DNA of 63,550 nucleotides from Faecalibacterium longum CLA-AA-H243 (GTDB taxonomy: Bacteria > Bacillota > Clostridia > Oscillospirales > Ruminococcaceae). The stretch lies in contig NZ_JAJEQG010000013.1 in NCBI RefSeq assembly GCF_020687245.1, positions 1 to 63,550 on the forward strand, given 5' to 3'. Position 1 is the first letter of the stretch. Each line of letters begins with the position of its first letter. The notes under the pieces are model-generated. The model worked only from the letters and a program-made list of their open reading frames with translations, did no database searches and was not told the origin of the DNA. Made by a program: the position numbers and the translations under genes. Below are positions 1 to 63,550 of this stretch, piece by piece.

Positions 1-100
1 CCAGCGGCGGAAACAGGGAGTCGCTGTTGGGGCCGCGGCCAGCAGGATGCGAGGCCCGCACCAAGGGCCGAAGCAGACGCTGGGAGCCGCAACCCGGGCA

Positions 101-130
101 GTGGCACGCCGCAGGCGTGACGGAGAGGTT
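101..130. repeat. Fragment of the dispersed palindromic repeat
   Basis: These 30 bases match the right end of the full repeat copy at 59429-59561 (a GTGGCAC start, a small inverted repeat, then GTGACGGAGAGGTT). The rest of the element is not recognisable further left. It directly abuts the folD stop codon. Bases 1-100 hold no gene I can support; short open frames run off the window edge on the plus strand but carry no recognisable protein. Confidence 0.6.
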
Positions 131-131
131 A

Positions 132-983
132 TTATGATGCAGCTTTCGCTGCCGCCTCCACCACATGGCTCACGAGCACGGAAGTCGTCACGGTGCCGAC
201 GCCGCCGGGGACGGGAGTGATGGCCTCCACCACCGGCTCTGCCTCGCCAAAGCGGACGTCACCGCAGAGTTTGCCTTCCTCATTGACATGGATGCCCACA
301 TCCACGACGACCTGACCGGCCCGCAGATGCTCTGCGCCGATAAAGCCCATCTTGCCCATGGCCACCACCACAACATCGGCCTCACGGCAGACATCGGGCA
401 GGTTCTGGGTGCGGGAGTTGCAGAGGGTGACGGTGGCGTTTTCCCGGTCCAGCATCATGGCTGCGGGCTTGCCCACCACGAGGCTGCGTCCCACGACGAC
501 GGCCCGCTTGCCAGAGAGGGGAATGCTGTAGAATTTCAGGATCTCAAGACAGGCCTGCGCCGTGCAGGGCGGGTAGCCGACGGCAGTGTTGGTGAAGACG
601 CCGGCCAGCGAGCCGTCGGTGATGCCGTCAATGTCCTTTTCGGGCGAGAGCGCGGCGCGGATGGTCCTGTCATCAAACTGTTTGGGCAGGGGGCGGAAGA
701 GCAGACAGCCGTGGATGGCGGCGTCTGCGTTGATGCCGGCAATGACGCGCAGCAACTCTTCCTGCGAAGCGTCGGCGGGCAGAAGGAACTGCTTCACCTC
801 GACGCCCACTTTTGCACAGCGGGCCATGACGCCTTTCTCGTAGGAGAGGTCATCGGGGCGTTCGCCCACCCGGACGACGGCCAGCGTGGGGACAACGCCC
901 TTTTCCCGCAGTGCGGCGCAGCGGGCGGCATTTGCTTCGTTCATGGCGGCCACGACGGGCGCACCCTTCAAAATGGTAGACAT
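132..983 (-). CDS. folD: FolD-like methylene-THF dehydrogenase
   Basis: Cytosolic enzyme of the folate one-carbon pathway: NADP-dependent oxidation of 5,10-methylene-THF and, in classical FolD, hydrolysis of methenyl-THF. It is 283 residues, the usual FolD length. Visible motifs are KDIDGIT (116-122), the nucleotide-binding VVGRSLVVGKP, and PVPGGVGTVTT near the C-terminus. The start at 983 follows an AAAGGG ribosome site; an upstream in-frame ATG lacks one. Odd: in the motif that normally reads YxxxK the sequence is Y48-E-K-G-V52, so the catalytic lysine position holds valine, and the QLPLP glutamine is replaced by Phe (F96, in FRPLP). The neighbouring fchA may therefore supply the cyclohydrolase step. 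It is last in the operon fau-fchA-folD, 20 bases after fchA. Confidence 0.9.
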   Translation of the reverse strand: MSTILKGAPVVAAMNEANAARCAALREKGVVPTLAVVRVGERPDDLSYEKGVMARCAKVGVEVKQFLLPADASQEELLRVIAGINADAAIHGCLLFRPLPKQFDDRTIRAALSPEKDIDGITDGSLAGVFTNTAVGYPPCTAQACLEILKFYSIPLSGKRAVVVGRSLVVGKPAAMMLDRENATVTLCNSRTQNLPDVCREADVVVVAMGKMGFIGAEHLRAGQVVVDVGIHVNEEGKLCGDVRFGEAEPVVEAITPVPGGVGTVTTSVLVSHVVEAAAKAAS

Positions 984-1003
984 ATACGTTCCCTTTCTAT
1001 GCA

Positions 1004-1636
1004 TCAGGCCCGCAGGCGGCTTGCTACGGACTGGTAGACTTCGTCGGCCAGCGGCACATATTCCGCCAGCATCCGGGCCGCTTTTTCGTCCAGCGCGGCG
1101 GCATGGGCGCGGTCAGTCATGAGCTTTGTGTTGATGGCGACATTCAGAGCCGACGCCTGAAGTGCGGCCTTGCAGAACAGCGCCGCACAGCCTGCGTCTG
1201 AGACAGCCAGCACGCTGCCCTTTTCGGCGTAATCGGCCGCAAGACGGATGCCCTCACAGCAGGCATCCATGATGTCCAGCGGCACGGCGCAGGCCCCGTC
1301 CAACGCCTCGGCCAGCACAGCGGCCTTGCGGGCCTGCTGTTCAGGCGTCTCTCTGGGCAGGCCGTAGGCCGCCGCCAGAGGCGTGAATGCGTCGGCGTCA
1401 GCCTGCACGAGGGCTTCCAGCCGTTTGCGCAGTGTTTCAGCACGGGCATTCAGCGCCAGGATCTCTTTTTCCACGGCGGAGTATTTCTTTTTGCCGGTGG
1501 TGAGATTCCCCACCATATTGCCCAGCGCGACGCCTGCCGCGCCCACGAGGGCCGCTGCGCCGCCGCCGCCCGGGGCGGGGGCTTTGCTGGCAAGCCGGCT
1601 CAGAAAGTCCTCACAGCTCAGTTGTGTCAAATCCAA
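1004..1636 (-). CDS. fchA: Cyclodeaminase/methenyl-THF cyclohydrolase family protein (FchA-like)
   Basis: A 210-residue helical protein of the formiminotransferase-cyclodeaminase C-terminal family, the size of stand-alone FchA cyclohydrolase. The N-terminus carries the conserved LSCEDFLSRLASKAPAPGGG stretch, and a GNMVGNLT segment follows, both typical of the family. Known members either release ammonia from formimino-THF or hydrolyse methenyl-THF to formyl-THF. No formiminotransferase gene is nearby while folD and fau are, so the cyclohydrolase role is favoured. Its start overlaps the end of fau by 26 bases, indicating translational coupling. Substrate assignment is by inference. Confidence 0.85.
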   Translation of the reverse strand: MDLTQLSCEDFLSRLASKAPAPGGGGAAALVGAAGVALGNMVGNLTTGKKKYSAVEKEILALNARAETLRKRLEALVQADADAFTPLAAAYGLPRETPEQQARKAAVLAEALDGACAVPLDIMDACCEGIRLAADYAEKGSVLAVSDAGCAALFCKAALQASALNVAINTKLMTDRAHAAALDEKAARMLAEYVPLADEVYQSVASRLRA

Positions 1637-2198
1637 AGTAAAGTCCTCCCTCTGTCACGAATCCGTCCAGTTTTTCGTCATAGGCGTCCACTGCCGCTTT
1701 ATCCACCCGCTGGGCCTCAAAGGCCACACCTATTTTCACAGCCCGGGTGCAGCGGGGGAGGTAGCGGTCATAATAGCCTTTCCCCATCCCCACCCGGTGG
1801 CAGACTGCATCAAAAGCCGTGCAGGGGACCAGCACGAGGTCGAGCTTGTCCGGTGGCAAAATTGCAGACCGGCTCAAAATGGGCGTGCGGATGCCGTAAG
1901 TACCCACTTCCCAGCCGTCCGGCCCCGGCACGGCGGCTGTCAGCGAAAAGCTCTCGCCGCAGACGGGGTAGGCCAGCGTTTTGCCCTGCCGGGCCGCTTC
2001 CACAGCCAGCGCCGAGAGATCGGCTTCACCGCCGAAGGCCGCATAAAGCAGGATGTTTTCTGCCTTTTTGAAGCAGTCCAGAGCCATGATGCGGGCGCAG
2101 AGAGCGGCGTTGGAATGGGTGCGCTCGGTGTCCGACAACGCCCGGCGGGCCGCAATGCCCGCTTTGCGCTGTGCGGCTTTTTGCTCCGTGATGGTCAT
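1611..2198 (-). CDS. fau: 5-formyltetrahydrofolate cyclo-ligase
   Basis: ATP-dependent conversion of 5-formyl-THF to 5,10-methenyl-THF, returning the storage or inhibitory folate to the active pool. The 195-residue length and the C-terminal GMGKGYYDRYL signature are diagnostic. The start at 2198 follows AAAGGAG at 9 bases; a longer frame upstream has no ribosome site and runs into the promoter. It is the first gene of the operon fau-fchA-folD, transcribed from the promoter at 2266-2294 and divergent from glyA. The product it makes, methenyl-THF, is the substrate of FchA. Confidence 0.93.
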   Translation of the reverse strand: MTITEQKAAQRKAGIAARRALSDTERTHSNAALCARIMALDCFKKAENILLYAAFGGEADLSALAVEAARQGKTLAYPVCGESFSLTAAVPGPDGWEVGTYGIRTPILSRSAILPPDKLDLVLVPCTAFDAVCHRVGMGKGYYDRYLPRCTRAVKIGVAFEAQRVDKAAVDAYDEKLDGFVTEGGLYFGFDTTEL

Positions 2199-2265
2199 GG
2201 CAATGCGCTCCTTTCTGCACCCGGTGGGCAAATCTGCACAAAAACCGGGACGGATTTTTGTTATA

Positions 2266-2294
2266 ATAATAAGCGCTGAGCGCAGAAAAAGCAA
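2266..2294 (-). promoter_or_regulatory. Promoter of fau-fchA-folD
   Basis: Minus-strand -35 TTGCTT (2289-2294), 17-base spacer and -10 TATTAT (2266-2271), about 70 bases before the fau start. Confidence 0.65.
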
Positions 2295-2345
2295 GGCTTT
2301 GGCAGGATGGGTGAAATATCTTCATTTAACCGAAAAGAAACGAAT

Positions 2346-2362
2346 CAAACCGTATCGGTTTG
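2346..2362. promoter_or_regulatory. 17-bp palindromic putative operator upstream of glyA
   Basis: Perfect inverted repeat CAAACCG-TAT-CGGTTTG. It lies 13 bases upstream of the glyA -35 box and about 50 bases from the fau promoter, between the two divergent transcripts. No T-run follows, so it is not a terminator. Binding protein unknown. Confidence 0.5.
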
Positions 2363-2374
2363 TGCGAAATGCTG

Positions 2375-2403
2375 TTGAAGAAATCCACGATGTCTGGTAT
2401 CAT
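2375..2403 (+). promoter_or_regulatory. Promoter of glyA
   Basis: TTGAAG (2375-2380), 17-base spacer, extended -10 TGGTATCAT with TATCAT at 2398-2403. It leaves a leader of about 65 bases before the glyA start. Confidence 0.75.
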
Positions 2404-2476
2404 GGAAACAGACGGGCCGGAATGAGCGGACGCCCGCGCGAACTGATTTTTTGCATCAGAGAGAGGGGTAAATAGT

Positions 2477-3730
2477 ATGTACAACGATATGATGGATACC
2501 ATCGGCCTCGTGGAAAAGGCCGACCCGGAGCTGGCTGCGGCTATGAACCGTGAGCTGACCCGCCAGCGGGAAAATATCGAGCTCATCGCCAGCGAGAACA
2601 TCGTCTCGCCCGCCGTCATGGCCGCCATGGGCAGCATCCTCACCAACAAGTACGCCGAGGGCCTGCCCGGCAAACGCTACTACGGCGGCTGTGCCTATGT
2701 GGATGAGGTGGAGAACATCGCCATCCAGCGCGCCTGCAAGCTGTTCGGCGCAAAGTACGCCAACGTCCAGCCCCACTCCGGCGCACAGGCCAATCTGGCC
2801 GTCTACTTCGCCCTGCTCGATCTGGGCGATACCGTTATGGGCATGGACCTGTCTCAGGGCGGTCATCTGACCCACGGCTCTCCGGTGAATATGTCCGGCA
2901 AGAACTATCACTTCGTATCCTACGGCGTCGGCGAAGATGGCCGCATCGACTATGCTGAGCTGGAAAAGCAGGTCAAAAAGGTCCGTCCCAAGATGATCGT
3001 GGCAGGCGCTTCGGCCTACCCCCGTGCCATCGACTTCGAAAAGCTGGCTGAGATCGCCCACGGATACGGGGCCTTCCTGATGGTGGATATGGCCCACATC
3101 GCGGGTCTCGTGGCCGGCGGGATGCACCAGAGCCCGGTGCCTTATGCCGACGTCGTGACCACCACCACCCACAAGACCCTGCGCGGCCCCCGCGGCGGCC
3201 TCATCCTGACCAATAATGCTGTGCTGGCCAAGCGCATCAACTCTGCCGTCTTCCCCGGCACCCAGGGCGGCCCGCTGGAGCACGTCATCGCGGCCAAGGC
3301 CGTCTGCTTTGGCGAGGCACTCAAGCCCGAGTTCAAGGACTACGCCCGCAAGATCGTGGAGAACGCACAGGCCATGGCCGCTGAACTGCAGGCTCGCGGT
3401 GTCAAGCTGGTGTCCGGCGGCACCGACAACCACCTGATGCTCCTCGACCTGCGGGACGAGGAATGCACCGGCAAGGAGCTGGAAGCCCGCCTCGACAGCG
3501 TCCACATCACCGCCAACAAGAACACCGTCCCCGGCGAGACCCGCAGCCCCTTCGTGACTTCCGGCGTCCGTCTGGGTACTCCGGCTGTCACCACCCGGGG
3601 CATGGGCGAGGCCGAGATGAAAGTCATTGCGGACTGCATCGCCGACTGCATCTGGCACTACGACGAGAAGAAGGACGACATCTCCGCCCGTGTGCTGGCC
3701 CTGACCAAGGCTTTCCCCCTGTACGAATAA
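2477..3730 (+). CDS. glyA: Serine hydroxymethyltransferase
   Basis: PLP enzyme that interconverts serine + THF and glycine + 5,10-methylene-THF, feeding FolD. The 417 residues show the full fold: [12 protein letters not shown] near residue 35, the GKRYYGG segment, and the PLP-lysine motif [14 protein letters not shown] around residue 230. The start follows GAGAGGGG at a normal distance. It is divergent from fau-fchA-folD across a 278-base region with both promoters and one palindrome, so the two units together form a one-carbon module. A terminator follows at 3820-3871. Family and function are secure. Confidence 0.97.
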
Positions 3731-3750
3731 TGGATTTTTGACGTGTCTAA

Positions 3751-3794
3751 GCCTCTCCCTCTGGAAGAGGTGTCACCGAAGGTGACGGAGAGGG
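3751..3794. repeat. Half-copy of the dispersed repeat (right-end arm)
   Basis: Resembles the right end of the full repeat: a CCTCTCC...GAAGAGG hairpin, then GTGTCACCGAAGGTGACGGA and GAGGG. The left part of the element is absent on this side; a matching left arm lies at 3892-3934 in an unusual swapped order. Confidence 0.6.
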
Positions 3795-3819
3795 CAAGCT
3801 CGGTTCCAAAGAATATCTG

Positions 3820-3871
3820 CACAGCGATAAGCATTAGCTTTTGTAAGAGTGATGCTGTCGCTGTGTTTTTT
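3820..3871 (+). terminator. Terminator after glyA
   Basis: Stem CACAGCGA / TCGCTGTG (3820-3827, 3858-3865), extended by a second pairing AGCATTA / TGATGCT inside it, then six T. Confidence 0.75.
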
Positions 3872-3891
3872 ATTTCTCTGCAGCGTCCCTG

Positions 3892-3934
3892 CCCTCTCAG
3901 GCGCTGCGCGCCAGCTCTCCCAAGGGGAGAGCCT
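3892..3934. repeat. Half-copy of the dispersed repeat (left-end arm)
   Basis: Matches the left end of the full copy at 59429: CCTCTCAG, a short GC hairpin, then the CTCTCC..GGGGAGAG hairpin and GCCT. Bases 3935-4076, up to the small peptide gene, hold only its leader. A weak TAGGAT -10 with an extended TG is possible near 4010, with no good -35. Confidence 0.6.
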
Positions 3935-4076
3935 GAAAAGGAAATCATTTCCTCAGCCGCAGGGTCTGACATGCTTTGCCTTTCGTATCTGGTAGGATGG
4001 AATAGAGGACAGGCCCCGAGGGCGCTGACTCTGAACGAGGGAAAAAACTTCTCATCAGCGGAAAGGAAAGAATACT

Positions 4077-4313
4077 ATGAGTAATTATCAGATGCGGATG
4101 CCCGCCCAGTATACATCCATCGGGGACGACGAAATGGTGCTGCTCTGCGGCGGCGAGACCACGGCATGGCAGACGTTCCAGGACATTGGCCGTGTGCTGA
4201 ACTATGTGGCGCGCATTTTCTCGGCGGGCAGCTCCATCGTCAACAATGTGGTCACCATCGTCAATTATTTCAATAAGCTCGAAGACCTGCTCCCGGTCAT
4301 CGGGGAAGTGTGA
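4077..4313 (+). CDS. Orphan double-glycine-leader peptide, MAM-type leader
   Basis: A 78-residue protein that I do not recognise as a named family. Its first 26 residues look like a peptidase-cleaved leader: MRMPAQYTSIGDDEMVLLCG ending in a Gly-Gly pair at 25-26. The leader follows the pattern M-x-M-P-A-(N/Q)-(F/Y)-(S/T) seen in the two MAM-like proteins at 59777 and 63086. The predicted core is 52 residues, without a signal peptide, rich in V/I/N and likely amphipathic helical (motif SIVNNVVTIVNYFNKLEDLL). A good site (GGAAAGGAAAG) precedes the ATG. No exporter or immunity gene is adjacent; a terminator follows immediately. Likely a PCAT substrate in trans. Bacteriocin, signal or host-acting factor are all possible. 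Confidence 0.75.
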   Translation: MSNYQMRMPAQYTSIGDDEMVLLCGGETTAWQTFQDIGRVLNYVARIFSAGSSIVNNVVTIVNYFNKLEDLLPVIGEV

Positions 4314-4335
4314 GGCGCGGACGCGATAAAAGAAA

Positions 4336-4368
4336 AGGGGCTGTTGCAGTGCAACAGCCTCTTTGTGT
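4336..4368 (+). terminator. Terminator after the orphan peptide gene
   Basis: Perfect stem GGCTGTTGC-AGT-GCAACAGCC (4339-4359) followed by TCTTTGTGTG. The following 80 bases up to luxS hold two small inverted repeats (4382-4391 with 4414-4423, and 4422-4438) without a clear role. Confidence 0.8.
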
Positions 4369-4452
4369 GTTATAGCTTATAGCAGTTTGCGTTTTTAATG
4401 CACAAGCAACATCCGCAAACTGCATATCGCAAATATGCCGTTTCGATAGGCA

Positions 4453-4923
4453 CTATTTTTGAAAATTGCGATAGTAGTGCAGCTTGTCAGCGGTCAGTGC
4501 CTCGAGCACGGGCAGCATGGCAGCAGCCTCAGCCTTTGCGGCGGGCAGGTCCATGTCGCGGTAGTTACCGCACTCCACCTCGCTTGCGCCGGGGACATCG
4601 CCCTCAAACGCAGCCATGAAGCGGAAGGACTCCACCGTCAGGCTCAGCGCCTCGGCGGGGGTCAGGCCCCGGGTCAGCAGGTAAAAGCCGGTGCGGCAGC
4701 CCATGGGGCCGACGTAAATGACGCCGTCCTTATACTGGCTGTTGCGGGCGTAGGTGGCGAAGAGGTGCTCCAGCGTGTGGGCCGAACCGGTGGAGAGATA
4801 ATCGCCGTGGTTTGGCTTCTTCATCCGGATGTCCCAGGTCAGAACATCGCCGTCCTGACGGCTCAGGTACATGCCGCGGTCGAGCTTGGTGTGGTCTACG
4901 CAGAAACTTGCAATGCGCTCCAT
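4453..4923 (-). CDS. luxS: S-ribosylhomocysteine lyase
   Basis: Cleaves S-ribosylhomocysteine to homocysteine and DPD, the precursor of autoinducer-2, in the activated methyl cycle. The 156 residues contain the metal-binding HTLEHLF (H49, E52, H53), the catalytic cysteine in MGCRTGF (C76) and the third metal ligand in ECGNY (C118). The start at 4923 has a GGGAGG site, 16 bases after the pyk stop, so luxS appears to be transcribed with pyruvate kinase. No nucleosidase gene (mtnN/pfs) is adjacent. Confidence 0.96.
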   Translation of the reverse strand: MERIASFCVDHTKLDRGMYLSRQDGDVLTWDIRMKKPNHGDYLSTGSAHTLEHLFATYARNSQYKDGVIYVGPMGCRTGFYLLTRGLTPAEALSLTVESFRFMAAFEGDVPGASEVECGNYRDMDLPAAKAEAAAMLPVLEALTADKLHYYRNFQK

Positions 4924-4939
4924 GCTGTGCCTCCCGAGA

Positions 4940-6694
4940 TCAGGCCTGCAGACGCTGGACGCTGCCGTGTGCGCAGTCCACAGCGACCATCAGACCGTCG
5001 CGGATGTGGGCGGTAGCGCCGACGGCACCCACGATGGTGGGCTTGAGCAGGGCCTTGCCGGCGATGGCGGCGTGGCTGTTCAGGCCGGCTTCCTCGACCA
5101 CCAGAGCGGCGGCGTCACGGACGTAGCTCAGCATCTCGTTGGAGGTGGAGGGGACGACCAGGACCATGCCAGGCTTGAACTTTGCACGGATCTCCTCGAT
5201 GGTGCGGCAGACGCAGGCCTTGCCGGTGGCGTTGGCCAGAGCAGCGCCCTCGGGGCCGACGCCGACGCCGGTAGCCAGGCAGTTGCCGATCATGTGGATC
5301 TTGATCATGTTTGTGGTGCCGGAGACGCCCACGGGGACGCCGGCAGTCACGACAGCCAGCTCACCGTCGTGCAGATAGCCGTGCTCTTTGGCCAGGGTGG
5401 TGGACTTCTCGATGAGCTCATCGGTGCTGGTGGCGAGGTCCATCATGAGCGGGGTGATGCCCCAGGAGATGGACAGCTGGCGCTGGACCTGCTCGTCCAT
5501 GACGCAGGCGATGATGGGCTGAGAGGGGCGGTACTTGCTCAGCAGGCGGGCAGTGTTGCCGGACTCGGACACGGTGACGATGGCAGAAGCGTTGACGTCC
5601 TTTGCGGTCAGGCAGGCAGCGTGTGCGGTAGCGTCGCTGACGCTGATCTGGCCGGCGGCATCGGTCAGGCGGTTGTCGCGGTAGTGGACCTCGTTCTCGG
5701 TGCGCTCTGCAATGGCGGACATGGTCTTGAGGGCCTCAACAGGGTATGCGCCCGCAGCGGTCTCGCCGGAGAGCATGATAGCGGAAGTGCCGTCGTAGAT
5801 GGCGTTTGCCACGTCGGAGATCTCGGCGCGGGTGGGGCGGGGGTTGACCATCATGCTGTCCAGCATCTGGGTAGCAGTGACGATGGGCTTGCCGAAGGAG
5901 AAGGAACGGTCGATGACGCTCTTCTGGATGCCGGGCAGCTCAGTGAAGTCGATCTCGACGCCCAGGTCGCCGCGGGCGACCATGACGGCGTCGGCAGCGG
6001 ACAGGATGCTGTCGATGTTATTGACGCCCTCGCGGTTCTCGATCTTGGCGATGATGCGGATGTTGGAGTCGTACTCGTTCAGCAGGTTGCGGATGTCGTA
6101 GACGTCCTGTGCGGTGCGCACGAAGGAAGCAGCGATGAAGTCGAAGCCCTGCTGGACACCGAAGATGATGTCATCGCGGTCGCGCTGGCTCAGGTAGGGC
6201 ATGGACAGGTGGACGCCGGGGACATTGACGCCCTTCTTGGTCTTGATCTTGCCGCTGTTGAGCACTTCGCAGACGATGTCGGTGTCCGTGACGCTCTTGA
6301 TGGCCAGCTTGATGAGGCCGTCGTCCAGCATGATGGTGCCGCCCTCGTGGACGTCCTGGGGCAGGTCCTTGTAGGTGATGGAGCAGATCTCCTTGGTGCC
6401 CTCCACCTCGCGGGTGGTCAGGGTGAAGGTCTGACCGGCTTCCAGCATCTCAACGCCGTTCTTGAACTCCTTCAGGCGGATCTCGGGGCCTTTGGTGTCC
6501 AGCAGGGCAGCAACGGGCTTGTTCAGCTCAGCGCGGATAGCCTTCAGCATGTCCAGACGGCCCTTGTGCTCCTCGTAGGAGCCGTGGGAAAAGTTGAAGC
6601 GGGCCACGTTCATGCCGTTGGCGACCAGCTCGCGCAGGACGCCGTCCTTATCGGTAGAAGGGCCAAGGGTGCAGATGATCTTCGTTTTTCTCAT
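4940..6694 (-). CDS. pyk: Pyruvate kinase with extra C-terminal PEP-utiliser domain
   Basis: Final glycolytic step, PEP + ADP to pyruvate + ATP. At 584 residues it is longer than the E. coli enzymes (~470-480) because it has the extra C-terminal phosphohistidine-like domain common in Firmicutes (LNSHAAIAGKALLKPTIVGA near residue 550). The N-terminal RKTKIICTLGPS and the catalytic KIENREGVNNIDSIL and VMVARGDLGVEI segments are intact. The start at 6694 follows AGAGGT. It is transcribed from the promoter at 6816-6844 and followed closely by luxS. Confidence 0.96.
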   Translation of the reverse strand: MRKTKIICTLGPSTDKDGVLRELVANGMNVARFNFSHGSYEEHKGRLDMLKAIRAELNKPVAALLDTKGPEIRLKEFKNGVEMLEAGQTFTLTTREVEGTKEICSITYKDLPQDVHEGGTIMLDDGLIKLAIKSVTDTDIVCEVLNSGKIKTKKGVNVPGVHLSMPYLSQRDRDDIIFGVQQGFDFIAASFVRTAQDVYDIRNLLNEYDSNIRIIAKIENREGVNNIDSILSAADAVMVARGDLGVEIDFTELPGIQKSVIDRSFSFGKPIVTATQMLDSMMVNPRPTRAEISDVANAIYDGTSAIMLSGETAAGAYPVEALKTMSAIAERTENEVHYRDNRLTDAAGQISVSDATAHAACLTAKDVNASAIVTVSESGNTARLLSKYRPSQPIIACVMDEQVQRQLSISWGITPLMMDLATSTDELIEKSTTLAKEHGYLHDGELAVVTAGVPVGVSGTTNMIKIHMIGNCLATGVGVGPEGAALANATGKACVCRTIEEIRAKFKPGMVLVVPSTSNEMLSYVRDAAALVVEEAGLNSHAAIAGKALLKPTIVGAVGATAHIRDGLMVAVDCAHGSVQRLQA

Positions 6695-6815
6695 AAATAT
6701 ACCTCTAACAGTCTCTTTTTTCCTCTATGATGGGCGCACAGGTGCCAGATATGCCCTGCGGCCGCTGGCCGGACATCGGCCCGGTCAGGGGTGTTTGAAA
6801 ACCTTACCATTCTAT

Positions 6816-6844
6816 ATTATAACCGCTTGTGTACAAGAGAGCAA
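6816..6844 (-). promoter_or_regulatory. Promoter of pyk-luxS
   Basis: Minus strand TTGCTC (6839-6844), 17 bases, TATAAT (6816-6821). The spacer contains a small inverted repeat CTTGT-GT-ACAAG. Confidence 0.75.
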
Positions 6845-6904
6845 GAAAAAATTCGGCAAAGAAAACCTTAAATTTTCGTGATAGATGCCGGAGAGATAAA
6901 ACGC

Positions 6905-6933
6905 TTGCGAAAAGTGCGTCCATCGCCTATAAT
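6905..6933 (+). promoter_or_regulatory. Promoter of deoB
   Basis: TTGCGA (6905-6910), 17 bases, TATAAT (6928-6933). Together with the pyk promoter this accounts for the 317-base gap between the divergent genes. Confidence 0.75.
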
Positions 6934-6949
6934 AGGGCTAAGCAAAAGT

Positions 6950-6980
6950 CTCACTTCTGCCCCGAAGGGACAGAGGTGAG
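6950..6980 (+). other. Stem-loop in the deoB leader
   Basis: Ten-base stem CTCACTTCTG / CAGAGGTGAG (one G-U) with an inner CCC-GAA-GGG, about 12 bases after the expected transcription start and 31 bases before the start codon. No T-run follows, so it is not a terminator; it may stabilise or regulate the leader. Confidence 0.5.
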
Positions 6981-7011
6981 CGCAAAATGATAGAAACGGA
7001 GTGAAAGCGTA

Positions 7012-8190
7012 ATGGAAAAGCGCGTTTTTCTGATCGTTCTGGACAGCTTCGGCATCGGCGCAGAGCCGGACGCCGCAGCCTTTGGCGATGAGGGGACCAA
7101 CACCCTCGGCGCCATCGCCAACCACCCCAACTTCAACTGCCCCAACCTGAAAAAACTCGGACTGTTCAACATCGACGGTGTGACCGTCGGCGAGAAGGAT
7201 GCCGCCCCCATCGGCTCCTTCGCCCGCCTGCAGGAGCAGAGCATGGGCAAGGATACCACCATCGGCCACTGGGAGATCGCCGGTGTCGTCAGCCCCAAGC
7301 CGCTGCCCACCTTCCCGGACGGCTTCCCGGACAGCCTCATCCACGAGTTCGAGGAAAAGACCGGCCACAAAGTCCTCTGCAACAAGCCCTACTCCGGCAC
7401 ACAGGTGCTGAAGGACTACGGCGAGCAGGCCATGAAGGAGGATGCCCTCATCGTCTACACCAGCGCCGACAGCGTGTTTCAGGTCGCCGCCAACGAGGAG
7501 CTTGTGCCGGTGCATGAGCTGTACCGTTACTGCGAGATCGCCCGCGAGATGCTGAAGGGCGAGTACGGCGTGGGCCGCGTCATCGCCCGTCCCTTCCTCG
7601 GCCGCACCGCCGACACCTTCTACCGCACCACCAACCGCCACGACCTGAGCCTCAAGCCGCCCCGCAAGACCATGCTGGATCTGCTCAAGGACGCCGGTAA
7701 GGACGTCATCGCGGTCGGTAAGATCTTCGACATCTTCGACGGCGAGGGCGTGACGGAGAAGATCAAGACCACCGGCAACACCAACGGCATCGCTTTCACC
7801 AAGGCCCTGCAGACCCGCGACTTCGAGGGTCTGGCCTTCGTGAACCTCGTCGATTTCGATATGCTCTACGGCCACCGCCGCGACGTGGCAGGCTACGCCG
7901 CCGCCGCCACCGAGTTCGACAAGTTCGTTGCCGACTTCATCCCCGGGATGCGGGAGGGCGACATTCTGATGGTCACGGCCGACCACGGCTGTGACCCCTC
8001 CTACACCAAGACCACCGATCATACCCGCGAGTATGTGCCGTATCTCATCTGCGGCAAGGGCGTCAAGCCGGGCGTTGACCTCGGCACCAGGCTCTGCTTC
8101 GGAACCATTGCACAGACCATCTGCGACTATCTGGGTGTGGATGCTTCCACGCTGGACGGCCAGAGCGTGCTGAGCGACATTTTAGCTTAA
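7012..8190 (+). CDS. deoB: Phosphopentomutase
   Basis: Interconverts (deoxy)ribose-1-phosphate and -5-phosphate in nucleoside catabolism, downstream of DeoD and the pyrimidine phosphorylase encoded further right. The 392 residues carry the alkaline-phosphatase-fold metal motifs: VLDSFGIGAEPD at the N-terminus, DTTIGHWEI in the middle and VTADHGCDPSY near the C-terminus. Start by GGAGTGAAAGCGT. It has its own promoter and terminator, so it is a single-gene unit. No deoC aldolase is seen in the window. Confidence 0.96.
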   Translation: MEKRVFLIVLDSFGIGAEPDAAAFGDEGTNTLGAIANHPNFNCPNLKKLGLFNIDGVTVGEKDAAPIGSFARLQEQSMGKDTTIGHWEIAGVVSPKPLPTFPDGFPDSLIHEFEEKTGHKVLCNKPYSGTQVLKDYGEQAMKEDALIVYTSADSVFQVAANEELVPVHELYRYCEIAREMLKGEYGVGRVIARPFLGRTADTFYRTTNRHDLSLKPPRKTMLDLLKDAGKDVIAVGKIFDIFDGEGVTEKIKTTGNTNGIAFTKALQTRDFEGLAFVNLVDFDMLYGHRRDVAGYAAAATEFDKFVADFIPGMREGDILMVTADHGCDPSYTKTTDHTREYVPYLICGKGVKPGVDLGTRLCFGTIAQTICDYLGVDASTLDGQSVLSDILA

Positions 8191-8194
8191 ACAG

Positions 8195-8236
8195 GCAAAA
8201 GAAAAAGGACTGCGTGAGCAGTCCTTTTTCTTTTGC
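8195..8236. terminator. Bidirectional terminator between deoB and the LCP gene
   Basis: A 19-base perfect stem with a GTGA loop, A-rich on the left and T-rich on the right (core AAAAGGACTGC), so it can end transcripts from both converging genes. Confidence 0.9.
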
Positions 8237-8244
8237 AATTCTAT

Positions 8245-9996
8245 TTACGCTGCATCATTTTCAGCGCTGGAAGCGTCGCCGCTGCCGGAGCCGAACAGGG
8301 CGTCCAGCACGGTGGAAGCGGCCTGATGCAGGGAGGAAGCCGCCTGCTCCACCTGCTCCTGAGTCGGCATACTGAAGGACGGCGACTCGGTGGAGTCTGC
8401 CGGGGCTTCTTCGCTGCCGTCTGCAGGAACCTCGGTGGAAGCGCTGGGCTCACCGGAGGCGTCACCCTCGGTGGGCTGGCTGTCAGCGGGGGCCTCTTCC
8501 GCCGGGACTTCGCTCTCGGCGGGCTCTTCTGCGATAACGCTGTCGGGAGATTCCTCCGGGATGGATGCACCGGCGTTGGGGTCGGCGGTCGGCGTGAAGA
8601 CATCGGTCTTCTCGGGGGTCTGGCTGGTGCTGGTGAGCTTGTCCTCGCCGCCCAGAACCGCTGCGATGAGGGCCTTGGCTTCGTTGACCGAGTTCTCATC
8701 CGGCTTCATGACGTAGAGGCTCTGGCCCTTGGCGGAGTAGCACTTGGTGCTCTTCGCGCCCGAGCCGGTGACGGTGTAGCTCTGGATGTCCCAGTTGGCA
8801 AGGTCGCCCAGCTGCATCCGGACCAGCGCAGAGATCTGTTCCTGCGAGAGGCTGGTGACGAAGCAGTCGGCGGCGGCGTCCATCAGCTTGGAGAAGCCCA
8901 TGAGCAGGGCGGGAGACTTGAGCTTGTTGACCATCGCGTCGATGACTTTCATCTGGTTGATGCCGCGCTGGATGTCGCCGGTCTTGAAGGCGTGGCGCTC
9001 ACGGGCAAAAGCCAGAGCGGACTTGCCGTCCAGATGGTTCCAGCCCTCGGCGAAGGTGGTGGGGTCGTAGTAGCCGGGGCTGCCCACCGAGGTGAAGGCC
9101 TGGTCGGAGTAGACGTCCACGCCGCCGATGGCGTCGATGATGTTGATGAAGCCCGCAAAGTTGATGCGGAGGTAGTGCTCCACATTCACGCCGTAAAGGT
9201 TGCCCAGCGTGGCCATGCTGGTCTCGACGCCGTAGAGGCCGGCGTGGGTCAGCTTGTCCTTGCTGTCGGTGCCTGCGAGGTCAACATAGTAGTCGCGCGG
9301 GGTGTTGATGAGGGCCGCCTGCTTGGTGGTGGGGTTGACCACAGCGAGGATGTTCACGTCGCTGCGGGCTTTTTCGGTCAGCTCGCCGCGGTTGTCTACA
9401 CCGCTGAGGTAGACGACGAACGGCTCTTTCGTGATCTTATTCGCCTCTGCGCCGGTGAGCAGGCCGGAAGTCATGCTGTCCAGTGCGGTCAGACCCTGCT
9501 GCGCCCAGACACAGCCCACGGCCAGCGCGGCGCAGAGCAGGACGGACAGCACCCGGGCCACGACGGCACCGCTGCGGGAGGCGAGGCACTTGCGCACCAG
9601 CAGCCAGAGCAGCACCAGAAGCGCAGTGATGATAACGAGGTAGAGCACCGGCAGCATCTGGGTGCGCCAGAGCTGCACCAGCGCGGCAAGGCTCAGGATG
9701 GCCTGCAGTACCAGCAAGACCATTCCTCCTTTCGGAAGTTTGTCGTCAGCGGGGGCGGGCTCGCTGGGGTGCAGCGGCTCCCACTGTCTGCGGGGCGGCA
9801 CCGGAGGTTTCGGCGGCTCAGACGGAGGCGTCGGTGCCGGTTTCGGCGGTGCTTTGGGGCGGGGAGGCTCCGGCGAGAAGAAATCGGCGCTGTCTACCTC
9901 CACTTCGTCGGGCTCGCTGCGCTTGATGCCCCGGTGGATGTGCCGGGGGCCTTCGTCGTTATTCTGGGGATGGGTATGCTTGTTTTCGTCAAACAT
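8245..9996 (-). CDS. LytR-CpsA-Psr family cell-wall ligase
   Basis: LCP proteins transfer undecaprenyl-linked glycopolymers to peptidoglycan outside the membrane. The 583 residues comprise a proline-rich cytoplasmic N-terminus (about 1-90), three hydrophobic segments (about 92-165), and the LCP catalytic domain from about 190 to 400 with YLSGVDNRG, RSDVNILAVVNP, INTPRDYYV and the arginine-rich LAFARERHAF. A Ser/Glu/Pro/Ala-rich extracellular tail of about 120 residues follows. Start by AAAGGAGTG. It lies 30 bases after the NusG-II-like gene, in the order nadE, NusG-II, LCP. Confidence 0.92.
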   Translation of the reverse strand: MFDENKHTHPQNNDEGPRHIHRGIKRSEPDEVEVDSADFFSPEPPRPKAPPKPAPTPPSEPPKPPVPPRRQWEPLHPSEPAPADDKLPKGGMVLLVLQAILSLAALVQLWRTQMLPVLYLVIITALLVLLWLLVRKCLASRSGAVVARVLSVLLCAALAVGCVWAQQGLTALDSMTSGLLTGAEANKITKEPFVVYLSGVDNRGELTEKARSDVNILAVVNPTTKQAALINTPRDYYVDLAGTDSKDKLTHAGLYGVETSMATLGNLYGVNVEHYLRINFAGFINIIDAIGGVDVYSDQAFTSVGSPGYYDPTTFAEGWNHLDGKSALAFARERHAFKTGDIQRGINQMKVIDAMVNKLKSPALLMGFSKLMDAAADCFVTSLSQEQISALVRMQLGDLANWDIQSYTVTGSGAKSTKCYSAKGQSLYVMKPDENSVNEAKALIAAVLGGEDKLTSTSQTPEKTDVFTPTADPNAGASIPEESPDSVIAEEPAESEVPAEEAPADSQPTEGDASGEPSASTEVPADGSEEAPADSTESPSFSMPTQEQVEQAASSLHQAASTVLDALFGSGSGDASSAENDAA

Positions 9997-10026
9997 AGGC
10001 GTTCACTCCTTTGGATGTGTATGCCA

Positions 10027-10383
10027 TCATGTGGTGGGGATGATGCTCAGCACAGCCCGGGCGGGCAGGCAGGTGGCCGTCTGGTCTTCCTCGCTGAGCC
10101 AGCCGAAGGACTCGCAGATGTGGTCAGGGCAGGGCGAATCTACAAAGCGGGCCGCGCCGTCCTGGATCTTGATGTGGACGGTGAGATAGCCGGTGTCCAC
10201 ATCGTAATCGGCGTCTTTTTCGAGGGGAAAGGTCAGCCTGGTGTTACTGTCGCCGTAGATGAGCTCTGCGCAGAGAGGCGCACCGGTCTGGTTTGCTTTC
10301 CGCACCAGCAGCAGCACGGCGGCTGCAGCCAGAATGACGGCGGCAAAGACCAGATTTATCAGCAGTTTTTTGTGTTGTTTCAT
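10027..10383 (-). CDS. NusG domain II-containing small membrane-anchored protein
   Basis: A 118-residue protein with one N-terminal membrane segment (about residues 8-27) and an extracellular domain bearing the C-x-D-H-x-C motif (SPCPDHICES) typical of NusG domain II proteins of Firmicutes. The molecular role of this family is not established. It sits between nadE (7 bases) and the LCP gene (30 bases), so the three are likely cotranscribed. The start is 10383 and no better one is seen. Confidence 0.8.
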   Translation of the reverse strand: MKQHKKLLINLVFAAVILAAAAVLLLVRKANQTGAPLCAELIYGDSNTRLTFPLEKDADYDVDTGYLTVHIKIQDGAARFVDSPCPDHICESFGWLSEEDQTATCLPARAVLSIIPTT

Positions 10384-10389
10384 AAAAAA

Positions 10390-12315
10390 TTATCCTTTGA
10401 GCGGGATCTGTTCCAGCTCGGCCAGCCAGAGCGCGGCGGCTGCGTCGCTGGGCATCCGCCAGTCGCCCCGGGGCGAGAGGGTGACGCTGCCCACCTTGGG
10501 ACCGTCGGGCAGGCAGCTGCGTTTGAACTGCTGGGCGAAGAACCGCCAGTAGAAGTTGCGCAGCCACTTGTAGAGCACTTCGTCCGGGTACTCGGCCCGG
10601 CCTGCGAAGGCCGCTTTCGCCAGCCGGAATATCTTCGACGGGCCGAAGCCGAAGCGGAGAACATAATAAAGGTAGAAGTCGTGCAGCTCATAGGGACCCA
10701 CGAGGTCTTCCGTCTTCTGAGAGATCTCGCCGTCCTTGGCGGGCAGCAGCTCCGGGGAGACGGGGGTGTCGAGGATGTCCAGCAGCACCCGGCGCAGCTC
10801 GGCGGAGGCGGCAATGTCGGCCTCATACTGGACGAGGTGGCGCACCAGCGTCTTGGGGACACCGGCGTTGACGCCGTACATGCTCATGTGGTCGCCGTTG
10901 TAGGTGGCCCAGCCCAGCGCCAGCTCGGAGAGGTCGCCGGTGCCGACAACGAGGCCGCCGGTGCGGTTGGCAGTGTCCATCAGCTCGAGGGTGCGCACAC
11001 GAGCCTGTCCGTTCTCGAAGGTGACGTCCAGCACGCTCTCGTCCTGGCCGATGTCCTTGAAGTGGCTGTGGACGGTGTTGGCGATGTCGATCTCGGTAAA
11101 GCTGACGGCCAGCTCGTCGCATAAGATCTCTGCATTGCTGCGGGTGCGGTGGGTGGTGCCGAAGCAGGGCATGGTCACGGCCAGCACATCGCTGGTGGAG
11201 CGGCCCAGCTGTTTCATGGCGCGGACGGCCACCAGCAGAGCGAGGCAGCTGTCCAGACCGCCCGAGATGCCGATGACCGCCGTCTTGGCGTGGGCATGCT
11301 CGAGGCGCTTGGCGAGGCCGTCGGCCTGCATTTTCAAGATCAACTCACAGCGCTCGGCCCGGCGGCGCTCGTCGTGGGGGATGAAAGGCGTGGGGTCTAC
11401 CCAGCGGGAGAGCTTTGTCTCGGTGAGGGCAAGGTCGAAATCGACGGTCAGATACCCCTCAGAGCTGGGCTCGAAGCTGGTGTTGCGCGCCCGCTCCGAC
11501 TCCATCCGCTGGCAGTCCAGCTCCGTCTCAGCCCAGCCGCCCTCGAAGGGAGACGTCTCGGCGAGGAGGGCGCCGTTCTCGGCGATGAGGTCGTGGCCGG
11601 CGAAGACCATGTCCTGGGTGCTCTCGCCGTGGCCGGCAGAAGCGTACAGGTAGCCGCAGAGCAGGCGGGCGGACTGGTTCGACACCAGCGCCCGGCGGTA
11701 CTCGGCCTTGCCGACCGTCTCATCGCTGGCCGAAAGGTTCGCAATGACGGTGGCACCGGCCAGCGTGTGGAAGGTGGAGGGGGGCAGAGCGCTCCACAGG
11801 TCTTCGCAGATCTCCACGCCCAGAACGAAGCTGGGCATCTGGCGGCAGCGGAAGAGCAGGGACGTACCGAAAGGCACCTCCTGCCCGCAGACTGTTACCG
11901 TCTCTACCTCAGTGCTGCCCGGGGTGAACTGGCGCTTTTCGTAGAACTCGCCGTAGTTGGGCAGGTAGGTCTTGGGGACAAGGCCCAGCAGACGCCCGCC
12001 GCAGAGGACGGCGGCGCAGTTGTACAGCTTGCCACGCACCAGCAGCGGCAGGCCCACGAGGACCACGACATCCAGCTCCCGGCTGGCGTCCAGCACGGTC
12101 TGCAGGGCGTCCAGCGCGCCCTGCTGCAACGTGCGCTGCAAGAACAGATCGCCGCAGGTGTAGCCGGTGAGGCAGAACTCGGGGAACACCGCCAGCCTGA
12201 CGCCGCGGGCGGCAGCGTCCTGTAACTGAGATACGATTTGGGAAGCGTTATAGTTGCAGTCGGCCACCCGCAGTGAGGGCGAGAGGGCAGCTGCTTTCAA
12301 AAAACCATCTTTCAT
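10390..12315 (-). CDS. nadE: Glutamine-dependent NAD+ synthetase
   Basis: Last step of NAD synthesis: deamido-NAD + glutamine + ATP to NAD. At 641 residues it is the two-domain form. An N-terminal nitrilase-type glutaminase carries the glutamate in FPEFCLTGY and the cysteine in GVEICEDLW, and a C-terminal synthetase carries the ATP-pyrophosphatase loop GISGGLDS near residue 345. In the leader an inverted repeat AGGAT/ATCCT (12319-12333) covers the only ribosome-site-like bases, so initiation could be structure dependent. It is first in the unit with the NusG-II and LCP genes. Confidence 0.95.
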   Translation of the reverse strand: MKDGFLKAAALSPSLRVADCNYNASQIVSQLQDAAARGVRLAVFPEFCLTGYTCGDLFLQRTLQQGALDALQTVLDASRELDVVVLVGLPLLVRGKLYNCAAVLCGGRLLGLVPKTYLPNYGEFYEKRQFTPGSTEVETVTVCGQEVPFGTSLLFRCRQMPSFVLGVEICEDLWSALPPSTFHTLAGATVIANLSASDETVGKAEYRRALVSNQSARLLCGYLYASAGHGESTQDMVFAGHDLIAENGALLAETSPFEGGWAETELDCQRMESERARNTSFEPSSEGYLTVDFDLALTETKLSRWVDPTPFIPHDERRRAERCELILKMQADGLAKRLEHAHAKTAVIGISGGLDSCLALLVAVRAMKQLGRSTSDVLAVTMPCFGTTHRTRSNAEILCDELAVSFTEIDIANTVHSHFKDIGQDESVLDVTFENGQARVRTLELMDTANRTGGLVVGTGDLSELALGWATYNGDHMSMYGVNAGVPKTLVRHLVQYEADIAASAELRRVLLDILDTPVSPELLPAKDGEISQKTEDLVGPYELHDFYLYYVLRFGFGPSKIFRLAKAAFAGRAEYPDEVLYKWLRNFYWRFFAQQFKRSCLPDGPKVGSVTLSPRGDWRMPSDAAAALWLAELEQIPLKG

Positions 12316-12383
12316 CGGAGGATTTCACATCCTGTCTATTGAATTAAGGTCCCGGCGGAGACGTGCTCTGCGGGGTTTTGTTC

Positions 12384-12389
12384 AGTATA
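12384..12389 (-). promoter_or_regulatory. Extended -10 promoter of nadE
   Basis: Minus-strand GTGGTATACT with TATACT at 12384-12389. The -35 region is poor (TTTTCG), so this is an extended -10 type. Confidence 0.5.
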
Positions 12390-12433
12390 CCACAAACCGG
12401 CCCAAACGAAAAGTGACAGTGTGGTTAAAGAAA

Positions 12434-12465
12434 CAAAAAACGCTGCCTGCACACCGCAGACAGCG
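12434..12465 (-). terminator. Terminator of rnpB
   Basis: Minus-strand stem CGCTGTCTGC / GCAGGCAGCG (one G-U) followed by six T (12435-12440), just after the RNase P RNA 3' end. Confidence 0.8.
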
Positions 12466-12480
12466 CTGAAAACAAAAGAT

Positions 12481-12826
12481 GGAAAACGAGATAGACCGTA
12501 AGCCGGGTTCTGTATTAAACGACGATCTGTCTAGACCTGCCATTGCTGACAGGTTCGTGCCGCCTTCGGGACACGCGAGCAGCGCTGTACGTCCCATATA
12601 GGCGTTGCTTCCGGTAGGGTTTACAAAGCCGCATAGTCACCCATGCGCTGGTGAGCTCTTACCTCGCCCTTTCATCCTTACCGCATTGCTGCGGCGGTTT
12701 CCTTTCTGTTGCACTTTCCCTGAGGTCACCCTCGGCTGCCGTTAGCAGTTACCGTGCTCTGTGAGGCCCGGACTTTCCTCAGAGCGGTCAAAGCCGCCCC
12801 GCCGCCGTATGTTCCACTCGTTTTCC
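12481..12826 (-). ncRNA. rnpB: RNase P RNA (bacterial class A-like)
   Basis: Catalytic RNA that matures tRNA 5' ends. The ends pair perfectly as helix P1 (GGAAAACGAG with CTCGTTTTCC). Shortly after the 5' end is the conserved GAGGAAAGTCCGGGC block, and near the 3' end the conserved ACAGAACCCGGCTTACGGTC block. The length of 346 nt is normal. It has its own promoter and terminator. Confidence 0.96.
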
Positions 12827-12833
12827 GCTCCTC

Positions 12834-12862
12834 ATGATACCATAAAAAAACAAGATTTGCAA
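12834..12862 (-). promoter_or_regulatory. Promoter of rnpB (shares its -35 box)
   Basis: Minus strand TTGCAA (12857-12862), 17 bases, extended TGGTATCAT (-10 at 12834-12839), ending 8 bases before the RNA start. The -35 hexamer is palindromic and also serves the opposite promoter. Confidence 0.8.
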
Positions 12863-12885
12863 GAGAAAGAGAATTTTGCTATACT
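12857..12885 (+). promoter_or_regulatory. Promoter of the RluA-family gene (shares its -35 box)
   Basis: Plus strand TTGCAA (12857-12862, the same six bases as the rnpB -35), 17 bases, TATACT at 12880-12885 with an extended TG (TGCTATACT). Confidence 0.75.
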
Positions 12886-12919
12886 TATCTTATATGTTGC
12901 CCGCGCTGGAGGTGGGAAG

Positions 12920-13831
12920 ATGAAGCTTTATTTCAAAGTCCCGCCCGAGGCGGATGGGATGCTGCTGCGTGGTTTTCTGCGCAAGTGCAGTGTCTCCACC
13001 GACCTGTCCCGGGCCGTGAAATTCCGGGGCAACGGCTTTTTTGCCGACGGTGCCCCCATCCTGGCCAACCGCCGGGTGGAGGCCGGGCAGGTCATCTCCT
13101 TTGAACTGCCGCCGGAGGGGGAGAGCGTTGTGCCGCAGAACGACATCCCGGTGGATGTGGTCTACGAGGACGCTTTTGCCCTCGTGGTGGAAAAGCCGCC
13201 CCATCTCGCAGTGCATCCAACCCTGAATTACCCGCTGGATACGCTGGCGAACGGCTATGCCGCCTGGGCGCTGCGTCAGGGTAGAAGCCCCGTCTTCCGC
13301 CCGGTGAACCGCATCGACAAGGACACCAGCGGCCTCGTGCTGGCGGCCCAGAATGGCTACGCCGCCCCGCTGCTGGCTCAGCGGGTGGAAAAGCTCTACT
13401 ACGCCGTTGCAGAAGGAGAACTTCCCCTCGGGCCGGGCGTCATCGACGCCCCCATCGGGCGGCAGGGGGAGAGTATCATCGGGCGGTGCGTCACCCCCGA
13501 TGGCAAACCCAGCCGGACGGAATATACCATATTGAAAGCCCAAAACGGCCTGAGCCTCGCGGCCTGCGTCCCGGTGACGGGCCGGACCCACCAGATACGG
13601 GTACATTTTGCATCCATCGGCCACCCGCTGGCCGGAGATGACCTCTACGGCGGGAGCCGGGCGCGCATCGGGCGGCAGGCGCTCCACTGCGCAAAACAGA
13701 CGTTCTGGGTGCCGCGCTGCGAGCGGATGCCGGACGGCATCGGCATCGAAGTACCGGTGGACGAGACGACCCTGAGGCCGGTGACAGTGGAAAGCCCGCT
13801 GCCGGAGGATATGACAAAGCTTTTTGTCTAA
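12920..13831 (+). CDS. RluA-family pseudouridine synthase
   Basis: Isomerises uridine to pseudouridine in rRNA or tRNA. The 303 residues have an N-terminal S4-like half, then the catalytic block RPVNRIDKDTSGLVLAA (catalytic Asp in RIDKDTSG, around residues 132-139), and the C-terminal GRTHQIRVHFASIGHPLAGD. The start at 12920 has GGAGGTGG; frames extending upstream cross the promoter and rnpB and are not credible. It is a single gene, convergent with nothing and divergent from rnpB. The exact target base cannot be told from sequence. Confidence 0.92.
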   Translation: MKLYFKVPPEADGMLLRGFLRKCSVSTDLSRAVKFRGNGFFADGAPILANRRVEAGQVISFELPPEGESVVPQNDIPVDVVYEDAFALVVEKPPHLAVHPTLNYPLDTLANGYAAWALRQGRSPVFRPVNRIDKDTSGLVLAAQNGYAAPLLAQRVEKLYYAVAEGELPLGPGVIDAPIGRQGESIIGRCVTPDGKPSRTEYTILKAQNGLSLAACVPVTGRTHQIRVHFASIGHPLAGDDLYGGSRARIGRQALHCAKQTFWVPRCERMPDGIGIEVPVDETTLRPVTVESPLPEDMTKLFV

Positions 13832-13887
13832 ATTTGTGTATTTCGTGAAAAGTAAGTGAAAGCTAAGCCCAAATTTTGTGTCAATGC

Positions 13888-13915
13888 TTGTTTCGGCGCT
13901 GGCAGGGTGTATAAT
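13888..13915 (+). promoter_or_regulatory. Promoter of the M23 peptidase gene
   Basis: TTGTTT (13888-13893), 16 bases, TATAAT (13910-13915), giving a leader of about 100 bases. Confidence 0.6.
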
Positions 13916-14023
13916 AAATAGAGTTATTCTTGTCAAAAAAGCTGTCCTGATGCGGCAGCATGTCGATAACAGAGAAAAGAGACAAATCAGAATCTCCTGA
14001 AAATACAGGAAGGAGCATCCTTT

Positions 14024-15916
14024 TTGCTGGAAGATAAAACAACTGAAACGCGGCAGGACGAGCCAGCCGGTGCGCCGCGGCACACCGGCTTCCGCGCAAA
14101 GCTGCGCTCGCTTTGGGCGCAGCTCCAGTGCGTCCATCTGCTGCGCCGCCACCGGCGGTATCGCCGCCGCAGACACCGGCTGGACAATGCCTCCCGGAAG
14201 CTGCGCTCGTCGAAGCTGGTATTGCGCATTGGCGCAGCGCTCTACGCGCTGGGCTTTGGCGCGGAGTATGCTGCCGTGCGGGTGGGGCGTGCCGTCAAGT
14301 ACGCCGCTCTCTGGGTTGCTGGAGGCATCCGCCGCTTTGCAAAGGCTCTGGCGGAGACGGCGTTCCCCGGCGCAGCACAGGTGGTTAAAGACCTGTTTGG
14401 CCCCATCGTGCTGTTTGCAAAGGGCATCGTGTCCCTTCTCATCCATGCCCACCGCATCCGCAGGGAGCAGGGCTTCGGTGCAGCATTTGAGGCCAGCGTC
14501 CACTACTTCAAAAACGGCGTCCGCCGCAACCTCAGTCTGCTGCCCCGCATGGCGATGTATGCCCTGCCCATCTGCGCACTGGCGCTGGGCGCAGCAGTGT
14601 TCCAATATGTCATCCACCAGCCTTATGCACTGGCCGTCCGGGTCAACGGCGAAACCGTGGGCTATGTGGCGAATGAGGACGTCTTCAACACGGCCCGCGA
14701 GGACGTGATGGAGCGTATCAGCTACGCCGGCACCGACAAGACCGAGTGGACCATCGAGCCGAGCTACACCCTCGCCATCGCCCACCACATGATGGACGAA
14801 AACGAGATGGCAAACGCCATCATCCAGAGCGCTGGCGACCAGATCAGCGAAGGCACGGCTCTTTATCTGGACGGCGAGTTGACGGCAGTGTGCAGTGACG
14901 GCAACGCGCTGCGGGATTACCTCGCCGCCATGCTCGACCCCTACGAGGAAGAAGAGGACGACCCCAATGTGAGCGTGGGCTTCAACAAGCAGGTCACGCT
15001 GGAAGACGGCCTCTACTTCAAGGAAGGCTTGCAGGATTTTGAGACCGTCCGACAGGAGCTGGTGGGCGTGAAGCAGGCCCAGAAGGTCTACACCGTCAAG
15101 GCGGGCGACACTCTCTGGTCCATCGCACATAACAATGACCTGACCTTCCGTGAGCTGTGCGCCCTCAACCCGGCGTTCAAGGGTGAGCCGCTGAGCGAGA
15201 CGTCCAGCATCCTTGAGGGCGACCACCTCGTCATCACCAAAGAAGAGGCTGGCCTTGAGGTGCGCATCACCCGCATCGAGACCCGTGAGGAAGAAATCGC
15301 ATTCTCCACGGAGACGACAAAATCCAACGAATATACGAAGGGAACCACCAAGGTGCTCCAGGAGGGCGAGAACGGTCTGCGCCGTGTGACCCTCCAGAAC
15401 GTCTACGACACCAAGAATATCCTTGTGGACCAGAGCGTGCTTTCCACCGAGGTCATCAAGGAGCCGGTGAACAAGAAGGTGGTCGAAGGCACCAAGAAGG
15501 TGACTTCCAGCACCAAGTACATCACCGGCAGCGGCCAGTTCATCTGGCCTGTGCCGAACTACCGCTACTGCTCGCGCTGGTACGGCGGACGCCACAAGGG
15601 CGTGGACATCTGCGCCCCGGCCGGTACGCCCATCTACGCCTCCGCAGGCGGTACCGTCACCAAGGCGGGTTACAACAAGGCCGGTGCAGGTACGGGCTAT
15701 GGCTACTCGGTCATCATCAACCACGGCGGCGGATACAGCTCTGTGTATGCACACTGCCTGTCCCTGACTGTCAGTGCGGGCCAGACCGTCCGGCAGGGCC
15801 AGCTCATCGGCTATCTGGGCAGCACGGGCCGTTCCACCGGCAACCACTGCCACTTCGAGATACGTCTCAATGGTTCGTACATTCCCCCGCAGAACGTATT
15901 CCCGGGGAAGAAATAA
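14024..15916 (+). CDS. M23 endopeptidase with LysM and G5 domains
   Basis: Probable peptidoglycan cross-bridge hydrolase. In order over 630 residues: a strongly basic cytoplasmic N-terminus (about 1-170, with HRRYRRRRHR), one membrane segment (about 178-198), an extracellular linker, a LysM domain (YTVKAGDTLWSIAHNNDL, about 352-400), a G5-like domain (about 410-490) and a LytM/M23 domain with HKGVDICAPAGTPIYA and HCHFEIRLNG. The H-x-x-x-D and H-x-H metal motifs are intact. The start is TTG at 14024 behind AGGAAGGAG; no ATG fits better. deoD follows after 24 bases and may be cotranscribed. Confidence 0.9.
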   Translation: MLEDKTTETRQDEPAGAPRHTGFRAKLRSLWAQLQCVHLLRRHRRYRRRRHRLDNASRKLRSSKLVLRIGAALYALGFGAEYAAVRVGRAVKYAALWVAGGIRRFAKALAETAFPGAAQVVKDLFGPIVLFAKGIVSLLIHAHRIRREQGFGAAFEASVHYFKNGVRRNLSLLPRMAMYALPICALALGAAVFQYVIHQPYALAVRVNGETVGYVANEDVFNTAREDVMERISYAGTDKTEWTIEPSYTLAIAHHMMDENEMANAIIQSAGDQISEGTALYLDGELTAVCSDGNALRDYLAAMLDPYEEEEDDPNVSVGFNKQVTLEDGLYFKEGLQDFETVRQELVGVKQAQKVYTVKAGDTLWSIAHNNDLTFRELCALNPAFKGEPLSETSSILEGDHLVITKEEAGLEVRITRIETREEEIAFSTETTKSNEYTKGTTKVLQEGENGLRRVTLQNVYDTKNILVDQSVLSTEVIKEPVNKKVVEGTKKVTSSTKYITGSGQFIWPVPNYRYCSRWYGGRHKGVDICAPAGTPIYASAGGTVTKAGYNKAGAGTGYGYSVIINHGGGYSSVYAHCLSLTVSAGQTVRQGQLIGYLGSTGRSTGNHCHFEIRLNGSYIPPQNVFPGKK

Positions 15917-15940
15917 TTTTATAAAAAGGAGATAATTCTT

Positions 15941-16660
15941 ATGGCTACTCCTCACATCAGCGCCGAAAAGGGCGATTTCGCAAAGACTGTCCTGATGCCG
16001 GGCGACCCCCTGCGCGCAAAGTTCATTGCTGACACCTTCCTGAAGGATGTCCGTCAGGTGACGGATGTCCGCGGGATGCTGGGCTTTACCGGCACCTATG
16101 AGGGCCGTCCCATCAGCGTGATGGGCAGCGGCATGGGTATGCCCTCCATCGGCATCTATTCCTACGAGCTGTTCAAGTTCTACGATGTGGACAACATCAT
16201 CCGCATCGGCTCCGCTGGCAGCTACACTGCCGACGCCAAGCTGTTCGACACCGTTCTGGCTACCGGTGCGGTCAGTGAGTCCAACTATGCCCGCGTCCAG
16301 AGCGGCAACGACCACGACATCACCTTCCCCAGCGAGACTCTGAATGACAAGCTGCGCGCCTCCGCCAAGAAGCAGGGCATCAAGCTCATCGAGGGCAACA
16401 TCCACTCCTCCGACGTTTTCTACCGTCAGCCTTCCGATGCAAAGCCCACCTACTGGGAGCTGCTGCGCGACGAGCGCGGCTGCCTCTGCGTGGAGATGGA
16501 GAGCTTTGCTCTGTTCGCCAACGCCGAGGTGCTGGGCAAGAACGCTGCCTGCCTGCTGACCATCTCCGACAGCTTTGTCTCCCCGGAGATCACCACCGCA
16601 GAGCAGCGCCAGAAGAGCTTCACCGATATGATGAAGGTCGCACTGGGCGCGGAGTATTGA
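15941..16660 (+). CDS. deoD: Purine-nucleoside phosphorylase, DeoD type
   Basis: Phosphorolysis of purine (deoxy)nucleosides to base and pentose-1-phosphate, which DeoB then converts. The 239 residues start with MATPHISAEKGDFAKTVLMP and carry GDPLRAK and the IRIGSAGSY loop; CVEMESFALF near the C-terminus is the ribose-binding motif of the hexameric class. Ribosome site AAAAAGGAG. It is followed by a perfect terminator and separated from the rest of the salvage genes by a toxin-antitoxin pair. Confidence 0.96.
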   Translation: MATPHISAEKGDFAKTVLMPGDPLRAKFIADTFLKDVRQVTDVRGMLGFTGTYEGRPISVMGSGMGMPSIGIYSYELFKFYDVDNIIRIGSAGSYTADAKLFDTVLATGAVSESNYARVQSGNDHDITFPSETLNDKLRASAKKQGIKLIEGNIHSSDVFYRQPSDAKPTYWELLRDERGCLCVEMESFALFANAEVLGKNAACLLTISDSFVSPEITTAEQRQKSFTDMMKVALGAEY

Positions 16661-16674
16661 TTTAACCATAATAC

Positions 16675-16708
16675 AAAAAGACTGCTGTCGGCCGACAGCA
16701 GTCTTTTT
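16675..16708. terminator. Bidirectional terminator after deoD
   Basis: A perfect 34-base palindrome with GACTGCTGTCGGCCGACAGC at its centre, flanked by A5 on the left and T5 on the right; it serves deoD and the converging toxin gene. Confidence 0.9.
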
Positions 16709-16713
16709 GCTTC

Positions 16714-16977
16714 TCAGGTATCCGTGTAATGACCGTAACAGGACGCAATGATGATGTTTCCATCCTGCTCCCGGTAGACGATGCGGTGGGTGTCGTCGAT
16801 ACGCCGACTCCACCATCCGCTCAAATCTCCCTTCAAAGGCTCGGGCTTGCCGATGCCCTCATAGGTGTTCCGCTGAATGTCTTTTATGAGGGAGTTGATT
16901 CGCTTCAGCAGCTTTTTGTCCCGCGTCTGCCAAAGACAATAATCTTCCCACGCTTCCTCTTCCCACAGCAGCCTCAT
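16714..16977 (-). CDS. yoeB: YoeB/Txe-family mRNA interferase toxin
   Basis: Ribosome-dependent endoribonuclease of the RelE fold. The 87 residues show the family pattern: WEDYCLWQTRDKKLLKRIN at the N-terminus, KPEPLKGDLSGWWSRRID in the middle and the catalytic C-terminal GHY after IIIASCY. Its ATG overlaps the antitoxin stop codon by one base (TGATG), so the pair is translationally coupled. It lies inside the nucleoside salvage region but has no evident functional link to it. Confidence 0.93.
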   Translation of the reverse strand: MRLLWEEEAWEDYCLWQTRDKKLLKRINSLIKDIQRNTYEGIGKPEPLKGDLSGWWSRRIDDTHRIVYREQDGNIIIASCYGHYTDT

Positions 16978-17243
16978 CAGTCCACCTCGATCAGTTCATG
17001 TTCGGTGAGCTTGGCTTTGCCGGTGTCAATATCATGGACGATTTGACGGAGATGGTTGATGTTGCTTTCAGAATAGAAGGGGTCAGCGGAGACTTCAAAG
17101 GGGATCCGATGCTCGCGCGACACTTTCTTTGCAAAAATCGTGAAGGCTGTCGTCATCGAAAGCCCCATCTCGGCACAGACCTCCTCCATGCTCCGCTTGA
17201 GGTCGGGGTCCATCCGAAAATTCACATTGACTGCGTTTGCCAT
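16977..17243 (-). CDS. relB: RelB/DinJ-family antitoxin
   Basis: An 88-residue antitoxin. The N-terminal ribbon-helix-helix (VNVNFRMDPDLKRSMEEVC, then MSTT-like LSMTTAFTIFAKK) would bind DNA as a dimer; the C-terminal HELIEVD tail would wrap YoeB. Start by AAAGGAGG. It is first in the operon with yoeB, behind a promoter whose spacer contains a perfect palindrome, the probable autoregulatory operator. Confidence 0.92.
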   Translation of the reverse strand: MANAVNVNFRMDPDLKRSMEEVCAEMGLSMTTAFTIFAKKVSREHRIPFEVSADPFYSESNINHLRQIVHDIDTGKAKLTEHELIEVD

Positions 17244-17268
17244 TCTGATGCGCCTCCTTTATAATTCT

Positions 17269-17297
17269 ATTATATTCATTTGTAATGACAAATGCAA
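17269..17297 (-). promoter_or_regulatory. Promoter and operator of the toxin-antitoxin operon
   Basis: Minus-strand TTGCAT (17292-17297), 17 bases, TATAAT (17269-17274). A perfect 7-base-arm palindrome CATTTGT-AATG-ACAAATG covers 17277-17294, that is, the spacer and part of the -35 box; RelB-type antitoxins repress by binding such sites. Confidence 0.75.
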
Positions 17298-17334
17298 GAG
17301 CTGTCATTGCATAATGCTGCGTAATTATCGCCGC

Positions 17335-17363
17335 TTGCACTTCTTAAAAGAATGATTTATACT
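17335..17363 (+). promoter_or_regulatory. Promoter of the GNAT-Cdd gene
   Basis: TTGCAC (17335-17340), 17 bases, TATACT (17358-17363). The leader contains a 12-base direct repeat ACGACACAGAAG (17371-17382 and 17388-17399). Confidence 0.7.
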
Positions 17364-17402
17364 TAAATACACGACACAGAAGAATGTACGACACAGAAGG
17401 GA

Positions 17403-18344
17403 ATGAGGCCGATGAACAGAGAAACGGTGAACATGGTGCGCAGTCCGATTTCTGTGGAGGGGAACATCCGGCTTGTTCCGTATTATCCGGCCTACGATAC
17501 AGCACTTGCGTGGTATCAGGATGCACAGCTCTGCAAACAGGTAGATAACAGGGACTTCGTTTATGATTTGCCACTGCTGAAGCGGATGTATCATTATCTG
17601 GACACACACGGGGAACTGTTTTATATCGAGTATCGGGGTGTGCTTTGTGGTGACGTCAGCCTGCGGACGACCGGCGAGCTTGCCATCGTCATCTGCAAGG
17701 AGTACCAGAATAAACACATCGGGCGGAAGGTCATCGAAAAAATGCTGGAGCTGGCTCGGGAAAGGGGTTTGGCGGAGTGCTTCGCGCACATCTATTCCTT
17801 CAATACCCAGTCGCAGAAAATGTTTGAATCCATTGGCTTCGTCCCACAGGACGAGGAACGCCATATCTACAAATTGCAAAAAGGAGAACCGACCATGACA
17901 AAACTGACTCTGGAAGAAAAGCAGGAGCTCATCCGGATGGCCCTTGCGGCCAGGGAGAGGGCTTACGCGCCTTACAGCGACTTTATGGTGGGCGCTGCCC
18001 TGCGCGCCGAGGATGGCCGCATCTTCACCGGCTGCAACGTGGAGAATGCCGCCTTTACCCCCACCAGCTGCGCCGAGCGGACGGCCCTGTTCAAGGCTGT
18101 GGCCGAGGGCGTGACCAGGTTCACCGACATCGCCGTGGTGGGTGCGCGCCGGGGCGAAGTCAACAAGCAGATCACCTCGCCCTGCGGCGTCTGCCGTCAG
18201 GCGCTGTTCGAATTCGGCGGCCCGGAGCTGAATGTCATCATGGCAAAAAGCCCGGACGATTTCATCGAGCGCAGCATGGACGAGCTGCTGCCCTTCGGCT
18301 TCGGTCCCTCCAACGTGGCGGGCAACAAGGCCGTGGAAGATTGA
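17403..18344 (+). CDS. cdd: Fused GNAT acetyltransferase-cytidine deaminase
   Basis: One open frame of 313 residues joins two proteins. Residues 1 to about 163 look like a GNAT N-acetyltransferase (acetyl-CoA loop YQNKHIGRKVIEKML). From Met165 (base 17895) follows a complete cytidine deaminase with zinc motifs TSCAERTAL and PCGVCRQAL, which converts (deoxy)cytidine to (deoxy)uridine for the pyrimidine phosphorylase. Between them the bases AAGGAGAACCGACC are a normal ribosome site read in frame as KGEPT, so free Cdd is probably also made. Start 17403; 17412 is an alternative. GNAT substrate unknown. The BMP-nucleoside transporter follows. Confidence 0.85.
   Translation: MRPMNRETVNMVRSPISVEGNIRLVPYYPAYDTALAWYQDAQLCKQVDNRDFVYDLPLLKRMYHYLDTHGELFYIEYRGVLCGDVSLRTTGELAIVICKEYQNKHIGRKVIEKMLELARERGLAECFAHIYSFNTQSQKMFESIGFVPQDEERHIYKLQKGEPTMTKLTLEEKQELIRMALAARERAYAPYSDFMVGAALRAEDGRIFTGCNVENAAFTPTSCAERTALFKAVAEGVTRFTDIAVVGARRGEVNKQITSPCGVCRQALFEFGGPELNVIMAKSPDDFIERSMDELLPFGFGPSNVAGNKAVED
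17881..17897 (+). promoter_or_regulatory. In-frame ribosome-binding site and start for free Cdd
   Basis: AAGGAG at 17881-17886, eight bases, ATG at 17895. It lies inside the fused frame with no stop codon between the two domains. Confidence 0.7.
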
Positions 18345-18450
18345 ACACAGCTGCGCGAAAAAGGCTGGGTGGAGCGGATTTTCCGGGATAAGTATGTTTT
18401 TTATACAATTTTGATAAAATAATTGTAAATGTTTTGTAATCGGAAAAGGC

Positions 18451-18479
18451 TTGCATCTGTCACTTCTTCCCGCTATACT
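18451..18479 (+). promoter_or_regulatory. Promoter of the BMP lipoprotein gene
   Basis: TTGCAT (18451-18456), 17 bases, TATACT (18474-18479). Confidence 0.75.
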
Positions 18480-18488
18480 TGAGCCAGT

Positions 18489-18510
18489 AAATGTGCAAGT
18501 GCGCACATTT
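18489..18510. promoter_or_regulatory. Putative operator at the nucleoside-transporter promoter
   Basis: Inverted repeat AAATGTGC-N6-GCACATTT starting about 10 bases after the -10 box, thus around the transcription start. Position suits a repressor site, perhaps nucleoside responsive. Confidence 0.5.
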
Positions 18511-18556
18511 CGTCAACAAAACGCGATTATATTAAAATAAAAGGAGAGTTTTCATT

Positions 18557-19729
18557 ATGATGATTTCTCGTCGTAACTTCCTGGCAGTGGCTGGCGCCGC
18601 TGCTGCTGCCGCTGCTCTGACTGCCTGCGGCGGTTCTTCCTCTTCCACTGCTTCCTCTGCAGCTGCCTCCACCAGCGCAGCCGCTTCCACCGCTGAGGGC
18701 GGCGAGAAGATCGTGAAGGTCGCTCTGACCTGCGACACCGGCACCATCGACGATGAGAGCTTCAACCAGGCCTGCTGGACCGCTGTTTCCGGCTACATGG
18801 GCGATGACTGCCAGTACTACATCCCCGAGGCTGACGCTTCCGATGAGGACCGCGAGACCATGATCCGTCAGGCTGTCAACGACGGCGCTGACGTCATCGT
18901 CTGCGTCGGCTACCTGTACGGCGCTTCCCTGGCATGGGCTGCTGACCAGTACCCCGATGTCAAGTTCATCGCTATCGATGTCACCCAGGGCGACATCGGC
19001 ACCGACGCCATCCCCGCAAACTGCTACTGCATCACCTTCAAGGAGGAGCAGGCAGGTTATATGGCTGGCTACGCTGTCGTTAAGGACGGCAAGACCAAGC
19101 TGGGCTTCCTCGGCGGCATGGCTGTCCCCGCTGTCATCCGTTACGGCTACGGCTATGTGCAGGGCGCTGATGCTGCTGCTCAGGAGCTGGGTACCAACAT
19201 CGACATCAACTACTTCTACGGCGGCCAGTTCTACGGCGATGCTAACATCACCTCCCGTATGGAGGGCTGGTACTCCAACGGCACGCAGGTCGTCTTCGCC
19301 TGCGGCGGCGGCATCTACACCTCCGCTGTTGAGGCTGCTCTGAAGAGCAACGGCTATGTCGTCGGCGTTGACGTTGACCAGAACTACATCGGTGTCAACG
19401 GCGTGGCAGACGGCTCCTTCGCTTACAACCCCTTCATCACCTCCGCTATGAAGGGCCTGACCGAGGCTGTCAACACCGCTCTGTCCGACATCGATGCAGG
19501 CGATTGGGGCGACATCGCTGCTTCCAACGGCAACTTCGGTCTGGAGGACGGCGACTACGTCGGTCTGCCCACTGATGCTGACAGCTGGAACTTCGAGACC
19601 TTCACCACCGACGAGTACGAGGCTCTGAAGGAGAAGATCAAGAGCGGCGAGATCACTGTGGACAACAGCTCTGACGATAGCACCAAGCCCACCGTCAGCG
19701 AGTTCACCACCGTCAACTACATCCAGTAA
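18557..19729 (+). CDS. BMP-family nucleoside-binding lipoprotein
   Basis: Extracellular substrate-binding protein of the basic membrane protein family, which in Gram-positives delivers nucleosides to a NupOPQ-type ABC importer. The 390 residues begin with a Tat-like SRRNFLA followed by an alanine-rich stretch and a lipobox LTAC (C24), then a Ser/Ala linker and the periplasmic-binding fold from about residue 50 (VALTCDTGTIDDESFNQ). Start by AAAAGGAGAG. A terminator lies between it and the ATPase gene, which would give more binding protein than transporter. Family secure; nucleoside specificity is inferred from the salvage genes around it. Confidence 0.92.
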   Translation: MMISRRNFLAVAGAAAAAAALTACGGSSSSTASSAAASTSAAASTAEGGEKIVKVALTCDTGTIDDESFNQACWTAVSGYMGDDCQYYIPEADASDEDRETMIRQAVNDGADVIVCVGYLYGASLAWAADQYPDVKFIAIDVTQGDIGTDAIPANCYCITFKEEQAGYMAGYAVVKDGKTKLGFLGGMAVPAVIRYGYGYVQGADAAAQELGTNIDINYFYGGQFYGDANITSRMEGWYSNGTQVVFACGGGIYTSAVEAALKSNGYVVGVDVDQNYIGVNGVADGSFAYNPFITSAMKGLTEAVNTALSDIDAGDWGDIAASNGNFGLEDGDYVGLPTDADSWNFETFTTDEYEALKEKIKSGEITVDNSSDDSTKPTVSEFTTVNYIQ

Positions 19730-19743
19730 TCAGAAACTTCCCG

Positions 19744-19780
19744 GGCGGGACGCTTTGCAAAGGGCGTCCCGCCTTTTTTG
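19744..19780 (+). terminator. Terminator between the BMP and ATPase genes
   Basis: Stem GGCGGGACGC / GCGTCCCGCC (19744-19753, 19764-19773) and T6. A further -10 (TATAAT, 19895-19900) with a weak -35 before the ATPase gene suggests a second promoter. Confidence 0.8.
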
Positions 19781-19952
19781 TATGCTTTTTCAAGACGATG
19801 AAGGAATGTTCGTCGAAATGTACAAAAGTAATACTTATGATACAGCAAAACACTAAATTTTCAAAAAGAAGTGTGCAAAACAGCAAAAATACGGTATAAT
19901 GGGCATTACAATAGTATAAGTGTCGTTTGGACACGAAAGGAGAGTGAGCAGA

Positions 19953-21491
19953 TTGGCAGAGGATTTTGTGATCGAGATGCTCCATATCACCAAGGAGTTC
20001 CCGGGCATCAAGGCAAACGACGACATTACCCTGCAGCTGCGCAAAGGTGAGGTCCATGCCCTGCTGGGCGAGAACGGCGCAGGCAAAAGTACCCTGATGA
20101 GCGTGCTGTTCGGCCTGTATCAGCCGGAGGAGGGTAAGATCCTCAAAAACGGCAAGGAGGTCGCCATCCGCAACCCCAACGATGCAAATGCACTGGGCAT
20201 CGGCATGGTCCACCAGCACTTCAAGCTGGTGGAGTGCTTCAGCGTGCTGGACAACATCATTCTGGGCGTGGAGCCCAACAAGCTGGGCTTTTTGCAGAAG
20301 GCCGAGGCCCGCAAGAAGGTCGTGGCCCTGAGCGAGAAGTACGGTCTGCGTGTTGACCCCGATGCGCTCATCAGTGATATTTCGGTCGGTATGCAGCAGC
20401 GCGTGGAGATTTTGAAGATGCTCTACCGCGACAATGAGATCCTCATCTTCGACGAACCCACCGCTGTGCTGACCCCGCAGGAGATCGACGAGCTGATGGA
20501 GATCATGCGCGGGTTCAAGAAGGAGGGCAAGTCCATCCTCTTTATTACCCACAAGCTCAACGAGATCATGGCGGTCGCCGACCGCTGCACCGTCCTGCGC
20601 AAGGGCAAGTATATGGGTACCGTGGACATCAAGGACACCACCAAGGAAGAGCTTTCCCGCATGATGGTCGGCCGTGATGTCCAGCTTCAGGTCGATAAAA
20701 AGCCCGCTCACCCGGGCGATGTCGTGCTGGACGTGGAGGGCGTCACCATCCATAACGACCAGCGCAAGAAGGACTCCGTCAAGGACGTCACCTTCCAGGT
20801 CCACGCAGGCGAGATCGTCTGTCTGGCGGGCATCGAGGGCAACGGCCAGACCGAGCTTGTCTATGGCCTCACCGGCCTCGAAAAACTGTCGGGCGGCAAG
20901 ATCACACTGGACGGCAAGGACATCACCCGCGAGAGCATCCGTCAGCGCTCGAAGGACGGCATGAGCCACATCCCCGAAGACCGCCACAAGCACGGTCTGG
21001 TGCTGGATTACAGCCTCGAGAACAACATGGTGCTCCAGCGCTACTGGCAGCCCGAGTTCCAGAAGGGCGGCTTCATCCAGTCCGATAAAGTCCGCGAGTA
21101 CTCCGATAAGCTGATCGCTCAGTACGACGTCCGCAGCGGTCAGGGCAGCTCCACCATCGTGCGCAGCATGTCCGGCGGCAACCAGCAGAAGGCCATCATC
21201 GCCCGCGAGATCGACAAAGACCCCAAGCTGCTGGTGGCTGTTCAGCCCACCCGCGGCCTGGATGTCGGCGCTATCGAATACATCCACCGCCAGATCGTCG
21301 CCCAGCGCGACAAGGGCAAAGCTGTCCTGCTGGTCAGCCTCGAGCTGGATGAGGTCATGAACCTGTCCGACCGCATCCTCGTCATGTACGAGGGCGAGAT
21401 CGTGGGCGAGTTCGACCCCAAGACCACCACTGTGCAGGAGCTGGGCCTCTACATGGCCGGCGCACGCAAGCAGGGAAAGGAGAGCAAATAA
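19953..21491 (+). CDS. Nucleoside ABC importer ATPase (NupO-like)
   Basis: Two tandem ATP-binding domains in one 512-residue chain, the layout of sugar- and nucleoside-type importers. The first has Walker [10 protein letters not shown] and Walker [12 protein letters not shown]; the second has [10 protein letters not shown] in place of Walker A and signature [15 protein letters not shown]. The degenerate second site is usual for this family. I place the start at TTG 19953, behind AAAGGAGAG; the upstream GTG frame lacks a site. The permease gene follows with no gap. Confidence 0.92.
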
Positions 21492-22658
21492 ATGAACAAG
21501 AAAAAACTTTCCCACAGCAACCTCAACAGCTCCATCACCAGTGTGCTGGCCGCGCTGCTGTGCATCGTCATCGGCATGGCTGTGGGCTTCCTCGTGCTGC
21601 TGGCCATCAACCCGGCCCATGCATGGGGCGACGGCTTTGTCCGCATCATTAAGGGCGGCTTCCATGACGCCCCCTACGGCGTCGGCAAGGAGCTGGCCAA
21701 CGCAGCACCCCTCATCATGACCGGTCTGTCCGTGGCCTTCGCCTTCAAGACCGGCCTGTTCAACATCGGTGCTGCCGGTCAGTACACGCTGGGCGCTTAC
21801 GGCGCACTCTACTGTGCCATCATGCTCAAGATGCCCTGGTATGTCTGCCTGATCGTCGCCACCATCCTCGGCGGCATCTGGGGCGCTATCCCCGGCTTCT
21901 TCAAGGCTTACTTCAACATCAACGAGGTCATCACCTCTATTATGTTCAACTGGATCGGCCTGTATCTGGTCAATGAGCTTATCTACCAGAACGGCACCGG
22001 CCCCATGTACGACGTGCGCAACACCCGTACCCTGAACCTGAGCAAGAACGCTGAGTACGCCCAGTCCATCATCCCGGACTTCGGCCTGAACAAGATGTTC
22101 CAGACCAATAGCACCACCATTGCGATCTTCCTCGCTGCGGCAGTCGCCATTCTGATCTGGGTCATCCTGAACAAGACCACCTTTGGCTATGAGCTGAAGG
22201 CCGTCGGCCTGAACAAGAGCGCCGCCCGCTACGCCGGCATCAACGAGAAGAAGAACATCATCCTCTCCATGGCCATTGCAGGCGCTCTGGCAGGCTTCGG
22301 CGCCGGCCTCTACTACCTGTCCAACGTCTCTCAGTGGAACCCGCTGAACTCCACCAGCCTGCCGGCCATGGGCTTCAACGGCATCTCTGTGGCCCTGCTG
22401 GCAAGCTCCAACCCCATCGGCACCATCTTCTCCGCAATCTTCATCTCCCACATCTCGGTCGGCGGCTCTTTCCTGTCCACCAAGTATTACCCCACCGAGA
22501 TCTCCGACCTGATCAGCGGTATCATCATCTACCTGTGCGCATTCTCCATGCTGTTCCGTGGCAAGATCCACTCCATGCTGTTCAAGAATGCGGACAAGAC
22601 CAACGTGAATGCAGAGCCTGCCCCTGCTAAGACCGAAACCAAGAAGGAGGGCAAGTGA
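21492..22658 (+). CDS. Nucleoside ABC importer permease 1 (NupP-like)
   Basis: A 388-residue integral membrane protein of the branched-chain/sugar-type permease family with about ten hydrophobic segments and the characteristic LFNIGAAGQYTLGAYGA motif. Its ATG directly follows the ATPase stop codon. The C-terminal tail is rich in Ala, Lys and Glu. It pairs with the next gene to form the channel of a BMP-dependent nucleoside importer. Confidence 0.92.
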   Translation: MNKKKLSHSNLNSSITSVLAALLCIVIGMAVGFLVLLAINPAHAWGDGFVRIIKGGFHDAPYGVGKELANAAPLIMTGLSVAFAFKTGLFNIGAAGQYTLGAYGALYCAIMLKMPWYVCLIVATILGGIWGAIPGFFKAYFNINEVITSIMFNWIGLYLVNELIYQNGTGPMYDVRNTRTLNLSKNAEYAQSIIPDFGLNKMFQTNSTTIAIFLAAAVAILIWVILNKTTFGYELKAVGLNKSAARYAGINEKKNIILSMAIAGALAGFGAGLYYLSNVSQWNPLNSTSLPAMGFNGISVALLASSNPIGTIFSAIFISHISVGGSFLSTKYYPTEISDLISGIIIYLCAFSMLFRGKIHSMLFKNADKTNVNAEPAPAKTETKKEGK

Positions 22659-22659
22659 T

Positions 22660-23577
22660 ATGCTGCTTCTCATCAAGTATACTCTGCTGTATGGCATCGT
22701 GCTGATGCTGGTCGCTCTGGGCGGTATGTTCAGTGAGCACTCCGGCATCATCAACATCGCACTGGAAGGCATCATGGTCATCGGCGGTGTGGCGGGTGTC
22801 CTCACCCTCACCATGCTGCCCGAGAGCCTGCCGGCTTTCGCCACCGTGCTCATCGCGGTGCTGGCGGCGGCTATCGCCGGCATGGTCTACAGCCTGCTGC
22901 TGGCCTTCGCGTCCATCAACCTGAAAGCGGACCAGACCATCGGCGGCACGGCCCTGAACCTGCTGGCGACGGCGGTGGCTGTGGTCATCTCCAAGAACTT
23001 CAGCGACAGCGGCAGCGCCAAGCTGAACTACTCCAACAAGCCTTTCCTGTTCAGCATCGGCGGCCTGGAGCTGAGCATCTTTGTCCCGTTGGGCATCGCA
23101 CTGCTCATCATCAGCTACATCGTGCTGTACAAGACCCGCTTCGGCCTGCGTCTGCGCGCCTGCGGCGAGCATCCTCAGGCTGCGGACTCTGTGGGCATCA
23201 ACGTCTACAAGATGCGTTATGCCGGTGTCGTCATCTCGGGCGCTCTGGGTGCCATCGGCGGTCTGGCCTATATCGTGCCTCCCGTCCAGACCTGGAACTT
23301 TGAGGTCGGCGTGGCCGGTGCAGGCTTCCTTGCCATGGCCGTTATGATCTTTGGCCAGTGGAAGCCCTTCAACATCTGCGGCGCAGCCATGTTCTTTGCC
23401 GTGTTCAAGAGTCTGGCCAACATCGCCGACTCCACCTTCCTCGCACAGCTCCACTGGTCCAGCAACATCTACAACATGATGCCCTTTGTGGCATCCATGG
23501 TCATTCTGGCCTTCACCTCCAAAAACAGCATGGCCCCCAAGGCCGAGGGTATCCCCTACGACAAGGGTTCTCGCTGA
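22660..23577 (+). CDS. Nucleoside ABC importer permease 2 (NupQ-like)
   Basis: Second permease, 305 residues, with the SGIINIALEGIMVIGG segment near the N-terminus and the C-terminal KMRYAGVVISGALGAIGG block typical of the partner permease. The start at 22660 uses AAGGAGGG, one base after the upstream stop; a longer frame inside the previous gene is not needed. It ends the transporter operon before a terminator. Confidence 0.92.
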   Translation: MLLLIKYTLLYGIVLMLVALGGMFSEHSGIINIALEGIMVIGGVAGVLTLTMLPESLPAFATVLIAVLAAAIAGMVYSLLLAFASINLKADQTIGGTALNLLATAVAVVISKNFSDSGSAKLNYSNKPFLFSIGGLELSIFVPLGIALLIISYIVLYKTRFGLRLRACGEHPQAADSVGINVYKMRYAGVVISGALGAIGGLAYIVPPVQTWNFEVGVAGAGFLAMAVMIFGQWKPFNICGAAMFFAVFKSLANIADSTFLAQLHWSSNIYNMMPFVASMVILAFTSKNSMAPKAEGIPYDKGSR

Positions 23578-23593
23578 TTCGAGCGTATTTTCC

Positions 23594-23630
23594 GGGCGCA
23601 GCTGCTTTTCCGGGCGGCTGCGCCCTTTTT
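23594..23630 (+). terminator. Terminator after the nucleoside importer
   Basis: Stem GGGCGCAGC / GCTGCGCCC (23594-23602, 23617-23625) and T5. Confidence 0.8.
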
Positions 23631-23663
23631 GCTTCTTTTTCAACAGATTCCACAAAACAGCGC

Positions 23664-23691
23664 TTGCTTTTGCGGGAAAATTTGCTATACT
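23664..23691 (+). promoter_or_regulatory. Promoter of the pyrimidine-nucleoside phosphorylase gene
   Basis: TTGCTT (23664-23669), 16 bases, extended TGCTATACT (-10 at 23686-23691). Confidence 0.65.
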
Positions 23692-23776
23692 TGGATTACA
23701 ATGTCATACTATTGCCGGAGGCGGGGCAGCGCGGCCCGGGCCGTCGGCGGAGAATATTATTTAGGAGCGTGACCTT

Positions 23777-25096
23777 ATGCGCATTTACGATTTGATCGCC
23801 AAGAAGCGGGACGGCGGCACCCACAGCCGCAAAGAGCTGGAAGCCATCGTCAACGGCTTCGTCAGCGGCGAGGTGGCTGATTACCAGATGGCGGCCTGGA
23901 TGATGGCTGTCTACCTGCGCGGCATGACCGACGAGGAGACTGCTGAGCTGACCGACGTGATGGCCCACAGCGGCGTCATGGTAGACCTTTCGCCCATCCC
24001 GGGCATCAAGGTGGACAAGCACTCCACCGGCGGCGTGGGCGACAAGACCACGCTGGTCATCGCGCCCATCGTGGCGGCCTGCGGCGTCAAAATTGCCAAG
24101 ATGAGCGGCCGCGGCCTCGGCCATACCGGCGGCACCATCGACAAGATGGAGAGCGTCCCCGGCACAAAGACCGCCCTCTCGCAGGAAGAGTTCTTTGCAC
24201 AGGTGAACAAGATCGGCCTGTCGGTCATTGGCCAGAGCGAGGGCATCGCCGTGGCAGATAAGAAGATGTACGCCCTCCGCGACGTCACCGCAACCGTCAG
24301 CTGCATCCCCCTCATCGCGTCCAGCATCATGTCCAAGAAGCTGGCCTCCGGCTCGGACGCTATCCTGCTGGACGTCACCACCGGTACCGGTGCGTTTATG
24401 AAGACCGTGGAGCAGAGCATCGAGCTGGCCAAGCTGATGGTCTCCATCGGCACCCATCATGGCCGCCGCGTCGCTGCTATGATCACTGATATGGACACCC
24501 CGCTGGGCCACAACATTGGCAACAGCCTCGAGGTCATGGAGAGCATGGACGTGCTCAAGGGCCACGGCCCCGCCGACCTGACCGAGGTCTGCCTGCAGCT
24601 GGCTGCGAATATGCTGGTGCTGGCCGATAAGGGATCTCCCGCCGAGTGCCGCGCCATGGCCGAAGCAGTTATCGCAGACGGCTCTGCCTTTGCAAAGTGC
24701 AAGGAGATGTTCGCGGCTCAGGGCGGCGATACCCGTGTTCTGGATGACTACAGCCTCTTCGAGAAGCCCGCCGCCAGCTATGAGCTGCTGGCCGAAGAGG
24801 ACGGCTACATCGTCGCCAACGACGCCGAGAAGATCGGCTCTGCCAGCGTTCTGCTGGGCGCAGGCCGTCAGAAGAAGGGCGACCCGCTGGACTTTGCCGC
24901 CGGCATCACCCTCCACAAGAAGCGCGGCGACTACGTCCACAAGGGCGAGAGCCTCGCCACCTTCTACGGCGCGGCGGATAAGTTCGACGCTGCCGCCGCC
25001 GAGTACCGCAGCGGCCTCGTCTACGGCCCCGAAAAGCCCGAGGAAGCCCCGCTGGTCTACGCCCTCGTCACCAAGGACGGCGTGGAGCGGTACTGA
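23777..25096 (+). CDS. pdp: Pyrimidine-nucleoside phosphorylase
   Basis: Phosphorolysis of thymidine, deoxyuridine or uridine to base and pentose-1-phosphate. The 439 residues contain the family signature KMSGRGLGHTGGTIDKMES and the phosphate-binding KHSTGGVGDKTT. The length and the MRIYDLIAKKRDGG start match the Firmicutes Pdp class, which accepts uridine as well as deoxynucleosides, more than the thymidine-specific DeoA. It follows the nucleoside importer and would use uridine from Cdd; DeoB takes the sugar phosphate. Confidence 0.95.
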   Translation: MRIYDLIAKKRDGGTHSRKELEAIVNGFVSGEVADYQMAAWMMAVYLRGMTDEETAELTDVMAHSGVMVDLSPIPGIKVDKHSTGGVGDKTTLVIAPIVAACGVKIAKMSGRGLGHTGGTIDKMESVPGTKTALSQEEFFAQVNKIGLSVIGQSEGIAVADKKMYALRDVTATVSCIPLIASSIMSKKLASGSDAILLDVTTGTGAFMKTVEQSIELAKLMVSIGTHHGRRVAAMITDMDTPLGHNIGNSLEVMESMDVLKGHGPADLTEVCLQLAANMLVLADKGSPAECRAMAEAVIADGSAFAKCKEMFAAQGGDTRVLDDYSLFEKPAASYELLAEEDGYIVANDAEKIGSASVLLGAGRQKKGDPLDFAAGITLHKKRGDYVHKGESLATFYGAADKFDAAAAEYRSGLVYGPEKPEEAPLVYALVTKDGVERY

Positions 25097-25114
25097 AATA
25101 CCTGAATCGCTGAG

Positions 25115-25152
25115 AACGGCCCCGGGATCTGTGTGTTCCGGGGCCGTTTTTC
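25115..25152 (+). terminator. Terminator after pdp
   Basis: Stem AACGGCCCCGG with CCGGGGCCGTT around a 12-base loop, then T5. Confidence 0.85.
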
Positions 25153-25226
25153 CGCCAAAACTGCGCTTTGTAGTGGATAAAGCCGACAGAAGGGCTGATT
25201 TTGTAGATGTTTTGCCCGGGATGTGG

Positions 25227-25232
25227 TATAAT
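25227..25232 (+). promoter_or_regulatory. Extended -10 promoter of trkA-trkH
   Basis: TGGTATAAT with TATAAT at 25227-25232; the -35 region is poor. Confidence 0.55.
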
Positions 25233-25280
25233 CTACTCAATAGCGCCCAGACGGCGCAGGAGAAGAGAAAGGGTTATTCT

Positions 25281-26639
25281 ATGAAGATCGTTTTGGTGGG
25301 CGGCGGCAAAGTCGGCACAGCGCTGGCGCGGCAGCTCAGTGAAGAGGGTCACAACGTGACCGTTATCGATACGAACAAGGCCCGTGTGGAGCATATCGGG
25401 GAGTCCTACGATGTGATGAGCATTCTCGGCAACGGCTCGTCCATCATCACCCTGTCTGAGGCGGGCGTGGAGGAAGCGGACGTGTTCATCGCAGTCACCG
25501 GATCGGACGAGCTGAACCTGCTGTGCTGCATGTTCGCCAAAAAGGCGGGCCACTGCCACGCCATCGCCCGCGTGCGCAACCCGTCTTACAGCCATGAGCT
25601 GGACTTTATCAAGAAGCAGATCGGCATCTCGGCCATCATCAACCCCGAAATGGCAGCGGCCAAGGAAATCTCTCACCTGCTGCGCTTCCCGGGCGCAAGC
25701 AAGATCGATACCTTCGCGGGCGGACGCGTGCGGCTCATCAAGTTTGCGCTGACCGAGCGGCAGGGGCTGGACGGCGTGGCCATTCATGAGATCCCCACCC
25801 GCCTCAAGAGCGACATTCTGGTCTGCGCGGTGGAGCGTGACGGCGGGGTCATCATCCCCAACGGTAACTTTGTGCTGCAGAACGGCGACCAGGTCACCTT
25901 CCTCGCCACGCAGGAAAAGGCCCACGAGTTCTTCCAGCGTATCAATATGCCGGTGCGGCCGGTGCGCAACGCCCTCATCGTGGGCGGCGGTGCCATCGCC
26001 TATTACCTGAGCCAGGAGCTGCTGGAAAATCACGTCCGCGTCCGCATCGTCGAGCGGGACCCGGCCCGCTGCAATGTTCTGGCCGAGTCCCTGCCTGAGG
26101 CACAAATTTTGAACGAGGACGGCTCCAACCGCGACTTCCTGCTCTCGGAAGGTCTGGAATCCACCGAAGCCTTCGTGGCTCTGACCAACATCGACGAAGA
26201 AAACGTGCTGCTGACCCTGTTTGCGAAAAAGCACTCCAAGGGCAAGCTGGTCACGAAGATCAACCGCCTCGAGTTCGACGATATTCTGGCCGGGCTCGAT
26301 TTGGGCAGTATCGTCTACCCCAAGTACATGACCTGCGACTACATCGTGCAGTACGTCCGCGCCCTGCAGAACGAGGCTGGCAACAACATCAAGACCCTTT
26401 ACCGCATCCTCGACGACCGCGTGGAAGCGCTGGAATTCACTGTCCATGAGGAGAGCCGGGCCACCGGCGTGCCGCTGAGCCAGCTGCATCTGAAAAAGAA
26501 TCTGCTGCTCTGCTGCATCACCCGCGGCGACAACATCCTCATCCCCCGCGGCGGCGACCAGATCCAGGTGGGCGACAACGTCATCGTCGTCACGCTGGAA
26601 CACGGCCTGCACGACCTGCGGGACATCGTGGAAGAGTAA
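25281..26639 (+). CDS. trkA: Trk potassium uptake regulator TrkA
   Basis: Cytosolic gating subunit of the Trk K+ channel. The 452 residues are a duplicated RCK unit: first Rossmann fold GGGKVGTALARQL at residue 7, a RCK-C domain, a second Rossmann fold VGGGAIAYYLSQEL near 236 and a second RCK-C domain. The start at 25281 follows GAAAGGG; a much longer upstream frame overlaps pdp and is a shadow. trkH follows after 15 bases. K+ transporters of this type are often controlled by c-di-AMP, and the synthase cdaA lies 8 kb downstream. Confidence 0.95.
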   Translation: MKIVLVGGGKVGTALARQLSEEGHNVTVIDTNKARVEHIGESYDVMSILGNGSSIITLSEAGVEEADVFIAVTGSDELNLLCCMFAKKAGHCHAIARVRNPSYSHELDFIKKQIGISAIINPEMAAAKEISHLLRFPGASKIDTFAGGRVRLIKFALTERQGLDGVAIHEIPTRLKSDILVCAVERDGGVIIPNGNFVLQNGDQVTFLATQEKAHEFFQRINMPVRPVRNALIVGGGAIAYYLSQELLENHVRVRIVERDPARCNVLAESLPEAQILNEDGSNRDFLLSEGLESTEAFVALTNIDEENVLLTLFAKKHSKGKLVTKINRLEFDDILAGLDLGSIVYPKYMTCDYIVQYVRALQNEAGNNIKTLYRILDDRVEALEFTVHEESRATGVPLSQLHLKKNLLLCCITRGDNILIPRGGDQIQVGDNVIVVTLEHGLHDLRDIVEE

Positions 26640-26654
26640 CGGGGGACAGGACGT

Positions 26655-28097
26655 ATGAATTATGCGATCGTCTTTCGTCTGCTGGGCTACATCCTGATGA
26701 TAGAGGGTACACTGCTGCTGCTCCCGGCGGTGACGAGCCTCATCTACGCCGAGTGGGCCGTCATGGGCGTGTTCCTGCTGACGGCGGCCATCAGTGCGGC
26801 GCTGGGTTTTGCCCTGCGGACCATCAAGCCCCGCAGCAAGGTGTTCTATATGCGGGAGGGCTTTGCGGCCACCGCCCTGAGCTGGATCACCATCAGTATC
26901 ATGGGTGCAGTGCCGTTCGTCCTCACCGGCTGCATCCCGAATCCCGTGGACGCCATGTTTGAGACCGTTTCGGGCTTCACCACCACCGGTGCCAGCATCC
27001 TGCCCGGTGTGGAGGGCCTGCCCAACGGCATCCTGTTCTGGCGCAGCTTCACCCATTGGATCGGCGGCATGGGCGTTCTGGTGTTCCTGCTCTCCCTGCT
27101 GCCCCTGACCGGCGGCTCCCACGTCAACCTGATGAAGGCGGAAAGCCCCGGCCCGCAGGTGGACAAGCTGGTGCCGAAGGTGCAGTCTACGGCCAAGATC
27201 CTGTACGGCATCTATTTCGCGCTCACGGTGGTGGAGTTCTGCTTCCTGCTGGCGGGCGGAATGAATGTGTTCAACTCTCTGCTCACGGCCTTTGGCACGG
27301 CGGGTACTGGCGGCTTCGGTTTCAAAAACGACAGCTTTGCCAGCTTCTCGCCCTACATCCAGTGGGTCGTGACCGTCTTTATGATCCTCTTCGGCGTCAA
27401 CTTCAACGTGTATTTCCTGCTGCTGCTGCGCCGGTTCCGCCGCGCAGCGTCCAGCGAGGAAGTCCGCGCCTATTTTGCCATCATTCTGGCGGCGGTGGCC
27501 GTCATCACGGTGAACATCCGCAGCCTCTACGGCACCTTCGGCGAGGCGCTGCGCCATGCGGCCTTCCAGGTCGGCTCCATCATTACCACCACCGGCTTTT
27601 CCAGCTGTGATTTCGACCTCTGGCCCACGCTGGCAAAAGAGGTGCTGGTGCTGCTGATGTTCGTGGGCGCCTGCGCGGGCAGCACTGGCGGCGGCATCAA
27701 GGTGAGCCGCTTCCTCCTGATGGGAAAGACGCTGGGCAAGGAGCTGAAGCAGGCTCTCCACCCGCAGGTGGTGGCCCCCGTCCGGATGGACGGCAAGCTG
27801 GTCAATCATGAGACCATCCGCACCACCAACGTCTTTCTGGCGGCCTACATCTTCATCTTTGCGGCGAGTTTCATGCTTGTCAGTCTGGACGGCTTTGACA
27901 TGGTGACGAACTTCACCTCCGTCGCCGCCACCCTGAACAACATCGGCCCCGGCCTCAATCAGGTGGGTCCCATGATGAACTTCGGGGCCTACTCCAACTT
28001 TGCAAAGCTGGTGCTCATCTTCGATATGCTGGCCGGTCGTCTGGAAATTTTCCCGATGTTGGTGCTCTTCCTGCCCGATGCGTGGAGAAGATTCTAA
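26655..28097 (+). CDS. trkH: Trk potassium uptake membrane subunit TrkH
   Basis: A 480-residue K+ channel subunit with four pore loops; visible filter-like segments are TVSGFTTTGAS, FGTAGTGGFG, ITTTGFSSCD and NIGPGL. It partners with TrkA, encoded immediately upstream. The C-terminus FPMLVLFLPDAWRR is typical. A bidirectional terminator ends the operon. Confidence 0.96.
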   Translation: MNYAIVFRLLGYILMIEGTLLLLPAVTSLIYAEWAVMGVFLLTAAISAALGFALRTIKPRSKVFYMREGFAATALSWITISIMGAVPFVLTGCIPNPVDAMFETVSGFTTTGASILPGVEGLPNGILFWRSFTHWIGGMGVLVFLLSLLPLTGGSHVNLMKAESPGPQVDKLVPKVQSTAKILYGIYFALTVVEFCFLLAGGMNVFNSLLTAFGTAGTGGFGFKNDSFASFSPYIQWVVTVFMILFGVNFNVYFLLLLRRFRRAASSEEVRAYFAIILAAVAVITVNIRSLYGTFGEALRHAAFQVGSIITTTGFSSCDFDLWPTLAKEVLVLLMFVGACAGSTGGGIKVSRFLLMGKTLGKELKQALHPQVVAPVRMDGKLVNHETIRTTNVFLAAYIFIFAASFMLVSLDGFDMVTNFTSVAATLNNIGPGLNQVGPMMNFGAYSNFAKLVLIFDMLAGRLEIFPMLVLFLPDAWRRF

Positions 28098-28110
28098 AAG
28101 TTTTATAACG

Positions 28111-28143
28111 CAAAAAATCCCCCGGTCCAGCCGGGGGATTTTT
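28111..28143. terminator. Bidirectional terminator between trkH and yifB
   Basis: Stem ATCCCCCGG / CCGGGGGAT with an A-run on the left and a T-run on the right; serves both converging genes. Confidence 0.9.
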
Positions 28144-28150
28144 GTCTGTA

Positions 28151-29695
28151 TCAGAACGTCAGATCGACCTTTTCCTGCGCACGGTATTGCAGAGCCTCGA
28201 GCAGCGAATCCTCGTCGAGGAGGCGCTTGCCGGAGAGGTCGGCAATGGTGCGGGCCACCCGGAGGATGCGGTCGTGGGCGCGGGCCGAAAGGCCCAGCGT
28301 CTCGTAGGAGGCCCGCAGGAGCTGTTCAGCAGCGGGGGTCATCCGGCAGATGCGCCGCACCTGCCCGGCGGTGAGCTGGGCGTTGCAGCGCACATCCTCG
28401 TAGCCGGGAGCAGCGTACCGCTGGGCCTGGATGGCCCGGGCAGAAAGGACCTGTTTCCGCAGCTCGGCGCTGCTCTCGGAAGGGGCAGCGCCATGCAGTT
28501 CATCGAAGGCCACCGGGTCCATCTCGACGCAGAGGTCGATGCGGTCCAGCAGCGGGCCGGACACCCGGCTGCGGTACTGCCGCACCGCGCTGGGCGAACA
28601 GGTGCAGGCCCGGGTAGGGTGGCCGTAGTAGCCGCATTTGCAGGGGTTCATGGCGGCGACGAGCTGGAAGCGACTGGGATAAGTGGCGCTTCCGGCGGCT
28701 CGGCTGACCGTGATGCAGCCGTCCTCGAGGGGCTGGCGCAGCACTTCGAGGCTCTCGCGGGAGAACTCGGGCAGTTCGTCGAGGAAGAGGACGCCGCAGT
28801 TGGCCAGACTGCACTCGCCGGGGCGGAACTGCGCCCCGCCGCCCGCCAGCGCAGCCGAACTGGCCGAGTGGTGGGGGCTGCGGAAAGGCCGTGCCGTCAC
28901 GAGGCCCCGGCCTGCGGGCATCTGCCCGGCGATGGAATAAATTTTCGTCGTCTCCACGGCTTCTTCCCGGGTCAGGGGCGGCAGGATGCCGGGCAGGCGG
29001 CGGGCCAGCATGGATTTGCCGGTGCCGGGCGCACCGACGAGCAGGACGTTGTGTCCACCCGCAGCCGCGATGACCATCGCCCGGCGGGCCAGCGGCTGGC
29101 CGCAGACGTCAGCGAAATCGGGAACGTGGCTCCACGCATCGGCAGGGTCGAAGGGAACCGGAGCCGTGGGAGAAATGGGCTGGATGCCCCGCAGTGCGTC
29201 CACGACCTGACGGGCCGTTGCTGCAGGGTAGACCTGCATTTCGCTTCCGCAGGCCTCAGCGGCTTCGGCAGCGTTCTCGGCGGGGACATAGAGCGCCCGC
29301 ACACCGCCGGCGGCAGCCTCCAGCGCCATGGGCAGGACGCCGGACACCGGGCGGAGACTGCCGTCCAGCGCCAGCTCCCCCAGAAAGGCCGTGTCCTTCG
29401 GCGGCGGCTCCAACTGCCCGGAAGCGGCCAGCACCGCCAGCAGCAGGGGCAGGTCATACACCGGGCCGGTCTTGCGGACGTCGGCGGGAGCGAGGTTGAT
29501 GGTGATGCGGCGGTCAGGCCACTTGAAGCCCAGATTTTTCAGGGCTGCGTGGACGCGGTCGCCGCTCTCCCGGACGGCGGAGTCCGGCAGGCCGACGATG
29601 GAGAGGGCGGGCATCCCGCCCGAGATGTCGGCCTCGACTTCCACGGGGAAGCCGTTGAGGCCCTTGAGGCCGAAGCTCTTGAGGACTGCGTACAT
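28151..29695 (-). CDS. yifB: YifB/ComM-family AAA+ ATPase (Mg-chelatase-like)
   Basis: Related to ComM, a helicase that aids integration of foreign DNA during natural transformation in Gram-negatives; the role in Firmicutes is less clear. The 514 residues have an N-terminal Lon-protease-like domain (ISGGMPALSIVGLPD), Walker A GAPGTGKSML near residue 220, Walker B VLFLDELPEF and a C-terminal Mg-chelatase domain with cysteine cluster NPCKCGYYGHPTRACTCS. The start at 29695 follows AAAGGAG. No other competence gene is adjacent. Confidence 0.93.
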   Translation of the reverse strand: MYAVLKSFGLKGLNGFPVEVEADISGGMPALSIVGLPDSAVRESGDRVHAALKNLGFKWPDRRITINLAPADVRKTGPVYDLPLLLAVLAASGQLEPPPKDTAFLGELALDGSLRPVSGVLPMALEAAAGGVRALYVPAENAAEAAEACGSEMQVYPAATARQVVDALRGIQPISPTAPVPFDPADAWSHVPDFADVCGQPLARRAMVIAAAGGHNVLLVGAPGTGKSMLARRLPGILPPLTREEAVETTKIYSIAGQMPAGRGLVTARPFRSPHHSASSAALAGGGAQFRPGECSLANCGVLFLDELPEFSRESLEVLRQPLEDGCITVSRAAGSATYPSRFQLVAAMNPCKCGYYGHPTRACTCSPSAVRQYRSRVSGPLLDRIDLCVEMDPVAFDELHGAAPSESSAELRKQVLSARAIQAQRYAAPGYEDVRCNAQLTAGQVRRICRMTPAAEQLLRASYETLGLSARAHDRILRVARTIADLSGKRLLDEDSLLEALQYRAQEKVDLTF

Positions 29696-29862
29696 GGGCG
29701 CTCCTTTCTGCCCGATGGGGCGGCAGAAACCATCCATAAAAGGGGACAATAGAACTTTTTACGGTGCTTCGAAATTTATTCCAAGATAACAGACAAAATG
29801 AATGAAATGGTTGACTAAAAACTGACTAAGAAATGGTAAAGATAGGGCGCAGATGCCCAAGT

Positions 29863-29892
29863 TCGACACAATTTTCTGTTTGAATCTATTAT
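29863..29892 (+). promoter_or_regulatory. Promoter of the hypothetical gene at 29954
   Basis: TCGACA (29863-29868), 18 bases, TATTAT (29887-29892). The surrounding 29700-29900 is AT-rich. Confidence 0.5.
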
Positions 29893-29953
29893 ATTAGAGG
29901 GCATGTGAGATGTCAACGAAACGCGGGCTATCTGCGATTGGAGGAAGAATCTT

Positions 29954-30346
29954 ATGGTTGCGAAAGAGTACTGCTGTTACACCAGGCCCTATTCCAGTAT
30001 CGAAGGCTTTCAGCTTGCACACACGCTGTACTACAGCGCAAGCGTAGAGGAAGAGGGAGTTGTATTGGCAGTGCGGCGGCAGCAGGGAGAAGAGTGTGTC
30101 ACGGAGCAGGTCATCTGCCCGGTGGGCGACTTCGGGCGGCTGATGTCCCTGATGCGGTATCTGTGCGAAAATGGAGTAGGGCTGGGCCACTGGCTGGATG
30201 TACTGGACGACGCAGGGCAGGTGTACTGGACCTGCACGGCTGCAAATGGGCAGCAGGAGAGCGGAAAGCCTGCACGATTTGTGGCATTTGCTGGTTTTGA
30301 GGGGGAAAACTTGGTACATAATCCTGAATTGACACAAAGCGTATAA
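29954..30346 (+). CDS. Hypothetical protein, possibly DUF6514-like
   Basis: A 130-residue soluble protein without signal peptide or membrane segment. A weak memory of the pattern VxDIGxDxxxVxxLxxxCxxxxLxxxHLxDVxED in DUF6514 fits residues 55-87 (VGDFGRLMSLMRYLCENGVG then HWLDVLDDAG). No function is known. The start uses GGAGGAAG. The promoter of the next gene overlaps its 3' end. Confidence 0.65.
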   Translation: MVAKEYCCYTRPYSSIEGFQLAHTLYYSASVEEEGVVLAVRRQQGEECVTEQVICPVGDFGRLMSLMRYLCENGVGLGHWLDVLDDAGQVYWTCTAANGQQESGKPARFVAFAGFEGENLVHNPELTQSV

Positions 30347-30357
30347 AAGCTTATATT
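30329..30357 (+). promoter_or_regulatory. Promoter of the phosphoglucomutase gene
   Basis: Consensus -35 TTGACA (30329-30334), 17 bases, TATATT (30352-30357). The -35 lies inside the end of the previous gene. Confidence 0.75.
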
Positions 30358-30419
30358 ATAAGTAGACTTGGATGAATTTGTCCATTATGGTCAAAAATTA
30401 CAAAGGTAAGGTGTGCAAT

Positions 30420-32102
30420 ATGTATCAGGATGAGTATAAGCGCTGGCTGGCAGCGGATCTGGAGGACGCAGATCTGAAGCCGGAGCTGGCCAAGGTCGAG
30501 GGAAATGACGACGAGATCAAGGACCGCTTTGCCGTTGCACTGAAATTCGGCACCGCCGGCCTGCGCGGCGTGCTGGGCGCTGGCACCAACCGCATGAACA
30601 TCTACGTCGTGCGTCAGGCCACCCAGGGCCTGGCAAACTGGGTCAAGACCCAGGGCGGCAACCAGACCGTGGCCATCAGCTATGACAGCCGCCTGAAGAG
30701 CGACGTCTTTGCCAAGACTGCCGCCGGTGTTCTGGCCGCAAACGGCATCAAGGTGCGCATTTATGATGCTCTGATGCCTGTCCCGGCCCTGAGCTTTGCC
30801 ACCCGTTACTATGAGTGTAATGCGGGCATCATGGTCACCGCTTCTCATAACCCCGCCAAGTACAACGGCTACAAGGCCTACGGCCCCGACGGCTGCCAGA
30901 TGACCGATGACGCCGCCGCCATCGTCTATGACGAGATCCAGAAGACCGATGTCCTGACCGGCGCAAAGTACATCTCCTTTGCCGAAGGCGTCGAGCAGGG
31001 CCTCATCCGCTTTGTGGGCGACGACTGCAAGAACGCCCTCTACGCCGCCATCGAGGCACGTCAGGTGCGCCCGGGCCTGTGCAAGACCGCCGGCCTGAAG
31101 CTGGTCTACAGCCCGCTGAACGGTTCTGGTCTGGTGCCGGTCACCCACGTTCTGAACGACATGGGCATCACCGATATCACCATCGTGCCGGAGCAGGAGT
31201 ACCCCAACGGCTACTTCACCACCTGCTCCTACCCCAACCCTGAGATCTTCGAGGCTCTGAAGCTGGGCCTCGACCTCGCCACCAAGACCGGCGCCGACCT
31301 GATGCTGGCCACCGACCCCGACGCCGACCGCGTGGGTATCGCCATGAAGTGTCCGGACGGCAGCTATGAGCTGGTCTCCGGCAACGAGATGGGCGCTTTG
31401 CTGCTGGATTACATCTGCGCTGGCCGCATCGAGAAGGGTACCATGCCCAAGGACCCCGTCGCCGTCAAGTCCATCGTCTCCACCCCGCTGGCCGATGCCA
31501 TCGCCGCCCACTACGGCGTTGAGATGCGCAGCGTGCTGACCGGCTTCAAGTGGATCGGCGACCAGATCGCAAATCTGGAAGCTGCCGGTGAAGTGGACCG
31601 CTTCATCTTCGGCTTCGAGGAGAGCTACGGCTATCTGGCCGGTCCTTATGTCCGTGACAAGGATGCCGTCATCGGCTCCATGCTCATCTGCGAGATGGCC
31701 GCTTACTACCGCAGCATCGGTTCCTCCATCAAGGAGCGTCTGGAAGAGATCTACAAGGAATATGGCCGCTACCTGAACAAGGTGGACAGCTTCGAGTTCC
31801 CCGGCCTGACCGGCATGGAGAAGATGGCCTCCATCATGCAGAAGCTGCGTGACAAGCCCCTCACCGAGCTGGCCGGCCACAAGGTGGTCAAAATCACCGA
31901 CTACAAGAAGCCCGAAGAGACCGGCCTGCCCGCCGCAAACGTCCTTATCTACTCTCTGGACAACGGCGCTACCGTGGTCGTCCGTCCCTCCGGCACTGAG
32001 CCGAAGATCAAGACCTACTTCACCACTCTGGGCAAGGACCTGGCCGAGGCTCAGGCTCAGAAGGATGCTCTGGCAGCTGCCATCGAGCCCATCCTCGCAT
32101 AA
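30420..32102 (+). CDS. Phospho-sugar mutase (phosphoglucomutase/phosphomannomutase family)
   Basis: Interconverts hexose (or pentose) 1- and 6-phosphates. The 560 residues match the long Firmicutes PgcA class: phosphoserine loop TASHNPAKYNGYK, metal loop DPDADRVG, sugar loop FGFEESYGYL and phosphate-binding RPSGTEPKIK near the end. The start at 30420 is preceded by GGTAAGG; the upstream in-frame ATG lies close to the -10 box. Exact substrate cannot be told from sequence. Confidence 0.93.
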   Translation: MYQDEYKRWLAADLEDADLKPELAKVEGNDDEIKDRFAVALKFGTAGLRGVLGAGTNRMNIYVVRQATQGLANWVKTQGGNQTVAISYDSRLKSDVFAKTAAGVLAANGIKVRIYDALMPVPALSFATRYYECNAGIMVTASHNPAKYNGYKAYGPDGCQMTDDAAAIVYDEIQKTDVLTGAKYISFAEGVEQGLIRFVGDDCKNALYAAIEARQVRPGLCKTAGLKLVYSPLNGSGLVPVTHVLNDMGITDITIVPEQEYPNGYFTTCSYPNPEIFEALKLGLDLATKTGADLMLATDPDADRVGIAMKCPDGSYELVSGNEMGALLLDYICAGRIEKGTMPKDPVAVKSIVSTPLADAIAAHYGVEMRSVLTGFKWIGDQIANLEAAGEVDRFIFGFEESYGYLAGPYVRDKDAVIGSMLICEMAAYYRSIGSSIKERLEEIYKEYGRYLNKVDSFEFPGLTGMEKMASIMQKLRDKPLTELAGHKVVKITDYKKPEETGLPAANVLIYSLDNGATVVVRPSGTEPKIKTYFTTLGKDLAEAQAQKDALAAAIEPILA

Positions 32103-32124
32103 CGCAGAAATTTCATAGAAAATT

Positions 32125-32168
32125 TATGCCCCCGTACAGCGCCAAAAGTGCTGCACGGGGGCATTTTT
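32125..32168 (+). terminator. Terminator after the phospho-sugar mutase gene
   Basis: Stem TGCCCCCGT / ACGGGGGCA with inner pairing CAGC/GCTG, then T5. Confidence 0.85.
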
Positions 32169-32184
32169 GATGGGGGGTGGGCAG

Positions 32185-32213
32185 TTGCAGTTTGTGGGTG
32201 GATACGCTATAAT
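32185..32213 (+). promoter_or_regulatory. Promoter of the ispDF-cdaA run
   Basis: TTGCAG (32185-32190), 17 bases, TATAAT (32208-32213). Transcription would start near 32220, which excludes the ATG at 32219 as a normal start. Confidence 0.8.
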
Positions 32214-32284
32214 ATTCAATGAATAATAATATGCTCTGTGCAGTGCGGCACGGGGCAGGAATAAAATGGGGCAGGTGTAAGAAA

Positions 32285-33448
32285 TTGGAACATCGTGTAA
32301 CGGCAGTCCTGGTGGCGGCGGGTTCTTCCACCCGGATGGGATTTGATAAACTGAGCTTCGATCTGGGCGGTGAGACCGTCTTGGAGCGGAGCGTCCGGGC
32401 CTTTGACGAGTGTCCGGAGGTGGACGAGCTGGTGATCGTGACCGGCGCGTCCAGTGAGAATGCCCAGCGGGCCGCTGCCCGCTGCAAAAAGCCGGTGCGG
32501 TTGGTGAAGGGCGGCTCGACCCGCGCCGAGAGCGCCCGCAGCGGCGTGGCCGCTGCCCACGGCAAACTGGTGGCCGTCCACGACGCGGCCCGGCCCTTCG
32601 TAAGCCAGAGCGTTATCGCCGACACGATAGCGGCCGCTGCCCGCTGCGGTGCCGCCGCCCCGGCAGTGCCGGTGAAGGACACCATCAAGCAGGCGAAGGG
32701 CGGAAACGGCAAGACTGTGCCGGAAGGCTGCATGGTGGAGAACACCCCCGACCGCAGCACCCTTTATGCGGTGCAGACGCCCCAGTGCTTCGACCGCGCA
32801 GCCTATCTGGCGGCGCTGGATGAACTGGACGAGGCCAGCGCCCGCCTCGTCACCGACGACTGCAGCCTGTTCGAGCTGACGGGCCGTCCGGTGGAGCTGG
32901 TACAGGGCGACTACGCAAACATCAAGATAACCACCCGGGAGGATCTGCCCCGGACCGAGAACGGAGGAAAGAAAATGCGCATTGGTCATGGTTACGACGT
33001 TCACCGTCTGGTGGAGGGCCGCAAGCTCATCCTGGGCGGCGTGGAAGTGCCGTATGAAAAGGGCCTGCTGGGCCACTCAGACGCCGACGTGCTGGCCCAC
33101 GCGGTCATGGACGCCGTGCTGGGCGCAGCGGCGCTGGGCGACATCGGCCAGCACTTCCCCGATACGGCGGAAGAGTACGCCGGTGCCGACAGTCTCATGC
33201 TGGCCCGCCGTGTGGCAGAAATCATGACCGAGCACGGCTGGCGCATCGAGAACATCGACGCCACCATCCTCTGCCAGCGCCCGAAGCTGGCCCCCCACAT
33301 CCCGGCCATGCGGGCAAAGCTGGCCGAGGCTTTCGGGATGCCGGTGGACGCCGTGAGCGTCAAAGCCACCACCGAGGAGCATCTGGGCTTTACCGGCGAG
33401 GGGCTGGGCATCGCGGCCCACGCCGTCGCCCTCATCGAAGCAGTGTGA
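32285..33448 (+). CDS. ispDF: Bifunctional IspD-IspF (MEP pathway)
   Basis: Two steps of isoprenoid synthesis in one 387-residue chain. Residues 1 to about 228 are 2-C-methyl-D-erythritol-4-phosphate cytidylyltransferase ([20 protein letters not shown]); from Met231 (base 32975) follows the cyclodiphosphate synthase ([31 protein letters not shown]). IspE is not in the window. The start is taken as TTG 32285 after AGGTG, because the upstream ATG sits at the transcription start. At the junction an in-frame GGAGG ahead of Met231 would allow free IspF to be made. Next gene, cdaA, follows after 17 bases. Confidence 0.9.
32963..32977 (+). promoter_or_regulatory. In-frame ribosome-binding site for free IspF
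   Basis: GGAGGAAAGAAA directly before ATG 32975, inside the fused ispDF frame. Confidence 0.6.
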
Positions 33449-33465
33449 ACGGGAGAATGTGACCC

Positions 33466-34365
33466 ATGACTCTGAACTCTATCGTAGCAAACTTCCAGAC
33501 CTTCAAGCTGGTAGACCTGCTGGACATCCTCATCATCGCGTTCCTCATCTACCAGCTGCTGGGCTTCGTCAACCGCACCCGCGCCGGCCAGCTGGCCAAG
33601 GGCGCGCTCATCGTCATGGCGGTCTATCTGGTGGCGAACATCCTGAATATGCGCACCGTCACCTGGCTGCTCAATTCGCTGCTGCAAGTCGGTCTGCTGA
33701 CGCTGGTGGTGCTGTTCCAGCCCGAGATACGGCGTGCGCTGGAGCGGATGGGCCAGACCGACCAGTGGGCCTATCGCTTCTTCAATAAAAACCGCTACAA
33801 CGACACCAGCCTCAAGGGCGCGTGGCGCAGCGCCATCATCGCCATCTGCGACGCGGCAGAGCGCTTTTCGGAGACCAAGACCGGCGCGCTCATCGTGCTG
33901 GAACGGAACACCAACCTTTCTGAGATCGTTCGCACCGGCACGCCCGTGAACAGCGCAGTCAACCTCGAGGTGCTGGGTACCATCTTCTACGAGGGTACCC
34001 CCCTCCACGACGGTGCAGCCATCATCGAGGATGGCCGCATCAAGGCCGCAGGCTGCGTGCTGCCCCTTTCCAACAACCTGGACCTGGGCAAGGACATGGG
34101 TACCCGCCACCGCGCCTGCCTCGGCATCGCCGAGAACTCCGACGCCATCGCCATCGTGGTCAGCGAGGAGACAGGCATCATCTCGATGGCGAAAAACGGT
34201 GTGCTCATGCGCCACTTTGACCGTCAGACCCTTTACACCCGGCTGGTGGATGAGATGATACCCAAGGAGACCGCCAGCGAGAAGAGCGCTGCCGAGGGCT
34301 GGAAGGCCCGGGGCAAGCGCCTGCTGAACTGGGTGAACAACAAGGAGGAGGATGAGCAGCAATGA
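33466..34365 (+). CDS. cdaA: Membrane diadenylate cyclase CdaA
   Basis: Makes c-di-AMP from two ATP. The 299 residues have three N-terminal membrane segments (about 17-85) and the DisA_N catalytic domain with LHDGAAIIEDGRI and GTRHRACLG. It overlaps cdaR by four bases, the conserved cdaA-cdaR pair (the third usual partner, glmM, is not here). Targets of c-di-AMP often include K+ uptake, and trkA-trkH is upstream. Confidence 0.95.
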   Translation: MTLNSIVANFQTFKLVDLLDILIIAFLIYQLLGFVNRTRAGQLAKGALIVMAVYLVANILNMRTVTWLLNSLLQVGLLTLVVLFQPEIRRALERMGQTDQWAYRFFNKNRYNDTSLKGAWRSAIIAICDAAERFSETKTGALIVLERNTNLSEIVRTGTPVNSAVNLEVLGTIFYEGTPLHDGAAIIEDGRIKAAGCVLPLSNNLDLGKDMGTRHRACLGIAENSDAIAIVVSEETGIISMAKNGVLMRHFDRQTLYTRLVDEMIPKETASEKSAAEGWKARGKRLLNWVNNKEEDEQQ

Positions 34366-35654
34366 GCACTGAGCAGAACAACGGCAAGCCTGCCGTACCC
34401 CCCAAGCGCAATCTGCTGAACGACCGCCGCATCCGGCTCCTGCTTTCTTTGCTGGGTGCAGTCATCGCGTGGATGGCTGTCACCATCGTCGTGCAGCCCG
34501 GCACCACCACCACCATCTATAATGTTCCGGTGGACTTTACCTATGATTCGGCTGCCTACACTTCCCGGGGCCTGAGCATCGTCAATGCAGAGGAAAAAAC
34601 GGTCAACCTGAAGCTTTCCGGCGACGGCTACACCATCGGCAGCCTGTCGGCCAACGACTTTGTCGTCTACCCCGACTGGTCCAGCGTCCGCGACAGCGGC
34701 GAAAAGAGCCTGCGCCTTCAGGTGCGGAGCCAGAGCACCCTGCTCACCGGTGTGTCCGTCTCCATCGACGGCGACAACACCGTGGACGTGGTGTTCGATG
34801 TGGTGGAAGAAAAGACCCTGCCCATCCAGGTGACGACGAATTACCTGAAGATAGCAGACGGTTATATCCTCTACGGCACCGACATCTCGAAGGAGACGGT
34901 GACTCTCTCCGGACCCAGCACCGAGCTGAGCCAGGTGGAGACCTGCACCGCCGAGGTGACCTACAACGGCGAGCTGACCAGCCCCGTCACTCTGGATACC
35001 AGCCTGCGTTTTTACACCCGCAGCGGCAGGGAGGTGGAATTTGAGTATACTACTCTGGAAACGGACAGCGTCGAGGTCACGCTGCAGGTGTATAAGCTGG
35101 CCACCCTGCCGGTGGAAGTCAGCTTTATCAACGCGCCCCGCGACTTTGACCCCTCGGTGCTGGTCTACTCCCTGAGCAAAAAGACCCTCAATGTGGCCGG
35201 CCCGGAGTCCCAGATCGACCGTCTGTCCACCCTGTCGGTGGGTACCATCGACCTTTCCACCTTTGCACTGGATAAGGTGTACGAAATGCCCATCGAACTG
35301 CCCAGCGGCATCCGTCTGCTGGACAACATCTCCAGCATCACGGTCAGCTTCGACAGCTCCCGTCTGGAAACCAAGACCATGAACCTGCCCGCCAGCTGTG
35401 TGCAGGTCATCAACCTGCCCTCCACCTACACCCTGACCGTGGAGACGGAGCGGCTGATGAACGTCACCCTCTGCGGCCCGGCCGGTTCGCTGGAAGCACT
35501 GAATCCGGAACAGGTGGTCATTGAGATCGACGCCGACGACTTCTATGTCGCCATCGGCCAGCAAAACATCGCCTGCCGCCTCTATGTGCCGGCCAACGAC
35601 AAAATTTTTGCGCTGGGCAGCTATGTGGTGCAGTGCAAGATAGAAAGTAACTGA
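34362..35654 (+). CDS. cdaR: CdaA regulator CdaR (YbbR-domain protein)
   Basis: A 430-residue protein with one N-terminal membrane segment (about residues 25-47) and an extracellular part made of repeated YbbR domains (about four, each with a VxLxGP-like strand such as VTLSGPSTEL and LNVAGPESQI). CdaR modulates CdaA activity at the membrane. Its ATG overlaps the cdaA stop as ATGA. Confidence 0.93.
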   Translation: MSTEQNNGKPAVPPKRNLLNDRRIRLLLSLLGAVIAWMAVTIVVQPGTTTTIYNVPVDFTYDSAAYTSRGLSIVNAEEKTVNLKLSGDGYTIGSLSANDFVVYPDWSSVRDSGEKSLRLQVRSQSTLLTGVSVSIDGDNTVDVVFDVVEEKTLPIQVTTNYLKIADGYILYGTDISKETVTLSGPSTELSQVETCTAEVTYNGELTSPVTLDTSLRFYTRSGREVEFEYTTLETDSVEVTLQVYKLATLPVEVSFINAPRDFDPSVLVYSLSKKTLNVAGPESQIDRLSTLSVGTIDLSTFALDKVYEMPIELPSGIRLLDNISSITVSFDSSRLETKTMNLPASCVQVINLPSTYTLTVETERLMNVTLCGPAGSLEALNPEQVVIEIDADDFYVAIGQQNIACRLYVPANDKIFALGSYVVQCKIESN

Positions 35655-35658
35655 GTAT

Positions 35659-37254
35659 ATGATCCTGATCCATGATATTCGCCTGCCCCTCTCCGCCGGG
35701 GAGCCGCAGGCCTACGAAAAAGCCCTCCGCCTCGCCCGCATCCCCCGGGGAAAGGTGAGCCATCTGGGCATCGCCCGGCTCTCGGTGGACGCCCGCCACG
35801 GCCAGCCCAAGCTGGTGTACACTGTGGCCGTGACCCTGAAAGAGGAGAGGGAAGAGGCCGCCTGTGCGGGTGCTTCCCGCAGCGTTACCGTCCGGGGCAA
35901 GACCGATCTCTCGGTGCAGAACGGCACTCTGCCGCTGACGCACCGGCCTGTGGTCTGCGGCCTCGGCCCGGCGGGCCTCTTTGCGGCGCTGCTGCTGGCC
36001 CGTCAGGGCTATCGGCCCATCGTGCTGGAACGCGGCCCGGCGCTGGACGAGCGCGTCAAGGCCGTGGAGCATTTCTCCACCACCGGTGAGCTGGACGAAA
36101 ACGCCAACATCCAGTTCGGCGAGGGCGGCGCCGGAACCTTCTCGGACGGTAAGCTCACCACCCGCATCGGCGACGAGCTCTGCGGCTTCGTGACCGAAGT
36201 GTTCCTCGAGCACGGCGCGCCGAAGGAAATTGCCTGGCAGCAGAAGCCCCATGTCGGCACCGACCTGCTGCGGGGCGTCATCACTTCGATCCGAAAAGAG
36301 ATCGAGTCGCTGGGCGGCGAAGTCCACTTCAACACAGCCCTCACCGGCTTCGAGCGGCGGGACGGCCAGCTCGTCGGCATCCAGACCACGGACGGTGCGT
36401 TCCCCTGTGAGGCGCTGGTGTTCGCGGTGGGCCACTCGGCCCGCGACACCTTCGGGATGCTGATGGACAGCGGCCTCGTGCTGGAGTGCAAGCCCTTCAG
36501 CGTCGGCTTCCGGGCAGAGCATCTCCAATCGGAAATCGAAAAGAGCCTCTACCACGAGGCGGCGGGCCATCCGGCCCTGCCGCGCGGCGAATATCAGCTT
36601 TCGCAGCACGTTGAAAAACGGTGCGTTTATACGTTCTGTATGTGTCCGGGCGGCCAGGTGGTGGCTTCGGCCAGCGAAAAGGGACGCGTCGTGACCAACG
36701 GCATGAGCTACCACGCCCGCAGCGGCAGGAATGCCAACGCGGCCGTGGTGGTCAGCGTGGGCGGTGAAGACTTCGGCAACGATCCCCGGAAGGCCATCGC
36801 CTTCCAGCGGGAGCTGGAAGCCCGGGCCTATGCGGCAGGCCGTCCCGGCGGAGAGTATGCTGCCCCGGCGGAGAACATCCAGAGCTTTTTGGAGGGCAGG
36901 GGCCGGCTGAACATTGGCCGCGTCCAGCCCACCTATGACCGGGGCGTCGTCGCTGCGGACCTCGGCGCGTTGCTGCCGACCGAACTGGCCGACACCCTGC
37001 GGGCCGGTCTGCGGGCTTACGAGCGGAAAATTGCGGGTTACACCGCCCCCGAGGCCATTCTGACCGGCCTCGAGACTCGTACCAGCAGCCCGGTGCGGCT
37101 GAAACGGGAAGAAAATTTTGAATGCGCCCAGCTGGCAGGATTGTATCCCTGCGGCGAGGGTGCCGGATATGCGGGCGGCATCATGAGTGCCGCCGTCGAT
37201 GGCCTGCGGGTGGCCCGCGCCATCATCAGCCGGTACAGCCCGGCAGAAGGGTGA
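35659..37254 (+). CDS. FAD-dependent oxidoreductase, COG2509 type
   Basis: A 531-residue flavoprotein of unknown substrate. After an N-terminal domain of about 95 residues comes the dinucleotide-binding motif VVCGLGPAGLFAALLLARQG and the family block FGEGGAGTFSDGKLTTRI; near the C-terminus GEGAGYAGGIMSAAVDG completes the FAD site. It lies in the cdaA-recJ run, 4 bases after cdaR and 8 bases before the next gene. Function not established for the family. Confidence 0.88.
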   Translation: MILIHDIRLPLSAGEPQAYEKALRLARIPRGKVSHLGIARLSVDARHGQPKLVYTVAVTLKEEREEAACAGASRSVTVRGKTDLSVQNGTLPLTHRPVVCGLGPAGLFAALLLARQGYRPIVLERGPALDERVKAVEHFSTTGELDENANIQFGEGGAGTFSDGKLTTRIGDELCGFVTEVFLEHGAPKEIAWQQKPHVGTDLLRGVITSIRKEIESLGGEVHFNTALTGFERRDGQLVGIQTTDGAFPCEALVFAVGHSARDTFGMLMDSGLVLECKPFSVGFRAEHLQSEIEKSLYHEAAGHPALPRGEYQLSQHVEKRCVYTFCMCPGGQVVASASEKGRVVTNGMSYHARSGRNANAAVVVSVGGEDFGNDPRKAIAFQRELEARAYAAGRPGGEYAAPAENIQSFLEGRGRLNIGRVQPTYDRGVVAADLGALLPTELADTLRAGLRAYERKIAGYTAPEAILTGLETRTSSPVRLKREENFECAQLAGLYPCGEGAGYAGGIMSAAVDGLRVARAIISRYSPAEG

Positions 37255-37262
37255 GAAGTTGA

Positions 37263-38576
37263 ATGACTGATCGTGAAAACGATTTTAACCGCACGGCGCA
37301 GGACGGCGAGGGCCGTCAGGTGCAGCAGGAGCTGGAACGCCAGCTCCGCGAGCTGGGCGACACCATGTCCGACTCCTTCCGCCACGGCTTTGAGGGCCGG
37401 GGCGAGGAGATCGGCGACCGTGTGTGGGATGTGGGCCGCGCCGCGGTGAACGCTGCCGGTTATGGCATCTCGGAGGCAGGCCGGGCCTTTCAGGCCGGAA
37501 AACAGGAGTACCAGAAGCGGGCTGAGGAGGCCAGAAGCAGTGCCAGCGCCAGCGGGATGACCGACTGGGCGCGTAATTTCTTTGCGAAGAAGCCGGAACC
37601 GACGGCCATCGAGAATATCCGCACCAGCGCGAAAAAGCGCCACAGCGCAGGCGTCGCCATGCTGGCGACCGGCATCACCTTCGCCGTCATCTTCGGCATC
37701 ACGGCCATCGCCTGCTTTGGCACGGCGGGGGCGTTCACGTCCGGCGGCGTGATCGTCGAAACCGCGGATACGTTCCTCAGTGCCATCGGCGATCTCGCAC
37801 TGGGTGCTATCGCGGTGACGGGGTGGTTCTCTGCCGCGGTGACCGCTGTGTTCGGCTGGCTGACCGCGGCGGGCGCGTCCCGTATGAAGGCCGCCAAGAC
37901 CCTGGAGCTGTATGCCGATACCGCCGAGGGCTTCGACTGGCACAAGGGCCTGTCCCTCTCCATGCTGGCCGACCTGACGCATAAAAAGAAGACCAAGGCA
38001 CTCAAGATGCTGCGGAAATTCATCCACAAGGGCTGGCTCAGTGCCTGGCTGGACGAGAAAAACGACAAGCTCTACCTGACGGCAGAGGACTACCGCGCTG
38101 CACAGGAAAATCAGCCCCAGCCCGAACCGGAAAAAGCGCCGGAACAGGCCGGAGAAGTCCCCCTGAACCTCGAGACGACCCGCCGCTTTGCGCAGGTGCT
38201 CGAGAAGGAGCAGGGACTCATGGAGGATGAGCGGGCTGTGGAGGAGTTGCAGCATATGCAGAAGACCACCGAGTCCATCTGTGCCTGGCTGGAAGCCCAC
38301 CCTGAGAGCCTGCCTAAGGCCCGCCGCTTTGCGGAATACTATATCCCCACCACCCTCAAGCTCCTGCACACCTACAACGACGTGCAGAGCCAGCAGGGCG
38401 AGAACGCGGAGGCCATCCGCCGGGATATTGCGGGCATCCTGCACACCCTGAATCAGGCTTATGATAACCTCTACGATAAGCTTTTGTCGGACATGGCACT
38501 GGACGTTTCCAGCGAGATCGCTGCGCTGCAGGGGATGCTGGCGAACGATGGTCTGGCCGGGGAGGGATTGCGATGA
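37263..38576 (+). CDS. XpaC-like membrane protein
   Basis: A 437-residue protein with a charged coiled N-terminus (about 1-110), two membrane segments (about 128-150 and 165-200) and a C-terminal helical domain with FAEYYIPTTLKLLHTYNDVQ, the hallmark of the XpaC family (5-bromo-4-chloroindolyl phosphate hydrolysis protein). The true function is unknown. A predicted winged-helix-like stretch lies at about 220-270 (LSLSMLADLTHKKKTKALKM). It overlaps recJ by four bases. Confidence 0.8.
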   Translation: MTDRENDFNRTAQDGEGRQVQQELERQLRELGDTMSDSFRHGFEGRGEEIGDRVWDVGRAAVNAAGYGISEAGRAFQAGKQEYQKRAEEARSSASASGMTDWARNFFAKKPEPTAIENIRTSAKKRHSAGVAMLATGITFAVIFGITAIACFGTAGAFTSGGVIVETADTFLSAIGDLALGAIAVTGWFSAAVTAVFGWLTAAGASRMKAAKTLELYADTAEGFDWHKGLSLSMLADLTHKKKTKALKMLRKFIHKGWLSAWLDEKNDKLYLTAEDYRAAQENQPQPEPEKAPEQAGEVPLNLETTRRFAQVLEKEQGLMEDERAVEELQHMQKTTESICAWLEAHPESLPKARRFAEYYIPTTLKLLHTYNDVQSQQGENAEAIRRDIAGILHTLNQAYDNLYDKLLSDMALDVSSEIAALQGMLANDGLAGEGLR

Positions 38577-40702
38577 CCTACCGGGCCTGGAACACCAAGA
38601 CCGTTGACCGCGCCGCGCTGAAAGAGCTGACAGCGGCCATCGCCCAGCAGAACACCGAAGAGCTGGAATACCAGAACATGGACGAAGAATGGAGCGAGGA
38701 AAAGTACCGCTCTGTCCTCGCGGTCCAGCAGAAAGAAGTCGGCCTGCTGGCCGGCATCCTCGCTGCCCGGGGCATCACCGACCCCGCCGAGGCGCTGACC
38801 CTTCTGGCGGGCGAAGAAGAGCTGAGCGACCCCATGCTCCTGACCGACATGGATAAAGCCTGTGAGCGCATCCTGCGGGCCATCGACGAGGGGGAGACGA
38901 TCGTCGTCTTCGGCGACTACGACGTGGACGGTGTGACCGCCACGGCCCTGCTCTATCAGCACCTGAAAGGGATGGGCGCCGCCGTCAAGTGTATGCTGCC
39001 CAGCCGGGAGGGCGACGGCTACGGCCTCTCGAAGAACGCGATCCAGTCGATTTATGATAAGGGCTGCCGCCTCATCGTCACGGTGGACAACGGCATCTCT
39101 GCCGTAGAGGAAGCCGCATTTGCGGCCAGCCTCGGCATCGACCTCATCATCACAGACCACCATCTGCCCCACGACACCCTGCCCCAGGCAGTGGCCATCG
39201 TGGACCCCCGCCGTGCCGATGACCACAGCCCCTTCAAGGGCCTGTGCGGCGCGGGCGTGGCCTTCAAGCTCTGCGCCGCGCTGGATGGCTGCCCGCCGGA
39301 AGAGATGCTGGAATACTGCGGCGACCTCGCCGCTGTTGGCACCGTGGCCGACGTCATGCCCCTGACAGGGGAGAACCGCACCATCGTCAAAGCAGGTCTG
39401 CGCCAGTTGCAAAATACGGACAGACCCGGCTTCTGCGCCCTTTTGGAAGAAGTGGGCCTTGCAGGCAAGCCGGTGACGGCAGAGAACATCAGCTACGCCA
39501 TCGCGCCCCGCCTTAATGCGGCGGGCCGGATGGACAGCGCCGTGACCGCTTTGCAACTGGTGCTCTGTGAAGACGAAGACCGGGCTGAAGAATTGGCTCA
39601 TAAGCTGAGTGACATCAACATCCAGCGGCAGGAGACGGAGATGGAGATCGTCAAAGCTGCGCAGGAGCTGCTGGACGCTGAGCCGGAACGCCTCGAAGAT
39701 CGGGTCATCCTGCTCTGGGGCAAAGACTGGCACCCCGGCGTCATCGGCATCGTGGCCTCCCGCCTTGTGGAAAAGACCGGACGCCCGGTCATCGTGGTGT
39801 CGGTAGATGAGCACGGCGAGGGCAAGGGCAGCGGCCGCAGCGTGCAGGGCTTCAACCTGCACGAGTGCATCGCCTCCTGCGCCGACATCCTGCTTCGCTT
39901 CGGCGGCCACGCCATGGCAGCGGGCCTCTCGGTGCGGGAAGAGGATCTGCAGACGCTCCGCCAGCGGCTCAACGACTGGGCGGCCCGGGAGTGTCCCGTG
40001 CTGCGCACCCCGCCGCTGGAATGCGATCTGTCCGTCCACCTCGACCGTCTGACGGTGGAGAGCGTCCGCCGCCTCGACCAGCTGGCACCCTACGGTGCCG
40101 ACAACCCCAGCCCGGTCTTCGTGCTGGAAATGGCTGTCGTGGAGGGCGTCTACGCCGTCTCGGAGGGCAAGCACTGCCGCCTGCGTCTGCGGCAGGGCAA
40201 TTCCAGCATCTACGCCGTCTGGTTCGGGATGCACCCGGAACAGGTGCCTTACTCGACGGGCGACGTCGTGGACGCAGCCATCAGCCTTTCGGTCTACGAT
40301 TCGCCCCGGGGCGCACAGCTGTCGGGCCGCATCATCGAGCTGCACCCGGCGGGCCTCGGCAACACAGCTGCAGAGCAGGCCGCGCTGGTGCAGGCGCTGC
40401 GCCGGGGTACGCCCCTGACGCCGGAGCAGAAGGAGAGCATCGCCCCGGAGCGCAGCCATATCATCACCGTTTATCGGGAGCTGCAGGCGCGGCGCTGGCA
40501 CGCCGAAGACCTGCAGCCCCTGTTTGCAAAACTCGGCGAGGAGAACACCGGCCGGACGCTGGTGGCCGTCGCCGCGCTGGAACAGGTCGGCCTCATCACA
40601 GCGGCTGACCGGGCCGGGGCAAAGTTCTGGGAACTCGTGCCTGCCACCGGAAAGAAGAACCTTGCCGATGCGCCCATCCTGAAATGTCTGGAGGAACGAT
40701 AA
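38573..40702 (+). CDS. recJ: Single-strand DNA exonuclease RecJ
   Basis: 5'-3' exonuclease in recombination and mismatch repair. Over 709 residues: DHH catalytic motifs FGDYDVDGVTATA and IITDHHLPHDTLP, the DHHA1 motif GRSVQGFNLHE with FGGHAMAAG, an OB-fold and a Firmicutes-type C-terminal extension. It starts in the ATGA overlap with the xpaC-like gene and ends 2 bases before rel. Confidence 0.95.
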   Translation: MTYRAWNTKTVDRAALKELTAAIAQQNTEELEYQNMDEEWSEEKYRSVLAVQQKEVGLLAGILAARGITDPAEALTLLAGEEELSDPMLLTDMDKACERILRAIDEGETIVVFGDYDVDGVTATALLYQHLKGMGAAVKCMLPSREGDGYGLSKNAIQSIYDKGCRLIVTVDNGISAVEEAAFAASLGIDLIITDHHLPHDTLPQAVAIVDPRRADDHSPFKGLCGAGVAFKLCAALDGCPPEEMLEYCGDLAAVGTVADVMPLTGENRTIVKAGLRQLQNTDRPGFCALLEEVGLAGKPVTAENISYAIAPRLNAAGRMDSAVTALQLVLCEDEDRAEELAHKLSDINIQRQETEMEIVKAAQELLDAEPERLEDRVILLWGKDWHPGVIGIVASRLVEKTGRPVIVVSVDEHGEGKGSGRSVQGFNLHECIASCADILLRFGGHAMAAGLSVREEDLQTLRQRLNDWAARECPVLRTPPLECDLSVHLDRLTVESVRRLDQLAPYGADNPSPVFVLEMAVVEGVYAVSEGKHCRLRLRQGNSSIYAVWFGMHPEQVPYSTGDVVDAAISLSVYDSPRGAQLSGRIIELHPAGLGNTAAEQAALVQALRRGTPLTPEQKESIAPERSHIITVYRELQARRWHAEDLQPLFAKLGEENTGRTLVAVAALEQVGLITAADRAGAKFWELVPATGKKNLADAPILKCLEER

Positions 40703-40704
40703 AG

Positions 40705-43059
40705 ATGCCTGAGGGAAAGAAACCTGTCGCCCCCTCGCCCGCAGCACCGGCTGCGGCGAAAGAGGACAGCTACTCTGCAAAGACCCATCTCCACCAGCCC
40801 GTGCCGGTGACGGAGATGGCTACCGTGGCCGCAACGGCCCTGCCGGCCAACGCCCCTGAGGGGACCCTTCCCTCGGAGGTGCGGCCCGAGATCGTGACCT
40901 GGGAGAAGCTGGTGGAGGCCATCAAAGCCAGTGGCAAAGCCTACAATATGGCCATGATAGAAAAGGCTTACGACCTGGCCAACGACGCCCACAAGGGGGT
41001 CTGCCGCCGCAGCGGTGAGCCCTATATCTGCCACCCGCTGGCTGTGGCCCGCCTCGTGCTGGACCTCGGCATGGACAGCGAGAGCATCGCCGCCGCCCTG
41101 CTCCATGATGTGGTGGAGGACACCCCCACCACGCTGACCGACCTGACCGCCGCTTTCGGCGAAGAGGTGGCTGCGCTGGTGGACGGCGTCACCAAGCTGA
41201 CCAAGATCCAATTTTCCAATATCGAAGAGCTGCAGGCCGAGAACCTGCGCAAGATGCTGCTGGCCATGAGCCGTGACGTCCGCGTCATGATCATCAAGCT
41301 CTGTGACCGCCTGCACAATATGCGCACCGGCGACGCATGGCCGGAGCAGAAGCGCCGCGACAAGGCCCGGGAGACCATGGAGGTCTACGCTCCCATCGCC
41401 AACCGTCTGGGCATCCTGAACGTCAAGGAGGAGCTGGAAGACCGCAGCCTCCACTACCTCGACCCCGTGGGCTACGAGGAAATCAACAAGATGCTCAGCG
41501 AGCGCGCGGGCGACGAGTTTCTGGCCAGCGTGTCGGGCGTCATCAAGAGCCGCCTCGAGGAGAGCGGCATCGAGGGCGCGACCATCAAGCGGAGAGTCAA
41601 GAGCATCTACGGCATCTACCGCAAGACCATCATGCAGAACAAGTCCTTTGATGAAATTTACGACATCTACGCGGTGCGCATCATCCTGGACACTCTGGCT
41701 GAGTGCTACAGCACCCTGGGCCTCATCCACGATATGTACCACCCGCTGCCCAACCGCTTCAAGGACTATATCTCCACCCCCAAGCCCAACGGCTACCAGA
41801 GCCTCCACACCACCGTCATCGGCCACGAGGGCATCCCCTTTGAGGTGCAGATACGCACCCGCACCATGGACGAGCAGGCCGAGTACGGCGTTGCCGCCCA
41901 CTGGAAGTATAAAGAGGGCCTCGAGGGCCACGATAAACTGGATGAGCGGCTGGCATGGGTCAGCCAGCTGCTGGAAAACCAGCGCGTCAGCGAGGATTCC
42001 GGCAACCTGCTCCACGATTTGAAGAGCGACCTGCTGCCGGAGGAGGTCTTTGCCTTCACCCCGAAGGGCGACGTCATCAATCTGCCTGCGGGCGCAAACT
42101 GCATCGACTTTGCCTACGCCATCCACTCTGCCGTCGGCAACCGGATGGTGGGCTGTAAGGTCAACAACCGCATCGTCCCCATCGACCACGTTGTGGCGAC
42201 GGGCGAGATCATTGAAGTCATCCTCGGACCGGCGGACAAAGGCCCCAGCCGCGACTGGCTCAAGATCGTGCGCACCAGCGAGGCCAAGAGCAAGATACGC
42301 AACTGGTTCAAGAAGATGCGCCGCGAAGAGAACATCCAGCAGGGCCGCGACGCGCTGGCCAAAGAGCTGCGCCGGGAGATGATATTCATCCCCGACGACC
42401 AGCTGGATGAGTTCGTGGGCAGCTGCAGCCGTCGTCTGCGCCAGAACAACGCGGAGGAAATTTACGCTGCCATCGGCTACGGCGGCATGACCATCGCCAA
42501 CTGCCTGCCCAAGCTCAAAGAGGAGTGGCAGAAGCTCAAGGCCGCCGAGGCTGCTGAGAACAAGTCGGTGGAGGATCTGCCGAAGGTCGATTTGAGCCGC
42601 GTCCACGCCACTGACGGCGTAGTGGTGGAGGGCTTCGATAACACCCCCATCAAGTTTGCAAAGTGCTGCTCGCCCCTGCCCGGCGACCCCATCGTGGGCT
42701 TCATCACCCGGGGCTTCGGCGTTTCCATCCACAAGCAGAGCTGCGCCAACGCGGTGTCCAGCATGAAAGACCCCTCCAACGCCCCCCGCTGGGTCAAGGC
42801 TTACTGGGCCGACAGCGTCAAGGACAGCTACAAGGCCGGTCTGGAGATCATCGCCCTCAACCGCAACGAGCTGCTGTCCGATGTGCTGGCCGCGCTGGCT
42901 GACATCCGCGTCCCCATCTACGCCATGAACGCCCGTCAGGTGGAGAACAACTGTGCCGTCATCAGCCTGACCATCGGCATCAACAATACAGAGCACCTCA
43001 ACCGGGTCGTGGCCCGTCTGTCCAAAGTCAAGGATGTGCTCAAGGTAACAAGGAGCTAA
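40705..43059 (+). CDS. rel: Bifunctional (p)ppGpp synthetase/hydrolase
   Basis: Stringent-response enzyme of 784 residues. Domains in order: a Pro/Ala-rich N-terminus, HD hydrolase (HPLAVARLVLD, ALLHDVVEDTPT), synthetase (YDIYAVRIILDTLAECYSTL, FKDYISTPKPNGYQSLH), TGS (VFAFTPKGDVINLPAGA), a helical/zinc-finger region (FAKCCSPLPGDPIVGF) and a C-terminal ACT domain. Both catalytic centres look intact. Start at 40705 after CTGGAGGA, two bases from the recJ stop. Confidence 0.96.
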   Translation: MPEGKKPVAPSPAAPAAAKEDSYSAKTHLHQPVPVTEMATVAATALPANAPEGTLPSEVRPEIVTWEKLVEAIKASGKAYNMAMIEKAYDLANDAHKGVCRRSGEPYICHPLAVARLVLDLGMDSESIAAALLHDVVEDTPTTLTDLTAAFGEEVAALVDGVTKLTKIQFSNIEELQAENLRKMLLAMSRDVRVMIIKLCDRLHNMRTGDAWPEQKRRDKARETMEVYAPIANRLGILNVKEELEDRSLHYLDPVGYEEINKMLSERAGDEFLASVSGVIKSRLEESGIEGATIKRRVKSIYGIYRKTIMQNKSFDEIYDIYAVRIILDTLAECYSTLGLIHDMYHPLPNRFKDYISTPKPNGYQSLHTTVIGHEGIPFEVQIRTRTMDEQAEYGVAAHWKYKEGLEGHDKLDERLAWVSQLLENQRVSEDSGNLLHDLKSDLLPEEVFAFTPKGDVINLPAGANCIDFAYAIHSAVGNRMVGCKVNNRIVPIDHVVATGEIIEVILGPADKGPSRDWLKIVRTSEAKSKIRNWFKKMRREENIQQGRDALAKELRREMIFIPDDQLDEFVGSCSRRLRQNNAEEIYAAIGYGGMTIANCLPKLKEEWQKLKAAEAAENKSVEDLPKVDLSRVHATDGVVVEGFDNTPIKFAKCCSPLPGDPIVGFITRGFGVSIHKQSCANAVSSMKDPSNAPRWVKAYWADSVKDSYKAGLEIIALNRNELLSDVLAALADIRVPIYAMNARQVENNCAVISLTIGINNTEHLNRVVARLSKVKDVLKVTRS

Positions 43060-43060
43060 T

Positions 43061-43525
43061 ATGCGTGCAGTCATTCAGGCCGTATCCTCGGCCAGCGTCC
43101 GGGTCAACGGCGGCGAGCCGCGCCCCATCGGTCCCGGCCTCGTTATCCTGCTGGGCGTCAAGGACACCGATACTCTCGACATCGTGCCGAAACTGGCTGA
43201 AAAATGCGCGGGCCTGCGCATTTTCAAGGACGAAAACGACAAGCTGAACCTCAGCGCAAAGGACCTCGGGTACTCTGCACTGGTGGTGAGTCAGTTCACC
43301 CTCTACGGCGACACGAAGAAGGGCTTCCGTCCCAGCTTCATCAAGGCGGCAAGACCGCCGCTGGCTGTGGACGCCTACGAGCTGTTCCTCGCCGAGATGA
43401 ACAGGCAGGGCCTCAAGGATGTCCAGCACGGAGAGTTCGGCGCAGATATGCAGGTGTCTCTGGTCAACGAAGGCCCCTGCACCATCGTCATCGACACCGA
43501 CGAGTGGCATAAAGGAGAAAAATAA
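43061..43525 (+). CDS. dtd: D-aminoacyl-tRNA deacylase
   Basis: Removes D-amino acids (and glycine) mischarged on tRNA. The 154 residues carry the two motifs of the active site: SQFTLYGDTKKGFRPSF and NEGPCTIVIDT (Gly-x-Pro position reads EGPCT). It follows rel by one base, the same pairing seen in many Firmicutes. Confidence 0.95.
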   Translation: MRAVIQAVSSASVRVNGGEPRPIGPGLVILLGVKDTDTLDIVPKLAEKCAGLRIFKDENDKLNLSAKDLGYSALVVSQFTLYGDTKKGFRPSFIKAARPPLAVDAYELFLAEMNRQGLKDVQHGEFGADMQVSLVNEGPCTIVIDTDEWHKGEK

Positions 43526-43528
43526 ACC

Positions 43529-44134
43529 ATGAAGGCATTTCATCTGGTCGGCCCTGCGCCGTTTTACACCAACAGCTTCCTGCTCATCTCGGACGCAGGC
43601 AACGCGGTGGTCATCGACCCCGCCGCCGAGGTGCAGGAGTACGATAAGATCTTAAAGGAGCACGGCGGCAAGCTGAGCCTCATCCTCTGCACCCACGGCC
43701 ACTACGACCATGTGGGCAGTGCGGGGGTCCTGAGCCGCGAGTGGGGCGCAAAGCTCTACTGTGAGCCCGCCGACTGTCGGGGGACCCAGCTGCTGCCCCT
43801 CAAGGGTTCGGACAGCGGCTACGAAGAGGGCGAGGTCATCCCCCTCGACGAGCTGAGCTTCACTGTCTGGCACACCCCCGGTCACACTGAGGGCAGCGTG
43901 GTGCTGCTGTGCGGGAGCTATCTCTTCGTGGGCGACACGGTCTTTCAGGGCAGCATCGGCCGCACCGACCTCGAGGGCGGCGACAGCCGGAAGATGGACG
44001 AGAGCCTGCGCAAGTTCGCGGCCCTGCCCGTCCCGGCCGAGGCGCAGGTGCTGCCCGGCCACGGCGATTTCTCCACCTTCGGGCAGGAGGCCGCCACCAA
44101 CTTCTATATCAAAAATGCGCTGAGAAACGCATAA
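43529..44134 (+). CDS. Metallo-beta-lactamase fold hydrolase, glyoxalase II-like
   Basis: A 201-residue zinc hydrolase with THGHYDHVGSAG, GHTEGSVVLL and the metal aspartate in FVGDTVFQ. It resembles the small YqgX-like hydrolases of Firmicutes. Substrate unknown. Three bases after dtd, 16 bases before hemZ. Confidence 0.9.
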   Translation: MKAFHLVGPAPFYTNSFLLISDAGNAVVIDPAAEVQEYDKILKEHGGKLSLILCTHGHYDHVGSAGVLSREWGAKLYCEPADCRGTQLLPLKGSDSGYEEGEVIPLDELSFTVWHTPGHTEGSVVLLCGSYLFVGDTVFQGSIGRTDLEGGDSRKMDESLRKFAALPVPAEAQVLPGHGDFSTFGQEAATNFYIKNALRNA

Positions 44135-44150
44135 AAAGGCGGGATTTCAC

Positions 44151-45620
44151 ATGAATATCTATATCACGGGCCTCGGCTCGGGCTACGAGGTGGAGCACCT
44201 CGTCCGCCTGTTCTACCCAATGGCCCCGCTCACCCTCACCCCGCCCGAGGACGGCGCAGACTGCGTCTGGGCCGAGGAGCGGCCTGACAAGCTCTGGGCC
44301 ATGGTGCGGCAGGGCGGCAAGAGCCAGACCGCCGAAGCACCTCTGCCCATTCCCGTGGAAGAGGGCGGCGAGACGCCGGAATTTGCGCTGGCCAGCCTGA
44401 CCTATGACCTGCTGCGCAGCTGGACGGGTATCCGCCCGCCCTGGGGCAAGATGACCGGCGTCCGCCCGGTGCGCCTTGTCCACGACAAGCGGGCCGCAGG
44501 CTGGACGGAAGAGGAAATCGACGATTTCTTCCTCAAGCGCTTCGACTGCTCGCCCGAAAAATACGGCATGGCCAAGGCCATCGCGGACTTGCAGGAGCCT
44601 ATCCTGAAAGTAGGCAGTGCGCCCAAGACCTACAGCCTCTATATCGGCATCCCGTTCTGCCCCTCCCGGTGCAGCTATTGCAGCTTCGTCAGCTGCAACC
44701 TCGACCGTGACCGCAAGCTGGTGCAGCCCTATGTGGACTGCCTGTGCAGAGAGGTCGAGGCCATCCGGGACGAGGCTGACAAGGCCGGGCTGATGCTCTG
44801 CAGCATCTACATCGGCGGCGGCACCCCCACCAGCCTCTCGGCAGCGCAGCTGCGCCAGCTCATGGGGACGGTGCGGGACTGCTTCGACCTTTCCACCATC
44901 GTGGAATACACGGTGGAAGCCGGACGCCCCGACTGCACCAACGCCGAAAAGCTGGCCGTCATCAAGGAATACGGCGCGACCCGCATCTCCATCAATCCGC
45001 AGACCTTCTCGGATGAAGTATTGGAGAACATTGGCCGCAAGCACTCGGCTCAGGACATCCTCGACTGCTATGCCGAGGCCCGGGCCGCAGGCCACGACGA
45101 CATCAATATGGACCTCATCGCGGGTCTGCCCGGCGACACGGTGGAAGGGTTCGAGAAGAGCCTGCGTCAGGCCATCGCCCTCGACCCTGAGAACATCACA
45201 GTCCACACCCTGACCCTCAAGCGGGCCTCCCGCATCGTCATCGAGGACCAGAAGGAGAACGACTACGCCGATGTGGCCGCTATGCTGGAAAAGTGCCATC
45301 TGCTGGCCGAGGCGGGCTATCGGCCCTACTACCTCTATCGTCAGAAAAATACCCTCCAAAACCTGGAAAACGTGGGCTGGTGCAAGCCGGGCCACGAGGG
45401 GTATTATAATATCTATATCATGGAAGAAGTCCAGACCATCCTCTCGGCCGGCGCAGGCGGCAGCACCAAGCTGGTGGCCGACGGCGGCAAGCGGATGCAG
45501 CGCATCTTCAATTTCAAGTATCCGACAGAATACATCCAGCGTTTCGACGAAGTGCTGGAACGGAAAAAAGGAGTGGCTGTTTTTTATGATCACGATTTGG
45601 GTACCGAAACGTCTGGTTGA
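44151..45620 (+). CDS. hemZ: Radical SAM coproporphyrinogen dehydrogenase-like HemZ
   Basis: Radical SAM enzyme of 489 residues with the cluster motif CPSRCSYCSF (about residue 170) and the following IYIGGGTPTSLS. A long N-terminal domain (about 1-160) with the GVRPVRLVHD block distinguishes HemZ from HemN. No other heme genes are in the window, so the biological role (heme or another radical reaction) is uncertain. Its end overlaps the kinase-like gene by 35 bases. Confidence 0.88.
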   Translation: MNIYITGLGSGYEVEHLVRLFYPMAPLTLTPPEDGADCVWAEERPDKLWAMVRQGGKSQTAEAPLPIPVEEGGETPEFALASLTYDLLRSWTGIRPPWGKMTGVRPVRLVHDKRAAGWTEEEIDDFFLKRFDCSPEKYGMAKAIADLQEPILKVGSAPKTYSLYIGIPFCPSRCSYCSFVSCNLDRDRKLVQPYVDCLCREVEAIRDEADKAGLMLCSIYIGGGTPTSLSAAQLRQLMGTVRDCFDLSTIVEYTVEAGRPDCTNAEKLAVIKEYGATRISINPQTFSDEVLENIGRKHSAQDILDCYAEARAAGHDDINMDLIAGLPGDTVEGFEKSLRQAIALDPENITVHTLTLKRASRIVIEDQKENDYADVAAMLEKCHLLAEAGYRPYYLYRQKNTLQNLENVGWCKPGHEGYYNIYIMEEVQTILSAGAGGSTKLVADGGKRMQRIFNFKYPTEYIQRFDEVLERKKGVAVFYDHDLGTETSG

Positions 45621-46521
45621 GATAGACCTGTACAACGTCGCCGCCCAGAACCCGGCGGCGCTGGCGGAGATGAGCGAGAAGAGCTACCGCCAGCGGGTGG
45701 CCTATGCTGCCCAGAAGATCAGGGACTCCCGCGCCAAGATCGTCATGCTCACCGGCCCGTCGGCCAGCGGCAAGACGACTTCAGCTCATAAGGTGGCCGA
45801 GGCTCTGGAAGCCTCCGGCACCCCGGCCCATGTCATCAGTCTGGATAACTTCTTCAAAGGCGCTCAGTATTACCCCCGCCTGCCCGACGGTACGCTGGAC
45901 TACGAGAACCCCGACACGCTGGATATGCCCCTCATCCGCCAGTGCCTCAGCGATTTGAGCACCACCGGAAAGACCGTGCTGCCCATCTACGACTTCACCA
46001 CCGAGTCCCGCTCTTCCGAGACGGAGACGCTGGACCTCAAGGGCGGCGTCTGCATCGTGGAGGGCATCCACGCCCTGAACCCTGAGCTGACGGGCCTTGT
46101 GAAAGGCGACGACGTCTACCGCATCTACGCCGGCCTGCGGGAGGAATACTGCATTGATGGCCGCCGTGTCATCAACACCCAGGACATCCGCCTCTGCCGC
46201 CGCACCCTGCGGGATGCCGCAGCCCGGGGCCGCAGCCCCGCCAAGACCCTCGCCATGTGGGACAGAGTCCTCGACGGCGAGACCCGGTATATCAAGGGCT
46301 TCAAGACTACGGCAGACTTTTTGCTGGACACTTCCTTCACCTACGAGCTGGGCCTCATCGCAAAGCTCCTGCGCCCGGTGAGCCAGCGCTTCACGCTGGA
46401 AGGCCACAACGCAGAGCTCTGGGACGAGACGGCCCGCCGCTTCGAGCATGTGGCCCCGGTGGAGCTGGAGCTTCTGCCCGCCGACAGTATGCTGCGCGAG
46501 TTCTACGCAGGTGAAGTGTAA
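45586..46521 (+). CDS. Uridine kinase-like P-loop nucleoside kinase
   Basis: A 311-residue member of the uridine kinase/phosphoribulokinase family. Walker A is TGPSASGKTTSAH near residue 45; the substrate region contains ISLDNFFKG and IYDFTTESR, and a Walker-B-like CIVEGIHALNPEL follows. Such proteins in clostridia often carry an N-terminal TGS-like part, here shortened. The start at 45586 uses AAAAGGAG; a longer frame inside hemZ is not supported. It may link to nucleoside salvage, but the exact substrate is unknown. Confidence 0.85.
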   Translation: MITIWVPKRLVEIDLYNVAAQNPAALAEMSEKSYRQRVAYAAQKIRDSRAKIVMLTGPSASGKTTSAHKVAEALEASGTPAHVISLDNFFKGAQYYPRLPDGTLDYENPDTLDMPLIRQCLSDLSTTGKTVLPIYDFTTESRSSETETLDLKGGVCIVEGIHALNPELTGLVKGDDVYRIYAGLREEYCIDGRRVINTQDIRLCRRTLRDAAARGRSPAKTLAMWDRVLDGETRYIKGFKTTADFLLDTSFTYELGLIAKLLRPVSQRFTLEGHNAELWDETARRFEHVAPVELELLPADSMLREFYAGEV

Positions 46522-46606
46522 AAAACGTCAGAACGCGGAAAGTGTGCAAATTGCGAAAAAACTGTTTCCAAATCCACACGATTCTGTAAAACTTGGGTGG
46601 GATTCG

Positions 46607-46635
46607 TTGCATTCCCCTCGGGAGTGCGCTATAAT
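46607..46635 (+). promoter_or_regulatory. Promoter of the zinc-ribbon protein gene
   Basis: TTGCAT (46607-46612), 17 bases, TATAAT (46630-46635). Confidence 0.8.
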
Positions 46636-46726
46636 GAAAATAATCTCCGGCGGCACAGGGACAGCCTGAGCAGAAAACGCAGAGGAGTGCTGCCCACCCC
46701 GGGCATAGACAAGTGAGGTGTCTTTT

Positions 46727-47176
46727 ATGGACTTCAATAAGATTAAGGAAATGGGCCTCGAGTATGCCGAGAAAGGCAAGAATGCCGCGCTGGATCTGGC
46801 CGAAAAGGGCCGCACCCAGGCAAAGATCGTGAACGCGCAGAGCAAGCTGTACAAGGCGCAGCGCCAGCTGGGCGCTCTGGTGTATAGTCTGGCCAAGGGC
46901 AACGAGGAGAACCAGCCCCTTGTGGACAAATACATCGAGATGATCGCCAACATCGAGCAGGAGCTCTCTGACCTGAAAGCCTCTCTCGAGCCGGATACCG
47001 TCATTGAGACGACTTTCGAGGATACGGAAGAGGCCGCCGCCGACGTGACGGCTGACGCAGCCGCAGAGCCCGCCGAGGAAAAGCCCGAGGACAACGAGGC
47101 CAAGACCTGCCCCCAGTGCGGCGCGCCCGTCTCGGACGACGCGCTGTTCTGCAACAAGTGCGGCGCACAGCTGTAA
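46727..47176 (+). CDS. Small zinc-ribbon protein
   Basis: A 149-residue soluble protein of unknown function: an N-terminal helical coiled-coil region (about 1-90), an acidic Ala/Glu linker and a C-terminal zinc ribbon with CPQCGAPVSDDALFCNKCGA. The start is set at 46727 behind GTGAGGTG. It has its own promoter. Proteins of this layout are common in gut clostridia without assigned role. Confidence 0.8.
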   Translation: MDFNKIKEMGLEYAEKGKNAALDLAEKGRTQAKIVNAQSKLYKAQRQLGALVYSLAKGNEENQPLVDKYIEMIANIEQELSDLKASLEPDTVIETTFEDTEEAAADVTADAAAEPAEEKPEDNEAKTCPQCGAPVSDDALFCNKCGAQL

Positions 47177-47355
47177 GCTAAAAAGCTCACGCAGGGCGGT
47201 GTCCCCCGGGGGATGCCGCCTTTTGTTGTGAATGAAATGAAAATTTTGCCGCAAAAAGCCGGAAAATGCGCTTGTACCCTTGCATTTCGGCAGATTCTGC
47301 GGTACAATTTGAATCTGTTCGCAGATGTTTTCGGAATGCGGAAAGGAGACGCCCC

Positions 47356-48045
47356 ATGCAGGACTGGACGCCGAGGGAACACTATACGGCGGAAGACCTC
47401 GTGGAGATCATCCGCATCCTGAGAGACGGGGAGAACGGCTGTCCGTGGGACAAAGTCCAGACCCATGCTTCCATCCGGAAAAACTTTCTGGAAGAAACGT
47501 GCGAGGCGCTGGAAGCCATCGACGCTGACGACCCTGTCATGATGCAGGAAGAGCTGGGAGACGTCCTGATGCAGGTGGTGTTCCACACCGTCATCGAGGA
47601 GGAGCGGGGCCGTTTCGACATGGAAAAGGTCTGCCGCGAGGTGTGCGAGAAGCTGGTCTTCCGCCACCCGAACATCTTTGCTTCCTCTGCGGCGGAAAAT
47701 GCTGGTATAAACAGCTGGGATGCGCTCAAAAATAAGGAAAAGGGCCGCACGACTCTGGCCGATGAGCTGGACACCGTCCCGGCCACCCTGCCCGCCCTGA
47801 TGCGCGCCCAGAAGCTCCAGAAGCGGGCCGCGCGGTTCGGCTGCGGGCCGGAGGATGCCGCCGGTGCGGCCAGGACTCTGGACAGCGCCAAGGCCGCGTG
47901 GGACGCACAGCAGACGGCAGAGAACGCCGGTGAGCTGCTGCTGGCCGCCGCCGATGCCATGCGTCTGGCCGGTGTGGACGCTGAAGAGGCACTGACCTTT
48001 GCGGCAAAGCGCTTCACCCAGAGGCTGGAAGCGGACGAAACGTAA
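47356..48045 (+). CDS. mazG: Nucleoside triphosphate pyrophosphohydrolase MazG
   Basis: Hydrolyses (d)NTPs, especially aberrant ones, to monophosphates. The 229 residues have GENGCPWDKVQTHASIRK and the metal motif EETCEALEAI with ELGDVLMQVVFH. Start 47356 after AAAGGAG. It opens the conserved order mazG, HU, rqcP, yabP, yabQ, divIC, yabR. Confidence 0.95.
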   Translation: MQDWTPREHYTAEDLVEIIRILRDGENGCPWDKVQTHASIRKNFLEETCEALEAIDADDPVMMQEELGDVLMQVVFHTVIEEERGRFDMEKVCREVCEKLVFRHPNIFASSAAENAGINSWDALKNKEKGRTTLADELDTVPATLPALMRAQKLQKRAARFGCGPEDAAGAARTLDSAKAAWDAQQTAENAGELLLAAADAMRLAGVDAEEALTFAAKRFTQRLEADET

Positions 48046-48053
48046 ACGGGTAC

Positions 48054-48072
48054 CAGACGGTCAGACCGTCTG
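48054..48072. promoter_or_regulatory. Palindrome between mazG and the HU gene
   Basis: CAGACGGT-CAG-ACCGTCTG, perfect 8-base arms, 9 bases after mazG and without a T-run. It may be an operator or a processing hairpin ahead of the HU gene. Confidence 0.45.
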
Positions 48073-48113
48073 CTCGAATAGAAAATGTTGAGAATATTGT
48101 GGAGGCTTTTATT

Positions 48114-48383
48114 ATGACCAAGACCGATCTGATCGCACAGGTTGCGGCAAACACTGAGATGAGCAAGAAGAGCGCCGAGATGGCTGTCAACGCTGCATTC
48201 GAGGCACTGGGCAAGGCCATGGCCGAGGGTGAGAAGATCTCCATCTCCGGCTTCGGCACCTTCGAGGTGCGTGAGCGCGCTGAGCGTCAGGGCATCAACC
48301 CCCGCACCCGCGAGGCCATCACCATCGCTGCTTCCAAGAGCATCGTGTTCAAGCCGGGCAAGGCTCTGAAGGACACCCTGTAA
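48114..48383 (+). CDS. hup: HU-family DNA-binding protein
   Basis: A nucleoid protein of 89 residues with the typical MTKTDLIAQVA start, the hinge GEKISISGFGTFEVRER and the DNA-binding arm GINPRTREAITIAASKSIVF. Start 48114 with TGGAGG. A terminator and a dispersed repeat follow. Confidence 0.96.
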   Translation: MTKTDLIAQVAANTEMSKKSAEMAVNAAFEALGKAMAEGEKISISGFGTFEVRERAERQGINPRTREAITIAASKSIVFKPGKALKDTL

Positions 48384-48395
48384 GAGAAAACCCAT

Positions 48396-48430
48396 CGCCG
48401 CCGGAACCTTTAGGCCCGGCGGCTTTTTTA
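48396..48430 (+). terminator. Terminator after the HU gene
   Basis: Stem GCCGCCGG / CCGGCGGC and T6. Confidence 0.85.
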
Positions 48431-48439
48431 ATAGAGGAA

Positions 48440-48573
48440 CAACCTCTCCGTCACGCCTACGGCGTGCCACCTCCCCTATTAGGGGAGGCTTTGGCATATC
48501 GTAAAGCTTTGCCTCTTCGCCAGAGGCTCCCCTACTAGGGGAGCTGTCGAGCGACAGCGAGACTGAGAGGTTG
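48440..48573. repeat. Full copy of the dispersed palindromic repeat
   Basis: A 134-base element with 9-base inverted ends CAACCTCTC / GAGAGGTTG. Inside are a series of hairpins: CACGCC/GGCGTG, CCTCCCCT/AGGGGAGG, GCCTCT/AGAGGC, CTCCCCTA/TAGGGGAG and CTGTCG/CGACAG. The same element lies inverted at 59429-59561. It sits between the HU terminator and rqcP. Confidence 0.85.
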
Positions 48574-48590
48574 ATACAAGGAGTTTAGAA

Positions 48591-48878
48591 ATGCGTTTAG
48601 ACAAATATCTGAAAGTTTCGCGGCTCATCAAGCGCCGCACGGTGGCAAACGAGGTGGCCGACGCGGGCCGCATCCTCATCAACGGCAAGACCGCCAAGGC
48701 CAGCCAGGCCGTCAAGGCCGGCGACATCATCGAGGTCACCTTCGGCAACCGGCCCATCAAGGTGAAGGTCCTCTCCGACGTGGAGCCCCGCACCAAGGAC
48801 GTGGCCCGCGAGATGTACGAGATCATCGAGCAGGACAACGTGCTGGCAGCCGCCCACGACGCCCCGAAAGCTGAGTAA
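48591..48878 (+). CDS. rqcP: S4-domain ribosome quality control protein RqcP (YabO)
   Basis: A 95-residue S4 RNA-binding protein (MRLDKYLKVSRLIKRRTVAN) that in B. subtilis acts with RqcH in alanine-tailing of stalled nascent chains. RqcH is not in the window. Start by AAGGAG. It has the yabO position next to yabP. Confidence 0.93.
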   Translation: MRLDKYLKVSRLIKRRTVANEVADAGRILINGKTAKASQAVKAGDIIEVTFGNRPIKVKVLSDVEPRTKDVAREMYEIIEQDNVLAAAHDAPKAE

Positions 48879-48936
48879 ATCCGGCATGACCCCGCCCCGC
48901 CCTGCATAAGATGGCAGAAAAGGGGAGGGGAATGTC

Positions 48937-49221
48937 ATGAAACAACAGGATGCAAAGCCGGAGCAGGCGCTGCCTCATGACCTCATCCTGGAGGGGCGGA
49001 ACAAGCTGACCGTCACCGGTGTGCGGCGGGTCATCCGCTGCGACGCCGAGGGGGCGGCGATGCTCACCTCGAAAGGGACGCTGGAACTCACCGGGGCCGA
49101 GCTGAGCGTCACCAGCCTCGACCTCGACAAAGGCGAAGTCAAGCTTACAGGCCGGGTGGACACGCTGGAATACACCGCAGAGCATACGCCGGGCGGCTTT
49201 CTGCGCCGTCTCGTCCGGTGA
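48937..49221 (+). CDS. yabP: Sporulation-type protein YabP
   Basis: A 94-residue protein of the YabP/YqfC family, recognised by the beta-rich pattern HDLILEGRNKLTVTGVRRV. In B. subtilis it is made in the mother cell during sporulation. It overlaps yabQ by four bases. Its presence is unexpected if the host is a non-sporulating Faecalibacterium. Confidence 0.88.
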   Translation: MKQQDAKPEQALPHDLILEGRNKLTVTGVRRVIRCDAEGAAMLTSKGTLELTGAELSVTSLDLDKGEVKLTGRVDTLEYTAEHTPGGFLRRLVR

Positions 49222-49679
49222 TGGGCCCGGCGCTTTCGCCCGGGGCGGTGGGGCAGGAGATGGCGGCCTGCGCGGTGCTGGGCGGTGTGCTGGGCGCGGC
49301 GCGGGCCGTTCTGCCCACCCGGGGCAGGGCCGCGTTCCTGCCGGATATGCTTTTTGTGGGAGCCGTGCTGATGGCGTTGCAGAGCTATGCCGTCTCCCAG
49401 AGTCAGGCCGGGCAGCTGCGGGGCTATATGGCGCTGGCGGCGTTCTGCGCCGCCGGGGCGGTGCAGGCAGCGCTGCGGCCTCTGTTCGCCGCTGCCGAAG
49501 CCTTTGCGGGGAAACTGCTGCTGGGGCCGGTGCGGCTCGCCGCCCGGTGCATCGCCCCGTGGAAAGCTGCCCGCGCCGCCGCCAAAGTACGGCGGAACGA
49601 AAAAAGACTTGCAAAAAAACAGAAAAAGAGCTTGCCAACACCACGGCGTATGTTGTATAATTCAAACGTATCAAAGTGA
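49218..49679 (+). CDS. yabQ: YabQ-like membrane protein
   Basis: A 153-residue protein with about three to four hydrophobic segments and a strongly basic C-terminus (EKRLAKKQKKS). Sequence similarity is low, but position between yabP and divIC and topology point to YabQ, needed for spore cortex formation in Bacillus. The divIC promoter lies within its 3' end. Confidence 0.75.
   Translation: MMGPALSPGAVGQEMAACAVLGGVLGAARAVLPTRGRAAFLPDMLFVGAVLMALQSYAVSQSQAGQLRGYMALAAFCAAGAVQAALRPLFAAAEAFAGKLLLGPVRLAARCIAPWKAARAAAKVRRNEKRLAKKQKKSLPTPRRMLYNSNVSK
49632..49661 (+). promoter_or_regulatory. Promoter of divIC within yabQ
   Basis: TTGCCA (49632-49637), 18 bases, TATAAT (49656-49661). It would separate vegetative divIC-yabR expression from yabPQ. 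Confidence 0.6.
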
Positions 49680-49728
49680 GAGTACAGGCGCATTGGGCCT
49701 GCTGTCCGAAAACGGGAGGCACTGTGTT

Positions 49729-50037
49729 ATGGCAAATCCGGGCCGGAAAAAGCGGAAGAGAAAGGCGTCCGTCGTGGGCGCTGTGCTGAAACTGCTCTTC
49801 CTTCTGCTTTTGCTGAGTATGCTGGCGGCGTACATCGCGAATCAGGTGGCGCTCAGCTCCAAGAAAGCGGAGCTGGACACCCTGCAGGAGCAGATCGACC
49901 AGCAGAAGACCCAGAACGAGGAGATGCAGCGCATCCTCAGCGGCGACTCGGACGATGTGACCGAGTGGGTCGCGCGGGACTCTTACAATTATGCGGCGGC
50001 CAACGAGCGCATCTTCGTGGATGTGACGGGCAACTGA
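49729..50037 (+). CDS. divIC: Septum formation initiator DivIC/FtsB
   Basis: A 102-residue bitopic division protein: a basic N-terminus (GRKKRKRKAS), one membrane segment (about 17-38), a coiled coil (about 44-75) and a short DivIC tail. It works with FtsL and DivIB at the septum. Start 49729 behind CGGGAGG; a longer frame lies inside yabQ. Confidence 0.9.
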   Translation: MANPGRKKRKRKASVVGAVLKLLFLLLLLSMLAAYIANQVALSSKKAELDTLQEQIDQQKTQNEEMQRILSGDSDDVTEWVARDSYNYAAANERIFVDVTGN

Positions 50038-50100
50038 TGCCGCGCCCCGAGCGGCTTGCGGCCGGCGGGAAACACATTAGTCAACAAGGAGTATTGAGTT

Positions 50101-50637
50101 TTGGCGATTGAGGTAGGGAATATTTTTGAAGGCCGTGTCACCGGCGTAAAACCGTTTGGCGCGTTCGTTGCGCTGCCGGAGGGCCGCGTGGGCATGGTCC
50201 ACATTTCTGAGGTGTCCAACGAGTATGTGCAGGACATTGCAGCTGTGCTGCATGACGGCGACACCGTGAAGGTGCAGGTCATCAACGTGGCACCGGACGG
50301 CAAGATCGCGCTGTCCATCAAGCGGCTGCTGCCGCCGGCACCCCGCGCTCCGCGTGAGGGCCGCGGCCCCCGCCCCAACAACAACGGCCCGCGGGAAGGC
50401 GGCTTCCGCCGCAACGGTCAGGGCGGCCGTCCCCAGGGCGGACGCGGCCCGGCACGGGACGCAGCGCCCCGCGTCTGGCAGCCCAAGGCCCCGGCCAAGA
50501 GCGACAACCTGAGCTTTGAGGACATGATGAGCCGCTTCAAGAGCCAGAGCGAAGAGAAGATGGCCGACCTCGACCACGAGACCAACAACCGCCGGGGCGG
50601 CGGCTACGCACCCCGGGGACGCCGCGGCAGCCGCTGA
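50101..50637 (+). CDS. yabR: S1-domain RNA-binding protein (YabR-like)
   Basis: Residues 1-70 form an S1 domain (VGNIFEGRVTGVKPFGAFVA, GMVHISEVSNEYV). The rest, to 178, is a Gly/Arg-rich RGG-like tail, longer than in B. subtilis YabR, followed by a short acidic helix (LSFEDMMSRFKSQSEEKM). The start is TTG at 50101 after AAGGAG. It probably binds RNA or the ribosome. Confidence 0.9.
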   Translation: MAIEVGNIFEGRVTGVKPFGAFVALPEGRVGMVHISEVSNEYVQDIAAVLHDGDTVKVQVINVAPDGKIALSIKRLLPPAPRAPREGRGPRPNNNGPREGGFRRNGQGGRPQGGRGPARDAAPRVWQPKAPAKSDNLSFEDMMSRFKSQSEEKMADLDHETNNRRGGGYAPRGRRGSR

Positions 50638-50665
50638 GCCGTCCGCACAAGACGAAGAAGCTTTG

Positions 50666-50698
50666 GGCCTGCCCCCAGCGGGGCGGGCCTGTTTTTTG
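50666..50698 (+). terminator. Terminator after yabR
   Basis: Stem GGCCTGCCCC / GGGGCGGGCC (one G-U) with loop CAGC, then T6 within TGTTTTTTGG. Confidence 0.75.
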
Positions 50699-50735
50699 GT
50701 GCGGCATGCCGCATCCGACAGGAAAGGAAACCAGA

Positions 50736-51953
50736 ATGCCTGCAAAATTTGAACTCATCGCCCCCTGCTTTTTCGGGTGCGAGTCCACGGCCAACTTTGA
50801 GCTGCGCCGCATCGGCGCCGAGGACATTCGGGTCAGCGATGGCCGTCTGACCTTCAGGGGCGGCGCGGATATGATCGCCGCCGCCAACCTCAACCTCCGC
50901 ACCGTGGAGCGCGTGATGCTGCTCCTGAACACCTACACAGCCACCACCTTCGACGAGCTGTTCGACGGCGTCTACTCCATCCACTGGGAAGAGCTGCTGC
51001 CTGCCGACGCGGCCTTCCCGGTCACCGGCTCTTCGCTGAACAGCCAGCTGTCCAGTGTGCCGGCCTGCCAGAGCATCATCAAAAAGGCTGTGGTCAAGCG
51101 CCTGATGCAGGGCCACCGCACCACCAGCCTGCCCGAGACCGGCGCGGAGTATAAGATCCGCTTCATGCTCCGCAAGAACGTCTGCGAGATCATGCTGGAC
51201 ACCACCGGCGACGGCCTGCACAAGCGCGGCTACCGCCGCAATTCCATGGAGGCCCCCATCCGTGAGACACTGGCCGCTACCATCGCCGATCTGGGCCGCG
51301 TCCGCCGCGACAGCCTTGTGGAAGACCCCTTCTGCGGCAGCGGCACCCTGCTCATCGAGGCCGCTCAGAAGGCCATGAACATTGCCCCCGGCCTCAAGCG
51401 CCGCTTTGCCGCCGAGCGCTACAGCTTCGTGCCTGCCGCCATCTGGGCCGAGCAGCGCCAGAAGGCTCTGGCCGACTCCAAGCTGGACGTGGGCTTTGAG
51501 GCCTTCGGCTACGACATCGACCCCGCCGCCGTGGCTCTGGCCAACGCCAACGCCAAGCTGGCCGGCGTGGAGAAGCGCTGCCACTTCGAGGTGGCCGATG
51601 TGGCCGATTTCGCCGCCAGGAGCGAGGCCATCGTCCTGACCAACCCCCCGTACGGTGAGCGCATGAGCACCATCGAGGGTGCTGCCAAGCTGGCCCGCAC
51701 CCTCGGCCAGCAGATGGAGGCCCACCCCTGCGCCGGTGTCTACGCCATCACTGCCGATATGGATTTTGAACACCACTACGGCAAGCGGGCCAACAAGCGC
51801 CGCAAGATGTACAACGGCATGATCCCCTGCCAGCTGTATATGTACTACAACGCCCCCAAGTTCGAGAACCGCCCCGCAAAGCCCATGCCCAAGAGCGGCT
51901 TTGACGGCAAGCGCACCCAGCCCGGCCACACGGGGCGTTTCGAAAAGAAATAA
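50736..51953 (+). CDS. rlmL: 23S rRNA guanine-N2 methyltransferase RlmL-like
   Basis: A 405-residue protein with an N-terminal THUMP domain (about 1-160) and a SAM-dependent methyltransferase domain with DPFCGSGTLLIEA and the catalytic NPPYGERM. Unlike the E. coli protein it lacks the fused RlmK domain, as usual in Firmicutes. Start 50736 with GGAAAGGAAA. Confidence 0.93.
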   Translation: MPAKFELIAPCFFGCESTANFELRRIGAEDIRVSDGRLTFRGGADMIAAANLNLRTVERVMLLLNTYTATTFDELFDGVYSIHWEELLPADAAFPVTGSSLNSQLSSVPACQSIIKKAVVKRLMQGHRTTSLPETGAEYKIRFMLRKNVCEIMLDTTGDGLHKRGYRRNSMEAPIRETLAATIADLGRVRRDSLVEDPFCGSGTLLIEAAQKAMNIAPGLKRRFAAERYSFVPAAIWAEQRQKALADSKLDVGFEAFGYDIDPAAVALANANAKLAGVEKRCHFEVADVADFAARSEAIVLTNPPYGERMSTIEGAAKLARTLGQQMEAHPCAGVYAITADMDFEHHYGKRANKRRKMYNGMIPCQLYMYYNAPKFENRPAKPMPKSGFDGKRTQPGHTGRFEKK

Positions 51954-51961
51954 GATGCACT

Positions 51962-52002
51962 AGAAGGCCGCACTGAAATCGATTCCAGTGCGGCCTTTTC
52001 TA
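51962..52002 (+). terminator. Terminator after rlmL
   Basis: Stem AAGGCCGCACTG / CAGTGCGGCCTT, loop of 10, then T-rich. Confidence 0.9.
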
Positions 52003-52023
52003 TAAGAATTTACAAAAGAACGG

Positions 52024-52052
52024 TTGAACGCTGACGAAAAATAGATTATACT
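52024..52052 (+). promoter_or_regulatory. Promoter of the DUF5685-like gene
   Basis: TTGAAC (52024-52029), 17 bases, TATACT (52047-52052). Confidence 0.75.
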
Positions 52053-52130
52053 AGTCTACAGCTGTGGGGAAGCGGTCTTCCCCTGCAAGAAAGGCTGCGC
52101 CCGGCGCGGCCCGCGAAAGGAATGAACAGA

Positions 52131-53000
52131 ATGAAGGGACGTATGCGGCCCTATCTGCCGGAGCTGACCATCCGGGATTACAACACCTATCAGTGGTATC
52201 AGCGCGGCGTCCGCCGCCAGCTCTACACCACCTATGGGCTGTATTCCTGCTATGGTCTGCGCTACAACGGCGTCCTGTTCGCGGTACTGGCCGACAGTCT
52301 GGCGGGCCGTCCGGCCACCTGTAAGCGGATGCGGGAGCCGGGTACGCTGGTCTGGCGGCAGATGATGTGCCAGACCCAGGGCATCCGGCTGGCCGCACAG
52401 GTGGAAGTCCTGCTGAGCTGGCACCGCATCCAGGATGCCCAGTGGGCCGACCTGCCCTTCTATAAAAAGGCACGGCGGGTGGTGGACACCGTCCTGCTGC
52501 GGCGAGCCTACCGGAAGGCCGCCGCTGAGAACCCGGCACTGGAGCGCATCTTCGTACAGGAGCGGGACCAGGCCAACGTCCAGATGACCCTGAACGCCAA
52601 GAACTATCTGCTGGCCGCAGAGCCGAAGGGCAACCTCTACGGCGCGCTCTACTCGGTGCTGGCCACCGACGACCCCAATCAGCGCAAAAGTATGCACTAC
52701 ATCGGCAGCTGCATCGGCCGGGCCGCTTATCTGCTGGACAAAGCGGAGAGCTTTTCCCGGGACAAAGATAAGGGCCGCTACAACGTCTTCCTCGTCAACG
52801 GCATCAACGACAGGAACGCCGCCCGGGAAAACGCCCGGCGGCAGGCCCTCGCTGCGGTCAACGACCTCGTCCGCGCCTACGGGATGCTGGACGTCAAGCT
52901 CAACCGCACCCTGCTGGACAACATCATGATCTTGGGCCTCCGTCACGCCATCGAGCCGCTGGACGTTGAGAGCCAGCCGGTACAATGGGAGCTGCCATGA
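52131..53000 (+). CDS. DUF5685-like protein lacking the usual cysteines
   Basis: A 289-residue protein whose start (RMRPYLPELTIRDYNTYQ) and C-terminal DKDKGRYNVFLVNGI follow DUF5685. In that family the YCGLC cysteine pair and a later cysteine-rich HPxxKR segment are expected; here the first reads YQRGVRR and the second is not preserved, so a metal or redox site appears to be lost. The start is placed at 52131, eight bases after AAAGG. It overlaps the membrane-protein gene by four bases. Role unknown. Confidence 0.7.
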   Translation: MKGRMRPYLPELTIRDYNTYQWYQRGVRRQLYTTYGLYSCYGLRYNGVLFAVLADSLAGRPATCKRMREPGTLVWRQMMCQTQGIRLAAQVEVLLSWHRIQDAQWADLPFYKKARRVVDTVLLRRAYRKAAAENPALERIFVQERDQANVQMTLNAKNYLLAAEPKGNLYGALYSVLATDDPNQRKSMHYIGSCIGRAAYLLDKAESFSRDKDKGRYNVFLVNGINDRNAARENARRQALAAVNDLVRAYGMLDVKLNRTLLDNIMILGLRHAIEPLDVESQPVQWELP

Positions 53001-53554
53001 AGGGACGCAAAAGTAAAAGCTGGGCCATGGCCTACTGCGGCATGGCCGCAGCGCTCAGCGTGGTCCTGATGCTGCTGGGGGCTGTGTTTCCCATTGCGAT
53101 GTTCATCGCTCCGGCGGTGGCCAGCTTTCTCATCGCCACAGTCTGCGTGGAGTGCGGGAAGACCATGGCTCTGACGGCCTATGGCGCGGTGAGCCTGTTG
53201 AGTCTGCTCTTCGTGCCGGACAAGGAAGTGGCTCTCACCTTTGTGTTCCTGCTGGGGTACTATCCGTTGGCAAAGCCTTATTTCGAGCGGATACGCCCGG
53301 CCCTGCTGCGGGCTGTTTGCAAGCTGCTGCTCTGCAACGGCGGGATCCTGGCGATGTACGGGCTGGTGCTGCTGCTGGTCCCGGCGGGCAGCATCGCCGA
53401 AGAGCTGCGCACTACGGCGCTGGCCGTCTCGCTGGTGACGCTGGCCATGGGCAATACAGCCTTCCTGCTCTATGACCGGGCGCTCCACAATATGCTGATG
53501 CTCTATAAAGTGGTCTGGCAGCCGAGGCTCCACAAAATGTTGAGCGTCCATTGA
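52997..53554 (+). CDS. Hypothetical integral membrane protein
   Basis: A 185-residue protein with about five hydrophobic segments and a basic first ten residues (MKGRKSKSW). It is not a family I recognise with confidence; the size and topology resemble ECF transporter S subunits, but no motif proves it. Its ATG overlaps the previous stop codon (ATGA), so it is translated together with the DUF5685-like gene. A promoter for the glmS leader overlaps its stop codon. Confidence 0.7.
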   Translation: MKGRKSKSWAMAYCGMAAALSVVLMLLGAVFPIAMFIAPAVASFLIATVCVECGKTMALTAYGAVSLLSLLFVPDKEVALTFVFLLGYYPLAKPYFERIRPALLRAVCKLLLCNGGILAMYGLVLLLVPAGSIAEELRTTALAVSLVTLAMGNTAFLLYDRALHNMLMLYKVVWQPRLHKMLSVH

Positions 53555-53579
53555 CGGATGTGGGACTTTGTGATACAAT
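53551..53579 (+). promoter_or_regulatory. Promoter upstream of the glmS ribozyme
   Basis: TTGACG (53551-53556), 17 bases, TACAAT (53574-53579). A terminator hairpin follows only 28 bases later, ahead of the ribozyme. Confidence 0.6.
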
Positions 53580-53606
53580 ACCGCTGACCTTTTCCGTCGG
53601 CTTCTG

Positions 53607-53636
53607 ACAGCTCCGAAAGGAGCTGTTTTTGTTTTC
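53607..53636 (+). terminator. Terminator-like hairpin before the glmS ribozyme
   Basis: Stem ACAGCTCC-GAAA-GGAGCTGT, then TTTTTG TTTT. It may end the upstream operon or attenuate the glmS transcript. Confidence 0.75.
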
Positions 53637-53691
53637 AGGAAGGCGGCGGAAAGAGCAGAAAGAGGGGATAAACGACTTCAGTTGACGAAAA

Positions 53692-53850
53692 AGCGCCGGG
53701 CCACGCGGGTGACAGCCGTGAGGGTGACGAGGAGAGGGATCATCGAAAGTTTCGGCGGGTGTTCCTCCGGTTGAAACGGGAGCGATAGCTTCCAGGGCTT
53801 ATACCAGCCGCAGAGAAGGGCAAAAAACGGCAGCAATACCGCAACAGAAT
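53692..53850 (+). ncRNA. glmS ribozyme
   Basis: Self-cleaving riboswitch activated by glucosamine-6-phosphate, which lowers glmS mRNA when the product is abundant. The cleavage-site core AGCGCC is at 53692-53697 (cleavage before G53693). Downstream are the conserved GTGACGAGGA, ATCGA and TTCGGCGGGTG...CCTCCGG blocks of the catalytic core. The position about 100 bases before glmS is right. The 3' boundary is approximate. Confidence 0.9.
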
Positions 53851-53948
53851 CCTTTCAAAGAAAGCCATACAAGAACATAGACTGATCGTAAGAGGCTGAC
53901 AGCCGCCGTGTGCGTTCGCGCCGTGCTGTCGGCATGGAGGTGTTTTGT

Positions 53949-55781
53949 ATGTGTGGCATCGTAGGTTATTCGGGTAAGCGCAGCGCTCAGGAAGTGCTGC
54001 TGAACGGTCTGGAAAAGCTGGAATACCGCGGCTATGACTCCGCCGGCGTCGCGCTGGCGCTGGAAGGCGGCATCCACGTCGTCAAGAGCAAGGGCCGGCT
54101 GGAAGTGCTCCGCCGCAAGCTGGAGGCAGAAAACCTGCCCGAGAGCTTCTGCGGCATCGGACACACCCGCTGGGCCACCCACGGCGAGCCCAGCGACGTC
54201 AACAGCCATCCCCACTCCACCCCCCGCGTGAGCATCGTCCACAACGGCATCATCGAGAACTACGGCCCTTTGAAGGCCGACCTGATGGCCAAGGGCGTCA
54301 CCTTTGAGAGCGAGACGGACACCGAAGTACTGGTCAAGCTCATCGACTACTTCTGCTGCGCCCAGCCCAAGCAGAGCCCTCTGGCAGCCCTGCGGGAGGC
54401 GCTGGCGATGGTGCGGGGCAGCTATGCGCTGGGCGTGCTGTTCCGGGAAGAGCCGGACACCATCTACGCCGTCAAGAAGGAGAGTCCCCTCATTGTGGGC
54501 TGGGGCGAGGGCGAGAACTTCGTGGCCTCCGATATTCCGGCCCTGCTCAAGTATACCCGCCGCTACAGCGTCCTCGAGGAGGGCGACATGGCGGTGGTCA
54601 AGGCCGACGGCATCCGGTTCTACGACGCCTTCGGCAAGCCGGTGGAGCGGGAAGTGCTGACCGCCGACTGGGACGAAGAAGCCGCTGAGAAGGGCGGCTA
54701 CCCCCACTTCATGCTGAAAGAGATCCATGAGCAGCCTGCCGCGATCACGGCCACCGTCAGCCCCCGCGTGGAGAACGGTATGCCCGACCTCCGCATCCCG
54801 GAACTGAGCGATGAGAAGCTGCGCAGCATCAAGAACATCCACCTCGTGGCCTGCGGCACGGCCATGCACGCCGGTATGGTGGGCAAGACTGCCATCGAGC
54901 GGCTGGCCCGGGTCCCTGCCGAGGTGGACATCGCCAGCGAGTTCCGCTATCGTGACCCCATCCTCGACCCCGACGACCTCGTCATCATCATCAGCCAGTC
55001 GGGCGAGACCAGCGACACGCTGGCTGCCCTCCGCCTCGCCAAGAGCAGGGGCGTGCCGGTGCTGGCTGTCGTCAATGTGGTAGGCAGCTCCATCGCCCGC
55101 GCAGCGGACTACGTCCTCTACACCTACGCCGGCCCGGAGATCGCCGTGGCGTCCACCAAAGCCTATATGGTGCAGCTCTGCACCCTCTACCTCTTCGCGT
55201 TCCGTCTGGCCTACGCCAGAGGCCGTCTGAGCGAGGCAGAGACCCGCCGCCTGACCGCCGAGCTGCTCCGCGCCGGTGAGGTCATCCAGCCTCGTCTGGC
55301 CGACTGTGAGCAGATAAAGTACCTCGCCAGCCGCTTCGTCAACACCCAGAGCTGCTTCTTCATCGGGCGCGGCTTCGACTACGCCCTCTCACTGGAAGGC
55401 AGCCTGAAGCTCAAGGAGATCAGCTACGTCCACTCGGACGCCTACGCTGCCGGTGAGCTCAAGCACGGTACCATCAGCCTCATCACCGACGGTGTGCCGG
55501 TCATCGCGCTGGCCACCCAGAAGCAGGTGTACGAAAAGACCATCTCCAACGCCAAGGAGACCAAGAGCCGCGGTGCGAGGGTCATCCTCTTCACGACGAA
55601 GGACGTTGTCGTCCCGGAGGGCGTGGCGGACTATGTGGTACGTCTGGACGACTATGACGAGCTGCTGATGCCCCTGCAGCTCATCGTGCCGCTGCAGCTG
55701 TTCGCCTACTATATGGCCGTCCTGCGCGGCTGTGACGTCGATAAGCCCCGCAATCTGGCCAAGAGCGTGACAGTGGAGTAA
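53949..55781 (+). CDS. glmS: Glutamine-fructose-6-phosphate aminotransferase
   Basis: First step of UDP-GlcNAc synthesis. The 610 residues begin with the catalytic Cys2 (MCGIVGYSG), followed by the glutaminase domain (GHTRWATHG, EIVHNGII-like SIVHNGIIENY) and two SIS isomerase domains (VACGTAMHAG, ISQSGETSDTLAALR). C-terminal KSVTVE is typical. Start 53949 with TGGAGG. Controlled by the ribozyme in its leader and ended by a strong bidirectional terminator. Confidence 0.97.
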   Translation: MCGIVGYSGKRSAQEVLLNGLEKLEYRGYDSAGVALALEGGIHVVKSKGRLEVLRRKLEAENLPESFCGIGHTRWATHGEPSDVNSHPHSTPRVSIVHNGIIENYGPLKADLMAKGVTFESETDTEVLVKLIDYFCCAQPKQSPLAALREALAMVRGSYALGVLFREEPDTIYAVKKESPLIVGWGEGENFVASDIPALLKYTRRYSVLEEGDMAVVKADGIRFYDAFGKPVEREVLTADWDEEAAEKGGYPHFMLKEIHEQPAAITATVSPRVENGMPDLRIPELSDEKLRSIKNIHLVACGTAMHAGMVGKTAIERLARVPAEVDIASEFRYRDPILDPDDLVIIISQSGETSDTLAALRLAKSRGVPVLAVVNVVGSSIARAADYVLYTYAGPEIAVASTKAYMVQLCTLYLFAFRLAYARGRLSEAETRRLTAELLRAGEVIQPRLADCEQIKYLASRFVNTQSCFFIGRGFDYALSLEGSLKLKEISYVHSDAYAAGELKHGTISLITDGVPVIALATQKQVYEKTISNAKETKSRGARVILFTTKDVVVPEGVADYVVRLDDYDELLMPLQLIVPLQLFAYYMAVLRGCDVDKPRNLAKSVTVE

Positions 55782-55787
55782 ATAGAA

Positions 55788-55830
55788 CAAAAAAGGAAAG
55801 CCTCCCCGGCTGGGGAGGCTTTCCTTTTTA
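55788..55830. terminator. Bidirectional terminator between glmS and the BIG2 gene
   Basis: Long stem with AGGAAAGCCTCCCC paired to GGGGAGGCTTTCCT around GGCT, A-run left and T-run right. It also insulates the minus-strand MAM-associated genes. Confidence 0.9.
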
Positions 55831-55846
55831 TCTAAGATTCAGAGAG

Positions 55847-57322
55847 TTACCAGAACCAATAGCGTTTCTTGATGACGATGTAGGCAATGATGATGCCCAC
55901 GATGACCACAAGGCCCGCGATGAAGAAGGTCATGTCCACATGGGCGAAGCGGAGATTCTGGGTGGTCAGCAGGTATTCGCCCGCCGTGTCCGCCTCGAGG
56001 ACATTATCCTTGTAGCTGTTGAGGAACTGCCACTTGCCCTTGACGGCATTGTGCAGGTAGACGCGGGTGTAGGCGGCGTTGTCGCCGGTCATCTCGACCT
56101 GAACGACGCCCGGCAGAGCCTCGCCGCCGTTGAGGGTGAAGGTGACGCCATACTCAGAGGGGGCAAAGCTCAGGGCTGTGCTCACCTGCGCGGAGGTGCT
56201 CTTTACATCGCGGCCCGCGATGCGGATGGTGTAGTTATCGGCCTCGACCACGAGGGTCTTGCCGTTCAGACGGAGGGCATTCAGCATCTCGCCGGTGATG
56301 GTGGGGACCTCGCGCTGTGCGAAGGTCACTTCGTCGGTGCCGTCGGCCTCGATGGCCTCCACGACGGGGTCGGTGATGACCTCACCGTTGCTGCCGTCAG
56401 TGCTGCCGCCGCCATTGCCGGAGCTGGAAGCATTCCGGTTGACGATGACCGTCACCGAAGCGGACGCCGTGCCGTTGGAGACGACGATGGAGGTCGCGCC
56501 CGTACCCACGGCAGTGATGACGCCCTTGGCGCTCACAGTGGCCACCTTGGTGTCATTGGACTTGAAGGTGAGGGACTGGGAGGCGGAAGACGGGGTCACT
56601 TTGCCGGTGATGGTGCGGCTGGCACCCGGTTTGAGGACGACATAGCTCGTGTTCAGGTCGATGGACTGACGGTCTACGCCGCTGTTGACGACCTTGACAG
56701 TGGCCGATGCGCTCACATCGCCGCAGGTGGCGGTGATGGTGGCGGTGCCGGGGGCGACACCGGTGACTTTGCCGAAGTTGTTGACGGTAGCCACAGCGGG
56801 ATCCGAGGAGCTGAGGCTCACGCTGGCGTAATTCGATGCGCTGGAAGGCAGCACGCCCAGCGACAGGGAAGTGGTCTCGCCGACAGCGATGGTGCTGGAG
56901 GCCAGCGTGATGTCCATCTCCTTGACGATCATGGATTCATCCAGCTCGGTGGTGATGGTGTAGACACAGCTCACGCCGTCTGCGCTGGCGATGACCTGCG
57001 CCGTGCCGACGCCCACCGCCTGCGCCACGCCCTCAGACGTCACGTTCACGATGGTGCTGTCGTTGGACATAAAAGTTACCGTGGCATTGCGTGCGGCCTT
57101 TGCGGGCAGAATGACCGGTGAGAGCTGCTGCTGCGTCCCTACCGTCATGGTGGAGGCGTAGCTGCCGGTCTCGACGCTCTCCACAGCCGCAGCGGACCAG
57201 GGCAGAGAGAGGGCAGCGGCCGCGTTCAGGGGACCGGCTGCAGAGGCCGGAAGCGCAGCGCCGGCGGCCAGCAGGCCCAGCAGAGCGGTGCTCACGGCCA
57301 GCATTTTCAGGTTCAGTTTCAT
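55847..57322 (-). CDS. Secreted, membrane-anchored BIG2-domain protein
   Basis: A 491-residue surface protein: signal peptide (about 1-28, ending ALPASAA), about three bacterial Ig-like BIG2 domains (about 50-300, each with a V-x-A-V/T-G-x-G-T strand such as AVGVGTAQVIA and VTGVAPGTATITA), a Ser/Gly linker, a further beta-rich region and a C-terminal membrane segment (about 463-483) ending in KKRYWFW. No sortase motif is seen. Start 57322 behind AGAGGT. It is last in the order GyrI-like, HlyD-like, BIG2, 34 bases after HlyD. It may be the surface-exposed part of an export or adhesion complex. Confidence 0.88.
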   Translation of the reverse strand: MKLNLKMLAVSTALLGLLAAGAALPASAAGPLNAAAALSLPWSAAAVESVETGSYASTMTVGTQQQLSPVILPAKAARNATVTFMSNDSTIVNVTSEGVAQAVGVGTAQVIASADGVSCVYTITTELDESMIVKEMDITLASSTIAVGETTSLSLGVLPSSASNYASVSLSSSDPAVATVNNFGKVTGVAPGTATITATCGDVSASATVKVVNSGVDRQSIDLNTSYVVLKPGASRTITGKVTPSSASQSLTFKSNDTKVATVSAKGVITAVGTGATSIVVSNGTASASVTVIVNRNASSSGNGGGSTDGSNGEVITDPVVEAIEADGTDEVTFAQREVPTITGEMLNALRLNGKTLVVEADNYTIRIAGRDVKSTSAQVSTALSFAPSEYGVTFTLNGGEALPGVVQVEMTGDNAAYTRVYLHNAVKGKWQFLNSYKDNVLEADTAGEYLLTTQNLRFAHVDMTFFIAGLVVIVGIIIAYIVIKKRYWFW

Positions 57323-57356
57323 TCTTTCGTACCTCTTTGGGCGTTGATGTGAGCGC

Positions 57357-58469
57357 TTAGCGGAACAGAACGCCCAGAGCTTCCATCGCGTATTCGAAAT
57401 AGGTCAGCTTGTCGTACTCCACGCGGGCGGTGACGCTCATACCGTTGGACAGATCGACCTTATCGCCGCTGTTGCTGATGACGTAGGTGCTGTCCGGGGT
57501 GATGGTCATTTTGTAGTAGGAGCCGGAGGAGCTGGCGGTCACATCGCTGTCGATGGAGGTCACGGTGCCGGTCAGGGTGCCGTAGGAATACTCCGACAGG
57601 CCGGTGATGGCGATCTTGCAGGGGTCGCCCACATGGAGCAGCGGCCGGTCGCTGAGGGTGACGTAAGCCACCACCTCGAGGTCGCTGTTCTCGCTGGCGA
57701 CGGTGGCCAGCGGGGTGCCGGCGCTGAGCACCATGCCCACCTTATAGGGCGTGTCCATGTGGATGACGCCGGAGGTGGGAGCATAGATGTAGTAGTCGTT
57801 GGCGCCGGTGCTCAGGGCGTCCATCTGGCTCTGCAGATTGTCGATGTTGCTCTGCACACTGGTCAGGCTGGCGGAGATCGACTGCAGGGTAGAGTAATAC
57901 AGGGCCTCCACCTCGCTCTGGTTCTGCTCCATCAGGGCCTTGATCTGCTCATCGGAGTAGCCTGCGGCCTGATAGGGCGAGGCGTCGAAAGCCTTCTGGG
58001 CAACCTGGCTCTTGTAGGTCTCGTACTGGTAGTAGTAGGGCTGGTCGTCAATGTCCGTCTCGCTGAAGTAGTTCTTGTCGTCCTGAATGGACTTGACCAG
58101 CTTCTCGTATTGGCTCTTCTGCTTTTTGTAGATGTCCAGCTGGCTCTGGATGCTGTCCTGCTGCATGTCGAGGTCGGTGCTCTTGATGTGAGCGATGAGG
58201 TCGCCCTCATTGACGTAGGTACCCTCGGCGATGTTCAGCTCGGTGATGGAGCCGGAGTAGCTGGACATGATGTAGGTCTTGTTGGCGGCCTGCACCGAGC
58301 CGCTGGACTGACTGACGTAGGTGCGGTAGTTTTTTGTGCTCCACACCACGAGGAAGAGGATGAGGGCAGCCGTCAGGAGAATGAGCGCGTAGCCAAAAGG
58401 CGGCAGCTTTTTCTCCATCATGATGCGGCGGTCCTGCAGCTCGTTGATGTCGCGGATGGTCGTCGTCAT
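57357..58469 (-). CDS. HlyD-family membrane-fusion adaptor
   Basis: A 370-residue adaptor with a cytoplasmic N-terminus, one membrane segment (about 27-47), a biotinyl-lipoyl-like part (GSITELNIAEGTYVNEGDLI), a long coiled coil (about 95-225) and the second lipoyl half with IYAPTSGVIHMDTPYKVGMV. Such adaptors accompany peptidase-containing ABC exporters in some Gram-positive bacteriocin systems (LcnD-like). Its ATG at 58469 lies one base after the stop of the GyrI-like gene, indicating coupling. It is the best candidate partner of the PCAT at 60314. Confidence 0.9.
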   Translation of the reverse strand: MTTTIRDINELQDRRIMMEKKLPPFGYALILLTAALILFLVVWSTKNYRTYVSQSSGSVQAANKTYIMSSYSGSITELNIAEGTYVNEGDLIAHIKSTDLDMQQDSIQSQLDIYKKQKSQYEKLVKSIQDDKNYFSETDIDDQPYYYQYETYKSQVAQKAFDASPYQAAGYSDEQIKALMEQNQSEVEALYYSTLQSISASLTSVQSNIDNLQSQMDALSTGANDYYIYAPTSGVIHMDTPYKVGMVLSAGTPLATVASENSDLEVVAYVTLSDRPLLHVGDPCKIAITGLSEYSYGTLTGTVTSIDSDVTASSSGSYYKMTITPDSTYVISNSGDKVDLSNGMSVTARVEYDKLTYFEYAMEALGVLFR

Positions 58470-58470
58470 A

Positions 58471-58926
58471 TTACTTTGTCTCCATAAAGGTATCCACAAC
58501 GCCCTCGTCATCATCCTGATTGACGAAGATGGTGTAGACAGTGCCGGTCAGCTCGAGCTCGTGCTCAAAAGCCATGATGTTCAGCTTCTGGGAGGCAAGG
58601 CCGCTCTGGCTCATGGGTCCGACGTAGTGGGCGTACAGGCAGTTGCGCACGCGGAGCACAGCGTCCATGGAGTAGCCGGCCTCCATGCGGGGGATGAGCT
58701 GGGTGGCCTGCTGCATCATATAGACTTCGGGCTGGGGGTTGGGGCCGGCGGGCAGTTTGATGCACTGCACAAGGGGGCCGAGGGGCTGTGCGCCGTTGCT
58801 TTTGATAAAGTTGTGCATCTGGGTCAGCACGATCTGCATATTGTTGAACTCTTCGGGCTGGATGCGGCGGCTGACCACATTGGTCAGCTTGAGGGTCTTG
58901 TTTTCTGCGGTCTGGATCTCTCTCAT
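58471..58926 (-). CDS. GyrI-like small-molecule-binding domain protein
   Basis: A 151-residue stand-alone domain related to the effector-binding part of AraC-type regulators and GyrI: pattern LTNVVSRRIQPEEFNNMQIV at the start, GAQPLGPLVQCI in the middle and a C-terminal VYTIFVNQDDDEGVVDTFME. It has no DNA-binding domain. Start 58926 with AGGTGG. It is tightly coupled to the HlyD-like gene, so a role in export or in sensing its state is likely, but the ligand is unknown. Confidence 0.75.
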   Translation of the reverse strand: MREIQTAENKTLKLTNVVSRRIQPEEFNNMQIVLTQMHNFIKSNGAQPLGPLVQCIKLPAGPNPQPEVYMMQQATQLIPRMEAGYSMDAVLRVRNCLYAHYVGPMSQSGLASQKLNIMAFEHELELTGTVYTIFVNQDDDEGVVDTFMETK

Positions 58927-58960
58927 GATTTTATACCACCTGTTCTTGGTTTCATTGCTT

Positions 58961-58985
58961 GTAATAGGCAATGGTAAAATGTAAC
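58961..58985 (+). repeat. Left inverted end of the DUF559 cassette
   Basis: GTAATAGGCAATGGTAAAAT and five more bases; 20 of 25 positions match the reverse complement of 59588-59612. It lies 3 bases from the DUF559 stop codon. Confidence 0.6.
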
Positions 58986-58988
58986 GTA

Positions 58989-59366
58989 TCACTCTACTGT
59001 GTTAAGACGCTGTTGAATCGTGCGGTCGATTTGAGTGCAAACCGCTTCAAATTGCCGATTTACTTCGCGGTTGGAAAACCGCAGTACCTCAATTCCATAC
59101 TGCTCAATGATGCAGCTTCGTTCGTGGTCGTAAAGCTGTCCCTGTTCTGTATAGTGTTGAGAACCGTCCAACTCAATGACCAGTTTCGCTTCTGCGCAAT
59201 AAAAGTCAACGATAAAAAATTCTATCACACGCTGTTTATAGATTTTTATCGGATAATCACGCAGAAAACCAAACCAGAGCTTACGCTCCTGCGGGGTCAT
59301 CTCGTGGCGCAAATGCTTTGCACGAGAATTTAAGCGGCGGTCATAGGGCAGATTATGTACAGGCAT
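58989..59366 (-). CDS. DUF559 endonuclease-like protein
   Basis: A 125-residue protein of the DUF559 family, related to very-short-patch-repair and other PD-(D/E)XK nucleases. It has the family start with LRHEMTPQERKLWFGFLRD and the core FIVDFYCAEAKLVIELDGSQ. The acidic residues of the nuclease fold (D in VDFYC, E and D in VIELDG) are present. Start 59366 behind AGGAGA. It lies inside a 652-base segment with imperfect inverted ends, next to a full dispersed repeat, so it looks inserted between the MAM/PCAT genes and the GyrI-HlyD-BIG2 genes. Confidence 0.88.
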   Translation of the reverse strand: MPVHNLPYDRRLNSRAKHLRHEMTPQERKLWFGFLRDYPIKIYKQRVIEFFIVDFYCAEAKLVIELDGSQHYTEQGQLYDHERSCIIEQYGIEVLRFSNREVNRQFEAVCTQIDRTIQQRLNTVE

Positions 59367-59428
59367 ACAGCGTCTCCTGTTTCGCTATGGCCGAAAGTCA
59401 GTGGCTTGCGGTCAGGCTGTCCTTTGTC

Positions 59429-59561
59429 CAACCTCTCAGTCTGCTTCGCAGACAGCTCCCCTGGTAGGGGAGCCTCTGGCGAGGAGGCAAAGCTTTGCGG
59501 AATGCCAAAGCCTCCCCTCGTTAGGGGAGGTGGCACGGCGTCAGCCGTGACGGAGAGGTTG
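59429..59561. repeat. Full copy of the dispersed palindromic repeat (inverted)
   Basis: 133 bases, ends CAACCTCTC / GAGAGGTTG, opposite orientation to the copy at 48440. It contains the same hairpin series, including CTCCCCT/AGGGGAG and CCTCCCCT/AGGGGAGG. Bases 59367-59428 and 59562-59655 carry no gene; open frames here read through the repeat only. Confidence 0.85.
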
Positions 59562-59587
59562 AGTCCAGCAGAGGCGTTTCGGGTAAG

Positions 59588-59612
59588 TCTACATCTTGCC
59601 ATTACCTATTAC
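59588..59612 (-). repeat. Right inverted end of the DUF559 cassette
   Basis: Reverse complement begins GTAATAGGTAATGGCAAGAT and matches 58961-58985 at 20 of 25 positions; four of the five differences are transitions. Confidence 0.6.
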
Positions 59613-59655
59613 TATATCAAAGTAATAAGTCCAAATTGTAAACTTCGAAATAACT

Positions 59656-59703
59656 TAATAAAAAAATAAGGTATGCCCGGAGGCAGGTGCCTCCGGGCAT
59701 ACC
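59656..59703 (-). terminator. Terminator after mam-like 1
   Basis: 16-base perfect stem GGTATGCCCGGAGGCA / TGCCTCCGGGCATACC (59670-59703) with T-rich run on the minus strand. Confidence 0.9.
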
Positions 59704-59776
59704 ATTACGAGGCATTATCATCCAGCGGCCCGAAAGCCACTAAACGAAATACACTTCAGATTTTAGGGGTTACTGA

Positions 59777-60199
59777 TTAGACACCAAGATTACCGTCTGC
59801 GTCGGTAATGCCGGAAACGGCGTCGTTGAAGCCGATCTTGGCAGGAGCGGTGCCCAGGGTGTAGACGACAGAAGCCATGCCCAGAGTACGCATGACCTTG
59901 TTGCCGAAGGTCATGTCGTCGCCATTGACATCACCGTAGATGTTCTTCTTCAGAGCGCCGTTGTCGCCGAAGATCTTGTTGTCATCGCCCCAGTTGCCGC
60001 TGAACATAACGCCCAGAGTGGAGTTGACAGTCTTCTGGAAGAAGGAGTTGCTGATCAGAGTGATCAGGTTGGTGTTGAACTGCTTGACGTTAGCAGCGCC
60101 CCAGACAGGAGCGGTGGTGTCAGCCAGGATGGAGAACAGGTCAGCGCCGCCGTAGACGACCTCAGAGTTAACAGCAGTAAAGTTTGCAGGCATCATCAT
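59777..60199 (-). CDS. MAM-like double-glycine-leader protein 1
   Basis: A 140-residue homologue of the microbial anti-inflammatory molecule (MAM) of F. prausnitzii, whose start as I recall is MMMPANYSVIAENEM with a later Gly-Gly. Here the leader is MMMPANFTAVNSEVVYGG (18 residues), followed by a 122-residue core with FNTNLITLISNSFFQKTVNS, MFSGNWGDDNKIFGD and TLGMASVVYTLGTAPAK. No cysteine and no signal peptide. The first ATG fits the AAGGGAG site 9 bases away. It follows the PCAT gene by 114 bases and ends at a strong terminator. Likely exported by PCAT after Gly-Gly cleavage; effects on host or other bacteria are inference from the family. Confidence 0.9.
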   Translation of the reverse strand: MMMPANFTAVNSEVVYGGADLFSILADTTAPVWGAANVKQFNTNLITLISNSFFQKTVNSTLGVMFSGNWGDDNKIFGDNGALKKNIYGDVNGDDMTFGNKVMRTLGMASVVYTLGTAPAKIGFNDAVSGITDADGNLGV

Positions 60200-60253
60200 A
60201 ATGAATTACTCCCTTCAAATGAATGAAAAACAAATTTAGTCGGCTCAGTTTCC

Positions 60254-60303
60254 GGATGCGCATCCAGCCAAAAAGCCATTTATGTAACTGCGTGCGCACG
60301 CAG
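60254..60303 (-). other. Two perfect palindromes between PCAT and mam-like 1
   Basis: CTGCGTGCGCACGCAG (60288-60303) and GGATGCGCATCC (60254-60265). As RNA hairpins on the minus-strand transcript they could stabilise the mam-like message or partly terminate; only short T-runs follow. Confidence 0.5.
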
Positions 60304-60313
60304 CTGCAACGAA

Positions 60314-62653
60314 TTAGTAGGTGATGGACTCGCCATCGTCCTCGTCCTCCACCACCTTGGCGGCAGAGACAGGGGCTGCGGGCTTCGACCCGCGCTTCTT
60401 ATCGCGGAAGATGCCCTGCTGCAGGCTCCAGAGCTCATAATACTTGCCCTGCTTTTCCAGCAGCTCTTCGTGGGTGCCGCGCTCTACGATCTCGCCGTGG
60501 TCCATGACCAGGATGAGGTCACAATCACGGATGGTGGAGAGGCGGTGGGCGACGATCAGCATCGAGCGGTCTGCAAGCTGGTTGTAGATCATATCAAAGA
60601 TGGTATTCTCTGTGCCAAAGTCCAGACTGCTGGTGGATTCGTCCAGGATATAGAGGTTCGCATCCTTCAGGAAGGCACGGGCCAGTGCAAGGCGCTGCTT
60701 CTCACCGCCTGAGAGGCCGTTGCCGGCTTCTTCCAGATAGGTGTTGTACTGCAGCGGCAGCTTGCGGATGAACTCGTGGGCATCTGCCTTCTTGGCAGCG
60801 GCCTTGACCTCATCGAGGCTGGCTTCCGGTCGGGAAATGCGAATGTTGTCGTAGATGGTCTTGCTGAACAGCTCGACGTTCTGGGGGACATAGGCGATGG
60901 CACGGCGGACGGATGCATTGCTGTACTCGTCCAGATCGACGCCGCCTACGCTGATGGTACCGCTTTCCGGCTCATAATACTTGAGCAGGAGTTTGGTGAT
61001 GGTGGATTTGCCGCTGCCGCTGCTGCCCACCAGTGCCACCTTCTTGCCATAGGGGATGGTGAAGGAGACGTGGCTCAGGGCCGGGGAACGGCTGCCGTAG
61101 CGGAAGGAGACATCCTTGAACTCAATGTCACCGTCGATTTTTTCCATCTCGGTGTATTCGCGGGTCTCGTCCTGCTCGGACTCATAATCCATGATCTCGG
61201 TCAGACGCTTGATGGAAATCTGGGCCTGCTGGATGGACATCTGCAGACTGACCAGCTCGCTGACCGGGTTCGTAAAGTAAGAGGAAAGAGTGCTGAACGC
61301 CATATAGCCGCCCAGCGTCATCTCACCATTCAGCACCTGCATGATACCCACATAAGAGGTGACCATACCGAGGATGGTGGTGATGAGGGTGGAGATAAGG
61401 GACTGCACCGTGCTGATCTTGCTGGAGCGCAGGCTTATCTTCAGGCTCTTGATGTATTCCCGCTCCAGAGCTTCCAGCTCACGGTCCTCTTCGGCGTTGC
61501 ACTTGACGGTCTCGATGCCGCGGAGGCTCTCGATCATCTGGCTGTTGAGGATAGCAGACTGCTGCATGGTCTCTTCGTTGATGCGCTTGAAGGGCTGCTT
61601 GAAGATGAACACCAACAGGATGCTCAGCAGGGTGGTGAAAATCGAAATAGAGAAGAGGGTGGCATTCATCCGGAAGAGGATGACGCCGGTGACGCAGGCC
61701 ATCACGACATCCATCACGACGCTCAGCGCAATGCTGGTGAACACCGATTTGATGGTGCTGGCGTCGGAGTAGCGGGTGGTGATCTCGCCGGTCTTGCGGG
61801 TGGCAAAGAACTTCATGGGCAGTTTGAAAACATGCCCGAAGTAGCCCAGCATCAGGGGAATATCGACCTTGATGGACAGATAGATGAGCACCCACTGCCG
61901 CACCATACTGATGAGTGCGCTGGTGACGCTCACGATGCTGAACACCAGAATAACAGCCACCAACAGGCTCTTCAAGCCGTAGGGGAGTATCTCATCCATC
62001 AGTATTTTGTTATACATCGAGGATGCGATACCCAGAACGGTCATGATGACCGAGCTGAGGATGGCGTAGAAGAAAAGCTTTTTCTGCGGCAGCAGCAGGT
62101 CGAGGAAACGCTTGACCATGCTACCCTGTTTCTGCTTGCCTGCCTTGAACTCCGAGGTCGGGGTCATCAGGAGCAGAACGCCGGTAAAGTTCTTGTAGAA
62201 CTCGTCGAGTGAGATTTTTTTCAGCTCTTTTGCCGGGTCGCCGATGATGACGTAGTCGCGGCATCTGAACTTCTTTCCTTCGTCAGCGCACTTCTTGCGC
62301 TCCTCTTCCTGCCGGAGCATGTGCCGACGCCGCTCGCCGTCGTCTTTGATGGTGGTCTTCTTGAAGACCGTCACAAAGTGGGCCAGACCCTCGTCGGTGA
62401 TGACCTGTGCAATACAGGGAGTGGTAAATTCGCTGAGGAAGTTTTCCCGGTCTACGCGGACGGCGGCGGTGCTGAATCCCAGCTCCTGCGCTGCCTTTTC
62501 CATACCGGTCAGGTTTGTGCCTTTCAGGTCGGTACCCATCATGTCCCGCAGTCGGGTGATGGTGATCTCCTTTTTGTAATGGAGGCACACCATTGCGAGA
62601 CAGGCGGCAGCGCAGTCTGTGGTGTCGTGCTGCCGGACATAGGTATAACGCAT
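60314..62653 (-). CDS. Peptidase-containing ABC exporter (C39 peptidase, PCAT)
   Basis: A 779-residue exporter that cleaves double-glycine leaders and transports the product. The C39 domain has Q8, catalytic C14 (DTTDCAAACLA), H92 (GLAHFVTVFK) and D139 (IIGDPAKE). Between H92 and D139 is an unusual charged insertion at about 100-132 (with ERRRHMLRQEEERKKC). The membrane domain (about 190-480) has six helices, and the ATPase has Walker A GSSGSGKST (543-551), signature LSGGEKQ (647-653), Walker B LYILDE (667-672) and H703. The acidic C-terminal tail is EDEDDG-rich. Start 62653 with AAAGGAAG. It lies between two mam-like genes, its probable substrates. Confidence 0.95.
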   Translation of the reverse strand: MRYTYVRQHDTTDCAAACLAMVCLHYKKEITITRLRDMMGTDLKGTNLTGMEKAAQELGFSTAAVRVDRENFLSEFTTPCIAQVITDEGLAHFVTVFKKTTIKDDGERRRHMLRQEEERKKCADEGKKFRCRDYVIIGDPAKELKKISLDEFYKNFTGVLLLMTPTSEFKAGKQKQGSMVKRFLDLLLPQKKLFFYAILSSVIMTVLGIASSMYNKILMDEILPYGLKSLLVAVILVFSIVSVTSALISMVRQWVLIYLSIKVDIPLMLGYFGHVFKLPMKFFATRKTGEITTRYSDASTIKSVFTSIALSVVMDVVMACVTGVILFRMNATLFSISIFTTLLSILLVFIFKQPFKRINEETMQQSAILNSQMIESLRGIETVKCNAEEDRELEALEREYIKSLKISLRSSKISTVQSLISTLITTILGMVTSYVGIMQVLNGEMTLGGYMAFSTLSSYFTNPVSELVSLQMSIQQAQISIKRLTEIMDYESEQDETREYTEMEKIDGDIEFKDVSFRYGSRSPALSHVSFTIPYGKKVALVGSSGSGKSTITKLLLKYYEPESGTISVGGVDLDEYSNASVRRAIAYVPQNVELFSKTIYDNIRISRPEASLDEVKAAAKKADAHEFIRKLPLQYNTYLEEAGNGLSGGEKQRLALARAFLKDANLYILDESTSSLDFGTENTIFDMIYNQLADRSMLIVAHRLSTIRDCDLILVMDHGEIVERGTHEELLEKQGKYYELWSLQQGIFRDKKRGSKPAAPVSAAKVVEDEDDGESITY

Positions 62654-62905
62654 AGATGCTTCCTTTGTGGTTTCTATTTCAAAACGCCCGCCTTGTGGCT
62701 GAGGACGATTTGGCGAAGAAGAAAGGGCTTCCATTCCTGACGCCTCACCCGCTTCTCCAATAAAGCAGCATACAACTCTCTGCCTCGCACTGCCCTGCGA
62801 CAAAGCGGGGCAGAGAGTAGCTGCTATCAAAAGAAGGGAGCGCCTACCCTTTGATCATTTTGACCGGCCCGGAGAGGGGATTTTGACGTACCGTCTCCTA
62901 AACCT
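62654..62905 (-). promoter_or_regulatory. Long structured leader of the PCAT gene
   Basis: About 250 bases between the promoter and the start codon without a convincing gene. A nested hairpin lies at 62775-62818: outer stem ACTCTCTGCC / GGCAGAGAGT, inner stem TCGCA / TGCGA. I do not recognise a known riboswitch class in it. Confidence 0.5.
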
Positions 62906-62912
62906 TGGGCAT

Positions 62913-62941
62913 AGTATAACACATTCTGTCGGCTTCTTCAA
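62913..62941 (-). promoter_or_regulatory. Promoter of PCAT-mam-like 1
   Basis: Minus strand TTGAAG (62936-62941), 17 bases, TATACT (62913-62918) with extended TG. Bases 62942-63000 are very AT-rich. Confidence 0.75.
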
Positions 62942-63015
62942 GAGGACAATTTTTAATAAACCCTTAAATTTTGAAAAAAATGTGAAAAAAGTCTCAGTTT
63001 GGTAACAGGAAGGCA

Positions 63016-63054
63016 GCAAAAAGGAGCGGCGAATCTTTCGATTCGCCGCTCCTT
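63016..63054 (-). terminator. Terminator after mam-like 2
   Basis: Stem AGGAGCGGCGAATC / GATTCGCCGCTCCT with loop TTTC, followed on the minus strand by T5. It separates mam-like 2 from the PCAT promoter. Confidence 0.9.
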
Positions 63055-63085
63055 CAATAGCTCTTTGGGAAAATCTCAGATGAGA

Positions 63086-63478
63086 TTAGACATTGGTGCT
63101 GGCGACATTCTTGACAGTGAAGATCTTAGCGTCAGAAGTGCCCAGAGTGTAGACAACAGAAGCCAGACCCAGAGTGGTCATGATCTTGTTGCCGAAGTTC
63201 TGGTCGTCACCACCGGGAACACGACCAACCTTGTACAGAGCAGTGAGGCTGCCGTCGTCGCCGAACAGCTTGTTGTCATCGCCCCAGCTGCCGCTGAACA
63301 TGGTGCCCAGAGTAGCGTTGATCACACGCTGGAAGAAGCTGTTGCTGACCAGAGTGATAATGTTGGTGGAGAACTGCTTGACATTGGCAGCAGTCCATGC
63401 GTTGGGCAGGTAGTCAGCCACAGCGCCGCCGTAGACGACCTCTGCGTTCACAGCAGAGAAGTTTGCAGGCATCATCAT
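63086..63478 (-). CDS. MAM-like double-glycine-leader protein 2
   Basis: A 130-residue paralogue of mam-like 1. The leader MMMPANFSAVNAEVVYGG is identical to the other at 16 of 18 positions, and the 24 bases before the start codon, with the GGGAG site, are identical too (63479-63502 and 60200-60223). The core keeps ANVKQF, NIITLVSNSFFQ, MFSGSWGDDNKLFGDDG and LASVVYTLGTSDAKI. It differs just after Gly-Gly (five residues shorter) and in the C-terminal tail. It has its own terminator; its promoter is cut by or just at the window edge (a TATATT -10 near 63509-63514 has only a weak -35). Likely the first exported substrate of the neighbouring PCAT. Confidence 0.9.
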   Translation of the reverse strand: MMMPANFSAVNAEVVYGGAVADYLPNAWTAANVKQFSTNIITLVSNSFFQRVINATLGTMFSGSWGDDNKLFGDDGSLTALYKVGRVPGGDDQNFGNKIMTTLGLASVVYTLGTSDAKIFTVKNVASTNV

Positions 63479-63550
63479 AATGAATTACTCCCTTCAAATG
63501 AAAAAACGAATATAATCGGTCCCCTCCCGGTTGCGTAGGTTTTCCCGGTT

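Follow-up and report, generated by a model that had tools for sequence, protein, structure and literature searches.

A MAM-associated C39 exporter as the probable hub of a dispersed, leader-tagged secretome in Faecalibacterium

In this study, we analyzed a 63,550-nucleotide stretch of DNA from Faecalibacterium longum CLA-AA-H243 (contig NZ_JAJEQG010000013.1, positions 1 to 63,550; hereafter the window), whose genome is designated G000. Its relevant features are as follows:

4077..4313, plus strand: third leader-bearing gene of the window, family F3, 78 aa
55847..57322, minus strand: protein with Big_2 Ig-like domains, in the adaptor cluster
57357..58514, minus strand: HlyD-type membrane-fusion adaptor (P0004)
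58471..58992, minus strand: uncharacterised ORF of the adaptor cluster (P0005)
59670..59703, minus strand: terminator-like hairpin of 15 pairs, 3' of mam1, from the terminator scan
59777..60199, minus strand: mam1, MAM-family protein, 140 aa; leader, residues 1-18 (60146-60199)
60314..62653, minus strand: PCAT (P0003), C39 peptidase, ABC transmembrane domain and ATPase, 779 aa from ATG
62261..62347, minus strand: charged insertion of about 25-30 residues in the C39 domain, between His92 and Asp139
63020..63055, minus strand: hairpin of 16 pairs running into a T-run, 3' of mam2
63086..63478, minus strand: mam2, MAM-family protein, 130 aa; leader, residues 1-18 (63425-63478)

A sequence-only reading of this DNA had proposed that two MAM-family ORFs flank one complete PCAT, and we found the three genes placed as it described, all on the minus strand. 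Both MAM proteins carried the 18-residue leader ending in Gly-Gly that it had reported (MMMPANFSAVNAEVVYGG and MMMPANFTAVNSEVVYGG). The proposed kinship with MAM was borne out by direct comparison: P0002, one of the two window proteins, was 45% identical to F. duncaniae MAM (L010, from genome G003; E 1.8e-16) in an alignment spanning residues 1-123, and L010 contained both peptides printed for F. duncaniae MAM, a 42-residue N-terminal one and a C-terminal one (excerpts of PMC12184118). The two window MAMs (P0001 and P0002) were 69% identical over residues 1-120, and both fitted the published motif MMMPANx(8,11)VxGG, with MMMPAN, eight residues and VYGG; tandem MTFPAN paralogues do not fit this motif. 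The claim that these proteins have no Sec signal also agreed with our analysis, in which hydropathy alone revealed no strongly hydrophobic N-terminal stretch. Structure prediction of MAM gave a mean pLDDT of 51. The hairpin at 63020..63055 had a fold of -34 kcal/mol (z -6.8) and was absent from the terminator-scan list; it is the probable terminator of mam2, and mam2 is therefore probably its own transcript. P0005 had no family above cut-off in family-model searches.

The PCAT scored 589.8 bits against TIGR01193 (cut-off 523.85) and was the sole C39 exporter found in the window genome. The catalytic residues Q8, C14, H92 and D139, which the earlier reading had recognised, were in place and were kept in all 30 aligned C39 domains (26 from Faecalibacterium and four from other genera; read by eye). 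The charged insertion was present in 26/26 Faecalibacterium PCATs and, in contrast, in 0/4 related PCATs of other genera. By sequence, the best solved relatives were PCAT1 (PDB 4ry2, 6v9z and others; 551 bits) and pneumococcal ComA (8hf4; 472 bits), both of the same ABC exporter type. PCAT1 comes from Clostridium thermocellum, the organism also named in PMC12184118. Judging from its sequence, the window PCAT would cleave and export Gly-Gly precursors.

We found more cargos than the two cores that had been assigned to this exporter: the single exporter stood, whereas two cores proved to be an undercount, with nine leader-bearing proteins found in the window genome (one of them, F5, a weak leader match). 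Besides MAM, a clear tag was present in families F2, F3, F4, F6 and F7. The F3 gene at 4077..4313 lies about 56 kb from the PCAT, adjoins what we take to be a probable serine hydroxymethyltransferase gene, and has relatives in nine other genomes of the genus. Families F2, F4 and F5 were found in all 14 fetched PCAT genomes.

Leaders were compared with the Gly-Gly leader pattern of a hydrophobic residue at -12, Glu -8, Met/Leu -7, a hydrophobic residue at -4 and Gly-Gly. The tag consensus consisted of Pro -18, an aromatic residue at -15, a hydrophobic residue at -12, Glu -8, Met/Leu -7 and Gly-Gly. Pro -18 was present in 34/34 longer MAM leaders and in 62/63 other cargos, although register counts outside MAM are biased towards ungapped leaders because some of the finds of the leader model (A2) had gone into building it; Glu -8 occurred in 34/34 long MAM leaders. 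By contrast, all four MAMs of the window genome and its sister species (G002) had Pro at -15 and Glu at -6, and the window MAM leaders read Phe -12, Asn -8, Ala/Ser -7, Val -4 and Gly-Gly. The earlier reading had missed that the register of its 18-residue leaders differs from that of the genus's other leaders, a break that counts against the shared-exporter reading. The other G000 cargos kept the normal register, the weak F5 leader excepted. Between G000 and G002, both MAM leaders were 18/18 identical and the MAM cores 72-73% identical; for F2B, the leader was 24/25 identical and the core 38/83.

Occurrence analysis revealed one PCAT locus in each of 26 of the 31 Faecalibacterium genomes, paired matches of the C39 search being two halves of one domain and counted as one. 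MAM was found in 25/31 genomes by homology and in G010 by leader match and core clustering, giving 26, and MAM, PCAT and the HlyD adaptor occupied an identical set of 26/31 genomes (Fisher p 6e-6 for each co-occurrence, uncorrected for shared ancestry). The adaptor lay on the same contig as the PCAT, within about 3 kb, in 26/26 PCAT genomes; its matches in G006 and G011 (2/26) each contain one stop. This co-occurrence gives good support to the earlier proposal that MAM is exported by the neighbouring PCAT, which was also modelled in 2025 (PMC12184118). With the leader model at E<=0.05, matches were found in 27/31 genomes, with about 1.5 chance matches expected in all. Each PCAT genome (n=26) had 3-8 matches at scattered loci, and four of the five PCAT-less genomes had none. 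Three genomes count against a single exporter: G025 (77% complete) has four leader matches and no PCAT was found in it; in G020, which lacks the PCAT, a 293-aa ORF matches C39 weakly; and in G028, MAM and other cargos were present, yet the PCAT reading frame was split near residue 190.

In wider samples, leader matches occurred in 8/297 genomes of the family, and a P0003-like PCAT in the same eight, with a C39 domain at E<=1e-10 in 59/297; in an order sample both occurred in the same 4/315 genomes, the sampled taxa not being independent. In the five non-Faecalibacterium genomes with matches (5/5), the tagged genes that were found lie no more than about 5 kb from the PCAT. Model A2 was built in part from cargos later found, including those of G209, G321 and G086 outside the genus, which had been found earlier with a MAM-only alignment; its fully independent positives are G273 and G504 only. 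Because leader and P0003-like PCAT co-occur across these samples as they do within the genus, the PCAT is probably the one exporter for a dispersed set of secreted proteins, with MAM as one cargo among them.

The direct basis of our interpretation is the sequences, the conserved catalytic residues, the conservation of the tag, the single C39 exporter per genome and the co-occurrence. From these we infer that, in this species, MAM is cleaved and transported with HlyD as a partner, and that the other cargos are transported too. MAM1 and MAM2 would be made as precursors, and their N-terminal tag would engage the C39 domain, where Cys14, His92 and Asp139, with Gln8, would cut after Gly-Gly. The ABC part, partnered by the HlyD adaptor, would then carry the core over the membrane, and most of the mature MAM would remain in the cell envelope. 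F2, F3, F4, F6 and F7, plus the weakly tagged F5, would leave through this PCAT as well. We are fairly confident that one general PCAT exports MAM1, MAM2 and tagged proteins from scattered loci. Slightly more cautiously, it is probably the hub of a genus-wide secretome of MAM and at least five uncatalogued dispersed families sharing one tag with a constant spacing of 18 residues between Pro and the cut, a spacing shortened to 15 in the MAMs of the window lineage and kept at 18 in its clearly tagged other cargos. On this reading, the export of MAM, its envelope role and perhaps its effects on the host would belong to a larger group of proteins exported together.

The two-MAM-gene locus and the export hypothesis are already published: the MAM-PCAT arrangement was described for F. 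prausnitzii L2-6 in 2022 (PMC8836110), and the loci of that paper and of PMC12184118 likewise show a Gly-Gly leader, proposed and modelled PCAT export and, as described for A2-165, a nearby HlyD/Ig-domain/third-ORF cluster and a DUF559 gene. In the portions of both papers available, MAM is treated as the substrate, and no dispersed cargos, leader-register comment or C39 insertion was found; the dispersed cargos are the addition made here. The terms 'other cargo', 'other substrates' and 'bacteriocin' are absent as word beginnings from the main text of PMC12184118, and no description of the multi-cargo system was found in the literature searched. Excerpts of PMC12184118 report F. duncaniae MAM peptides without leader from supernatant and LiCl extract, and one MAM peptide spectrum that still had the leader, which counts against export. 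In the same data MAM is the main protein of the envelope and the most abundant one there, and it may form a surface lattice; this favors an envelope role for MAM over the earlier description of these proteins as effectors. Both L2-6 MAMs, perhaps not identical to the window MAMs, moderately inhibited NF-kB (PMC8836110, part of the text). Among known systems, pneumococcal ComAB, as we propose for the window PCAT, handles several Gly-Gly peptides, including BlpC from another locus (PMC4739728), and secretion by RtgAB is promoted by an N-terminal leader region with Pro -18 (PMC7018657). However, the cargos of ComAB, BlpAB and RtgAB are pheromones and bacteriocins, whereas in Faecalibacterium there are several conserved cores, roughly 50-130 residues long, for a single PCAT per genome.

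Faecalibacterium ranks as a dominant commensal of the gut, and its anti-inflammatory protein is frequently said to be MAM. If our interpretation is true, an entire secretome would be lost when the PCAT is removed or blocked, the effects attributed to MAM would have to be examined again, and a set of small candidate proteins, secreted or at the surface, would open to testing. With the short leaders, nature also provides a test of the way in which PCATs measure substrates.

The functions of the cargos, which we infer, could also be different: the tagged proteins, MAM included, may be bacteriocin-like, with paired, fast-evolving cores directed against competing bacteria and envelope or host roles secondary. 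We regard this as possible, though the less likely reading. The PCAT passes TIGR01193, a peptide cleavage/export model named bacteriocin_ABC, and sub-threshold similarities linked F4 to Bacteriocin_IIc (E 5e-4), F2B to the enterocin alpha/beta family (E 0.007) and F. duncaniae MAM, near its leader, to lactococcin G families (E 0.04-0.07). However, no match to curated bacteriocin families passed any cut-off, and class II bacteriocins are generally smaller than most tagged cores. Adjacent pairs are frequent (MAM/MAM, F2A/F2B and F4/F5), and the MAMs and F2B combine conserved leaders with diverged cores between G000 and G002, but the presence of F2, F4 and F5 in every fetched PCAT genome is unlike that of accessory bacteriocins, and no obvious immunity gene was seen in the neighbourhoods viewed, where small ORFs were covered non-exhaustively.

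It is rather unlikely that the 18-residue MAM leaders make abnormal PCAT substrates, the three-residue shortening spoiling docking so that MAM stays uncut, is poorly cut or is otherwise handled. The displaced Pro and Glu described above would fit such a defect, as would the importance of leader residues -15, -12, -7 and -4 for ComAB/BlpAB and of the region -22 to -18 for RtgAB (excerpts of PMC7018657). On the other hand, the short leaders of both genes are fully identical between two species, and the mam2 leader shows silent changes between them and therefore looks maintained. The leaders also keep Gly-Gly and Val -4, with Phe -12, and the other clearly tagged G000 cargos are in normal register. 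The mam1 leader shows zero changes between G000 and G002 and is hence little informative. The C39 domains of these two genomes show no obvious compensating change.

Profile comparison of the family cores revealed homology between F2A and F2B (98% probability, E 2.6e-14) and weak similarity between MAM and F4 (37%, E 3.5e-4), so that F4 could be distantly related to MAM. The remaining 26 of 28 family pairs reached at most 3.1% probability, and column-shuffled controls reach 3.7%; several cargo cores thus appear to be unrelated, as well as uncatalogued. That the tag is shared through common descent of entire genes, and that the dispersed proteins need not use this PCAT, is highly improbable, since the two related pairs would agree with it but the other pairs lie at the level of the shuffled controls, and in the 297- and 315-genome samples the tag occurs where the P0003-like PCAT does.

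The two MAM relatives (MAM, the Faecalibacterium anti-inflammatory protein) that the sequence-only reading had placed on either side of one PCAT, a C39 peptidase fused to an ABC exporter, were borne out exactly as claimed. They lie on contig C4, which makes up the entire window in an assembly of 89 contigs:
63086-63478, minus strand: mam2, MAM family, at the contig end
60314-62653, minus strand: PCAT gene, between mam2 and mam1
59777-60199, minus strand: mam1, MAM family
As had also been noted, the leader of each small MAM protein is 18 residues long with Gly-Gly at its end, while the PCAT retains all four catalytic residues (Gln8, Cys14, His92 and Asp139); it also passes the NCBI peptide cleavage/export model TIGR01193. 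A strong hairpin with a T-run stands 3' of mam2 and another hairpin 3' of mam1, and thus mam2 and the PCAT gene are probably transcribed separately. The downstream neighbours are a DUF559 gene, an uncharacterised ORF, an HlyD adaptor gene and a gene for a Big_2 protein.

The proposed homology to MAM was real: one of the two window proteins (P0002) showed 45% identity (E 1.8e-16) to the 135-residue product of locus L010 in genome G003, which includes the 42-residue N-terminal and the C-terminal peptides printed for F. duncaniae MAM in PMC12184118. The idea that the neighbouring PCAT exports MAM is already published (PMC8836110 and PMC12184118), and the two-MAM/PCAT locus is known. PMC12184118 models the leader in the C39 site, reports supernatant peptides and a LiCl extract free of leader residues and one envelope spectrum retaining the leader, and proposes a hexameric, possibly S-layer-like MAM assembly. 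The suggestion that these proteins are effectors is unproven, and an envelope role has support at least as good; the same paper found MAM to be the most abundant envelope protein.

Among 31 genomes of the genus, homology placed MAM in 25; a 26th, G010, was added on account of a leader match beside its PCAT, in a protein whose core clustered with MAM. PCAT occurred in exactly these 26 genomes, and so did the HlyD adaptor, two adaptor matches having an in-frame stop. All three were absent from the other five genomes (two, G019 and G020, at least 90% complete; the other three 77-89%). MAM was near PCAT in 18 of the 26 genomes and at least 68 kb away or on a different contig in eight, as judged from match coordinates, a separation noted earlier for some strains in PMC8836110. 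MAM genes flanked PCAT on both sides in three genomes (G000, i.e., the genome studied here, its sister species G002, and G015).

The MAM alignment search returned additional leader-only matches at other genome sites. With a 22-column model confined to the leader (E <= 0.05, about 1.5 chance matches expected over 31 genomes), each PCAT genome had 3-8 matches and four of the five PCAT-less genomes had none at this threshold; the fifth, G025 (77% complete), had four. As a separate observation, G018, G019, G020 and G026, which are 79-99% complete, yielded neither PCAT nor adaptor, MAM or any tag.

Dispersed loci were retrieved from 14 of the 26 genomes that have a PCAT, and proteins were clustered by the core following Gly-Gly. 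The MAM cluster comprised 39 proteins from 26 genomes. Family F2, present as adjacent pairs or triples, F4 (146-167 aa) and its neighbour F5 (86-121 aa) were each found in all 14 fetched genomes, F3 (73-83 aa) in 10 of 14, and F6 and F7 in three genomes each; further tagged proteins were singles. Profile comparison showed a clear relationship between the F2A and F2B cores and a weak one between those of MAM and F4 (37% probability, E 3.5e-4); the remaining 26 of 28 family pairs resembled column-shuffled controls. None of the scanned representatives reached a Pfam or NCBIfam cut-off, and PHROGs matched none. The F2B core was predicted with good confidence to be a helical bundle, with no fold match (F2A/F2B at L161, L169, L173 and others). 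We found nine tagged proteins in G000: two MAMs, F2A, F2B, F3, F4, F5 (a weak leader match), F6 and F8. One of them is encoded in the window:
4077-4313, plus strand: F3 gene, third Gly-Gly leader gene of the window, 78 aa, about 56 kb from the PCAT gene
Relatives of this protein occurred in nine other Faecalibacterium genomes and share a core around ARxFSxxSSIxNN. The gene adjoining it is a probable serine hydroxymethyltransferase gene, and that adjoining F2 in G000 is probably dnaJ. A single 107-aa leader protein on contig C5 of G000 (L138:5240-5563) has neighbours that resemble genes for a serine/threonine kinase and PP2C phosphatases.

Beyond the genus, the tag tracked the P0003-like exporter, i.e., PCATs resembling that of the window. 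In a family sample (297 genomes, 126 genera), the leader (E <= 1e-4) and such a PCAT (E <= 1e-170) matched the same eight genomes, four of Faecalibacterium plus G086, G209, G273 and G321; as a caution, the leader model included leaders of G086, G209 and G321, first detected with a MAM-only alignment regardless of PCAT, and left out G273. Some C39 domain occurred in 59 of the 297 genomes (E <= 1e-10) versus eight tagged; therefore, 51 genomes with other C39 proteins showed no tag at E <= 1e-4. In an order sample of 315 genomes, leader and PCAT again matched the same four: three Faecalibacterium that had also matched in the family sample, and one new positive, G504, which belongs to a different family. 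The tagged genes found in the five non-Faecalibacterium positives all lay within about 5 kb of PCAT, and the cores read there differed from Faecalibacterium cores; most non-MAM tagged genes in the Faecalibacterium genomes examined were dispersed.

A Pfam C39 search gave one PCAT locus per genome in all 26, paired matches being two halves of a single C39 domain interrupted by an insertion. This charged insertion of about 25-30 residues lies between His92 and Asp139 in all 26 Faecalibacterium C39 domains and is absent from four related PCATs of other genera. A weak C39 match within a 293-residue ORF of G020 was rejected as a PCAT because it was too short.

The sequence features and their distribution are observed; the most likely mechanism is that the leader docks on the C39 domain; cleavage after Gly-Gly and ATP-driven export of the core with the HlyD partner would, we infer, follow, MAM then being held mainly at the envelope and the remaining tagged cores taking the same route. 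Against export of MAM and other cargos by PCAT counts G028 (L240, PCAT about 2048-4389), where the PCAT frame is split near residue 190 although the genome has MAM and further tagged genes; the split may be an assembly or sequencing error or a broken gene. No account of the dispersed cargo families was found in the open-access literature among the matches listed. Exporters that handle more than one unlinked Gly-Gly peptide are known, ComAB with BlpC being one case (PMC4739728).

Long MAM leaders had Pro at -18 and Glu at -8, counted back from the cut, in 34 of 34 cases. The other clustered Faecalibacterium cargos had each residue in 62 of 63; nearly every MAM had been identified through whole-protein homology to P0002 and these cargos via the leader itself, and thus detection favours the Pro -18 register among them. 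The lone departure is apparently an F4 leader with GGG at its end, for which counting began at the first pair. A separate count for F5 gave Pro at -18 in 12 of 15. In all four MAM leaders of G000 and G002, Pro stands at -15 and Glu at -6; the two genomes agree at 18 of 18 leader residues in both genes, with core identities of 73% (mam2) and 72% (mam1), and the other G000 cargos, F5 apart, keep the normal register. According to PMC7018657, pneumococcal RtgAB is sensitive to the leader region from -22 to -18, and for ComAB/BlpAB positions -15, -12, -7 and -4 matter. Given these rules and the short conserved MAM leaders, either the PCAT of the window tolerates a shorter ruler or MAM is processed differently in its species.

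The first MAM gene of G021 (L009/L160) is without the Gly-Gly stretch, a candidate uncleavable MAM that may be an assembly artefact. A tandem second MAM at L005-L008, L014, L015, L018, L022 and L029 (e.g., L005:1075-1449) has the leader MTFPANYAVxAEDELTYVxGG, which would escape the published MMMPAN motif.
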